Part shown: positions 1-45,724 of the stretch, piece after piece
Layout: the number at the start of each line of letters is the position of its first letter
Position numbering within the stretch: the first letter of the stretch is position 1
Origin: Pseudomonadota bacterium
Lineage (GTDB): Bacteria; Myxococcota_A; UBA796; GCA-2862545
Reading direction: 5' to 3'
DNA length: 45,724 bases
NCBI GenBank assembly: GCA_023954855.1
Contig: JAGSGY010000041.1
Location: 1-45,724, forward strand
Notes under the pieces: model-generated
The model's input: the letters and a program-made list of their open reading frames with translations, nothing else
What the model was told of the DNA's origin: nothing
The model's database searches: none
Program-made: the position numbers and the translations under genes

Positions 1-302
1 CGCATGCCCTGAAGGCCCTCGTCCCAGCCCTTGATGACCTGCCCCGCGTCTACCGTGATGGCGAGGGGCTCGCCGCGGTCGTGGCTGCTGTCGAACTTGG
101 TGCCGTCGTGCAGCCAGCCGGTGTAGTGCGCGAGAACGCGGCTTCCAGAGGTCACGAGGGTGCCGGTTCCGACGACCAGGTCTTCGTGGCGCAGGCCGCT
201 GTCGTGCACCACCCAGGCCTGCGATTCGGCGAGGGCGTTGGGGGTCTCGACGGGGGTCGGCTTCGGGCAGCCGGCGAGCAAGAGAACAAGAAGAAGGCGC
301 AT
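1..302 (-). CDS. FKBP-type peptidyl-prolyl isomerase lipoprotein (3' part cut off)
   Basis: The first 100 codons are present; the gene runs off the left edge. It starts at ATG 302 with a short lipoprotein signal peptide (LLLAGC, lipid-modified Cys12). From residue 42 it reads as an FKBP domain: Tyr60-Thr-Gly, Phe70-Asp71-Ser-Ser, Val89-Ile90 and Trp93 fall at the spacing of the FKBP active-site residues. Family knowledge: these enzymes isomerise X-Pro bonds, and lipoprotein versions act on exported proteins in the periplasm or at a membrane. It lies 64 bases downstream of the oxidoreductase gene on the same strand. The fold is certain from the motif set; the total length is unknown. Confidence 0.93.
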
Positions 303-366
303 CGTGGATCACGTCCCTGGGGTGCTTACCGAACGCTAACCCGTCGGATTTGAGCTGACGTCCGTC

Positions 367-1335
367 TTAGGGAATCAACACGACCTTGCCCACCGTCTTG
401 CGGGCTTCCATGTCCGCGAGCGCTTGGGCCCCGTCGGCGAGGGCGACTTCGGTGGGGGCTTCCGGAAGCACGACACCCTGGGCGATGAGGCTGACCATCT
501 CGGTCCACTGGCGCGCGAACAGGTCGGGGCGCTTCTGCATCATCACCGTCAAGTGGTAGCCGATGATCTCGACCGGGCGGAAGATGATCTGCACGTTGCC
601 GATGTTCGCCTGCTCGTGGGTCGCCGCGCCGTAGACGACCATCCGGCCGTAGGGACGCAGCGCCCGCAAGTTCTCGCGGAAGGTCTCACCGCCCACCATC
701 TCGAGAATGAGGTCCATGCGGTCACCCTGGGTGATCTCGCGGCAGCGCTCGGCGAAGTTCTCGGTCTGGTAGTTGATGGCGTGGTCGGCGCCGAGCGCAC
801 GAACGCGCTCGCACTTGGCTTCAGAGCCCGCGGTCCCAATGACGAAGGCGCCAAAGTGCTTAGCCAAGCGCACGGCGGCCGACCCGACGCCACCTGCCGC
901 AGCGTGAATCAACACATTGTCGCCTGCTTCGACACGCCCGACGGTGCGCAGGCACGCGTGTGCGGTGAGCCACTGCACGGGAAACGCGGCGGCCTGGGCA
1001 TCCGTCCACGGGTCGGGGGTCGGAAACACGCTGTTGGTGCGCCAACACACGTACTCGGAGAATGCAGCCGGCCCCATTCCCATGACGCGTGTGCCCACCG
1101 GGATCGGGCTGTCTGGGCCCGCGGCCGTGACGGTGCCGGCCATCTCGAGGCCCCCGACGTACGGCCCCTCTGGGCCGCCAGGGTACAGCCCGTGAGTCTG
1201 CGCCACGTCGGCGTAGTTGATGCCCGCTGCGCCGACCTTGACAACGACCTGGTCGCCCGTTGGCGTGGGCATGTCGCGCTCTGCGATGCGGGCGACACCG
1301 GGACCTTCGAGGGTGGGGACTTCGAGAACGCGCAT
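367..1335 (-). CDS. Zn-independent quinone oxidoreductase-like MDR family enzyme
   Basis: A 322-residue medium-chain dehydrogenase/reductase close to NADPH:quinone oxidoreductase (QOR). Visible features are the N-terminal GroES-like half (INYADVAQTHGLYPGG), the cofactor motif HAAAGGVGSAAV of the Rossmann fold, and the family phrase GADHAINY. The catalytic zinc ligands of true alcohol dehydrogenases are not evident, which fits QOR. The open frame extends to 1386, but I start at ATG 1335 because GGAGGT sits four bases before it. It reduces quinones or enals with NADPH in the cytoplasm by family analogy; the substrate cannot be read from sequence. The gene diverges from the membrane protein at 1433. 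Confidence 0.92.
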   Translation of the reverse strand: MRVLEVPTLEGPGVARIAERDMPTPTGDQVVVKVGAAGINYADVAQTHGLYPGGPEGPYVGGLEMAGTVTAAGPDSPIPVGTRVMGMGPAAFSEYVCWRTNSVFPTPDPWTDAQAAAFPVQWLTAHACLRTVGRVEAGDNVLIHAAAGGVGSAAVRLAKHFGAFVIGTAGSEAKCERVRALGADHAINYQTENFAERCREITQGDRMDLILEMVGGETFRENLRALRPYGRMVVYGAATHEQANIGNVQIIFRPVEIIGYHLTVMMQKRPDLFARQWTEMVSLIAQGVVLPEAPTEVALADGAQALADMEARKTVGKVVLIP

Positions 1336-1421
1336 GGGACCTCCAGGGCGGTTCATGGCCCGTCTTGCGCGGTCGTGCACGTGCATCCGTGGGTGAGCGC
1401 GGCTTTCGGCGACGCTCGGGG

Positions 1422-1427
1422 TAGTCT
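1422..1427 (+). promoter_or_regulatory. Possible -10 box (TAGTCT) for a leaderless transcript
   Basis: TAGTCT lies five bases before the GTG start at 1433, and no Shine-Dalgarno sequence precedes that start. The geometry would place the transcription start at or near the start codon. No convincing -35 box is present 17 bases upstream, so this is only suggestive. Confidence 0.25.
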
Positions 1428-1432
1428 GCGGC

Positions 1433-2836
1433 GTGACCCACTCTCGCGATCTTCTCGGCGTGTACTTGCTCGCGGTCCTCGTGCATCTCGGCTGGGTGCT
1501 TCAGGTGCCCGCGCCCACCGATATCGATCCGTCCTACTACGCGCTCGTCGCTCGGCACATCGCGGCGGGAGAGGGTGCGGTGACCACGGCCGCTTGGCAG
1601 CTGCTCGAGGTTCCCGAGGGCCTTCCTGCACCCGCGGACCTGTACTGGATGCCGCTCCCGAGCCGGGTGCTCGTTCCCTTCGTGTGGCTGTGGCCCAGCT
1701 GGGGTGCGCAGATCGCGACCGCACTGATCGGTGCGCTGTGGGCACCTCTTGCCTTCGCGCTGGCTCAGCAGCTCGGTGGGGAGCGCTGGACCCGGGTGGG
1801 TGCCGCGGCGCTGGCCACGTGGGCTCCCGGATTTCTGCGCCGGATGGACACGCCGGACTCCATTGCGCTCTACGGTGCGGTGGCTGGGGCCGCGTTCCTC
1901 GCCGCGAGTCGCGAGCGCTGGAAGGCCGCCACCCTGCTCGTCATCCTCGCTGCGTTGACCCGCAATGATGGCCTGCTGCTCGCCCCGTGCATCGCGCTGA
2001 GCTTCTCGGGATGGCGCCTGCTCGTCGTCGCGCTCTCCGGGCCGCTCGCCTCTGCGCTGTGGACGGCCCGAAGCGCCGGTCTGGCAGGCCCCAACTACCT
2101 CGAGGCGAGGTCCACCATTGGCCAGCTTGCGGACAAGGCCGGATTGCTCGGCGCCGAGCCCGAGACGATGGCCTTGTCGGAGCGAGCGGTGTTCTTGGCG
2201 ACTGACGGGGTGGGGGTCTTGCTGGTGATCTGGCTCGTCGCGCTGCCTTTGCCGGGCGTGCTTGCCTTCTTCGCGTTGCGCAAGCACCGCGTCATGCGCG
2301 CGGGCCTCGCCTACGCGTACGCGATGCCGGTCTTCGCGGTCATGGCGGCCCCTGCGGTGGCCACGTACGGCAGCCTGTACCGAAGCAGCTCGGCGCTGGT
2401 GCCTCTGGCTGCGGCGGCTTCCGCGCTTGGCCTGGCTGCACTCGGCCGCTGGGCCCACGAGCGCTTCACTCTTGAGCCAGCCATCGCGCCCCTCATTGTC
2501 GCGGGCACATGGACCGCGGTGATCTCGCTCGCCGTTCCGCTGGCTCCTCCACCGCCGACACCCCTCGGTGAGGCAGAGTGCGCGCTGCTCGCCGAGACGT
2601 CGGGCGTGGTGTTCTCGGCGGATCCGCTCTTCGCCGCCGAGCGCTGCGGAGTGCAGTCAGTGCTCCACTCCGGTCACCAACGGCCGGACCAGCGGGCGGC
2701 GCTCGCCGAGCACTTCGACATCGAGTGGGCCCTCGCTCCGCGGGAGGACGACACGCGCTCGTTCATCGTGCAAGGCCCTGACGAGGGATGGACCGAGGTG
2801 CATCCCAGGCTCTGGCGGCGTCAGCCGACCCAGTAG
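1433..2836 (+). CDS. Multi-pass membrane protein, GT-C (PMT/ArnT-like) glycosyltransferase
   Basis: 467 residues with about nine hydrophobic helices. After the first helix an acidic motif (Asp30, Asp32, followed by PSYYALVARHI) lies where GT-C glycosyltransferases carry their catalytic Asp in the first extracytoplasmic loop. The phrase LAALTRNDGLLL in the middle resembles the LTRPEG motif of GT39/GT83 proteins. A soluble region of about 90 residues ends the protein. Such enzymes use polyprenyl-phosphate sugars to glycosylate lipids or proteins outside the membrane; donor and acceptor are unknown here. The start is GTG. The 3' end overlaps the convergent gene at 2821 by 16 bases. The family is likely but not certain. 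Confidence 0.7.
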   Translation: MTHSRDLLGVYLLAVLVHLGWVLQVPAPTDIDPSYYALVARHIAAGEGAVTTAAWQLLEVPEGLPAPADLYWMPLPSRVLVPFVWLWPSWGAQIATALIGALWAPLAFALAQQLGGERWTRVGAAALATWAPGFLRRMDTPDSIALYGAVAGAAFLAASRERWKAATLLVILAALTRNDGLLLAPCIALSFSGWRLLVVALSGPLASALWTARSAGLAGPNYLEARSTIGQLADKAGLLGAEPETMALSERAVFLATDGVGVLLVIWLVALPLPGVLAFFALRKHRVMRAGLAYAYAMPVFAVMAAPAVATYGSLYRSSSALVPLAAAASALGLAALGRWAHERFTLEPAIAPLIVAGTWTAVISLAVPLAPPPPTPLGEAECALLAETSGVVFSADPLFAAERCGVQSVLHSGHQRPDQRAALAEHFDIEWALAPREDDTRSFIVQGPDEGWTEVHPRLWRRQPTQ

Positions 2837-3957
2837 TGGGACAGGTACCGAAGCAGGAAGATCACCTGCATGGCGAAGCCCAAGCTGACGACGAGCATGT
2901 AGGTGGTCCACGGCTGCTCGGCCTCGGGTTCAAGGGCGTCTGCGGCGACCCAGAACACGGGAAACAGCACCGCCAAGTACCGCGTGAACGCCATGAAGCC
3001 GACGCCTGAGACCGAGACCCAGCCGAGTGCAGCGGTCCACAAGAAGGCGACGCGGTCGCGCTTGTACAGAGGCACCAACGCGAGTGCCCATACGACGAAG
3101 AACAAGCGGTCCAACGCCGAGCCGGTCACCCCGTGCAGCCCGTCGACGGCGAACATCGCGCGGAAGAAGCGGGGCAGGTCGACGAGTGCCATGGGCGAGG
3201 AGTTGTTGATGAACAACTTCTGGGCCTCGAATCCCGTCCAGGCCGAGCCGGTGAGGGCAGCCATGGTCGCGAGGTAGGCGCCAAATCCCGCCACGGCGCC
3301 GAGGGGTGCGATCCAGGCGCGCCGGTCTCGGGACTTCCAGGCCGCCCATGCGAGGGGCACCACCGCGAACAAGCCGACGGCGCGGGTGAGGGCAAGCAGC
3401 ACCGCGAGCAGACCGACGCCTACCCAGTGCTTGCGGTCGACAAGCAGGAAGAGCCCTGCGCTGAGCAGCAGGAAGAGCGACTCGCTGTAGGCCAGGCCGA
3501 AGAACAGGGCGCCTGGGAAGGCGGCGAAGAGCAAGATGAAGCGGTCTGCGCGGTCCGGGCCACCGCGCAGGGCCGCCCAGCGATGCAACAGGACAAGAGC
3601 CCCGCCAAAGAAGAGGTGCGCGCTGAGCAGGGCCGCGACGAGTGGGTCTCCGAGCACGGTGCTGACGGCGCCGATCACCGCGGGCCAGAGTGGATAGAAG
3701 GCGGCGGCGTTGGTGCCGGCCTCGTAGCCGTCGGTGGCCAGGCTCAGGTAGTGGTGTGCATCCCACGTCGAGAGCTGCGTGCGCAGATCGATGGCCGTGA
3801 TCGCGCGGCCGTTGGCTTCGGCCGACCCGGTGTGGAACTGCAGGGGCACCCAGTGCTCGCTGGTCGTCGCCACGAACATGAGAAAGGCGCGAAAGACGAG
3901 CAGTGCGCCTGCGGGTCCGAGGCTTCTCGACCACGGCAGTGGGGCGGGTTGGCTCAT
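2821..3957 (-). CDS. PIG-V-like mannosyltransferase family membrane protein
   Basis: 378 residues, about ten hydrophobic segments. Residues 65-90 hold the arrangement WDAHHYLSLATDGY followed by AAFYPLWP, the signature of bacterial PIG-V-like mannosyltransferases (GT-C fold). The Asp of WDAHHY is the presumed catalytic residue. These proteins transfer a mannose-type sugar from a polyprenyl carrier on the outer side of the cytoplasmic membrane. The open frame runs upstream to 4323, but this would overlap the signal peptide of the next gene, so I start at ATG 3957, just before the first membrane helix. It is convergent and overlapping with another GT-C-like gene, so two glycan enzymes sit back to back. 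Confidence 0.85.
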   Translation of the reverse strand: MSQPAPLPWSRSLGPAGALLVFRAFLMFVATTSEHWVPLQFHTGSAEANGRAITAIDLRTQLSTWDAHHYLSLATDGYEAGTNAAAFYPLWPAVIGAVSTVLGDPLVAALLSAHLFFGGALVLLHRWAALRGGPDRADRFILLFAAFPGALFFGLAYSESLFLLLSAGLFLLVDRKHWVGVGLLAVLLALTRAVGLFAVVPLAWAAWKSRDRRAWIAPLGAVAGFGAYLATMAALTGSAWTGFEAQKLFINNSSPMALVDLPRFFRAMFAVDGLHGVTGSALDRLFFVVWALALVPLYKRDRVAFLWTAALGWVSVSGVGFMAFTRYLAVLFPVFWVAADALEPEAEQPWTTYMLVVSLGFAMQVIFLLRYLSHYWVG

Positions 3958-4032
3958 GCGAGGGGACCTTAGCATCTGCCACTTGATCTCCGCCCAAGCT
4001 CGGGGCACTTTGGGGGACGCTCTGGAGGCTCC

Positions 4033-5391
4033 GTGCCACGAATGCTCGCGCTCACTTCCCTGGTTCTGTTCTCTGCCTGTGGCGAGGTGCCCGAGCCTGT
4101 GGAGTCTTCGATTCTCGCAAGCCACGACGACTCCGGCGTCACCCTGATGCGCGTCGGGAGCGGCGGCTTTGTGGCGGGCGAGACCATCACCTTCGAGGCG
4201 AAGCTCGACGACCACGTCGATGCGAGCAGTCTCCAGTGGACGGTGAGCGACGGCGAGCTCGTCGGCGACGGACTCCGCGTGCGGTGGACGCTTCCCGCGC
4301 GTGGTGGCAAGCACCAGATTCACGTGCGCACCAACGACATGGATGGCACGCCGACGTCGGCATCCTTCCAGCTCGGAGCCATGCTTGCCCGGGCCTATCC
4401 GACCGATCGGCAGGGCGAGGTCTACGTCGGGCCGTCAGCTGGCGACGTGGTTGCGAGTACCTGCGCACTCGCCTTCGATTCGAGCGACCGCCCCAGCATC
4501 GCGTTCAGCCAAGACACCCACGGACAGCTACTGCTCGCCACATTCGGCACGGCTTGGTCGATCGATTTCGTGGACGGGCCGGGCTTCGACGTGGGCTCGA
4601 CCATCTCGAACCGCTTCGACATGAAGATCGACAGCGCTGGCGCCCACCACCTTGCGTATGCCTACCACGACCGCGGCGTCTTCGACTGGGAGGTCTGGTG
4701 GGCCAGCGACCAAGGTGGCTCATGGACGCGCGAGCGGGTCAGCAACAGCTACGATCACCTGCAGTTCGCTTGGCCCAGCATCGCCCTTGACCCGAGCATA
4801 GGCGACCGTCCGGCGGTCGTGCACTCCCAGGACACCAGCTACGACTCGATGGTCGTGTCGTACCAGACGGGCCCTGGCACCTGGGTGCAGAATCGCTTCA
4901 GCGAGAGCAACTACTCCCAGTACCACACGGGCGGTGCGGCCTATCAGAGCGACGGAACCCTGTGGGCCACCAAGGGCTTGACGTCGCACGGCCACGCATC
5001 CTGGACCGAGGGCGGTGGCTGGAGCAACAACAGCTTCCAGGACTGGTCCTCGAACGCGCACATGCACGCGCAGATGATCGTCAACGACGCCGATGAGCCG
5101 GTAATGATGCATGCCAATGGGCTCGAGCACAGGGTGGGCACCAGCTGGCGACACTCCGAGATCGAGCCCTTCGAGATGGAGTACTTCGACCTGGCTTGGG
5201 GCGGCGGAAAGCCGCATGTCGCAGTCATCCACGACGGCAACCTCGAGCTGATCACCACCGATGCGGACGGCTACTGGGAGTACACGGTCATCGCGACGAA
5301 CATCGGCGACATCACGCCAGGTGTGGCCGTCGACTCCGATGGCGACCCCCACGTCTGCTACCAGAAGGCCGACGGGCTTTACTACTACTGA
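4033..5391 (+). CDS. Secreted lipoprotein with Ig-like and beta-propeller-like domains
   Basis: 452 residues, starting at GTG 4033 with GGAGG six bases upstream. A signal peptide ends in LFSAC (Cys16), an imperfect lipobox. Residues 30-115 look like one Ig-like sandwich (SLQWTVSDGELVG, HQIHVRTND). The remainder, about 330 residues, consists of short repeats of the type ALDSxGxPHxAY, typical of sialidase-like or exo-alpha-type beta-propellers; no sialidase Asp-box active site is evident. The C-terminal part is clearly paralogous to that of the next gene (shared GPGFDxGS, GDRPxV, ESNYSQ, GLTSH). The two genes overlap by one base, so they are translationally coupled. Probably outer-membrane or surface; function unknown. 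Confidence 0.85.
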   Translation: MPRMLALTSLVLFSACGEVPEPVESSILASHDDSGVTLMRVGSGGFVAGETITFEAKLDDHVDASSLQWTVSDGELVGDGLRVRWTLPARGGKHQIHVRTNDMDGTPTSASFQLGAMLARAYPTDRQGEVYVGPSAGDVVASTCALAFDSSDRPSIAFSQDTHGQLLLATFGTAWSIDFVDGPGFDVGSTISNRFDMKIDSAGAHHLAYAYHDRGVFDWEVWWASDQGGSWTRERVSNSYDHLQFAWPSIALDPSIGDRPAVVHSQDTSYDSMVVSYQTGPGTWVQNRFSESNYSQYHTGGAAYQSDGTLWATKGLTSHGHASWTEGGGWSNNSFQDWSSNAHMHAQMIVNDADEPVMMHANGLEHRVGTSWRHSEIEPFEMEYFDLAWGGGKPHVAVIHDGNLELITTDADGYWEYTVIATNIGDITPGVAVDSDGDPHVCYQKADGLYYY

Positions 5392-8042
5392 TGCGTCCTT
5401 CTGATCTCGCTCGCATCGCACTGATCTGCGCCCTCTCGGGCGCGGGGCTAGCCGGCTGTGGGTGCAATCCCGAGGATGAGGTCACGGACTCTGGCGAGAC
5501 CGACACCGACACCGACGCGGACGCAGACACCGATGCCGACGCAGACACCGATGCCGACGCAGACACTGATGCCGACGCAGACACCGATGCCGACGCAGAC
5601 ACCGATGCCGACGCGGACGCGGACGCGGACACCGATGCGGATACCGACACCGATCCGAACCAGCCGCCGGTCCCCGTCATCGATGCGCCGGCGACCGCGA
5701 GTAGCTTCGACGAAGGGCAGAGCGTTCAGCTGACCGGCCATGCCGACGACCCCGAAGAGGGAGCGCTTGCAGGCTCCGCGCTGTCGTGGTCTTCGAGCTT
5801 GGACGGGGCGCTTGGAACGGGCTCTCCGCTGGACTGGACCGCGCCGAGCATCGGCACCCACGATGTCGTGCTCACGGCCATCGACTCCGGCGGACTGTCC
5901 GCGAACACCTCGATTAGCGTCGAGATCGTCGCCATCGGCGTCAACCAGGTCCCTGCCGTCACTATTGCGACTCCGGCGGACGCGAGCACGTGGACGCTGG
6001 GCGACAGCGTGAGTCTCAACGGGACGGCTACGGACCCTGAAGACGGCGCACTCACCGGGGCCTCCCTCTCGTGGAGCTCCGATGCGGACGGTGTGCTCGG
6101 TACCGGGTCCCCGTACGCTGCAACCGCCCTCACTGAGGGCGTGCACGTGCTGACCTTGGCGGCCACCGACTCCCAGAGCGCGGTAGGCACGGACAGCGTC
6201 ACGATCACCGTAAACCCCGTCGGAAACGACGCTCCCACCGCCCAAATCTCGGCGCCTGCGGACGCGGCGGCGTTCACCTCTGGTGATGCGGTGTCGCTCG
6301 AGGGCTCGGGCAGCGACCCCGAGGATGGCGCGCTCACTGGCGCTTCGCTGGAGTGGCGCTCCGATGTGGATGGCGTGCTCGGAACGGGATCTCCGCTTGT
6401 GACCTCTTCGCTCGCCGTGGGCGCGCACACCGTGACCCTCGTCGCCACAGACAGCGGGGGCTCGTCGGGCACCGACAGCATCGGCCTGACTGTGCTTCAG
6501 CCGAATGTCGCGCCGACCGTCCAGATCACCGGACCTGCCGATGGCGGGAGCTCCGATGCGGGCACCTCGGTCTCGCTTCAGGGCACGGGAACGGATCCCG
6601 AGGACGGGCCGCTCAGCGGTACGTCACTCCGCTGGAGCTCGGATCTCGACGGGGTGTTGGGCACCGGCTCGCCCCTTGCCACCAGCTCGTTGAGCGAGGG
6701 CATGCACACGGTCACGCTGACCGGCACCGACGGTGGTGGACTCGTCGGCACCGACAGCATCACGTGGACCGTCGACCCGGTGGTCGTGAACCTGCCTCCC
6801 GTGGCCGTCATCACAGGACCGTCCCGCACCAACGTCGATGCCATCGTGGCCTTCGATGGGTCGTCCTCCTACGATCCCGACGGGAGCGTGGTGAACTACC
6901 GCTTCTCCATCGATGACGGCTCGTCCGATGTCGACGGCGCGAGCACCAACATCACCCACAGCTTCGGCGCAACCGGGGGCTACACCGTCACGCTCACGGT
7001 CACAGACGACGGCGGGCTGACCGGTGTGACCAGCCAGAACATCACGGTTGGAACGCCGGTCGAGGTGCCCAGCGTGGTGGTCGACGAGGACCTTCCCCTC
7101 GGCAGCTACTGCGACGTAGCGCTCGACTCGGGTGGAGAGCCCCACCTGATCTTCCGCGAGAGCGCGCATGGGCGCCTGCTCTACGCGAGTCGGGAGACGG
7201 GGTCTTGGGTCGTCCAGCGCGTGGATGGCCCCGGTTTCGACATCGGCTCGGTAGTCGGCGAGCTTCCAGGCCGCCTGGTCGTCGACTCTGCCGGCATCGT
7301 GCATGTGGCCTACGCCTACGGCGACGACCGCTACCAGCCCCGCTACGCCAAGCTCGACTCGGGCATCTGGACGCTCGAGCGGGTGGGCAGCAGCAGCCAG
7401 TCGTTCATCACCACGGGCGTGGGCATCGGCCTGGATCCGGTGAATGGGGACCGGCCGACGGTGGCGTGGGCCGAGGACCGCTCCTACGACACCATCGGTC
7501 TGGCCTACCAGACCGCACCCGACACGTGGACGACCACCTACGCCCCCGAGAGCAACTACTCGCAGCACTTTACCGGCGGATTTGCATTCGCGGATGACGG
7601 GACTGCGTGGCTCTCACAGGGACTGACCTCGCACGCGATTCGGCCGTGGTCGGCCATCGATGGCTGGGGGAGCAAGCGCTACGCCGCCTACTCGTCGAAC
7701 GCTGGGTACATCGCTCCGCTCGCGCTGGACTCGGTCGGAAACCCGGTTCTCGCCCACAACGAAGGCCTGAGCCACTACCTCGGATCGAGCTTCACGCCCG
7801 AGGGCATCATCCCCGAGGAACAGCTGTTCTTCGACGTCGGCGTGGGTCCGGGTGACGTTGCCTGGCTGCTGACGCAGCGTGCTGGGCAGGTCGAGATCCT
7901 CACCGCTCCGCTCGGTGGCTTCTACGAGATGGCCTACGAGGGCCCGATGGATGACGCTTGGCCTGGTGTCGAGGTCGGCGACGATGGCAGGCTCTACGCC
8001 TGCTTCTTCCGCGACGGGAATCTGGTCTACTTCGGACCCTAG
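5391..8042 (+). CDS. Large lipoprotein: Asp-rich linker, five Ig/PKD domains, beta-propeller
   Basis: 883 residues. ATG 5391 shares its A with the previous stop codon. Signal peptide with lipobox LAGC (Cys23); residues 37-88 are an Asp/Thr/Ala linker; then four Ig-like repeats of about 92 residues (near 90, 185, 279 and 371) with the motif DPEDGALTGASLxWSSD and GVLGTGSP; then a PKD-like domain near 466 (SSSYDPDGSVVNYRFSIDDG); then a beta-propeller-like region from 560 paralogous to the whole C-terminus of the preceding gene. The build is that of a surface lipoprotein holding a head domain away from the membrane on a rigid stalk. The Ig repeats are close enough to have arisen by recent duplication. 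Ligand unknown. Confidence 0.9.
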   Translation: MRPSDLARIALICALSGAGLAGCGCNPEDEVTDSGETDTDTDADADTDADADTDADADTDADADTDADADTDADADADADTDADTDTDPNQPPVPVIDAPATASSFDEGQSVQLTGHADDPEEGALAGSALSWSSSLDGALGTGSPLDWTAPSIGTHDVVLTAIDSGGLSANTSISVEIVAIGVNQVPAVTIATPADASTWTLGDSVSLNGTATDPEDGALTGASLSWSSDADGVLGTGSPYAATALTEGVHVLTLAATDSQSAVGTDSVTITVNPVGNDAPTAQISAPADAAAFTSGDAVSLEGSGSDPEDGALTGASLEWRSDVDGVLGTGSPLVTSSLAVGAHTVTLVATDSGGSSGTDSIGLTVLQPNVAPTVQITGPADGGSSDAGTSVSLQGTGTDPEDGPLSGTSLRWSSDLDGVLGTGSPLATSSLSEGMHTVTLTGTDGGGLVGTDSITWTVDPVVVNLPPVAVITGPSRTNVDAIVAFDGSSSYDPDGSVVNYRFSIDDGSSDVDGASTNITHSFGATGGYTVTLTVTDDGGLTGVTSQNITVGTPVEVPSVVVDEDLPLGSYCDVALDSGGEPHLIFRESAHGRLLYASRETGSWVVQRVDGPGFDIGSVVGELPGRLVVDSAGIVHVAYAYGDDRYQPRYAKLDSGIWTLERVGSSSQSFITTGVGIGLDPVNGDRPTVAWAEDRSYDTIGLAYQTAPDTWTTTYAPESNYSQHFTGGFAFADDGTAWLSQGLTSHAIRPWSAIDGWGSKRYAAYSSNAGYIAPLALDSVGNPVLAHNEGLSHYLGSSFTPEGIIPEEQLFFDVGVGPGDVAWLLTQRAGQVEILTAPLGGFYEMAYEGPMDDAWPGVEVGDDGRLYACFFRDGNLVYFGP
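5499..5654 (+). repeat. 18-bp tandem repeat coding the Asp-Thr-Asp-Ala linker
   Basis: The linker codons form near-identical 18-base units (GACGCAGACACCGATGCC type) repeated about five times, flanked by shorter variants. Slipped-strand change in units of 6 or 18 bases would lengthen or shorten the linker without changing frame. Confidence 0.9.
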
Positions 8043-8050
8043 GAGGTCGC

Positions 8051-8887
8051 TTGGACCTGGGACTCAACGGACGCGTGGTGCTCGTGACCGGCGCATCAGG
8101 AGGCATTGGTGAGGCCATGGTCTCTGCCTTTGCCGCGGAGGGCGCGACGGTCGTGGCTCAAGGCCATACGCGCTTCGACACGCTTAAGACGAGGTTCGAG
8201 GGCACTGCCGTCGTGCCGTGGCGGGCTGACCTCTCGTCGGTGTCCGACGTAGACGCGCTGTTCGATGGGGTTGCCGAGCGCTTCGGGCGCATTGACGTGC
8301 TCGCTGCCAATGCCGGCCGCTGGCCGCTCCCCAACCTGCGCCTTCACGAGACGCCGGTCGACGACATCGAGGCCACGCTCTCTGACAACCTACGGTCGGC
8401 CATTCTGTCGGCGCGTGCGTTCATGCGGGTGCTTGCGCAGACGGGCCCAGACGCCATGGGGCATGGCGCGAGCGTCGTGCTGACGGGCTCGACCGCAGGG
8501 CGCTTCGGTGAAGCGGGTCACGCGGCCTATGCGGTGGCCAAGGCCGGATTGCTCGGACTCGCGCGGACCCTCAAGAACGAGCTGCCGACGCTCGATCCCT
8601 GGGCGCGCATCAACGTGGTCGAGCCGGGCTGGACGGCCACGCCGAGGGTTCGCAAGGGCCTCGCCGACCCGACGGGCGCCCAGAAGGCCGCCCAAACCAT
8701 GGCACTGCGCCAGCTTGCCCGGTGCGAGGACATCGCTCGCACCGCGGTCTTCCTGTCGAGCCCGACCGCGGCACGCCACATCACCGGCGAGGTGCTCACC
8801 GTGGCCGGCGGCATGGAGGGAAGGCGCCTCTGGGACCCGGAAGAGGTCGATGTCGACCTGCTGAGACGCCGTCTCGACGCGGACTAG
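8051..8887 (+). CDS. Short-chain dehydrogenase/reductase (SDR)
   Basis: 278 residues of the classical SDR fold. The NAD(P)-binding motif TGASGGIG lies at 13-20, NAG at 87-89, and the catalytic Ser147, Tyr160 and Lys164 (YAVAK) are all present, so it should be active. PGWTATP and the C-terminal GEVLTVAGG are also standard. I chose TTG 8051, which has AGGAGG four bases upstream and gives a normal N-terminus; it begins only eight bases after the lipoprotein gene and is probably cotranscribed. The substrate cannot be inferred, and a cytoplasmic oxidoreductase in an operon with two surface lipoproteins is an odd pairing. It ends three bases from the convergent channel gene. Confidence 0.93.
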   Translation: MDLGLNGRVVLVTGASGGIGEAMVSAFAAEGATVVAQGHTRFDTLKTRFEGTAVVPWRADLSSVSDVDALFDGVAERFGRIDVLAANAGRWPLPNLRLHETPVDDIEATLSDNLRSAILSARAFMRVLAQTGPDAMGHGASVVLTGSTAGRFGEAGHAAYAVAKAGLLGLARTLKNELPTLDPWARINVVEPGWTATPRVRKGLADPTGAQKAAQTMALRQLARCEDIARTAVFLSSPTAARHITGEVLTVAGGMEGRRLWDPEEVDVDLLRRRLDAD

Positions 8888-8890
8888 CTT

Positions 8891-9715
8891 CTACTCGAGC
8901 TCTTCACCCGGCATGAGCTGCTCGCCACAATGAGGACAGAAGCCGAAGACGTCGGCGTCCTTGCCTCGTTTCTGCTCGCGAATCTCTTCGTTGAAGCCGG
9001 CCGCGAGGATGCCTGTCGGCAGCGCGACGAAGCCCACGCCGACCATCGAGACGATGGCGCCCACGAAGCGGCCCATCCCGCTGGTGGGGTACACGTCGCC
9101 GTAGCCCACGCTGGTGAGGGTGATGACCGACCACCACATGGACGCAGGGATGCTGCGAAACGCCTCGGGCTGGGTGGTGTGCTCGACGAAGTAGATGAGC
9201 GAAGAGGACATGGTGAGGAGCAGGACTAGGACCAGCCAGGTCATGGCCAGCTCTTCTTTCTTGCGCGAGATGACGTTGGTCAGCGTCCGCACTGCGTGGG
9301 CGTAGCGGCCCATCTTGAGGATGCGGACGAGTCGAAGCAGGCGGATGGCGCGCAGGATGCGCAGGTCCATCGTGATCAAGAAGGGCAGGTAGAAGGGCAG
9401 AATCGCGACCAGGTCCACGAGGGCCATGATCGAGACCATGTACCGAAGCCGACCGCGGATGCCGCCCTTGTAGGCGTCGTCGAGGTTGCAGATCCACAGT
9501 CGAGCCACGTACTCGACGGTGAAGAACAGAGACGAGAAGGTGTCGAAGACCATGAACCAGGAGTGGTACGCGGTCGCGTATTCGGGCTCGGTCTCCATCA
9601 TGACTGCGATGACGTTTGCCGCAATCAGCGAGATGATGAACGTGTCCATCGCCTTGTTGTCGTCGTCGCCGGGATTCAAGATCCGGTCGACGCGCACCTT
9701 CCAACTCTCAGCCAA
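8891..9715 (-). CDS. Voltage-gated potassium channel with C-terminal CxxC motif
   Basis: 274 residues with six-helix Kv architecture: S1-S3, an S4 voltage sensor with regularly spaced arginines (RILRAIRLLRLVRILK, residues 119-134), S5, pore loop with the selectivity filter TSVGYGD (201-207), and S6. It conducts K+ across the cytoplasmic membrane and opens with voltage by family analogy. The last 20 residues carry CPHCG (260-264), half of a zinc-ribbon, which could bind zinc between subunits of the tetramer. The start is TTG 9715 with AGGAGGAG upstream. It is a single gene between a convergent SDR and a same-strand exported protein. Confidence 0.95.
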   Translation of the reverse strand: MAESWKVRVDRILNPGDDDNKAMDTFIISLIAANVIAVMMETEPEYATAYHSWFMVFDTFSSLFFTVEYVARLWICNLDDAYKGGIRGRLRYMVSIMALVDLVAILPFYLPFLITMDLRILRAIRLLRLVRILKMGRYAHAVRTLTNVISRKKEELAMTWLVLVLLLTMSSSLIYFVEHTTQPEAFRSIPASMWWSVITLTSVGYGDVYPTSGMGRFVGAIVSMVGVGFVALPTGILAAGFNEEIREQKRGKDADVFGFCPHCGEQLMPGEELE

Positions 9716-9762
9716 CCGCTCCTCCTGGGGCGGAGGTTACCCCAGGTGGCCGAGCGTCGACG

Positions 9763-10809
9763 CTAGCGCGACTGCCATCCGTCGTGGTCGTAGGCGACCG
9801 TCGGCTTTCCTTCCTCGATGCCGAGGGTGACGAGGCCGGACACTCCGGTCTCAAGGGTGCCAGAGGTGTAGGGCTCCTCCTCCATGAACTCGCGGACCTC
9901 GATCGTGTGCCTTCCGGGGGAGATCTGAACACTTTCTTCGTCGGAGTTGCGGATCTCGAGCACCACCTTGCCGTCCACGAGCACGTCGGCCCATTCTCCA
10001 TCGCGCGATCGCACCCGGAGCGTCACTTCATCGGGCACGACGGCGGCCGGTGCAGCGGGCGTCCACGAGAAGCTTTCGACCCGGAGACTTGCGCTCGCGA
10101 GGTCCATCTCTTCGATGACGACGGCGGTGGTCGACATCTCGTTGGGGCGGCCTACGCTGGGCACCCCTTGGCCGCCTCCGGTGAGCCAGCCGCGGCTATC
10201 GTAGAAGGTGACCTTCTTGTCCTCGGACACCCCGACGGTCAGGACCTCGGCCAGTCGGGTATCGATCTGCCCGGTGGCCCAGCCCCGGTCGCTCATGAAG
10301 TCGCGGAACTCCAGGGTGTGGCGACCTGGCGTGATGCGAACCCGGCCTTCTGGGCTGTTGCGCAGCTCCATGACGACGAGACCGTCGACCACCACATCCG
10401 TCCAGGTTCCGCCGGTGGCGCGGACAACGAGGTCCACGAACTCAGGGACCGGCGTGGGAGTCCGCTCGATCAAGACGATTCCGAACGGTCGGCTTCCGGC
10501 CGTCGGGGTCACCTCTGGTTGGTGAATCGCCAGCGCCTGGGGACAGTCGAATGCCCGGTTCGTCCAGGTGCAGCGCACCTCATAGCCGGAGGGCACGTCG
10601 ACGAGCCCGGTGTACAGCACCCTACCGTGTGGGCTGATGACGCGAACCTCCCGGCGGCCGGGCTCGGTGTCTCCAACCGTCGTGTTCGGTTCCTCGGCCT
10701 CACGGGCCCAACGCACGCCGTCGACCTCGATGTACACGCCGTGGTCCGAGTCCACCCTGAGTGAGGCATCGGCGGCGGACGCGGTGCTGAGTGCGAGGAG
10801 CAGGAACAT
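9763..10809 (-). CDS. Exported protein with duplicated PEGA-like domains
   Basis: 348 residues starting at ATG 10809 (GGAGAA upstream); the open frame reaches 10962 but the signal peptide MFLLLALSTASA marks the true start. Two modules of about 85 residues (124-208 and 261-346) are clear duplicates: W(T/A)DVxVDGxVVxExRNS, then (I/V)xISPGRHTxExR(D/E)FM, then a Gly-Trp end. The N-terminal part (16-75) has a weaker third copy. The pattern beta-strand, VDG, PGRHTIEV resembles PEGA domains, which are common in myxobacterial envelope proteins. No catalytic motif is seen; it is probably a periplasmic or surface binding protein. It lies 47 bases downstream of the channel start on the same strand, facing away from the gene at 10889. 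Confidence 0.82.
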   Translation of the reverse strand: MFLLLALSTASAADASLRVDSDHGVYIEVDGVRWAREAEEPNTTVGDTEPGRREVRVISPHGRVLYTGLVDVPSGYEVRCTWTNRAFDCPQALAIHQPEVTPTAGSRPFGIVLIERTPTPVPEFVDLVVRATGGTWTDVVVDGLVVMELRNSPEGRVRITPGRHTLEFRDFMSDRGWATGQIDTRLAEVLTVGVSEDKKVTFYDSRGWLTGGGQGVPSVGRPNEMSTTAVVIEEMDLASASLRVESFSWTPAAPAAVVPDEVTLRVRSRDGEWADVLVDGKVVLEIRNSDEESVQISPGRHTIEVREFMEEEPYTSGTLETGVSGLVTLGIEEGKPTVAYDHDGWQSR

Positions 10810-10888
10810 GGCGGTTCTCCGACGGTGACGGTATGCCCCTTGGCCAGACGGGGCCAGGTGTCTCGTTGGGCATCTGGGAGACGCGGGA

Positions 10889-12358
10889 GTGGCTTTGCTA
10901 TTCAAGGAGCTTCGTGCGGCGGCGGCGCTAGCGAGCGGATGGCCGGTGCTGGTTGTGCCCACCGCGGGCCCTGAGGAGACGCTGCGCGAGCTCGAGGAAG
11001 TTCTTGGGCCTTTGCCCCAGGCCGAGTTGGCGGGTGATGCAGACCATCAAGAGATCTGGGTCGAGCTTCCGACGCTCGCTGCAGAGGACTGGCTCGCGGT
11101 TCGCGAGCGGCTCGGAGAGGAGGTGGAGCTGGTCTCCGGTGAGGCCCCCGGTCGTCGGGCGGCGCGTGACCTCGGTGTGCTCGTGGATGAGGTCGTGGAG
11201 GTCGATGGTCTGCGTCTGGTGCACTCGATCGACATCGAGCAGGGCCTGTCGACCTTGCCGCAGCTCGTCCCGGGACGGCCGGACCCGCAGGTGCTCGAGC
11301 TGGAGCATGACCTCGACCGCGCGCTCACCACGAGGGGCTTGCCGCGCTTTGCTTCCGATCGGGGTCCCGGAACCGTGCAGCCGATGGTGGAGCCGACGAC
11401 GGGGCGGTTTGGCGTGCTGCTCTCGTGGGGGGATGGCCCTGAGCTCGAGCCTCTGGGCACGGCGCTCTCAGCGGTGGTCGAGGCCCGGGCCGAGCACACG
11501 ACGTTGCGCATCGCTCCGGATGTCGTCGTCGACCGCCGCATGGGGCTTGGTCTCGTGCTGTGGATCGTCGCCCCCGCACGCGAGGTGATCCCATGGGACC
11601 TGGCCGTCGGAGGGATGCAGCCCCCCATCGAGGGCTTGGCTGAGCGCGTGTCGCGTCTCGGGGATGCCGCGCGCGCCCTTGAGATTCAGGTGCTTCCAGC
11701 CTCCAGTCACGTCGATGCCGCCTTGGCTGCCGCTGAGATTCTTGAAGGGCTTGAACTGCCCGTGTCGCCGGCCTCACCGCGCTGGCTGGTAGCGGAGGAC
11801 ACGCTTCGCTTCGCACCGACCTGGGCCATGGAGCTCTCCGAGGCCCCGGTCCACGACCTAGTGGGTCTCTCCCAGATTGCCGACCACCCCGCCATTGCAG
11901 CGGTGCGCGTGCTGCCGGCGGACCCGGCAGGACTCGAGAGTGAGTGGGAGGTTGTCGACCTGGGTGGCATCGCCACCGCGCACGGCTGGGCCGTGCGGCT
12001 CCGCCATGGTGTGACGGGACGCGACTTGCTTGTGCCCGTCGAAGATCGAGAGCCCGATACGCGCGATGACCAGGCAGAGGAGGCGCTCCTCGAAGCGCTG
12101 GGTGAAGCCGAGGGCGCGAGCTGGCTGATGGAGGCACGCCTCACGCGGGCGGTGCTCGATGCCACCGGTCACCACGGCCTCGAGCTGCGCATCGACCCGG
12201 TCGAGGCGCTCTCCACGGAGGCGCTGGGCCAAGCGCTTGCTGCAGCTCTCGGGGCGCCCGTGCCCGATGCGTCGTCCTTTGCGAGCTGGGGACGCCGGGG
12301 CGGTGACCTGGTGGTTCAGCTCTGGTACGCGGAGCGTGTGGTGTCCGAGCAGGGCTAG
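10889..12358 (+). CDS. Unknown acidic cytoplasmic protein
   Basis: 489 residues, GTG start at 10889 with GGGAG eight bases before. I recognise no family. There is no signal peptide or membrane helix; the protein is rich in Asp/Glu, Leu and Ala. It appears to have several alpha/beta repeats with phrases such as GVLLSWGDGPELEPLG and GLGLVLWIVAPAREV, and the ends of the protein both contain LAAA-rich helices. Codon use matches the neighbours, so recent transfer is unlikely. The stop codon is shared as CTAG with the convergent ViaA-like gene. A link to the RavA/ViaA pair is possible from position alone, but the genes are transcribed toward each other. Confidence 0.75.
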   Translation: MALLFKELRAAAALASGWPVLVVPTAGPEETLRELEEVLGPLPQAELAGDADHQEIWVELPTLAAEDWLAVRERLGEEVELVSGEAPGRRAARDLGVLVDEVVEVDGLRLVHSIDIEQGLSTLPQLVPGRPDPQVLELEHDLDRALTTRGLPRFASDRGPGTVQPMVEPTTGRFGVLLSWGDGPELEPLGTALSAVVEARAEHTTLRIAPDVVVDRRMGLGLVLWIVAPAREVIPWDLAVGGMQPPIEGLAERVSRLGDAARALEIQVLPASSHVDAALAAAEILEGLELPVSPASPRWLVAEDTLRFAPTWAMELSEAPVHDLVGLSQIADHPAIAAVRVLPADPAGLESEWEVVDLGGIATAHGWAVRLRHGVTGRDLLVPVEDREPDTRDDQAEEALLEALGEAEGASWLMEARLTRAVLDATGHHGLELRIDPVEALSTEALGQALAAALGAPVPDASSFASWGRRGGDLVVQLWYAERVVSEQG

Positions 12359-13946
12359 AAGTGACGTTTACCCGTCACGCGCCGGACGAGGGACAGGGCG
12401 GTTGAGCTGTCGTGGGGGTCGAGGGCGAGCACCTCGTCCGAGAAGGGCTCAACGCCTCGTACATCGCCGCGGCCGAGCACCACGCTGTAGATCTTCGCGC
12501 CTCGTGCTTCACGGACCTCGGCGACGCGCTCAATGATGCGTTGGGTCGCCCGGGCGAGGCCGTCGGTCACCACCAGGACATCGGCTCGGTCGAGTTCTTC
12601 GTCCTCGAGAAGCTCCATCGCGCGCAGGAGGGGGGCGTCAAAGTCGGTGCCGGACTGAAAGGTCAGCGCGAGGAAGTCGAGCAGCTGCTCAAGGCCTCCC
12701 CGACCGCGTCGCAGGCGAAGCTCCGTGCGGTCGTCCGGGCCTCCAAACAGCAGCAAGTGCATCGTCCTTCCACGAGGCAAGACCTTGCGAGCGAGGGCGA
12801 GGACGAGGGCCTTTGCGGCGAGCTCGGGGGCGCCTTGCATCGAGCCCGAGGTGTCGATGCAGGCGATGATCGGTCCGCGCTTGGTGCCTTCGCCGCGTCC
12901 CTCGAGACCCGCGCCGGTGAGCTCGAGGCTGACGAGCCGGTGCTCCATCAGGCGTTGGTAGAACAGGTCCTCGGTGTCGGGGTCGGAGAGCAAGGCAAGC
13001 TCGGACGGGAGTGCGCGCGAGACTTCGCCCGACAGCCGCACACCGGCGACTTCTTCGCTGCCCCCGAACTGCGGTCCGTTGCCCGGCTCGGCGTCTTCGA
13101 TGCGACCGAGGCGGTCGGCGAGTTCCCTCAGGCCATCGAGGTCGTCGAGGAGCTCGGCAAAGACGTCGAGGCGGTCGAGAAGGGCGCCGGTGAGTGCACC
13201 AGGGGCTGTGGACCAGCCGATACCGGGGACGAAGCGCTCGAGGCGCTCGGCGACCTCGCTCGTGTCGAGGGCGGCTTGAAGTGCGGCTTCGCCAACCTCA
13301 TCGAGCTGCTCTCCCGCTTGGGTGCCGGCCTCGAGGGGGTCGGTGCTGTCGCCCATCAGCCGGCGAAGTTGCTCGGCCAGTTCCTCGAGGTCCGGGTCTT
13401 CGGCGTCGTCGACGCCCTCTCCGGCGAGCTGGCGGAGCAGGTCGCTCGGGTCGCTCTCCTCCGCATCTTCGGTGTCATCGGAGGGCTCGCCTTCATCTTC
13501 GCCCTCGCCTTCGCCCTCGCCCTCGCCCTCGCCTTCGCCTTCGCCCTCGCCGTCGTTCTCGCCGTCTTCGTTGGCCTCGCCTTGCTCGCCGCCTCCGCCT
13601 CCGCCACCACCGCCGGGCTGAGGGCGCCGCTCGTCGCCGCCGTCCTCCTCTTCGGGCTCCGGCTCCAGCGGCCCGCGAAGGTGCGGCCAGAGCGCCTCTG
13701 TGGCGCGTGCGGCGCTCTCGACGGCCATCAGCGGGCGTCCCTTGCAGAGTCGTCGGGGGTCGCGCAGCTCTCGGGCGGCAACGACGGTGACCACCCGGGC
13801 GAGCGGACGGAGTGCCTCTCGTGGCTCGCCGACCAGCCAGCGCGCGAGATCGATGGCAAAGGCGGAGACTCGAGCTTGCTCACGTGCGCTGCGACCGAGC
13901 TCGGCGACGCGGGGGTGTCGTGCGACGACGTCGACAGCGTGCAGGG

Positions 13947-13950
<4 letters not shown>
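12355..13950 (-). CDS. ViaA-like von Willebrand factor A domain protein
   Basis: 531 residues. The VWA domain is C-terminal (about 358-525) with a complete MIDAS: Asp366-Thr-Ser-Gly-Ser370, Thr near 434 (SGTDFD) and Asp462 (VVTDG). Its sequence follows E. coli ViaA (GPxIxCxDTSGSM, QxxGTD). The N-terminal half is helical and is interrupted by a Gly run and a Gly-Glu low-complexity stretch (112-157). The partner is the RavA-like ATPase immediately upstream: GTG 13950 overlaps its TGA by four bases, so the two are coupled and likely form a complex. In E. coli RavA-ViaA is chaperone-like and linked to respiratory complexes and aminoglycoside sensitivity; that role here is inference. Confidence 0.9.
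13480..13557 (-). repeat. Gly-Glu low-complexity tract in the ViaA-like gene
   Basis: About 78 bases of repeated GAGGGC-type codons encode alternating Gly and Glu (residues about 132-157), preceded by a run of nine Gly codons near 13585-13615. It is absent from E. coli ViaA and probably forms a flexible acidic linker. Confidence 0.85.
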
Positions 13951-16049
<2,099 letters not shown>

Positions 16050-16102
16050 TCGTCCCTCTCTCGATACAGCGTACCCCCGTCGGACGCGACGGGAAGGGTG
16101 GC

Positions 16103-16999
16103 GTGCGCCACCGCGGAGGTCCCTTGCTGCTGCTGCTCGCTGGTCTCGCCCTTGCTGGGCCCCCCGAGGGCGTCGATCTCGAGGACACCGCACGGTGGGA
16201 GAAGGGCGTGGATGCCATGCTCGATGGCCCCTCCGGCTGCTGGGAGGTCGTGGGTCGAGCCACCTGGAACCACGACTTCGGGCGCTTCTACAAGACGCGC
16301 GGGGATGCGGCCTTTGTCGGCAAGCTCGTCGACGGGGTGTGGACTGATTTCGCCGTGCAGCCGATGGGCGAGGTTCGAAAGGAGCGCGAGAAGGTCGAGA
16401 AGACCGTGTACGACGAAGACCAGATGTTCTTTCCGCTGCTTGGCAAGGTCGAACGGCGCGAGCGTGAGCAGTCCGACGAGGACGAGGGCAAGCGGTCTCG
16501 GCGCTCCAATCGCAGGCGCTCGCGCGACGAGGACGAGTCTGCGAGCTCCGATGACGGCGACAGGTTGGCGCGCAATGCGCTCACCGAGTCGCTCAACTCG
16601 CTGTCCGAGGACGTCGAGTATTCCTGGGCGAAGTGGGATGAAGAGACCGGCCATGTCGTGCTCGAGCGCGTGGTTCCGCTCAAGGGCGGTGGGAGCTCCG
16701 AGGCCAGGCTGTCGGCGAGATTCCCAGACGGCGGCTCGGTGCCTACCCGCATGACGGTGACGTTTCCCGAGAGCTTCATGACCAACAACACGCCGGCTGC
16801 GCGTGTTCAGGACGCGGTGGTGCAGTTGCGCGGGCGCGCGGTCGACGGCGAGGTCTTTCCGAGCGCCGAGGCCTTCTCGTTGGGCATTGGCGTGCTTGGG
16901 TTCCGGTTTCACATGGCGCAGACGATCCGCTACACCGACGTACACACCTGCCTGAGGCCGCCGCCAGCAACCGCCGAGACCCCGACCGCGTCTCCCTGA
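16103..16999 (+). CDS. Exported protein of unknown function with charged low-complexity insert
   Basis: 298 residues. A signal peptide (LLLLLAGLALAG) is followed by a region around a single Cys (SGCWEVVGRATW), then a highly charged Arg/Asp/Glu/Ser stretch (about 114-152) and a beta-rich second half. I recognise no family. Start choice is open: GTG 16103 gives positive charges before the hydrophobic core, as expected for a signal peptide, but TTG 16124 has a perfect GGAGGT four bases before it. The gene diverges from the RavA-like gene by 53 bases, so the two could share regulation. Confidence 0.72.
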   Translation: MRHRGGPLLLLLAGLALAGPPEGVDLEDTARWEKGVDAMLDGPSGCWEVVGRATWNHDFGRFYKTRGDAAFVGKLVDGVWTDFAVQPMGEVRKEREKVEKTVYDEDQMFFPLLGKVERREREQSDEDEGKRSRRSNRRRSRDEDESASSDDGDRLARNALTESLNSLSEDVEYSWAKWDEETGHVVLERVVPLKGGGSSEARLSARFPDGGSVPTRMTVTFPESFMTNNTPAARVQDAVVQLRGRAVDGEVFPSAEAFSLGIGVLGFRFHMAQTIRYTDVHTCLRPPPATAETPTASP

Positions 17000-17119
17000 T
17001 CACCTTTGGAAGGGAATGTGCTGGTCGTCGGTGCGTTCTCCCATGTGTCACGTTCAGTCGATGCGCGTTACCGCGACTGCGCGCCAAGGTACTTGTCCTC
17101 CCCGAAGGAGTCTGTCGTC

Positions 17120-18157
17120 ATGCGCTTCGTCCTCGCTAGTCTTGCTCTGTCGTTGTCTTTGCCCGCTGCCGCCGCCGATCTGCAGTGGAGCTGGGAGGAA
17201 GGGCAGCACCGCCGCTACTTCATGCAGGCGGGCATCAAGTTCCAGTCGAACCTTCCGGTTGGCGCAGAGTTGACCTACGACTTTGCGGCCCAAGACATGC
17301 TGATGAGTCTGGTGGCGGACTGCGAGGCCTCCGCGACGGACAAGAAGGGGCGCACCACGCTGTCCTGCGACATCGAGGACATTGCGTTGCTCGGTGCTCC
17401 CGGCAACTCGACCTCCGCGGAAGTCGTCTCGACGGTGCTTACCGAGTGGCAGAGCAAGCTCAGCGACGCGACCTACTTGCTCACCATGTCTCGCGAGGGC
17501 CGCATTCTGCGTGGCGAGCTGACGGGCATCACCTTCCGCTCCGAGAACCGTCGGACGGGCCAGATCTCCACCGCGATGGAGATGCTGATCGACCGCGTCT
17601 TCGCCTCGATCGACATGCAGCTGCCCAAGGCCGGAAAGCCCTGGGAAGAGGGCTGGATCGGTAAGAACTCCCAGACCATGATGATCCCGACAGCCTCGGG
17701 CGGCGCGGGTGGCAGCAAGATCAAGTACAGCGTGGACGCTGTCGATGGTGCCAACGTCGATGTGCTCACTGAGGGTCACGGCACGATGATGGAGGGCATG
17801 GACGCGGACAAGTCCTACTCCTTCGACTCGACCGGCATCGGCCGTTTTGATGCCGCCGCCGGCCACCTTGTGGCGCGCGCGTACCGTGCGACCGGAACCC
17901 TGACCGCGAGCTCGATTAGCCTACCGGGACGCCAGACCGCCGCCGCCGCGACGACCACGGACGTGGGCGCCAAAGAGCCGGGTGGCTCCGTCGGTGCCGC
18001 GAGCGCGCTGAACACCCAGGATGCCCAGTTCCTCTCCGGCGGTACCTACGATCCGGACGTCTACCTCGAGGTGGGACGCATGTACCTGCTCGGCGACGAC
18101 GAGAAGCCGAATCTCGGGGCGACCGGGCCGTTGCTTTACCCCTCGGCTGGCAACTAG
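17120..18157 (+). CDS. Exported protein of unknown function
   Basis: 345 residues starting at ATG 17120, nine bases after AAGGAG; the open frame extends to 17006 without a ribosome site. The signal peptide ends at PAAAADLQ. The mature part looks beta-rich, with one Cys pair (VADCEASA and TLSCDIEDI) that could form a disulfide, and a Ser/Thr/Ala/Gly-rich segment near 260-305. No enzyme motif is seen. It is the first gene of a run with the acetyltransferase (12 bases later) and the peptidase-like gene. I see no basis for a specific role. Confidence 0.78.
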   Translation: MRFVLASLALSLSLPAAAADLQWSWEEGQHRRYFMQAGIKFQSNLPVGAELTYDFAAQDMLMSLVADCEASATDKKGRTTLSCDIEDIALLGAPGNSTSAEVVSTVLTEWQSKLSDATYLLTMSREGRILRGELTGITFRSENRRTGQISTAMEMLIDRVFASIDMQLPKAGKPWEEGWIGKNSQTMMIPTASGGAGGSKIKYSVDAVDGANVDVLTEGHGTMMEGMDADKSYSFDSTGIGRFDAAAGHLVARAYRATGTLTASSISLPGRQTAAAATTTDVGAKEPGGSVGAASALNTQDAQFLSGGTYDPDVYLEVGRMYLLGDDEKPNLGATGPLLYPSAGN

Positions 18158-18169
18158 CCCCTGTTCTGA

Positions 18170-18877
18170 ATGCGACCGGACGCGCCTGCTACGCTGAAGC
18201 TGAAGCCGGCGCCTTCGACCGGTCGTGAGGTGGCGGTGCGTCCGAGCATTCAAGAACTCTGCGCGTGGCACCTCAACCGAGAGAACGCAGCGGTGCCGCT
18301 CCCGTCCCGGCTGCCCGAGCCCTACACGCTCGAGTTGGTGTCGGACTACGAGGAGCCGCTGTTCGGCGAGCTCATGCAGAAGGTGTTCTTCGGGGTCTCG
18401 GGCTCGCTTCGGTGGGTTGACCTCGGCTTCGAAGAGGACGCGGCTCTGCGCAGATTCCGTCGCGACCAGCTCCGGACGCGACCGTCGCTGCGGATTGCGG
18501 CGCGCTGTGATGACGCGTTGGTGGGCTGGTGCTTTGGCTTCGCGGACCGTCCCGACTCGATGTACATGGCGAGCTCTGCGGTGCTCGAGGGGCATCGGAG
18601 AGTAGGGCTGTACACCGCCATGGCCGAGCAGATGCGGGACCTCGCCATCGAGGCGGGCTTTCACCAGCTGCACAGCAAGCACCTCTGCACCAACAACGCC
18701 ATCTTGATAGCCAAGCTGCAGATGGGCTTTCAGATCGTGGGGATGGAGCTCTCGCCAGACATGGGCAGCCTGCTGAAGATGGAGCTGCCGCTTCATGCGC
18801 TTCGCGCCGACACCCTCCGTGCTCGGGCCGGCCAGACGCTGCTCAGCAAGGCGCTCAGCGCCCAGCTCACCGAGTAG
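18170..18877 (+). CDS. GNAT family N-acetyltransferase
   Basis: 235 residues. The acetyl-CoA binding region (motif A) is around 137-160: a beta strand MYMASSAVL, the loop GHRRVGLYTAM that binds the pyrophosphate, and a helix. Motif B follows as HSKHLCTNNAILIAKLQMGF, with the Asn-Asn and the Gly-Phe typical of this fold. About 55 N-terminal residues precede the fold. The start is ATG 18170 although no clear Shine-Dalgarno sequence is present; GTG 18236 is an alternative that would remove 22 residues. It sits 12 bases after the exported protein gene and three bases before the peptidase-like gene. The acetyl acceptor is unknown. Confidence 0.83.
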   Translation: MRPDAPATLKLKPAPSTGREVAVRPSIQELCAWHLNRENAAVPLPSRLPEPYTLELVSDYEEPLFGELMQKVFFGVSGSLRWVDLGFEEDAALRRFRRDQLRTRPSLRIAARCDDALVGWCFGFADRPDSMYMASSAVLEGHRRVGLYTAMAEQMRDLAIEAGFHQLHSKHLCTNNAILIAKLQMGFQIVGMELSPDMGSLLKMELPLHALRADTLRARAGQTLLSKALSAQLTE

Positions 18878-18880
18878 ACG

Positions 18881-19405
18881 ATGCCAGCCGCCCTCGTCAC
18901 AGGCTTTGGTCCCTTTCTCGAGGTGATCGACAACCCGTCTGCCGCGCTGGTTCGCCAGCTGGATGGTTTGCGGGCGGGGCCGTGGACCTTGCATGGTCGC
19001 GTGCTCGATGTCAGCTACGCCCGGGGCCCCGAGCAAGCCGTGCGCGAAGCCGCGAGGCTTGAGGCCGCATGGGTCGTGGGCTTTGGCGTGTCGCGACGCG
19101 GGGGGCTCAGGGTGGAGCGAACCGGCCAGGCCCACGTCGGAGACAGCGCCGACGTCGATGGGCAGTGCCCCGCGGTCCTGCACGGGCCCTCGTCTGTGCG
19201 AGCCACCCTAGACGCGACCGCTCTGGCGGGGGCACTGGGCTGCGGCATCTCAGATGATGCAGGCGCCTACGTCTGCAACGCCTGGCTCCACCAGGTCACA
19301 CAGCGCGTGGGGGTGCCGGCCGTGTTCGTGCACATCCCGCCGGAGGGTGTGGATGCCGAGAGGGTGCGGGCCGCGCTTGCCTTATTGCCGCTCTCACTGG
19401 GCTGA
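18881..19405 (+). CDS. pcp: Pyrrolidone-carboxylate peptidase-like (peptidase C15)
   Basis: 174 residues, shorter than the usual 200-220 of this family. The N-terminus (LVTGFGPFLEVIDNPS) is the Pcp hallmark. The catalytic triad can be placed: Glu79 (RVERTG), Cys132 (AGAYVCN) and His151 (FVHIP). It should remove N-terminal pyroglutamate from peptides in the cytoplasm. The shortness comes from the region between the N-terminal motif and the Glu, and from a truncated C-terminal helix, so activity needs testing. It is the last gene of the three-gene run and ends six bases from the convergent PstS-OmpA gene. Confidence 0.85.
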   Translation: MPAALVTGFGPFLEVIDNPSAALVRQLDGLRAGPWTLHGRVLDVSYARGPEQAVREAARLEAAWVVGFGVSRRGGLRVERTGQAHVGDSADVDGQCPAVLHGPSSVRATLDATALAGALGCGISDDAGAYVCNAWLHQVTQRVGVPAVFVHIPPEGVDAERVRAALALLPLSLG

Positions 19406-19411
19406 GAAGCC

Positions 19412-20638
19412 TCACTCGTTCGGCTCGGCCTCTTCTTCGGCCAGGTAGATCTGCACGCGGCGGTTGCGATGCCGGCCATGCGGAGTGGCGTTCGGAGCGA
19501 GCGGGTTCGCGGAACCGCGCGGAATGACCTCAATGAACAGCTCGGGAAGCTCGGTCTTCAGCACCGCGGACACCGCCTCGGCGCGCTCGGTCGAGAGCTG
19601 CTCCGGATTCTCCTCTTTCGAGTCCGTGTAGCCCTCGAGCACGACGTGGCGGTACTCGCCGGCGCGGTCCCGGAGCTCCTTCGACAGAAGACGCAGGCGA
19701 GCCTGCGAGCGCGGGGTCAACGCAGAGCCGTGGGGCTCGAAGTGAATCGTCTCACGCAGTGGGCGAGGTCCGTCCATGCGGTCTGGGCGCAGGAACAGGG
19801 GCACAAAGCCCTCTTCGTCGACGATCTCCTGGCCTGCGGGGCTCTCGATGAAGTCGAAGAACCCGGCGACATCGTCGTTCGCGGCGTTGGGGGCGCGGTA
19901 CAGGTAGAGGTCGCGGTACAGCGGGTACACGCCGCGGATGATGTTCGCCTGCGAGGGCTGGACGGCGGGAGATTGCGGGTCGGGCCGTAGTCCCAAGACC
20001 TTGCCCGGCTTGTCGGACATCGAGGCGTATCCAATCGCATTCGGATCGGAGGTGAGGATGGCGGCGAGCTCCTCGGAGCTGCGTCCTTCGATGCTCGGGT
20101 GCAGACCGGCTGGCCCGCAGAAGAAGTCATCGAACAAGGCGCGGCTTCCGGAGCCCACGTCGCGAGTGACGGCGCGAATCGGCTGCTCTTCGTGTCCGAG
20201 CAAGTCCCAACTATCGGTGGCGCGCGTGCAGTAGATTCCGATGACCTGATCGTAGGTGAGCGAGGCGAGGGGGTTGGCGGGGTGCACGACAAGCGCGAGC
20301 ACGTCGACGGCGACGATCTGCTGCGCTTCGGAGGCGCTGAGGTCGATGCCGTTGACCAGCGCCTGTTCTTGTTCCGTGGGGTGGTGCCGGCGCGTCGCCG
20401 CAGCAATGTCCACCTCTTGATTGGCGAGTCCCATCAGCCCGGTGCCGCTGTCGCCCTGGGTGATCTCGAAGGTCACGTCCGGATGCAGGCGCTCGTACTC
20501 TGCCGCCAGTGCCGGCAGCAGCCTCGCGTTCACACTGGTGGAGCCGGAGACGCGAACGACGCGCTTTCCATCATCTTCGTCTGCAGTCGGGCCGGCACAA
20601 CCGACCAAGAGCATTCCGACGAGCAGCGACCGGATCAT
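19412..20638 (-). CDS. Phosphate-binding (PstS-like) / OmpA fusion lipoprotein
   Basis: 408 residues. Signal peptide with lipobox LVGC (Cys14). Residues 26-295 are a PstS-like periplasmic binding domain: VSGSTSV, GDSGTGLMGL, VDIAAATR and the oxyanion loop DVGSGSRALFDDF. Residues about 305-405 are an OmpA C-terminal domain (LEGYTDSKEENPEQLSTERA, then HRNRRVQIYL) that binds peptidoglycan. So one protein joins an oxyanion-binding module to a cell-wall anchor and a lipid anchor. No pst transport genes are adjacent, which argues against a standard ABC importer. Phosphate as ligand is inferred from the domain. It is followed in the same direction by nothing, but the M15 lipoprotein gene lies 52 bases upstream. 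Confidence 0.92.
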   Translation of the reverse strand: MIRSLLVGMLLVGCAGPTADEDDGKRVVRVSGSTSVNARLLPALAAEYERLHPDVTFEITQGDSGTGLMGLANQEVDIAAATRRHHPTEQEQALVNGIDLSASEAQQIVAVDVLALVVHPANPLASLTYDQVIGIYCTRATDSWDLLGHEEQPIRAVTRDVGSGSRALFDDFFCGPAGLHPSIEGRSSEELAAILTSDPNAIGYASMSDKPGKVLGLRPDPQSPAVQPSQANIIRGVYPLYRDLYLYRAPNAANDDVAGFFDFIESPAGQEIVDEEGFVPLFLRPDRMDGPRPLRETIHFEPHGSALTPRSQARLRLLSKELRDRAGEYRHVVLEGYTDSKEENPEQLSTERAEAVSAVLKTELPELFIEVIPRGSANPLAPNATPHGRHRNRRVQIYLAEEEAEPNE

Positions 20639-20690
20639 GTGCCTCCCTACGCATGCCGAGCATACCGAAGGTGAGGCCTCGCAAGCAGCT

Positions 20691-21641
20691 TTACGGCGCG
20701 AGCACGTGTTGACGGGTCAGGGCGCGGCCAACTTCGACCTCGACGATGGCGGTGCCGGCCGGGGCTGTGAATCGCTCACCGACGGCCTCGAACAGCACGG
20801 TTCCGTCCTCCGCGAGGGCTCGCCACTCGCGGAGCGGCTCTCCTTCGTCCCAACCTGAGGCTGGCGCCGCGAAGCCAAGACTCGACCGTGTGATCTCGGC
20901 GTCGAGAACGGGGCGCTCGCGCGCTTCGCGCAGGCGGCTTGCGCCGTAGAAGGGGACGGACAGCGTGTCATCCCGCCAGTCGCAGTGAATGTGCGTGGTG
21001 TAGACGCCGACGTAGCCGGCTCCATGGGCCGCACAGGCATCGGCCAGGGCGTCCAAGCTGACCGAGACCGGGTCGATGTCGAAGGCATCGCCGTATTGGT
21101 GTCGCGAACGGAGCGCTCCGCCGACGCCCGCGTTGTAGTCGGGGTTGCGGTAGCCCGAGTTGACGACCAGTGCGCCGAGCTCGTCCCGCAGGTCTTGAAT
21201 ACGCTCGACGGCGTGGGGCTGAACGACGGCGAATCGGCCTTTGTACAGCTGCGCGAACTCGCTCAAGATGAAGTTCGGGGCCAGCGCGGTCGACGGTTCT
21301 TCGAGCTCGAGGTCCAGGAAGGCGATGGGCTCTACATATTGGGCACTGGTGGCGCTCGGATACGCGTAGCCGCTGGGCATGGGGTTGGGTGCGCCGACCG
21401 GCAGGCACGGCGTGAAGTCTCGGTTTGGGCCGAGATAGCAGGCCTGATCGGTCTCGATCACCGTGATGTCCGTGTCGGTGTCCGCATCGGTGTCGGTGTC
21501 CGCATCGGTGTCGGTGTCGGTGTCGGCCTCGGGGCGGTCGAGCTCGCCTTCGCCCTCGAAGCCCGTGTCCACAGGGGCCTCGCGCACGTCGTTGGCGGGG
21601 ACGCAGCCGGCGAGGAACAGGGCGAGAATGGTGACGCGCAT
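20691..21641 (-). CDS. M15-family peptidase lipoprotein
   Basis: 316 residues. Lipobox LAGC (Cys13), then an Asp-Thr-Asp-Ala linker (39-59), then an M15-type zinc peptidase domain: SGYRNPDYN, the zinc motif His181-x6-Asp188 (HQYGDAFD), and HIH with His219 as third ligand. These enzymes cut D-Ala or L-Ala/D-Glu bonds in peptidoglycan stem peptides. The last 80 residues form an extra beta-rich domain. Anchored by its lipid and held off by the linker, it would act on cell wall in the periplasm, or at the surface. It lies between the PstS-OmpA gene and a small barrel gene on the same strand. Confidence 0.88.
   Translation of the reverse strand: MRVTILALFLAGCVPANDVREAPVDTGFEGEGELDRPEADTDTDTDADTDTDADTDTDITVIETDQACYLGPNRDFTPCLPVGAPNPMPSGYAYPSATSAQYVEPIAFLDLELEEPSTALAPNFILSEFAQLYKGRFAVVQPHAVERIQDLRDELGALVVNSGYRNPDYNAGVGGALRSRHQYGDAFDIDPVSVSLDALADACAAHGAGYVGVYTTHIHCDWRDDTLSVPFYGASRLREARERPVLDAEITRSSLGFAAPASGWDEGEPLREWRALAEDGTVLFEAVGERFTAPAGTAIVEVEVGRALTRQHVLAP
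21468..21524 (-). repeat. Asp-Thr-Asp-Ala linker repeat in the M15 lipoprotein
   Basis: About 57 bases of repeated GACACCGAC/GATGCG codons encode the linker. It is the same kind of repeat as at 5499-5654, in an unrelated lipoprotein. Confidence 0.85.
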
Positions 21642-21659
21642 GGGGACCCCGGAGAGACT

Positions 21660-22187
21660 CTAGAAGTAGTAACGAACGCCGACGGCGGTGTGTAGTCCGG
21701 GCCAGGGCCGCGGAAGCACGAGGAAGTTCAGCCCGACATCGCCGTATACCTGCAGCGGGATGCGCGTCATGTCGAGGTCGAGTCCGACGACGGCGCGAGG
21801 GCCAAGGCTCAGCCGGCTGTCGCTCCAGTTGTCAAAGCGCGTGCCCGGGTCTTTCCCGAAGGTGCTCGCGAACGCGCCGACGCCGATGTGCCAGGCCAGC
21901 TCGAAGTCCATGTCGTAGAGCACGGTACCGGGATGCCAGAGGTAGGTCGCGTGCACGTAGAGCCCGCCGTATCCAGGGCCCCAGGTCTCGGTCCCGACGG
22001 TGGTCTCGAGGGCGGTCTTGCGACTCCCTAGGTAGAACTTGCCGGAGAGGCCGGTGGGGTTGCCGAGCGACACGCCGATGCCGATGTCGTAGGCGGTGCC
22101 GATCTCGGTCGTCGCGATGGCCCCGGAGTCGGTGGGCGTCGGGGGTTCTTCGGCCAGTGCGGTGGCGAGCAGGAAGAGCAGCGGCAT
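21660..22187 (-). CDS. Small outer-membrane beta-barrel-like protein
   Basis: 175 residues with a short signal peptide (MPLLFLLATALAEEPP). The mature part alternates polar and hydrophobic residues in strands rich in Gly, Tyr and Trp (GIGVSLGNPTGLSGKFYLG, GLYVHATYLWHPG) and ends in Val-Arg-Tyr-Tyr-Phe, the aromatic end expected of outer-membrane barrels. The length suits a barrel of eight strands. It starts 19 bases upstream of the M15 gene and is probably cotranscribed. No family name can be assigned. Confidence 0.8.
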   Translation of the reverse strand: MPLLFLLATALAEEPPTPTDSGAIATTEIGTAYDIGIGVSLGNPTGLSGKFYLGSRKTALETTVGTETWGPGYGGLYVHATYLWHPGTVLYDMDFELAWHIGVGAFASTFGKDPGTRFDNWSDSRLSLGPRAVVGLDLDMTRIPLQVYGDVGLNFLVLPRPWPGLHTAVGVRYYF

Positions 22188-22213
22188 GGGGGCTCGGGTC
22201 AGGAAGGTGCGAC

Positions 22214-22219
22214 AGCCTA
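22214..22219 (-). promoter_or_regulatory. Possible -10 box (TAGGCT) upstream of the barrel gene
   Basis: TAGGCT on the minus strand lies 26 bases before ATG 22187. No clear -35 element is visible. It is the same hexamer type as at 1422, 28897 and 33003. Confidence 0.2.
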
Positions 22220-22275
22220 GCCGACCGAGGCGGGTTTGACAGGGGCCGAGCGGAACATCCCGCCAGAACGCGCGC

Positions 22276-22322
22276 CTCGGGTCTCTCCACGGAACCAGGG
22301 AGGGAGGTGGGAGAGACCCGAG
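22276..22322 (-). terminator. Strong hairpin after the GspC-like gene
   Basis: A perfect 13-bp stem (CTCGGGTCTCTCC at 22276-22288 pairing with 22310-22322) with a 21-base loop begins seven bases after the stop codon at 22329. No U-tract follows on the minus strand, so it may act as an RNA 3'-end stabiliser or with Rho instead of as a classical terminator. Confidence 0.6.
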
Positions 22323-22328
22323 ACCGCG

Positions 22329-23078
22329 TCAGGTAAGGCGGTAGGCGAGCACCACGCGCTTGCCGCCGCGGGTGAGCTCGACCTCGAAGTCGTCTTTGCC
22401 CTTCAGGCGGAAGTACAGGGCGATGGCGCCCACCAGGTTGCGGACGGGCTTGCCATTGACGGCGTGCACGACATCGTTGTTGCGGATTCCGAGCTCGTGC
22501 AGGTCGTTGCCACAGCGAATGCCGCGAACCAGGATGCCGTCGGACTTGCGACCTTCGGGCTTGTGCTTGCTGATCCATCCCAGGCGGTTCAGCGCCTTGA
22601 TGTCGCCAGCGTAGGTGTCGACCAGGCCTCGGTCGACGACACGGCTACCATCGGCGCGCAGCTCGATCATGGGGTTGTCTGGCGTGCAGATGCGGCCGCG
22701 ACGCGCGTGACGCTTCTTCGCTGCGGCCTTGGCGGCGGTGAGCTTGCGGTCACCGTCCGCGCGGCCCACCCGACGGGCGATGGCCAGGCCCCGGGCGCCC
22801 TCGATTCCTGCGATCTGGAGTCCGTTGCCGCCCTTGGGAGCCTTCTGCTCCTGGACCTCTTCGACAGCCACCTCCTCGGTCTCGGCTGCGAGCGCCGGGG
22901 CTTCGGGAGCCGGAGAGGGCAGGTACACCGTGCGTGTCTCGGTCGCAGGCGCCTCGACGAGGTCCTGCATCATCGGCACGTTCTTTATGGCAGCAGCGCC
23001 GACCGGCGTGCCGAACAACACCAAGATGATGCTGGCGGACATGGCGGCGTCGCGAAGCGTCTTGAGTGTGCTGAACAT
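22329..23078 (-). CDS. GspC-like inner-membrane PDZ protein
   Basis: 249 residues starting at ATG 23078 (AGGGAG upstream). One N-terminal membrane helix (about 11-30) is followed by a Pro/Ala/Glu-rich stretch, a basic Lys/Arg/Ala segment, and a C-terminal PDZ domain (about 165-249): DRGLVDTYAGDIKALNRLGW, GIRCGNDLHELGIRNNDVVH, VNGKP. The order helix-linker-PDZ and the PDZ wording match GspC of type II secretion. No other gsp gene is near, so it is an orphan. It may recruit exported substrates or have a different partner. The gene diverges from the VTT protein by 137 bases, and a strong hairpin follows its stop. Confidence 0.8.
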   Translation of the reverse strand: MFSTLKTLRDAAMSASIILVLFGTPVGAAAIKNVPMMQDLVEAPATETRTVYLPSPAPEAPALAAETEEVAVEEVQEQKAPKGGNGLQIAGIEGARGLAIARRVGRADGDRKLTAAKAAAKKRHARRGRICTPDNPMIELRADGSRVVDRGLVDTYAGDIKALNRLGWISKHKPEGRKSDGILVRGIRCGNDLHELGIRNNDVVHAVNGKPVRNLVGAIALYFRLKGKDDFEVELTRGGKRVVLAYRLT

Positions 23079-23215
23079 GGTGACTCCCTGGCTCTGTCTC
23101 TGTGTGAGACACCCGGTGGGACGCGCCGCATCCGGGCTGCATTCGAGAGACGACACGTGGTGACAGGTCCGAGAAAGGCCTGAAGGGGACGGCCGGGGGG
23201 TTTTGCGATAGCTCT

Positions 23216-23917
23216 GTGGACGTGTCTACTTCCGCTCCCAAGCGCCTTCCCACCTGGCGTGCCCTGATCTTCACCGCCGTGGCCTTTGGCCTCGGCGTGG
23301 GTTTGTGGCGTTCGGGTCTTGGGCCCCGCGATCTGTTGGTGGCCCTCGAGGCCCTGCGAGAGCTGGGCCCTGTGCCGTTTGCGGGCGGCGTGATGCTCTG
23401 GGCACTGCTTTGTCTTCCCGCGTCGGTTCAGATGGGTGCGGCGGGCTTTCTCTACGGCCCCGTCCTGGGGGCCTTCGTTGGGTGGGTCCTGTCGGTGGGG
23501 GCGGCGTCGCTGGCATTCATCCTGGGGCGGACGCTGCTTCGCTCCGCCGTCGCCGCACGGGCGCTGCAGTCCCCGCGCTGGCGTGCGCTCGACGCTGAGA
23601 TCGGCCGCCGCGGCACCTACGTGGTGGGTCTGCTTCGCATGTCGCCGCTGTTTCCGTTCAACATCATCAGCTACGCCCTGGGAGCCACTCCGGTCAGCTT
23701 CCGCGAGTACGTGATCGGTACCGCACTTGGCATGATCCCGGTGTGCATCTTCAATGCGACCATCGGCGCTGGCGTCCACAGTCTGACGCAGCTGCTCGAT
23801 GGCGCACCGCCCCCGCGGGGCATTGTGATCGCGGGCGCAGTGTTGACGCTCGTGGCGACGGTGTTGGTGACGCGAGTGGCCGGAAGAGCGTTGACTCTCC
23901 CGACCGCCGAGGCCTAG
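23216..23917 (+). CDS. VTT/TVP38 (DedA-like) membrane protein
   Basis: 233 residues, about five hydrophobic segments. The VTT-domain core is visible: the re-entrant loop phrase GAAGFLYGPVLGAFVGW, the conserved helix, then LLRMSPLFPFNIISYALG and the GTALGMIP turn. VTT/DedA proteins are proposed lipid scramblases or flippases, for example for undecaprenyl phosphate or phosphatidylethanolamine. The start is GTG at 23216 or the in-frame GTG 23222; neither has a clear ribosome site, and a TAGCTC sequence just upstream could make the transcript leaderless. The stop is shared as CTAG with the convergent gene. Confidence 0.9.
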   Translation: MDVSTSAPKRLPTWRALIFTAVAFGLGVGLWRSGLGPRDLLVALEALRELGPVPFAGGVMLWALLCLPASVQMGAAGFLYGPVLGAFVGWVLSVGAASLAFILGRTLLRSAVAARALQSPRWRALDAEIGRRGTYVVGLLRMSPLFPFNIISYALGATPVSFREYVIGTALGMIPVCIFNATIGAGVHSLTQLLDGAPPPRGIVIAGAVLTLVATVLVTRVAGRALTLPTAEA

Positions 23918-24372
23918 GGCTCCAAGCGTCCACGGCGCCCGATCCACTTGGCCAGTGCGCCGCCGTCGCCGGTTGCCAGGATTGGATCTGTCGTGCAGAT
24001 CTGGGCCTCGCGCAGCATGCTTCCGAGCTCGGGGACGCGGAGAAGCTGCACACCCGCACTTCCACGTCCCAGACGAACGGGCGCACCGAGCTTGAGGTCG
24101 ACCGCGAACCAGAGGCGCTCTGTCCAGCGGGGTGCGCTCATGTCCACCGCTGCGAAGTCGCCGGCGAAGCGCCGCTGATGCACGCGGAACAGCCAGATGT
24201 TCGGGTGGCTGGCGAGGAGCTGGCGAGCAAAGCGAGTCTCGCGAGGTGTCATCGCAAAACCGGGACGCACCTCACCCGAGATGGCAGTCCTGGCGAGGAC
24301 TTGGGCCATCGAGCGCTGCGCGAGCGCAAAGGCGCGTGGCAGCCGAACGGCAATCGGGAATCGGCGTGACAA
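23914..24372 (-). CDS. Unknown protein, possible PD-(D/E)XK-like fold
   Basis: About 152 residues if started at TTG 24372; ATG 24309 would give 131. I choose the longer form because the extra residues (RRFPIAVRLPRAFALAQRS) read as a natural amphipathic helix, but there is no good ribosome site. The family is not recognised. The core RRFAGDFAAVDMS ... RLWFAVDLKLG has the Asp...Asp-x-Lys spacing of a PD-(D/E)XK nuclease site, which is a weak resemblance only. The C-terminus (REAQICTTDPILATGDGGALAKW) reads like a small alpha/beta tail. It follows slyX by 46 bases on the same strand. Confidence 0.7.
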   Translation of the reverse strand: MSRRFPIAVRLPRAFALAQRSMAQVLARTAISGEVRPGFAMTPRETRFARQLLASHPNIWLFRVHQRRFAGDFAAVDMSAPRWTERLWFAVDLKLGAPVRLGRGSAGVQLLRVPELGSMLREAQICTTDPILATGDGGALAKWIGRRGRLEP

Positions 24373-24418
24373 GGGGGCAATCCATGACCCCCTCGGTAAG
24401 CAACCCGTGGACCGGGCG

Positions 24419-24613
24419 CTAGTAGTGCGGGGGCTTTTCGTCGAGCAGCGTGCCGCGTTCGTTGCCGTCTCCGACGACCTCGGCGATGCTGGCGACTTCG
24501 TGCTGCATGCGCTCGAGTGTGTCGTGCATGGCGCGAACAAGGTCGTCGAGATCGGCGACGTGCTTCTCGACGAAGGCGAGCTTGACCTCGAGATCTGTCA
24601 GGCGGTCTTCCAT
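24419..24613 (-). CDS. slyX: SlyX family protein
   Basis: 64 residues. It starts at ATG 24613 with GGAGGG upstream. Almost the whole chain is one coiled coil (RLTDLEVKLAFVEKHVADLD...) and it ends in the SlyX signature PPHY. The length fits the family (65-80). SlyX was named from its neighbourhood to slyD in E. coli; its function is not known. It is followed by the unknown gene at 23914-24372 and diverges from wecC by 108 bases. Confidence 0.92.
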   Translation of the reverse strand: MEDRLTDLEVKLAFVEKHVADLDDLVRAMHDTLERMQHEVASIAEVVGDGNERGTLLDEKPPHY

Positions 24614-24721
24614 GAAGTCCCTCCGGGCGGGACCCCTATCCCGGTAAGCGCCTCGTCGAGTCTGCGAGCTTGGGTTGCCGAGGGGCCTCTTCGGGAGCAT
24701 GGTGCAGATCCGGAGGGCCTC

Positions 24722-25936
24722 TTGGAAGCGCTACGCATCTGTGTGATGGGACTTGGGTACATCGGGCTGCCCACCGCCAGTCTTCTGGCGACAAAGGGGC
24801 ACAAGGTCCACGGCGTCGACGTGCGTTCCGATGTGATCGAGACCATCAATCGGGGCGATATCCACATCGTCGAGCCCGAGCTCGATGTGCTCGTGCGGTC
24901 CGCGGTCCTGTCGGGGAACCTCCGCGCGTCTTTGGAGCCTGCCGAGTCGGACATCTTTGTGCTGGCGGTTCCCACACCCTTCCGAGAGGGGCATCAGCCG
25001 GATCTCTCGTATGTGGACTCGGCGACGGAGGCGATCGCCCCGTATGTCCGCGAGGGCGACCTGATCATCCTCGAGTCGACGTCGCCCGTCGGCACCACAG
25101 AGCGCGTCGCCGAACGTCTCGAAGCGGCGCGACCGGATCTCTGTCCATCCGGCCAGCGCAAGTTCTTCGTGGCCCACTGCCCCGAGCGGGTGCTCCCCGG
25201 GCATATCCTCCGTGAGTTGGTCGACAACGACCGCATGGTGGGCGGTGTCGATGTGGGGTCAGCCGAGAAGGCGGCGGCGTTCTACAACACCTTCGTCTCC
25301 GGCGAAGTGCTGGTCACCGACGCCCGTACGGCCGAGCTCGCGAAGCTCACCGAGAACAGCTTTCGCGACGTCAACATCGCGTTCGCCAACGAGCTCTCGG
25401 TCGTGTGCCATCGCCTCGGCGTTGACGTCTGGGAGCTGATTTCCCTCGCCAACCGGCATCCGCGCGTGTCGATTCTGTCGCCAGGTCCGGGCGTGGGCGG
25501 GCACTGCATCGCGGTCGACCCCTGGTTCATCGTCTCTTCGGCTCCCGAAGAGGCGAAGCTGATCCGCGCCGCGCGTGAGATCAACGTCGCCAAAGAGAGC
25601 TGGGTGGTCGCTCGCGTGATCGAGAGGGCCGAACGCTTCCGCAAGCCGGTGATTGCCTGCCTCGGGCTCGCCTACAAGCCCGACATCGATGACCTGCGCG
25701 AGTCGCCGGCGCTCGAGGTGACCCGCGCCCTGATGGCGACCCTTCCAGATGGCGAGATCCTTGCGGTCGAGCCGAATCTTCACGAACTCGAGGGCTTTGC
25801 CATCACCAACCTCGACGACGCTCTGCAGCGCGCAGACATCGTTGTGGGTTTGGTCGCGCATGCGCCCTTCAAGCGAATCGACCGGTCCCGCCTCCAAGAG
25901 AAGGTGGTGATCGACACCTGCGGGTTGTTCCGATGA
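24722..25936 (+). CDS. wecC: UDP-N-acetyl-D-mannosamine dehydrogenase
   Basis: 404 residues. It oxidises UDP-ManNAc to UDP-ManNAcA with two NAD+. NAD-binding motif GLGYIGLP near the N-terminus, [10 protein letters not shown] (118-127), the WecC-type HCPERVLPG (152-160), [17 protein letters not shown] (210-226) and the catalytic Cys262 in GPGVGGHC are all intact. The TTG start at 24722 has GGAGGG four bases before it; the open frame reaches 24197 but would run antisense through slyX. It overlaps wecB by four bases (ATGA), so the pathway enzymes are translationally coupled. Product use may be O-antigen, capsule or ECA-like polymer. Confidence 0.95.
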
Positions 25937-27057
25937 AAGTGCTCACCGTCTTTGGCACCCGGCCCGAGGCCATCAAGATGGCGCCGGTCGTGCACGCACT
26001 CGAGGCGGACCCTCGGTTCGACGGGCGGGTCTGCGTCACCGCACAGCACCGCGGCATGCTCGACCAGGTGCTCACTCAGTTTGGCATCGTTCCCCACCAC
26101 GATCTCGGCATCATGAAGGCGGGCCAGGACCTGACTGATGTCACCAGCCGCGTTCTGCTCGGCATGCGCGACGTCCTCAAGGCTGAGAAGCCCGACGCGG
26201 TGCTCGTCCACGGCGACACCACCACCACCTTGGCGGGAACCCTGGCGGCGTTTTACGCGCAGATCCCGGTTGGACACGTCGAGGCGGGGCTTCGGACCGG
26301 CAACCTCATGAGTCCATGGCCCGAAGAGGCGAACCGAGTGCTCGCCGACCGCATCTGCCACTGGCACTTTGCGCCCACCCAGCGGGCGGCGGACTTCCTG
26401 CTCGCGGAGGGCTCAGACCCGGCGCGCGTCGTGGTCACTGGAAACACCGTCATCGACGCCCTTCTCTGGATGCGCGACCGTGTCGATGCACTCCCGGCCG
26501 ACGAGGTCCAGGCGCCGCTCGCGGAGATCGCCGCAGTGATGGCTTCCGAGGCGCGGGTCGTGCTCGTGACCGGCCACCGCCGCGAGTCGCATGGCGACGG
26601 CTTCGTGCGCATCTGCACGGCCATTCGGACCCTCGCAGAGCGCTTCGACGACGTGCAGTTCGTCTATCCCGTGCACCTGAACCCGAAGGTGCAGGAGCCG
26701 GTCCACAAGTACCTCTCTGGGGTCGCGAACATCCATCTCATTGCACCGCTCGGCTATGCGCCCTTCGTTCGGCTGATGGACCGCTCGGCGCTGATCCTCA
26801 CCGACTCGGGGGGCATCCAGGAAGAAGCACCTGCGCTCGGCAAGCCGGTGCTCGTGCTTCGCGACACGACGGAGCGTCCCGAAGGACTCGAGGCCGGCAC
26901 GGTGAAGCTCGTCGGCACCGATGTCGAGCGCATCGTCGATGAGGCAACGCAGCTGCTCACCGACGAGGCGGCCTACGCCGCGATGGCAGAGGCCCACAAC
27001 CCTTACGGTGACGGCCACGCGAGTGCCCGGATCCTCGATGCACTCGTGAACACGTGA
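25933..27057 (+). CDS. wecB: UDP-N-acetylglucosamine 2-epimerase (non-hydrolysing)
   Basis: 374 residues, the normal size of WecB. The N-terminus [46 protein letters not shown] and [21 protein letters not shown] are the family blocks, and the catalytic His and acidic residues in them are kept. It converts UDP-GlcNAc to UDP-ManNAc, the substrate of the preceding WecC. ATG 25933 overlaps the wecC stop and its own stop overlaps the galE start (GTGA), both by four bases. Confidence 0.97.
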
Positions 27058-28052
27058 GACTCCTCGTCACCGGTGGCGCTGGGTATGTCGGCTCACACCT
27101 CGTCTGGGAGGCAGTGGACGCCGGACATGACGTCGTTGTGCTCGACGATCTCTCGACTGGCCACGCCGAGGTGCTGCCGGACATCGAGCTGGTGGTAGCC
27201 AACTTGCTTGACCGCGACCGCATCCACGCCGGGGTGAAGCGACTCAAGCCAGATGCCGTGCTGCACTTCGCGGCGAAGTCCTTGGTCGGCGAGTCCATGC
27301 GTCGGCCCGACCTCTACTTCCGCAACAACGTCGTTGGGTCCATGAACCTGCTCGATGCCATGCGCGAGGCCGACGTAGGCCGCTTTGTCTTCTCGTCGAC
27401 CGCCGCCGTCTATGGCGAGGCCGAGACCTGCCCGATCGAGGAGACTTCGACGCTCGCGCCCATCAACCCCTACGGTACCTCCAAGAAGATGGTCGAGGAA
27501 CTTCTCGCGGCCTACGCCGATGCAGGTTGGGTCAACTCGGTCGCGCTTCGGTACTTCAATGCGGCTGGCGCGGATGCGAAGGGAAGAACCGGCGAAGACC
27601 ACGACCCCGAGACCCACCTCATCCCGATCGCGCTCATGGCGGCGGCCGGGTCCGGCCGGCGGCTCAAGCTGTTCGGCACCGACTACCCCACACGCGATGG
27701 CACCTGCGTGCGCGATTACGTGCACGTCAGCGACCTCGCCGATGCCCACCTCCGCGCGGTCAACTGGCTCGAGGACGGCGCCGGAGCGCAGCGAATCAAC
27801 CTCGGCTCTTCTGAGGGCTACACGGTGCGGGAGGTCCTCACCACGGCCGGTGATGTGGTCGGCACGCCGCTCCAGTTCGACGAAGTCGAGCGGAGGGCAG
27901 GGGACCCTGCGGTGCTCGTGGCGAGCCATGCGCGAGCAAAAGCGGTGCTTGGCTGGTCGCCAGAGCGGGACCTTCGGACCATTCTCGAGACGGCGTGGCG
28001 GTGGCACTCCCGGGCCTCCTCCGGTCACGCTGCCTCGACCACCACGACGTAG
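27054..28052 (+). CDS. galE: UDP-glucose 4-epimerase
   Basis: 332 residues. Extended SDR fold: GGAGYVGSH (7-15), [12 protein letters not shown], the SSTAAVYG block (114-121), Tyr140-x3-Lys144 (YGTSK), RYFNAAGAD, and [15 protein letters not shown]. These mark GalE, which interconverts UDP-Glc and UDP-Gal (or the GlcNAc/GalNAc pair). GTG 27054 is four bases inside the wecB end. The last residues are a Ser/Ala/Thr tail beyond the usual fold. The 3' end overlaps the convergent methyltransferase gene by 28 bases, the largest overlap in the window. Confidence 0.95.
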
Positions 28053-28855
28053 CACTCCGGCATCACCCACCGGCCGTCTCGCACATGCCGCTGGCGGAGG
28101 GCCGCGGCATCTGCCAGGTCGCGAATTGCGAAGCCCTGACTTGCGAAGAAGGCCGCCGCCTCTTCGGGGTGCACGCCAAAGGTGATCGGCTCTCCAAACA
28201 AGTGCAGCATTCCCGCACTCATGCGACGCCAGGTCGCGGCCATTCGTGGATCATCGAGGTAGAACCAGAGGTCCATGCCGATCGATGAGCCAGGACCGCT
28301 CATGCGCTTGATGGTCGCTAGCGTGTCGAGCACCGCCGCGCGGGTCAGGTACATCGACACGCCTTCCCACACCCAGAATGTGCGCAGCTTGGGGTCAAAG
28401 CCCTCTTCGAGTAGGCGGTCTTCGAGGCGCTGACGCTCGAAGTCGACGGCGACCACACGACGTGTCGTGGCGGGCAGGCCGCGGGCCAGAGTGCTCTTCC
28501 GCGCCGAGGTCGCGGGATGGTCGACCTCCCAGATGACCCGATCCCCGAGTGGTTCGGCGAGGCGCCAAGCCCGACTGTCGTACCCCGCACCCAGCAGCAC
28601 CACCTGCTCGGCTCCATCGCTCAACGCCTGCTGGATGGCGCGGTCGAGGAACGCGTGTCGGGCGAGCACATAGGTGGACAATCCGACGACGGCGCGCGGG
28701 GGCAGCGTGCCCCAGGTCCAGGCTGCGGCTCGAAGGGCTCTCGGTAGAAACCTCGCCGCGAGGGGGTCCTCGACAATCGGTTCGGCACGCCGTTGCTCCG
28801 CTGCGCGGAACACACACACGGCTTGGGCGGTACGGCTGGGTCGCTGCTCGCGCAT
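28025..28855 (-). CDS. Class I SAM-dependent methyltransferase (leucine carboxyl methyltransferase-like)
   Basis: 276 residues. The start ATG 28855 is chosen because upstream residues of the longer frame are antisense to the sulfatase gene. The LCM/PPM1 family markers are present: VVLLGAGYDSRAWRL for SAM binding, EVDHPATSARK for the adenosine, and EGVSMYLT. Bacterial members of this family methylate small molecules or unknown acids; the eukaryotic protein phosphatase substrate does not exist here. It diverges from the sulfatase-fold gene by 55 bases and overlaps the galE end. No substrate can be inferred. Confidence 0.92.
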   Translation of the reverse strand: MREQRPSRTAQAVCVFRAAEQRRAEPIVEDPLAARFLPRALRAAAWTWGTLPPRAVVGLSTYVLARHAFLDRAIQQALSDGAEQVVLLGAGYDSRAWRLAEPLGDRVIWEVDHPATSARKSTLARGLPATTRRVVAVDFERQRLEDRLLEEGFDPKLRTFWVWEGVSMYLTRAAVLDTLATIKRMSGPGSSIGMDLWFYLDDPRMAATWRRMSAGMLHLFGEPITFGVHPEEAAAFFASQGFAIRDLADAAALRQRHVRDGRWVMPECYVVVVEAA

Positions 28856-28896
28856 GCTGGTGGGGTAGCCCCTACACCGAAGCGATGCCAGCGCGA

Positions 28897-28902
28897 TAGG
28901 CT
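28897..28902 (+). promoter_or_regulatory. Possible -10 box (TAGGCT), leaderless start of the sulfatase gene
   Basis: TAGGCT lies eight bases before ATG 28911, which has no Shine-Dalgarno sequence. The spacing would put the first transcribed base at about the start codon. No -35 match is seen. Confidence 0.25.
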
Positions 28903-28910
28903 CTGGGCTC

Positions 28911-30698
28911 ATGCCCCCGACCGATTCCCGCGATGAGTGGCCCGAGGCTGCTCGAGTAGCTGCATTTCTGTACCTGGCCCGGCTTGCTGTGGGCTGGGGG
29001 GCTCCGCTCGGCGCTGAAGAATTGGTCCTGGATGCGGGGATCTGGTGGAGTCTGTTCGCTCTCGGTTTTGCCGTCATGCCGAAGCGCCCAGACATTTGGG
29101 TGCGGCTGTTCGCGTCGATGGCGATGGCGATGGCCGCGTTCCTGTCCCTGGCTGGCCTGTCGGTGAAGGAGGCGGTGGCTGGGGCAGCCGTGACCCTCGT
29201 CGTGAACGGCGTCATCCTCGGACGACATGCCGGATCTCCGGGCACAGCGGCGATCACGGCGGTCGTCGGCGTCCCTGTGGCTCTCGTCCTCGCCGTGCGC
29301 GGGGCACCGGAGGCCATGCCGGGCATCGCGTTTCTGACTCTGCTCGTGCTTCTAGTCGGTCATCGCGACATGCGGATTGCGGCGTTTCTCGCCCTCGGTG
29401 CCAGTCTGGTCGGGACTCCAGAGCGGCCCCCGACCTGGCGCGCCAAACAGGAGGCGCCCTCGGGGCCGGACATCGTGCTCGTGGTCGCCGATACGCTGCG
29501 CGCAGACGTCGCCGCCGAGCTGGAGACGACTCGCCGCGTGACGCGCGGTGGGGGCACCTCGCTCGGGGCGGTCTCTCCATCGCCGTGGACCCTGCCTTCC
29601 ATGGGCACATTGATGACGGGCAAGTCGCCGGACTCCCACGGGGCGGGGTCGAAGGGCACGCGTCTCTCCGGCTTGGCTCCGGGTCATCCGACGCTGGCGC
29701 GTTCGCTTCGCGACAAGGGCTATGACACGGCTGCTGTGCTCGCCGAGAACGGCTATCTCGCGCGCCGGTTCGGCCTTCTCGACGGCCTTGCCGAAGTGCG
29801 TGGTCGCGTCGGCCGCGGGTCCGAGCTCGTGTTCCGGCTCGACGAACGGGGACGCCGGGTGGTGTCTCGCGCACTGCGTGACGTCGGCCTTCCCGTGGGT
29901 CTCTGGGGACGCTCCTGGGGCGTGAACGACGCCGTGGCCGAGGTGGAGTTCATCCAGCAGTATCGCCGGGATCGCCCGCTCTTCCTCTGGGTTCACCTCA
30001 TGGAGACCCACATGCCCTGGGAGCATGTCGAGGGACCCGAGTCGGCGCTGCGCCGAGAGCTTGTCCTCGAGGACGCCAGCCCAGACGCTGCGGCACTTCA
30101 TCGGGCCTATCGTGAGCAGGCATCCGCTCTTGACGCGGGACTGCTCAAGTTGATTGCGGTGCTGGGTCCACCTCCTCCGCGAGGTCGAGTCTTCGTCTTG
30201 ACGTCCGATCATGGCGAGGAGATCTTCGAGCATGATGGCTTCGAGCACGGACACGCGTTCTGGGAGGAGCTTCTCCGGGTGCCCTTGCTGATTCAGGGGG
30301 TCGACGTACACCCGACCGCCAAGCTGAATCGGGTCGGACTCGCAGACCTGCACGCGACTCTTCTCGAGGCTGCGGGTGCGGAGCCGGCCGGAGATGGGCG
30401 ACCGCTTCAGAAGTCCGTCGGACCCAGCGTGCATCGCGCACAGGGGCTGCTCTACGGCGACCGGCCGGGCTACGCCGTCTGGCGAGGACGGCACAAGCTG
30501 ATCATGCAGGATGGTCCGAAGCTCTATGACCTGGCCGAGGATCCGCATGAACAACGCGATCTTGCAGCCGAGCTTCCCGATCTCGTTCGCAGTTTGTCTG
30601 CGTTTGCTCCCACTTCTGGGGCTGAAGGGCCTCCGGTCGAGCTGTCCGCCGAGGAGCGTCGTCGCCTCGAAGCACTCGGATATTTCCTGCCCGAGTAG
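28911..30698 (+). CDS. Membrane-anchored sulfatase-family (alkaline phosphatase superfamily) protein
   Basis: 595 residues. The first 165 contain about five membrane helices; a large extracytoplasmic domain follows. Metal and nucleophile motifs of the sulfatase fold are visible: DIVLVVADTLRAD (Asp194), the nucleophile loop SPSPWTLPSMGTLMTG (Thr227 or Ser at the catalytic position), TSDHGEEIFEHDGFEHGHAFWEE (Asp433, His434) and the family tail LYDLAEDPHEQRDLA. No Cys-x-Pro-x-Arg is present, so it cannot be a formylglycine sulfatase; the Thr fits phosphotransferases such as LtaS or EptA. A phospho-group transfer or hydrolysis on envelope glycans or lipids is a reasonable inference. Confidence 0.88.
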   Translation: MPPTDSRDEWPEAARVAAFLYLARLAVGWGAPLGAEELVLDAGIWWSLFALGFAVMPKRPDIWVRLFASMAMAMAAFLSLAGLSVKEAVAGAAVTLVVNGVILGRHAGSPGTAAITAVVGVPVALVLAVRGAPEAMPGIAFLTLLVLLVGHRDMRIAAFLALGASLVGTPERPPTWRAKQEAPSGPDIVLVVADTLRADVAAELETTRRVTRGGGTSLGAVSPSPWTLPSMGTLMTGKSPDSHGAGSKGTRLSGLAPGHPTLARSLRDKGYDTAAVLAENGYLARRFGLLDGLAEVRGRVGRGSELVFRLDERGRRVVSRALRDVGLPVGLWGRSWGVNDAVAEVEFIQQYRRDRPLFLWVHLMETHMPWEHVEGPESALRRELVLEDASPDAAALHRAYREQASALDAGLLKLIAVLGPPPPRGRVFVLTSDHGEEIFEHDGFEHGHAFWEELLRVPLLIQGVDVHPTAKLNRVGLADLHATLLEAAGAEPAGDGRPLQKSVGPSVHRAQGLLYGDRPGYAVWRGRHKLIMQDGPKLYDLAEDPHEQRDLAAELPDLVRSLSAFAPTSGAEGPPVELSAEERRRLEALGYFLPE

Positions 30699-30740
30699 CG
30701 CTTTGTAGAGCGAGGGGTGTCGAAGGAGCACGGAGGCATC

Positions 30741-31352
30741 ATGCTCGCTCTCGTCGCCCTTTTGTTCTCGCCCGCCCATGCCGATGACGTCGTCGTCGTG
30801 GTCGAAGACGCGCCGGCTCAAGAAGAAGCCGAGTGCAAGGAGGAGAAGTCCCCGCGCATCAGCAATGCCAAGGGGCTCCACGTCGGCCTGACCACCGAGT
30901 TCCTCCCGCTGGCCCCCGCGCAGCACCTTCACGGCCGGCTGATCGGAAAGAAGGATGCCTACGTCGGTATCGAGGGCCGCTTTGATCCGCTCGGAACCTG
31001 GGGGGGCAGGGCCAGCGCGGGCTTTGACGTGTTCGGCGCGGGGAATCTGGACCTCACCCTCGGTTTGTTCGCGGGTACGGCGGGGGACTGGGAGGACCGC
31101 TCCTACGTGCGACCCATCGCCGGAACCGAGGTCGCGATTGGCGGGCACTTCGAGAAGCTGTCGGTGCGCTATCGCTGGCTTGCAGGCCTGGGCGGCGGAC
31201 CGCTTGACTCTTTCCTCAGCGAACAAGAGCTTCGCGTGGGCTACCGCGTCGTGAAGCCAGTGCACGTCCATGGATCGTGGACCATTCTCGATCCAGCGGG
31301 TCCGCGAGGCATGCGCGGCGGCGTGGGCTTGGGGATCGAGGTGCAGCTGTAG
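30741..31352 (+). CDS. Exported beta-rich (possible outer-membrane) protein
   Basis: 203 residues from ATG 30741, which has GGAGG five bases before; GTG 30717 is an in-frame alternative. Signal peptide MLALVALLFSPAHA. A short acidic stretch with a single Cys (EEAECKEEKS) is followed by amphipathic strands with Gly and aromatics (GRFDPLGTWGGRASAGFDVFG, LTLGLFAGTAGDW), ending in Glu-Val-Gln-Leu. The pattern suggests a barrel or a lipocalin-like sandwich. It lies 42 bases after the sulfatase-fold gene and may be in its operon. Family unknown. Confidence 0.75.
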   Translation: MLALVALLFSPAHADDVVVVVEDAPAQEEAECKEEKSPRISNAKGLHVGLTTEFLPLAPAQHLHGRLIGKKDAYVGIEGRFDPLGTWGGRASAGFDVFGAGNLDLTLGLFAGTAGDWEDRSYVRPIAGTEVAIGGHFEKLSVRYRWLAGLGGGPLDSFLSEQELRVGYRVVKPVHVHGSWTILDPAGPRGMRGGVGLGIEVQL

Positions 31353-31385
31353 ACCTGCTCGGATAGCCGCAGTGAAGAGGTGACC

Positions 31386-32219
31386 GTGGCTGGACCGGGG
31401 ATCGGCGGACTGATCGAAGTGCTTGGCACCTTGCGTGGACCGCTGGAGTTCGAGCCGATTGCGCCGACACACATCGGTCTCGCATATGCCGCCCGAGGCC
31501 GGCGGCGGCACAGCGCCCCCCGCGCCGATGTCTACCTGCCCGAGGGGCATGGCCCGCATCCCGGTGTGCTGTTGGTACACGGCGGTGGCTTCATCATCGG
31601 TGGACGCAGCATGAAGCCGATGCGGCGGCTGACCACGGGGCTCGTGAAGGCCGGCTATGCGGTGGCCTCCATCGACTACCGCAAGATCGGACGCGGCGGT
31701 TCCAGGCTGCGCGGCGTCGAGGACGTCGAGGCGGCACTGGCATGGTGGTTCGCGCAGTCGAGTCGCTTTGGTCTCGACCCCGACCGCATGGGTGCCGTCG
31801 GCCTATCTGCAGGCGCGACCCTGCTCATGCTGGCCTCGGAGCGCCCGTCGTCGGGCACGCTTCGCTCACGCGTGTCGGTCTTTGGCCTCTACGACTTCGG
31901 GGGACTTCAGGGCACACTCGCGGGAGCACTCCGCACGCTGCTCTTGCGCGGTCAGGACAGTGGCGCCGTCTCACCGCGTCGCAAGGTGCGTTCCGAGGTA
32001 CCGATTACGATGCTCCACGGCACCGGAGACCAGCTGGTTCCCATCGCGCAGGCCCGAGAGTTCGCGTTGTCTCGCCGTGCGGCGGGATTGTCGGTCGAGC
32101 TTCACGAACTCGACGGTGCGCCCCATGGCTTCTTCAACCAGCCCGGTCCCTATGCCGAACAGGGGCTGCGGATCTTGCTCGAGACCCTGGACCGCGACCT
32201 CGGTGCTACATCGCCGTGA
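31386..32219 (+). CDS. Alpha/beta hydrolase (HSL-type esterase/lipase)
   Basis: 277 residues. The HSL/alpha-beta hydrolase-3 layout is clear: oxyanion motif HGGGF (65-69), nucleophile elbow GLSAG with Ser141, Asp215 (GTGDQLVP) and His247 (APHGFF). It should hydrolyse short carboxyl esters or similar bonds. I start at GTG 31386, preceded by GAGGT at the usual four-base distance; GTG 31380 would add two residues. No signal peptide, so cytoplasmic. The 3' end overlaps the convergent lipoprotein gene by 14 bases. Confidence 0.9.
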   Translation: MAGPGIGGLIEVLGTLRGPLEFEPIAPTHIGLAYAARGRRRHSAPRADVYLPEGHGPHPGVLLVHGGGFIIGGRSMKPMRRLTTGLVKAGYAVASIDYRKIGRGGSRLRGVEDVEAALAWWFAQSSRFGLDPDRMGAVGLSAGATLLMLASERPSSGTLRSRVSVFGLYDFGGLQGTLAGALRTLLLRGQDSGAVSPRRKVRSEVPITMLHGTGDQLVPIAQAREFALSRRAAGLSVELHELDGAPHGFFNQPGPYAEQGLRILLETLDRDLGATSP

Positions 32220-32610
32220 GGGTGAGGGTGGCGGCTCCGTCGCCCTCGTAGGGCATGCCCACGGAGCGCTTCTCGAGGCAGCTCGTAAACGCTTCGTCCG
32301 TGCCGCCGCCGTCGCTGACCTTCGCCGTCTTCACGGCGCCCGCTTCGACGGTCAGCTCGAGGGTCGCTGCGCCAGGGGTCTGGTTCTCGCCGATGCATGC
32401 TGCGAGTAGCTCCGCTTGGCCGCCCACCGATCCACGGCCGCCGCGCGTCATCACGTTGGGGCCCTTCAGCACGGGCGCTGGGCCCTTCGAAGCGGTGCCG
32501 CCCTTGGAAGAGGGGACCTCGAGTTCAGGTAGTGAGGACGCTGGCTCCGGCTCGGAGGCTCCGCACGCGCAGAGGGCGGCGGTGAACAGGACGCTCGAGA
32601 TACGCAGCAT
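32206..32610 (-). CDS. Lipoprotein with AgmX/PglI C-terminal-like domain
   Basis: 134 residues. Signal peptide with lipobox Leu-Cys-Ala-Cys16. After a Ser/Pro/Lys/Gly linker, residues about 64-134 resemble the AgmX/PglI C-terminal domain of myxobacteria: a Cys pair (LLAACIGEN and FTSCLEKRSVG), a strand of the type TLELTVEAGAVKTAKV and a closing strand ATLTLTAM. In Myxococcus xanthus, AgmX and PglI belong to adventurous gliding motility, but this domain is also found in many TonB-like envelope proteins. It diverges from the small exported protein by 111 bases. Confidence 0.7.
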   Translation of the reverse strand: MLRISSVLFTAALCACGASEPEPASSLPELEVPSSKGGTASKGPAPVLKGPNVMTRGGRGSVGGQAELLAACIGENQTPGAATLELTVEAGAVKTAKVSDGGGTDEAFTSCLEKRSVGMPYEGDGAATLTLTAM

Positions 32611-32721
32611 GGGCTTCTCCGTGTCTGCTCATAGCTCGTCACCTCGCCGAGGGACATCGTTCGGAACCTTCTGTGACTTCGGGGGTCGAATTGCTCAACC
32701 CCAGAGACGTGGAGATCGTCG

Positions 32722-32961
32722 ATGCGCTTTCTTTTCTTCTTCATCCTGCTTGTCCCTGCCCTTTCGTTGGCGGGTCCCAGAGATTCATCTCAGGCACGCG
32801 TTCTCGAGATCGATTTCGAGACCGTAGATGTCGTAGCGACGCTGCAAGGCCCACAGGCGCTGATCATTCAAGAACGCGAGCGGCCCACCTTCGACCCGAT
32901 GACGAGGCTGCGCGAACACTTCAAGGTCGAGATTCGCGAGTCCGTCGACGTGGTGAAGTAG
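32722..32961 (+). CDS. Small exported protein
   Basis: 79 residues. ATG 32722 is preceded by GGAGATCGTCG. The signal peptide (MRFLFFFILLVPALSLAG) leaves about 60 residues with a charged two-part body: VLEIDFETVDVVATLQGP, then ERPTFDPMTRLREHFKVEIRESVDVV. The wording resembles short exported proteins found in myxobacterial envelope gene clusters, but I cannot name the family. It faces away from the AgmX/PglI-like lipoprotein and precedes the signalling genes by 81 bases. Confidence 0.7.
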   Translation: MRFLFFFILLVPALSLAGPRDSSQARVLEIDFETVDVVATLQGPQALIIQERERPTFDPMTRLREHFKVEIRESVDVVK

Positions 32962-33002
32962 GGCGGCCAAGCTCAGTGGCGTCCTCTCCGCCGAACCTGC
33001 GC

Positions 33003-33008
33003 TAGACT
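33003..33008 (+). promoter_or_regulatory. Possible -10 box (TAGACT) of the signalling operon
   Basis: TAGACT lies 34 bases before ATG 33043 in an 80-base gap. No -35 match is visible, so confidence is low. Confidence 0.25.
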
Positions 33009-33042
33009 CAGGCGTCGGATCTGTATCGGAGCACGAAGCGAG

Positions 33043-34551
33043 ATGGCCCACCCGCTCGAGAAGCTTAGACGAACCTACCGGGAGCGCTTGGTCATGCAGG
33101 TCGAGGCGCTCAAGGGCGTGCGCGAGAGCTTTGTCGAGGGCGGAGTACGGTCCGACGCTGCTGAGCGCTCGATCCGTCGGCTCGCACATCGCCTTCGCGG
33201 CAGTGGCGGAACCCTTGGGTTCCCCCGTGTGAGCGTCGCTGCTGCACGGACCGAGGAGGCTTCTCGCGACGCGTTGAGCACGGAGCTCGACGGGCTGCTT
33301 GACGAAATTCGTCGCGCGATTCGAGATCAGTCCGGGGCACGAAGCCGCGGAGCAGCCTTGGTCGTGGACGCGGACCCGGCGGTCGCGAGCGTGCTTCAAC
33401 TCTCGCTCGCGCCTTACTCAGATGAGGTCCTGATCGCGCGGTCTCTTCAGGCGGCAAGGGACATTCTGCGAAGCCGTCCGGTCAGTATCATCGTGGTCGA
33501 CCTCGGCCTCCCAGATGGCGACGCGAGAGATCTCATCAGTACCTCGGGGGCCGACGCATCTCTCGCTGCGGTTCCGCTGGTCGTCCTGTCTGGCAGCATG
33601 GATGAGAACGAGCGACAGGAGTGCCTCGCCCTCGGTGCGACCGAGGTGCACGCGAAGCCCGTAGACCCCGTGGCCTTCGCGGCCTCGGCTCGTGCGCTCC
33701 TCGGCTTCGATGGCCGGGCAGAGTCCGGGCAGACGGGCGATAGCGAGACGGGACTTCCTGGGCCGGGCAGCCTCTACCAAGCAGCCCTTGCAGCACGGCG
33801 GCAGAACGCACGCGACGGCAGCAGCTGGGCAGTGGGCTTTCTGAAGTGTCCCGATGCCTTCGGCTTGATGGCCGAGGTGGCCGACGTGCTGAGAGACTTT
33901 GTCCCGCCAGGGGCATCACTGGTGCGATGGGATGAGCGCACCTTTGGTGTTCTCGCCGGTGAATGCGACGGCGAGCAGCTACGCAAGTTGCTCAGCGACG
34001 CACTCCCGCGATGCCGGTCGGCGGCTGCGCGGGCCGAAGCGAGTGGCTGGTTTGCCGGAGGCGTCATGCAAGCCGCCACTGCGCATCCGAACCACGTGTT
34101 CCGCATGGCCAAGCGCATGGTCGAGCTCGCTCGCATGGCCGGCGGCGATCAGGTGGTGTCCAGTGTCGTCGGAGAGGCCAAGAAGCGCGCTCGGGTGCTG
34201 CTAGCCGAGGATGACCCGACCTTCGCCGAAGCCATCACGATGATTCTAGACGAGCAGCTCGACCTCGAGGTGCATCACGTGCCGGCAGGGGATGCGGCGA
34301 TTGCGCTTGCCCGCGAGGCCGCCTTCGACCTATTCGTCCTCGACATCGACATGCCCGGTGCCGACGGGCTTACCGTGCTCCGGTACCTGCGTGGAAACCC
34401 GCGGTACTCCAAGACGCCCGTAGTGATGGTGTCCGCGCTTGCCAGCGACCGCCAGATGGTCGAAGGGCTAGAGTCCGGCGCCAATGACTACGTGGTGAAG
34501 CCCTTCTCCGCAGCGGTGCTCGCCGCGCGCCTCAAGAGGTTGTTGCCGTGA
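33043..34551 (+). CDS. Hpt-REC-degenerate GGDEF-REC signalling protein
   Basis: 502 residues in four parts. Residues 1-95 are a histidine phosphotransfer domain (His49 in AHRLRGSGGTLGF). Residues 105-223 are a receiver domain with phosphoacceptor Asp153 and Lys205. Residues 234-375 align with a GGDEF domain (TGLPGPGSLY) but the signature is RWDERTF instead of GGDEF, so it should not make cyclic di-GMP. Residues 384-502 are a second receiver with Asp434, Ser464 and Lys486. All parts but the GGDEF are intact. It is cytoplasmic with no DNA-binding output and probably a relay hub. The next gene overlaps by four bases. Confidence 0.9.
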   Translation: MAHPLEKLRRTYRERLVMQVEALKGVRESFVEGGVRSDAAERSIRRLAHRLRGSGGTLGFPRVSVAAARTEEASRDALSTELDGLLDEIRRAIRDQSGARSRGAALVVDADPAVASVLQLSLAPYSDEVLIARSLQAARDILRSRPVSIIVVDLGLPDGDARDLISTSGADASLAAVPLVVLSGSMDENERQECLALGATEVHAKPVDPVAFAASARALLGFDGRAESGQTGDSETGLPGPGSLYQAALAARRQNARDGSSWAVGFLKCPDAFGLMAEVADVLRDFVPPGASLVRWDERTFGVLAGECDGEQLRKLLSDALPRCRSAAARAEASGWFAGGVMQAATAHPNHVFRMAKRMVELARMAGGDQVVSSVVGEAKKRARVLLAEDDPTFAEAITMILDEQLDLEVHHVPAGDAAIALAREAAFDLFVLDIDMPGADGLTVLRYLRGNPRYSKTPVVMVSALASDRQMVEGLESGANDYVVKPFSAAVLAARLKRLLP

Positions 34552-34916
34552 GTTTTTCGGCACTGCTCGTCGAAGATGACGAGGACATTCGGGCGGTCGG
34601 TGAAGTGGCACTCGAGGCCGTCGGAGGGTGGAAAGTCCGCGCCGCGAACTCAGGTTTTCAGGCGCTGGACCGCCTCGATGGCTGGGTTCCAGACGTCATC
34701 CTGCTCGACGTCATGATGCCCGGCATGGACGGCGTCACCTGCTTCCACAAGATTCGAGAGCGGCCCGAGCTCCGCGACGTTCCCATCGTTTTCCTCACGG
34801 CGCGTGTGCAGAGCAACGAAGTCGCTGGCTACACGGCACTCGGTGCGGCCGGGGTGATTCACAAGCCCTTTGACCCGATGACGCTCGCGTCCGAGGTGCG
34901 AGAGCTGATCCGCTAG
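34548..34916 (+). CDS. Single-domain response regulator (CheY-like)
   Basis: 122 residues forming one receiver domain: acidic pair Glu9-Asp10-Asp11, phosphoacceptor Asp54, Thr84 and Lys106, all standard. It has no output domain, so it acts by protein contact or passes phosphate to the Hpt of its partner. GTG 34548 overlaps the previous stop by four bases (GTGA), so the two are made together. It ends one base from the convergent kinase gene. Confidence 0.95.
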   Translation: MSFSALLVEDDEDIRAVGEVALEAVGGWKVRAANSGFQALDRLDGWVPDVILLDVMMPGMDGVTCFHKIRERPELRDVPIVFLTARVQSNEVAGYTALGAAGVIHKPFDPMTLASEVRELIR

Positions 34917-34917
34917 C

Positions 34918-37900
34918 TCAATCAAATCCCGGCACGAGCATCTGCGTGATCTGATCTGGCTTGACGACCTCTTCGCGCTCCATCCACCGGTCGGCGAGGA
35001 TCTGCTCCTTCATGCCGTCGTTTCCGGTGAGCATCTTGCCGAGTCGGTTCCGGATGCAGTTGGCGTGCAGGTCCATCTCGAGGGAGTCGTAGACGCTTAG
35101 CGCCTCCAGCAAGGCATCCGCCGCCTGGCTCTTGCGGCCGTTGAGGTTCAGTACACCAGCTCGAATGACCGCGCCGTGGCCCTGTCCGAGAGCGAGCGGC
35201 GCCCTCGCCAGCGTCCGAGCGTGGCGGTCTGCTTCTTTCAGAAGCCCTTTGTCGCCACGATTACCGCCGGCCACCGCGGCGAGTCCGCGCATCCACGTGT
35301 AGTTGACGTGGTTGATCGGATTGTCGATGAGCCCACTCTCGGCCATCTCCGACTCCCGACGGGCCAGGTCATCCCAAGCATCGCGGTAGCGGCCATCGTA
35401 GAGGTGGAGGTAGGCCTGGCCGTGCATCGCGAACATACGGGGGTAGTCGAAGTCGCGGCGCTGCCACTGGGCGAGCACGCGATCGATCTCAAGTCTGGCC
35501 TGGTCGGCCTTGCCACGCGTGAGCAGCAGCAGGGGAAACACATCCAGCCGCAGGTTCGCCGAGATCAGCAGGTTGCCGTTCGCCTCGGCCTCGGCGAGAT
35601 GCAGTGCCCGTTCCTCGTAGCAGGCGCGGAGCTGCCCGCGCCAGACCAGGGCTTTCATGGCGAAAAGTCGCGCGCTTCCGAGCTCGAGGTGGGCGCCAGC
35701 ACAGTGTTCTGAGAAGATGCGCTCGGCTCGCCGGCAAGAGCGGTAGGCCGCATCCCAGGTACCTGCGACGAAGGAAGCGATGCCCTCGCCGAGTGCGACC
35801 AGGCCACGAGCGTGGGCTTTTCCGAGCTTGGAGGAGAGCTCGCGTGCGCGTCGCTGTACGCGGCTCGCATAGAGCTGCTTCTTCGGCGACGGGTCGGTTG
35901 CGGCCATGATCAGTTCGAGCGCAAAGGCCCAGGTGATCCGGACGGGTTCGCCGGCTCTGAGTGCGAGCCGCAGGTTCTGCGCCTGGAAGTAGGCTCCCTG
36001 GAGTGGGTCGACCAGAGAGAGGCTCATCGCCAAGAAGCGGGCGGCGTCGATGCGCTGAAGATCGAGCTCTGCGACCTTCGACTCCTTGCGATGAGGCACA
36101 TCGAGCCCGATGGACTTCGTGCAGAGCTGGTTGGCGAAGATGCCGAGCTTGGCGCGGAACGGGGAGGGGGCCAGGCTCAAATTCACGGCCTTGAGGACCT
36201 CAGCGAAGAGCTGAAGTCCCTCATCCACATGTCCGCTCACCAGCAGCTGCTCGCCCGCCATGCGCCGAAGCTCGATGGCCTTCAGCTTGCCAGCCTGTGC
36301 GGCGGCTTCGAGATAGACGCGCGCGGCTTCTCGACCGCGGCCGGCGTACACCAACACGTCCGCGAGCTCGATCTGCAGGCCCTCCTTCTCGTCCCAGGGC
36401 CAATCGCGGAGGCTGAGGGCGGTGCGGTACAGCTCGGCAGAGCGATCGAAGGCGAGGCCATCGGCTGATGCCTTGGCGGCTGCGGCAGCGAGCTCAGCGG
36501 CGCGCTCTTGCTGGCCGCCGTTGAGCATATGAGCGAACAGAGCTTCGGGGTCGACCCAGCCATAGTGCTCCATCGAGCGGGCAATACGCACGTGGAGCTT
36601 TCCGCGCGCGTCTTGGGTCATCGCGGTCGAGATCGAGCTCGAGATGCGACCGTGGTAGGGCTCGACGATCTCGCCGAGGGGACCACTGGTCGAGCGCACG
36701 AAGCGCGAGTTGCGCAGCTCTTGAAGGGCGCCGAGTTCATCCGACTCGATGCCGGCGGCACGTGCGACGACCTTTAGAGGGAGGGGGCGTCCGGTGAGTG
36801 CCACCACGCGAGCCAAGCGCTGCCCGTCCTCGGACAGCTTGACCAACCGGCGTCGGAACAGCTCGTCGAGGGTGAGGTCTGCGAGCTGGCTGACGTCTTC
36901 GCCCGTCTCGGCGGCGTGCATCAGGTGGCGAGCGAGCTCGGCCAGCAGGAAGGGGTTGCCTCCGGATTCCTCTGCGACCCACACCGCGGCACGGGCCGGG
37001 TCGGGTAGGGGGTCGCTGAGAAGCCCACGGGCCACGGCCACGGCTTGAATCTTCGAAAGCTCGCTGAGCACGAGCTCGGCGTACGGAACCTCGCGCAGCA
37101 CCGGGTCATTGCGGAGATGCAGCAAGAAAGGTGCGGTGTCGGCATCTTCGGAGCGGTAGGTGAGGACCCACAGCACCCGGTAGCCCCGCAGCTCTCGCAG
37201 CAGGTTGGTCAGCAGGCGTGCGCTGTCCAGGTCACCCCAGTGCACGTCGTCGATGCTGATCAGCAGCGGCCGACGCCTTGAGAGGTTCTGCAGCAGGTCG
37301 CGGAAGGCGCGGAAGGCGCGGTTGCGGTGGTCGCCGATGTCGCCGAGATCGAGGGACTCAGTCTCGGCCTCGCCGAACTCCGACAGTGCGGGAAACGCCC
37401 GAGAAAGGGCGCCCATATCTTGCGGAAGCACGCGGTCCATCGTGTCGTCGTCGAGCTTCGAAAGCCGCCGGCGAATGCCATCAACGAGGTGGTCGAAGGC
37501 CTTGTAGGGAACCGTCTCGCGCTCGTAGCAGCGCCCGCGGAGCACGATGGCATCCTCGTGCTTTCGGATCTCGGTGAGGAAGTTTCGGACAAAGCTGCTC
37601 TTGCCGACTCCGGATGCGCCGTGGACCAGCGCCAGCGAGCCGTTGCGACGCTTTGCCTTTGCCCAGAGTTCCTCGAGCTGCTGCCGCTCCTCCTCCCGAC
37701 CCTCGAAGCGCTGGCGTTGAGGGTCGACAATGCCCTGGGTCCCGTGGCCGAGAATCTCGAGAATCTCGCGAGCGGTCGGGCGTTCCGTCGGCTCGATGGC
37801 GAGCAAGCGAGCCGTGAGTTGGTCGAGGTCGGGGGGAACACCGGCGACCATCGCGCTCGGTCTTGGCGGGGCCTCCTCCTGCTTGGCTACGAGGATGCGC

Positions 37901-38655
37901 ATCATGTTGCCCTCGAAGGGCAGGCGGCCGGTCAGGCCCTGAAACAGCATGACGCCGACGGCGTAGAGGTCCGACGCCGTGGAGGGCTGGGCGCCACGCG
38001 CCTGCTCGGGAGGCATGAAGGCCGCGGTGCCGACGACGGTGTCGATGCGGGAGAGCTCGGAGACCTCACGGTCTGCATCCCAGATCAGCCCGAAGTCGAC
38101 GAGGACGACGCGCCCGTCGGGCCTCACGATCACGTTGGTGGGCTTCACATCGCGGTGGAGCTTGCCGTGTTCATGCAGCGCTGTCAGCCCGCGAACCACC
38201 TGTGCGATGCCCTCCTTCAGGCGCTCCATGTCCTCTGGAAGGGTCGGGGCGGGGAGCGCGTAATCGTCGCTCATCCGCGGATCGCTGATCGGGATTTCGT
38301 CGGTGACTGCGGTAATCCACTCCGAGGCGTACTTCTCGGAGGGGGTGCCGCGAACCCACGCGAGGAAGTCTTCGCCCTGCACGAGTTCCATGACGATGAA
38401 CCAGGACTCTTCGGCTCCGACGAGCTCGTAGAGGTTCACCAGGTTCGGGTGGGAGATCTCCGAGAGAGCGCGAAACTCCTGCTTCAGGCGGTAGATCGCG
38501 TCCGAGTTGTACGAGCGCAGCAGCTTCAGGGCGACTGGGCTGTTTCGCTTCCGATCCCAGGCCTCGTAGACCAGCCCCATGGCGCCGCCACCAATATGGC
38601 GGCGAATCTGGTAGCGATCGGTCCCTAGCACTTGGACGGTATCGATGCTGTTCAT
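34918..38655 (-). CDS. PknK-like Ser/Thr kinase with AAA ATPase and TPR-like region
   Basis: 1245 residues. The Hanks-type kinase domain (about 15-300) has the Gly-rich loop GGGAMG, Lys44 (VALK), HRDVKPTN (167-174) and Asp187-Phe-Gly, so it should be active; residues 103-142 are an insert. A signal-transduction ATPase follows: Walker A GASGVGKS (346-353) and Walker B-like LLISIDDVHW (464-473). The remaining about 700 residues are helical and TPR-like, with no histidine kinase or DNA-binding output. Start ATG 38655 gives the kinase a normal N-terminus; the longer frame to 39111 is antisense to the PDZ gene. It may sense partners through the repeats and phosphorylate targets; none is identifiable. 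Confidence 0.94.
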   Translation of the reverse strand: MNSIDTVQVLGTDRYQIRRHIGGGAMGLVYEAWDRKRNSPVALKLLRSYNSDAIYRLKQEFRALSEISHPNLVNLYELVGAEESWFIVMELVQGEDFLAWVRGTPSEKYASEWITAVTDEIPISDPRMSDDYALPAPTLPEDMERLKEGIAQVVRGLTALHEHGKLHRDVKPTNVIVRPDGRVVLVDFGLIWDADREVSELSRIDTVVGTAAFMPPEQARGAQPSTASDLYAVGVMLFQGLTGRLPFEGNMMRILVAKQEEAPPRPSAMVAGVPPDLDQLTARLLAIEPTERPTAREILEILGHGTQGIVDPQRQRFEGREEERQQLEELWAKAKRRNGSLALVHGASGVGKSSFVRNFLTEIRKHEDAIVLRGRCYERETVPYKAFDHLVDGIRRRLSKLDDDTMDRVLPQDMGALSRAFPALSEFGEAETESLDLGDIGDHRNRAFRAFRDLLQNLSRRRPLLISIDDVHWGDLDSARLLTNLLRELRGYRVLWVLTYRSEDADTAPFLLHLRNDPVLREVPYAELVLSELSKIQAVAVARGLLSDPLPDPARAAVWVAEESGGNPFLLAELARHLMHAAETGEDVSQLADLTLDELFRRRLVKLSEDGQRLARVVALTGRPLPLKVVARAAGIESDELGALQELRNSRFVRSTSGPLGEIVEPYHGRISSSISTAMTQDARGKLHVRIARSMEHYGWVDPEALFAHMLNGGQQERAAELAAAAAKASADGLAFDRSAELYRTALSLRDWPWDEKEGLQIELADVLVYAGRGREAARVYLEAAAQAGKLKAIELRRMAGEQLLVSGHVDEGLQLFAEVLKAVNLSLAPSPFRAKLGIFANQLCTKSIGLDVPHRKESKVAELDLQRIDAARFLAMSLSLVDPLQGAYFQAQNLRLALRAGEPVRITWAFALELIMAATDPSPKKQLYASRVQRRARELSSKLGKAHARGLVALGEGIASFVAGTWDAAYRSCRRAERIFSEHCAGAHLELGSARLFAMKALVWRGQLRACYEERALHLAEAEANGNLLISANLRLDVFPLLLLTRGKADQARLEIDRVLAQWQRRDFDYPRMFAMHGQAYLHLYDGRYRDAWDDLARRESEMAESGLIDNPINHVNYTWMRGLAAVAGGNRGDKGLLKEADRHARTLARAPLALGQGHGAVIRAGVLNLNGRKSQAADALLEALSVYDSLEMDLHANCIRNRLGKMLTGNDGMKEQILADRWMEREEVVKPDQITQMLVPGFD

Positions 38656-38724
38656 GAAGGGAGGGTCCTCGGCGCAATAGTGCCACGACGAGGCGCGTAC
38701 GGGCAGAGGAACAAGGGAGACCTC

Positions 38725-39357
38725 ATGAAGCGCCTGACTCTTGGACTGCTGCTTACGCTGCTCGGAACGGCTCAAGCCTATGCTGAGACCGGCTCGGAGC
38801 CGGCTGAACCTGCGCTGGGATCGGCGCTTGGATTGAGCGTCATCGATTCGCTCGAGGCGCGCCACGCTGGATACGCGGGTGGCGTTCGGGTGGAGGGCGT
38901 CCACGAACGAAGTGCGGCGAAGCGTGCCGGCCTTCGCGAGGGGGATGTGATCGTGCAGCTGGGCGGGGACCCGATCCGGAGCACGGGTGACCTCGCGGCG
39001 TCGCTGGCTCGGCGCGAGGCGGGACGCCAGGTGGCGGTGAAGGTGCTTCGCAACGGCCGAGAGCGGGTGCTCACGGCCACACCGAGTGCGGCGGCGGTGC
39101 AGACCCTCCACTCGAGTGCGCCGAAGACCCTTAGCGAGCAGGTCGAAGTGGAGCTCGCCTCGGCACTTGGTGAGGGCACGGTGTCGTGGTCGTTGCCCAA
39201 GGGCACACTAGTGGCGTCACTCGAAGATGGGCCCGATCTCGAGCTCCGAATCGATGGCGAGGACGACGCCCAGCGACTCGTGATTGAGCTGGACGGCCGT
39301 GTGGTCTTCGACAGCGACGTGGATGGGGAGGTCGTGATCGACCTCGAGCTCGACTAG
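38725..39357 (+). CDS. Exported PDZ-domain protein
   Basis: 210 residues from ATG 38725 with GGGAG upstream. Signal peptide ending at AQAYAE, then an HtrA-type PDZ domain (about 60-125): AAKRAGLREGDVIVQLGGDPI and the LARREAGRQVAVKVLRNGRE strand. No protease domain is attached. The C-terminal 80 residues are beta-rich and end in many Asp/Val pairs. It may bind C-termini of exported proteins in the periplasm. It diverges from the kinase gene by 69 bases and shares its CTAG stop with the OmpA-like gene. Confidence 0.85.
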   Translation: MKRLTLGLLLTLLGTAQAYAETGSEPAEPALGSALGLSVIDSLEARHAGYAGGVRVEGVHERSAAKRAGLREGDVIVQLGGDPIRSTGDLAASLARREAGRQVAVKVLRNGRERVLTATPSAAAVQTLHSSAPKTLSEQVEVELASALGEGTVSWSLPKGTLVASLEDGPDLELRIDGEDDAQRLVIELDGRVVFDSDVDGEVVIDLELD

Positions 39358-40340
39358 AGCTTCACCCAGCCCACTCCGGGAATGCCCGAGCCAGTGGGTG
39401 GGGGATTGGCTCCGACCATGTACAAGGCGCGACGATTGCGCGCCTCATCGACGCCGTCGCCCGTCGGAACCGCCAGCAGCCCCTCACCGAAGCCCCAGTA
39501 GTAGATCGGCGCGCTGAATCCGTGCTCGCGCAGCCAAGACGCGATGGCACGGGCGCGGCGGCGGGAGAGTTCCTTGTTGTGACCGCTGTCGCCGACGGTG
39601 TCGGTGCAGCCGGCGACGTAGAGCTTCACGGGTACCACCGAGCCGTACTGGTCCACCACCTCCGCAAGCTTTTCGAGGGTCGCCATGAGCTTCGGCTCTT
39701 CCTCGGGGCGAATGACGTGCTGGTTGGACTCGAAGAGCACGTCGTCGTGGGGAATGTCGAGGAACCATGGCGAGTAGGTGAACCCCGCCCAAGCGCCTCC
39801 GCTGTGCAGCGTGACGTCGAGCAACACGACCTCGGCAGCGCTGCCGACCCAGGGCACGTCGATGTCGCCTGGTCCGTCCTGGATGTCGACACTTCGTTTG
39901 TCGAGCACCTTCTTCCGCGCTCCGTATGCGATGACGTCCGCCCGATCGACGGGGGCGGTAACCTTTACCGTCAGCGTTCGCGCCTTCACGTTGGCCGAGG
40001 CGCCGGACAGATCCACGGAGAGGGGAGTCGCGTACGAGTACTGAATCGGTACCACCACTTCCTCGCGGGCGCTGTCTGCGAAATCGGCGATGATGGCGCA
40101 GCGAGCCTCGGTGATCGCGGTGTCGCGAGGCCATTCAAAGCGCGCCTCGACGTCGGCGGGCAGGCCCGACTGCTCAAAGGAGTGGGTCTCGGATCCCACC
40201 TCGCAGTCCACCCACAGGTGCTTCACTTCACGAACCGGCGTGATCAGGATTGCGGGATTCTCGCCCGGCGCGGGGGAAGGCACGTATCCAAATGAGAGGT
40301 CGCCCGCGTGTGCGGACAGAGCGAGGATGAGGGGGAGCAT
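39354..40340 (-). CDS. OmpA-family exported protein
   Basis: 328 residues. Signal peptide MLPLILALSAHAG. The N-terminal 190 residues are beta-rich and not a recognised domain. The C-terminal part (about 205-315) is an OmpA-like peptidoglycan-binding domain: FESNQHVIRPEE, the conserved Asp in GCTDTVGDSGHN and Arg in KELSRRRARAIASWL, and the final ARNRRALYMV. A ribosome site (AGGAGG) precedes ATG 40340. It would tie an envelope protein to the wall. It faces away from the giant repeat protein with a 158-base gap. Confidence 0.88.
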   Translation of the reverse strand: MLPLILALSAHAGDLSFGYVPSPAPGENPAILITPVREVKHLWVDCEVGSETHSFEQSGLPADVEARFEWPRDTAITEARCAIIADFADSAREEVVVPIQYSYATPLSVDLSGASANVKARTLTVKVTAPVDRADVIAYGARKKVLDKRSVDIQDGPGDIDVPWVGSAAEVVLLDVTLHSGGAWAGFTYSPWFLDIPHDDVLFESNQHVIRPEEEPKLMATLEKLAEVVDQYGSVVPVKLYVAGCTDTVGDSGHNKELSRRRARAIASWLREHGFSAPIYYWGFGEGLLAVPTGDGVDEARNRRALYMVGANPPPTGSGIPGVGWVKL

Positions 40341-40464
40341 CGAGCCTCCTGGCGCTCACTCCTAACGCCCTAGAGGAGGCGTTCCATCCGGAGCCGAGGT
40401 CCGAGGCGGCACGTTCGGTGACGGGCGTCAGCCAAAGGTCGTGCGGAGGTGGCTGCCGATCAGC

Positions 40465-40470
40465 TATAAC
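40465..40470 (+). promoter_or_regulatory. Possible -10 box (TATAAC) of the giant surface protein gene
   Basis: TATAAC matches the -10 consensus at five of six bases and lies 28 bases before ATG 40499. No good -35 box is seen 17 bases upstream. A 6-bp inverted repeat (AACGCC/GGCGTT, 40364-40383) also lies in this divergent gap and could be an operator or chance. Confidence 0.35.
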
Positions 40471-40498
40471 GAGGGGCTTCGTCTATTCAGAGGTCTCG

Positions 40499-43400
40499 AT
40501 GCTTCGTGTGCTCGCTCCCGCTCTCCTGCTTCTTGCGCCGTCTCTGGCGCTTGCTGAGCCGATGACGCAACAGCTGGCCTTCGAAGGCAACCTCGACTTC
40601 TTCATGAGTGGCGCGGCGATCGCGACGGACTCTGGCGACAGCGGCAGCAATGCCGACGAGATCACCGATCCGGCGACCTGGGACGTGACGACCGGAGACG
40701 TGCCGGCGGGGGCCACACTGACGGCGGCCTACCTGTACTGGGGCGGCGACCACATCGAGCGCGAGTGCCTCAGCGTGCCGACCTACTCCGGCGACAGTCC
40801 GGACGTGATCAGCTTCACCCCGCCTGGTGGCGGCACGACCGCGGTGACCGCCGATACAGCTTACTGCCACAACCGTGCGGGCAGCTACGATATCCGCACG
40901 TTTCGGGCGGATGTGACCTCGCTGATCTCGACAGTCGCCGGCGAGTACGCCGTGTCGGACTACGTCGGACCGAGCCCGAACAACGGCAGCATCGACAACG
41001 CAAGTGCCTCACTGCTCTTGGTGTACGAGCTGGCCTCGTTGCCGCCACGGCGTGTGGTCTGGTACGACGGCCTGGTTGAGGTCATCAACTCATCAACCAA
41101 CGGTGCTGAGGTCATCACGCTATCGGGCTTCGACGTGGACAGCACGCCCGACGCTAGCCTGACCTGGTACGCCCTCGAGGGCGACATTCACACGACGGGA
41201 ACTTCTGAGTTCGTCACCGTCGACGGAAATGGGCCCACGAACGGGCCGATCTTGCTCTCGGATGGCGACGTCAACGCCGATCCCTACGAGATCATGAATG
41301 GGTCGATCAACACGACCAGCCCTCCACAGTCGGACCTTCCGGGCGTGGACATCGACCAGTTCGACATCTCAGCGGGCCTCGACCCGCGCGACACCAGCAT
41401 TGACGTCAGCTACAACGCCGGCGGAGAGAAGTGGTGGCTCGCGGTCAACGTTGTCTCGGTCAAGCTCTACGAGCCCTTCCTCAGCGAGAACTCGACAAAG
41501 ACGTGGACGCTCTGGGACGACGCTGACGGCGATGGTGAGCCGACGGCCGGTGACACGATTCGGTACACCATCTACCTCGAGAACACCGGAAACGAGTCGG
41601 CGACCGTCGATGTGACCGATGACATTCCGGCCGAGGCCGACAGCCACATCCTGAGAGACGACGGCGATGCGGGTCAGGATCGCTCGGGTCGGAACGACAT
41701 TGATCTGCGCGATGTGGTGGTGGTTTCGGGTGGCAACGAGAGTGTCGTCTTCGACGTCGTCCTCGCCGATGAGCCCGATGAGACGGTGATGTCGAACACG
41801 GCCTACTGGTCCGCACCTGCGGAGGGAGGCGATGCCGGCGAGGTCACCGCCATCGACGTCATCATCCGCAAGGACACCGACGGCGACTCCTGGTACGACA
41901 ACGAGGACAACTGTCCAGCGATTCCGAACGGCGCACAGACCGATACCGACGGCAATGGCGTCGGCGACGCGTGCGAGGACACCGAGATCTGCGACGGCTT
42001 TGACAACGACGGCGACTCGTTGGTGGATGAGGACTACGACGACACGGACGGCGATGGCACGGCGGACTGCGTCGACGTCGAAGAGTGCGACCTCATTGAT
42101 CACGACGGCGACGGCGATGTCGACAATGGGTTCACCGATACCGACGGCGATGGACTCGCCGACTGCAACGACGGCTGCCCCACCGATGGCGACAAGACGG
42201 CCCCTGGCGAGTGTGGCTGCGGTGAGGTCGAGACCGGGGATGGCGATGGTGATGGCGTGGCCGACTGCGTCGACGGCTGTCCCGGTGACATCGACAAGAC
42301 CGAAGCGGGCGTATGCGGTTGCGGCGTCAGCGATGCGGACAGCGATGCCGACGGCACCGAGGACTGCAACGACGACTGCCCCGATGACGCGGGCAAGACC
42401 GCCCCCGGCGTCTGTGGCTGCGACGTAGCCGACGATGACGGCGATGCCGATGGCACCGAGGACTGCATTGATGCCTGTCCGTTGGACCCGCTGAAGATCG
42501 CGCTGGGAGACTGCGGGTGCGGCGTGGCCGACACCGACACCGACGGCGACGGAACGGCGAACTGCGTCGACGGCTGTCCGGGCGACGCCGACAAGATCGC
42601 GGCAGGCGTGTGTGGCTGCGGCGTGGCCGACGATGACGGCGACGGTGACGGCACCGAAGACTGCAATGACGCGTGCCCCATCGATCCCGACAAGGATGCC
42701 GAGGGCATCTGCGGGTGTGGCGTCTCCGATGTCGATACCGACAATGACGGGCTCGCGGACTGCCTGGACGAGTGTCCGACCGACATCAACAAGACCGAAG
42801 AGGGTGTGTGTGGGTGCGGCGTGGCCGACACCGACAGCGATGGCGACGGCACCGAAGACTGCATCGACGAGTGCCCCGATGATGGCGACAAGGTGTTCGA
42901 GGGAATCTGCGGCTGCGGGACCGCGGACATCGACACCGATAATGACGGTACCGAGGACTGCCTCGACGCGTGCCCGAACGACGCGCTGAAGGTTGCGCTC
43001 GGCGTCTGTGGGTGCGGAGTACCCGACACCGACAGTGACACCGATGGCACGGCGGACTGTGACGACCTGTGTGCCGCCGATCCGCTCAAGACAGAGCCTG
43101 GCGTCTGTGGCTGCGGAGTCCTCGAGGACCTGACGGATACCGATGGCGACGGGACCGAAGATTGCCTCGAGACCGGCGAAGAGTGCGACGGTAGGGACAA
43201 CGATGGCGACGGTCAGATCGATGAGGGTCTGGATGCCGATGCCGATGGCGTTGCGGACTGTTTCGACGGCTGCCCAACCGATGGCAACAAGTCGGAGCCC
43301 GGGCAGTGCGGCTGCGGGGCTCCGGACACCGACACCGACGTGGACGGAACCGCGGACTGCGTCGATTCCTGCCCCGCGGACGTCGACAAGACCGAGCCGG

Positions 43401-45595
43401 GTGTGTGTGGCTGCGGCGTCTCTGACGTCGACGGTGACAACGATGGCACCGCCGACTGCGATGACCAGTGCCCGACCGACAGCACCAAGATCCTGCCGGG
43501 CATCTGCGGCTGTGGAGTGTCCGACGTCGACGGCGACGGCGATGGCCTCGCCGACTGCGTAGATGAGTGCCCGACGGACGCGGCCAAGACCGAAGCGGGC
43601 GTGTGTGGCTGCGGCGTCTCCGATGTCGACACGGACGTCGACGGCACCGAGGACTGCATCGACGCCTGTCCCACGGACCCCGCGAAGATCGTAGCGGGCG
43701 AGTGCGGCTGCGGCGTCGCCGACACCAACACCGATGGCGACAGCGAGCCCGACTGCCTCGATGCCTGCCCGACCGACCCGGACAAGCTGGTGCCCGGCGA
43801 TTGCGGCTGTGGAGAGGTCGAGACCGGTGACACCGATGTCGATGGCTTCGCAGACTGCAACGAGCTCTGCCCCGACGACCCCGACAAGCAGGACCCCGGC
43901 ATCTGCGGCTGCGGCGTGGCCGACACCGACACCGACGGCGACACGCTTGCCGACTGCCTCGACACCGAGGAGTGCGACGGACTCGACAACGACGGCAACG
44001 GCGTGATCGACGAGGGCTTCGACTCCGACGGCGACACCGTGGCCGACTGCTTCGATGTCGAAGAGTGCGATGGCGTCGACAACGACGGCAATGGCGTCAT
44101 CGACGAAGGCTTCGACTCCGATGGCGACGGCGTGGCCGATTGCTTCGACGTCGAGGAGTGCGATGGCGTCGACAACAACGGCGACGGCGTCATCGACGAA
44201 GGCTTCGACTCCGACGGCGATACCATCGCCGATTGCTTCGACGTCGAAGAGTGCGATGGCGTCGACAACGACGGCGACGGCCTCGTCGACGATGCCGATC
44301 CTGACGTGGACACCAGCACGGGTTCGGTTTGGTACGCGGACGTCGATGACGATGGCTTCGGCGACTCCGGTGCTCGGGTGACCGCCTGTGCGCAGCCTGA
44401 TGGCTACGTGCCTGGACCCGGTGACTGCGACGACCTGCACGCCGAGCGCAACCCGGCAGAGACCGAGATCTGCGACGGCATCGACAACGACTGCGATGTC
44501 GACGTCGACGAGCAGACCGAGTGCAGCGACGACGATGGCGACGGCTTCACCGAGCTCGGTGGCGACTGCGACGATGCCGATGATGCGGTGTCACCTTCGG
44601 CCACCGATGTCTGCAACGGCGTCGACGACGACTGCGACATGGCCACCGACGAGGAGTCGCGGTGCACCGACGACGACCAGGACGGCTCCTGCGAGGGCGT
44701 TGACCTGGACTTCGATGGCGTACTCGACTGCGTCGACGGCTCGACGCCTGGCGACTGCAACGACGGCGATGGCGCGGTCAACCACACGCTGACCGAGGTT
44801 CCCGGCAACGGCATCGACGACGACTGCGACGGCGTGGTCGACGATGCGGTGCTCGACGAGGACGGCGACGGCTACCTCGCAGCCGGTGGGGACTGCGCTC
44901 CCGACGACGCCGACAGCTACCCAGGCGCCGAGGAGTACGCAGACGGTGTCGACAATGACTGTGACGGCTCCATCGATGAGGGCACCGCGGTCACCGACGA
45001 TGACGGCGACGGGTCCTGTGAGGGCGCGGACCTCGACAACGACGGGACCGACGACTGCTCGGATGGTTCGGTTCCCGGCGACTGCCTAGACGACGACGCC
45101 AGCGTTGGCGCGACGACCACCGAGGTCCTCGACAACAGCATCGACGACGACTGCGACGGCATCATTGACGAGGGCGGCGACTGGGAGGATGCAGATGGCG
45201 ACGGCTACGCGCCGGCCGAAGGGGACTGCGACGATGTCGACCCAGAGGTCCACCCGGGAGCGGAAGAGGTGCTCAACGGCGCCGACGACGACTGCGACGG
45301 CCAAGCCGACGAGGGACTGGTCGACCTGGACGGCGATGGATGGACCGAGTCTGACGGCGACTGCGATGACGACAACGGCTGGGTGCGCCCCGAGCTCGAC
45401 GAGATCTGCGATGGGCTCGACAACGACTGCAATGGCGAAGTCGACGATGACTGCGAAGAGGTCATCATCACACCCGAGCCGGAGACCTGTGGATGCCGGA
45501 CTGGCGGGCTTCCGACGAGCGGCATCTTGCCATGGTTCCTGCTCGCCTTTGCCGCTGTGGGCCGGCGTCGTGGTGGGCTTGACAACAATCCGTGA
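40499..45595 (+). CDS. Giant repeat surface protein: TSP3 and MopE-type repeats, MYXO-CTERM-like end
   Basis: 1698 residues from ATG 40499 (AGAGGT upstream). Signal peptide (LLLLAPSLALA). Residues 20-330 are a beta-rich adhesin-like domain, perhaps DUF3344. About 330-455 is a DUF11-like segment (TIYLENTGNESATVDVTD). Then come TSP3-like repeats, 17 of them of about 33 residues with CPxDxxKxxPGxCGCG and DxDGxxDC, followed by EECDGVDNDGNGVIDEGF units and MopE-type CDGxDNDCD repeats. They predict calcium binding and disulfide bonds. The end has Cys-Gly-Cys, a hydrophobic helix and Arg-Arg-Arg, the MYXO-CTERM arrangement used by myxosortases. It is probably surface-anchored and rigid. Confidence 0.93.
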   Translation: MLRVLAPALLLLAPSLALAEPMTQQLAFEGNLDFFMSGAAIATDSGDSGSNADEITDPATWDVTTGDVPAGATLTAAYLYWGGDHIERECLSVPTYSGDSPDVISFTPPGGGTTAVTADTAYCHNRAGSYDIRTFRADVTSLISTVAGEYAVSDYVGPSPNNGSIDNASASLLLVYELASLPPRRVVWYDGLVEVINSSTNGAEVITLSGFDVDSTPDASLTWYALEGDIHTTGTSEFVTVDGNGPTNGPILLSDGDVNADPYEIMNGSINTTSPPQSDLPGVDIDQFDISAGLDPRDTSIDVSYNAGGEKWWLAVNVVSVKLYEPFLSENSTKTWTLWDDADGDGEPTAGDTIRYTIYLENTGNESATVDVTDDIPAEADSHILRDDGDAGQDRSGRNDIDLRDVVVVSGGNESVVFDVVLADEPDETVMSNTAYWSAPAEGGDAGEVTAIDVIIRKDTDGDSWYDNEDNCPAIPNGAQTDTDGNGVGDACEDTEICDGFDNDGDSLVDEDYDDTDGDGTADCVDVEECDLIDHDGDGDVDNGFTDTDGDGLADCNDGCPTDGDKTAPGECGCGEVETGDGDGDGVADCVDGCPGDIDKTEAGVCGCGVSDADSDADGTEDCNDDCPDDAGKTAPGVCGCDVADDDGDADGTEDCIDACPLDPLKIALGDCGCGVADTDTDGDGTANCVDGCPGDADKIAAGVCGCGVADDDGDGDGTEDCNDACPIDPDKDAEGICGCGVSDVDTDNDGLADCLDECPTDINKTEEGVCGCGVADTDSDGDGTEDCIDECPDDGDKVFEGICGCGTADIDTDNDGTEDCLDACPNDALKVALGVCGCGVPDTDSDTDGTADCDDLCAADPLKTEPGVCGCGVLEDLTDTDGDGTEDCLETGEECDGRDNDGDGQIDEGLDADADGVADCFDGCPTDGNKSEPGQCGCGAPDTDTDVDGTADCVDSCPADVDKTEPGVCGCGVSDVDGDNDGTADCDDQCPTDSTKILPGICGCGVSDVDGDGDGLADCVDECPTDAAKTEAGVCGCGVSDVDTDVDGTEDCIDACPTDPAKIVAGECGCGVADTNTDGDSEPDCLDACPTDPDKLVPGDCGCGEVETGDTDVDGFADCNELCPDDPDKQDPGICGCGVADTDTDGDTLADCLDTEECDGLDNDGNGVIDEGFDSDGDTVADCFDVEECDGVDNDGNGVIDEGFDSDGDGVADCFDVEECDGVDNNGDGVIDEGFDSDGDTIADCFDVEECDGVDNDGDGLVDDADPDVDTSTGSVWYADVDDDGFGDSGARVTACAQPDGYVPGPGDCDDLHAERNPAETEICDGIDNDCDVDVDEQTECSDDDGDGFTELGGDCDDADDAVSPSATDVCNGVDDDCDMATDEESRCTDDDQDGSCEGVDLDFDGVLDCVDGSTPGDCNDGDGAVNHTLTEVPGNGIDDDCDGVVDDAVLDEDGDGYLAAGGDCAPDDADSYPGAEEYADGVDNDCDGSIDEGTAVTDDDGDGSCEGADLDNDGTDDCSDGSVPGDCLDDDASVGATTTEVLDNSIDDDCDGIIDEGGDWEDADGDGYAPAEGDCDDVDPEVHPGAEEVLNGADDDCDGQADEGLVDLDGDGWTESDGDCDDDNGWVRPELDEICDGLDNDCNGEVDDDCEEVIITPEPETCGCRTGGLPTSGILPWFLLAFAAVGRRRGGLDNNP
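42176..43963 (+). repeat. 17 Cys-rich TSP3-like repeats of about 99 bases
   Basis: Units of about 99 bases encode the frame Cys-Pro, x-Asp, Lys, Pro-Gly-x-Cys-Gly-Cys-Gly, Asp-x-Asp-Gly, Asp-Cys. One MopE-type unit interrupts them near 43166-43260. Copies differ by many synonymous changes, so the array is old or under selection for protein sequence. Confidence 0.9.
43964..44290 (+). repeat. Near-identical 93-bp tandem repeats (about 3.5 copies)
   Basis: Units start at 43964, 44057, 44150 and 44243 and code for EECDGVDNDGNGVIDEG and FDSDGDxVADCFDV. They are much more alike at DNA level than the neighbouring repeats, which points to recent duplication or gene conversion. Confidence 0.92.
44315..45460 (+). 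repeat. MopE-type metal-binding motif repeats
   Basis: Diverged coding repeats of the type CDGxDNDCDGxxDEG, each followed by DxDGDGY or DGDGF and GDCDD. Similar motifs occur in MopE and many myxobacterial surface proteins. The spacing varies from about 35 to 75 residues. Confidence 0.85.
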
Positions 45596-45724
45596 CATCC
45601 GGCGGGCGGAGAGTGTCCAGAACGTGTAAGATGCGCGGCAACGTGTGTGCTTCGGCCGGTTCTAGCAACCGGATGTAGGCCACAAACGCTTTCGCCGGGA
45701 ATCTACATGTCCAGTTGGAACGAC
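45596..45724. other. Intergenic tail at the right edge
   Basis: 129 bases after the giant gene. A short inverted repeat lies in it, and ATG 45707 opens a frame (Met-Ser-Ser-Trp-Asn-Asp) that runs off the window with only GGGAA upstream. I cannot tell if a gene begins there. Confidence 0.5.
45656..45672. terminator. Small inverted repeat after the giant gene
   Basis: CCGGTT and AACCGG pair around a five-base loop. The stem is short and no T-tract follows, so termination is only a possibility. Confidence 0.25.

Follow-up and report, generated by a model that had tools for sequence, protein, structure and literature searches.

The window, that is the whole stretch of 45,724 nucleotides analysed here, carries two lipoprotein genes and an SDR gene in close succession on the forward strand. 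The short lipoprotein gene (4033..5391, +) starts with GTG; the in-frame ATG at 4042 was taken for the protein sequence used (P0001). It encodes a lipobox (LFSAC), one Ig-like beta-sandwich and a seven-bladed propeller head (4441..5388, +; P0001 residues 134-449). The long lipoprotein gene (5391..8042, +; P0002) overlaps it by one base (TGATG) and encodes a lipobox (LAGC), an Asp-rich linker built from 18-nt repeat units (5500..5660, +), a stalk of five Ig/PKD modules (5661..7060, +; four Ig-like and one PKD, as read from the repeats) and a second propeller head (7089..8039, +). A classical SDR gene (8051..8887, +; P0003) follows after eight bases, with a TTG start and AGGAGG upstream. The gene boundaries agree with the original prediction, which had described the one-base overlap, the eight-base gap and the difference between a single Ig-like domain and an Asp-rich linker followed by five Ig/PKD domains. 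It was also right that the two lipoproteins are paralogues with a common C-terminal head: these domains are 37% identical over 316 aa (E = 6e-59, single comparison), and the motifs GPGFDxGS, GDRPxV, ESNYSQ and GLTSH each occur in both heads of this genome. ESNYSQ and GLTSH are not family-wide, since the region in which they sit is specific to the lineage and the congener's pair lacks them. No third copy of the head was found in the whole genome.

Upstream the pair is flanked by a gene for a PIG-V-like mannosyltransferase (2824-3963, minus strand), and behind the SDR gene lies a gene for a voltage-gated-type ion channel (8894-9715, minus strand), which is 83% identical in the congener. A further lipoprotein is predicted at 20691-21641 (minus strand), its lipobox being followed by an Asp/Thr/Ala-rich linker. 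A scan for promoters and terminators gave no match, the base composition here making such a scan uninformative.

The pair recurs in related genomes. In the relatives set (58 genomes), the short gene has matches over all or almost all of its length in the source genome (G000), a congener (G001) and a member of another genus of the same family (G002), two in each; five other genomes contained short weak matches. A search of the phylum with a head profile added two heads each in G260 and G270, which belong to another family of the same class. This search covered 377 genomes sampled from a larger group, with five candidates scored per genome, and remote members may escape it. At E <= 1e-15, six of the 71 genomes of the class matched, five with two heads and one (G060) with a head fragment only. 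A scan of genome contigs returned four loci, all metagenome-assembled, on contigs of the same lengths as those of G001, G260, G270 and G060. For the related loci, gene calling relied on a purpose-written script based on codon-position G+C, in place of a gene finder. The order short then long holds in all five pairs, the short gene of G270 being cut by the contig end, and in G002 the two genes also overlap by one base. The fragment in G060 (L054:8643-8966, C387) is the 3'-terminal part of a long-type head, ends ACFFRSGNLMVF and adjoins a gene on the opposite strand; it is either a decayed copy or an assembly join.

Read by eye, the signal peptide ends in a lipobox Cys in each of the nine complete proteins, five of them long and four short; the truncated short protein of G270 stands outside this count. 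Pfam recognised the stalk of the long protein (PKD_4, E = 7.7e-26; Big_7, E = 2e-9), and PKD and Big domains exceed the cut-off in the long proteins of both the source genome and G002 (P0007). The sole PKD match in the short protein was below threshold (E = 0.005). AlphaFold2 gave the whole short protein as a beta-sandwich plus head, its N-terminal part being a single beta-sandwich. Long stalks align with one another over their full length at 43-67% identity and are better conserved between genomes than the long heads (28-59%). Near the place that the Asp-rich linker (5500-5660) takes in the source genus, G002, G260 and G270 have their first Ig module, and their stalks contain six modules against five in the source genus.

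With an alignment of ten related heads as input, AlphaFold2 predicted the short head as 27 strands forming seven blades (mean pLDDT 87.6, pTM 0.89); the long head forms a row in the fold alignment. In a Foldseek search with this model PLL-type seven-bladed lectins led (6rfz, E 2.7e-10, TM-score 0.76 on the query); the matches also included propellers of glycoside hydrolases and polysaccharide lyases. The top Z-scores by VIA-align were those of CylK (29), virginiamycin B lyase (27) and Photorhabdus PLL lectins (25.7-27.1). However, Z > 22 is common to many unrelated seven-bladed propellers in that list, so these scores support the fold well but not a function. Sequence searches placed the head in no known family. 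On the head no Pfam family rose above its cut-off and NCBIfam gave no match, its only matches, below every cut-off, lying in the stalk and linker part of the long protein. A head profile run against PDB sequences up to E 10 found two chance-level matches, neither of them a PLL lectin or another of the propellers just named. No match was found in PHROGs or PADLOC, nor to the short protein in phage records. BNR_4 (PF15892, gathering cut-off 27.3 bits) reached 21.2 bits, below the cut-off, in the short protein of G260; neither P0001 nor P0002 matched it at E <= 1, and the source genome as a whole gave no match at E <= 0.01. This weak match in one relative, together with partial matches of the head to repeat proteins of the phylum, suggests from sequence likeness that the head is a distant member of a broad family of secreted repeat propellers. 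Structure prediction of the shared domain thus returned a confident and well-known fold, and the description of the locus as undescribed stands for the family and falls for the fold. Near-invariant cysteines occur at residues 8 (first strand) and 306 (last blade) of the short head and possibly form a disulphide closing the propeller; cysteine 306 is replaced by Ala in the short protein of G260.

Different parts of the head tell different histories. Heads are named here s or l for short or long, with 0, 1, 2, A and B for the source genome, G001, G002, G260 and G270; sB is the cut, half-length head at the G270 contig end. Over the whole head, short and long copies are most alike within a genome in one family (sA/lA 58% and sB/lB 56% identity, against 46% for lA/lB and 40% for sA/sB), whereas in the source genus orthologues are closer (s0/s1 54% and l0/l1 59%, against 37% for s0/l0). 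Whole-head trees group short with long in G260 and G270 with support of 98-100, and the grouping of the G002 pair is weak (69/66). Blade-wise quartets, whose winners were identical under two alignments, separate the two signals. In blades 3-5 (4753..5184, +, in the short head, with their counterpart at 7398..7829, +, in the long head), which vary between genomes and match within a genome, grouping by genome beats grouping by gene in seven of eight genome pairs (lnL difference 4.0 to 69). The sole exception is the pair of congeners, 0 and 1, where orthology wins in every blade. In blade 7, grouping by gene is best in all eight (lnL difference 1.2 to 23). Blade 7 of the short head with its preceding loop (5296..5388, +) bears a short-specific signature, H[AV]CY being present in 4/5 shorts and CFFRxGNL in the longs.

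Trees and topology tests give the same division. A tree of columns 120-285 unites sA with lA (99/99) and sB with lB (98/98), whereas a tree of the tail separates shorts from longs at 80/96, and at 97/96 for the last blade alone. AU tests reject 'all shorts together' in columns 120-285 (p 3e-6) and, in the tail, both 'sA with lA' (p 0.003) and 'sB with lB' (p 0.0005). When columns were shuffled, the change of signal along the head had p <= 0.0004 in five of six genome pairs, and p = 0.016 in pair 0/2. The heads are mosaic. Their last blade follows the gene, and blades 3-5 tend to follow the genome; this tendency is strong in one family, weak with G002 and absent between the congeners.

Within blades 3-5 the variation concentrates in particular loops. 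In general propeller topology the DA and BC loops share one face; they were assigned here from the strand order of the model, and the shared face is taken from that topology. In blades 3-5 these loops have a mean entropy of 2.04 bits, the highest of the loop classes, against 1.16 bits on the same face in blades 1-2, 1.72 in blades 6-7 and 1.47 on the other face of blades 3-5. ESNYSQ and GLTSH fall within or next to these variable loops. Short and long heads of one genome are 79% (A), 59% (B), 48% (0), 39% (1) and 24% (2) identical there, and the closest orthologues 39% (s0/s1), 32% (l0/l1) and 29% (lA/lB). Between the congeners, patterns that match within the pair and patterns that follow orthology stand at 7:5 in the loops of blades 3-5 and at 6:45 elsewhere (Fisher p 0.0015). 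In the other six genome pairs tested the loops contain no orthology pattern, but the contrast between loops and rest falls short of significance (Fisher p 0.06 to 0.55). The loop region was picked after inspection, and these loop tests are exploratory.

The SDR assignment is secure, with adh_short_C2 (PF13561) at E = 1.7e-39, both PF13561 and PF00106 far above cut-off, and the motifs TGASGGIG (Rossmann TGxxxGIG) and YAVAK (YxxxK). The original prediction had counted the SDR, its role unexplained, in a candidate envelope system and proposed a search for the three-gene order in other genomes. The short/long pair does recur, in G001, G002, G260 and G270, but the SDR accompanies it in the congener only, and since eight genes including the SDR are collinear with the window in G001, its position there says little. 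The gene after the G002 pair is on the other strand and the one after the G270 pair is convergent; the gene after the G260 pair reads from its sequence as acetyltransferase-like, its best match in the window being 18170-18877. The SDR is thus missing beside three of the five pairs (G002, G260 and G270, the last two judged from the adjacent genes), and G002, although it has the pair, contains no SDR match at E <= 1e-30. At this threshold SDR relatives are present in eight of the 58 genomes: the source genome, G001 and six that lack the head. Five of these six head-less loci were read, and in none does a neighbour from the window accompany the SDR. One of the six genomes has an SDR relative with an internal stop, an in-frame TGA (G015:C1298:14653-15432). 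An envelope system in which the SDR acts with both lipoproteins would fit the eight-base spacing, a good SDR ribosome-binding site overlapping the stop of the long gene and the same arrangement in the congener, but its absence beside three pairs and its occurrence among other neighbours in head-less genomes largely refute the SDR as a partner and make such a system extremely improbable. For the same two reasons the SDR is probably a bystander and not part of the pair.

For the two heads themselves, several histories and functions have to be weighed. The pairing of short with long in the whole-head trees of G260 and G270 could mean that each lineage made its own second head and then fused a stalk to it. 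However, the short-specific and long-specific last blades are common across families, every pair has its genes in the same order and the long stalks can be aligned from end to end; independent duplications are rejected by the last blade and the stalks, and we consider them very improbable. A far more plausible competitor is conversion without selection. Conversion between genes duplicated in tandem is frequently neutral, and it commonly affects the ends of a homologous tract less, so matching within a genome need not be selected. Neutral conversion, with ends escaping because they border unrelated sequence, would give a homogenised middle and a spared end, the pattern expected of limited tracts, and the sB/lB middle agrees at 25/32 fourfold sites (codons for the same residue), which suggests, on these silent sites, a fairly recent conversion. 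The corresponding values are 34/58 for sA/lA and, between the congeners, 19/33 for s0/s1 and 19/46 for l0/l1. Silent drift in sA/lA is thus about at the level of the congeners, yet its protein identity over columns 120-240 is 78-83%, against 32-71% between congeners. Protein matching that outlasts synonymous drift counts against a purely neutral process, as does the position of congener matching in loops of one face; numbers are small in both cases, and the comparison leans towards selection for matching of the two heads. Very recent conversion was rejected as the whole explanation on the fourfold sites, being possible as a fairly recent event in sB/lB and not in sA/lA. Neutral homogenisation overall is a serious if doubtful possibility.

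The head could also be a propeller-type enzyme (a glycoside hydrolase, a polysaccharide lyase, or CylK- or virginiamycin B lyase-like) held in a near and a far copy. Ranked by Z, the leading kinds of protein are CylK (29) and virginiamycin B lyase (27), hydrolase and lyase propellers occur among the Foldseek matches, and all or almost all of the nine full-length heads keep His27, His70, Arg123 and the GPGF loop. We regard this as unlikely: the enzyme structures matched by fold are only about 9-16% identical to the head in sequence, many unrelated propellers pass Z > 22, and variability is highest on one face, an unusual arrangement for an enzyme with a fixed substrate.

Stalked propeller lipoproteins are a known kind of protein, and the pair belongs to it; it is the evolutionary pattern that is unexpected. 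No described pair of this kind was found in the open-licence literature searched, which is not proof of absence. PLL-type lectins (Photorhabdus PLL, PLL2-5 and PHL; Chromobacterium CV39L; Burkholderia BP39L) have the same seven-bladed propeller as the head, the Photorhabdus PLL lectins aligning over 284-287 residues at Z 25.7-27.1 and rmsd 2.5-2.7. At 11-16% identity the likeness is in fold only, and a sequence profile finds none of them. Their solved chains (336-363 residues) are without room for a PKD stalk, whereas the locus here encodes two lipid-anchored stalked copies in one operon. The sugar sites of PLL-type lectins lie between the blades (PMC6943638). Closer in architecture are proteins of vitamin B12 uptake. 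BtuG proteins of Bacteroidetes carry a beta-propeller, and the BtuH head is borne on three PKD domains in BtuH2 and on none extra in BtuH1, these two being encoded at different loci and binding vitamin B12 in cobamide transport loci (PMC8941943). BtuH is the nearest printed parallel we found to one head on different stalks; the BtuH genes are unlinked, whereas the pair here is adjacent. Unlike BtuG/BtuH loci, the six neighbours scanned by Pfam within 370-12355 include no TonB-dependent receptor.

TraA has a PA14-like variable domain, and Pfam gave no PA14 match at E <= 1 in either P0001 or P0002. TraA is moreover one locus, whereas here there is a stalked pair. The TraA locus of Myxococcales is highly polymorphic, and this polymorphism sets recognition groups (PMC6372800). 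The same order and phylum also have secreted propellers built from 'DSxGxxHVxYYD' repeats (L007-L011, L032, L036), which share a repeat pattern and partial profile matches with the head, several of them also having Asp-rich linkers. However, the head is matched in part only and the last-blade signature is missing. Of this group L007-L011, all from the order, are lipoprotein-like and combine an Asp-rich linker with such a propeller, and the three of them that were scanned (L007, L008 and L010) contain MopE-type metal-binding motifs. Long-lasting concerted evolution, in which paralogues of one genome are more alike than orthologues, is reported to be rare in prokaryotes, with 26 genes (PMC6053082). 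Compared with such cases, only part of a domain is homogenised here, and one blade stays gene-specific.

Our preferred reading, held tentatively and at somewhat less than an even chance, is that the locus encodes two recognition heads, held at different heights and kept matched in specificity through recombination, and that the SDR is unrelated. The functional unit would be the two-gene pair rather than a three-gene system, with the downstream SDR as an unrelated neighbour. Both lipoproteins would most likely sit on the outer face of the outer membrane, the short head near the membrane on its single Ig domain and the long head farther out on five or six Ig/PKD modules; the different heights proposed by the original prediction are compatible with this architecture. 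From the propeller fold and the variable face we infer a role in recognition, with a glycan or other surface polymer as the most likely ligand of the head. One face of blades 3-5 would form the specificity patch, differing between genomes, and recombination between the two genes would keep this patch alike within a genome. The last blade would stay gene-specific, perhaps fitting its own stalk or partner. The pair could thereby present one specificity at two distances, to a presumed advantage. The evolutionary case for this rests on five pairs.

A further possibility, which we think improbable, is self-recognition: the variable face of blades 3-5 might dock onto its counterpart on the partner head, a long protein on one cell contacting a short one on its neighbour; alternatively, both heads might bind a strain-specific polymer of their own kind. 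Recombination would then have to keep the heads matched while lineages diverge, and the two genes would make up a system for allorecognition or adhesion whose lock and key are held together by concerted evolution. If instead the reading of two matched recognition heads is correct, the pair would be a compact case of recombination matching two receptors while one face diversifies and one blade remains private. This reading would place the ligand at the DA and BC loops in blades 3-5 and would predict which swaps change specificity. For the reading of operons the locus holds a caution, in that an enzyme gene only eight bases downstream can be a bystander.
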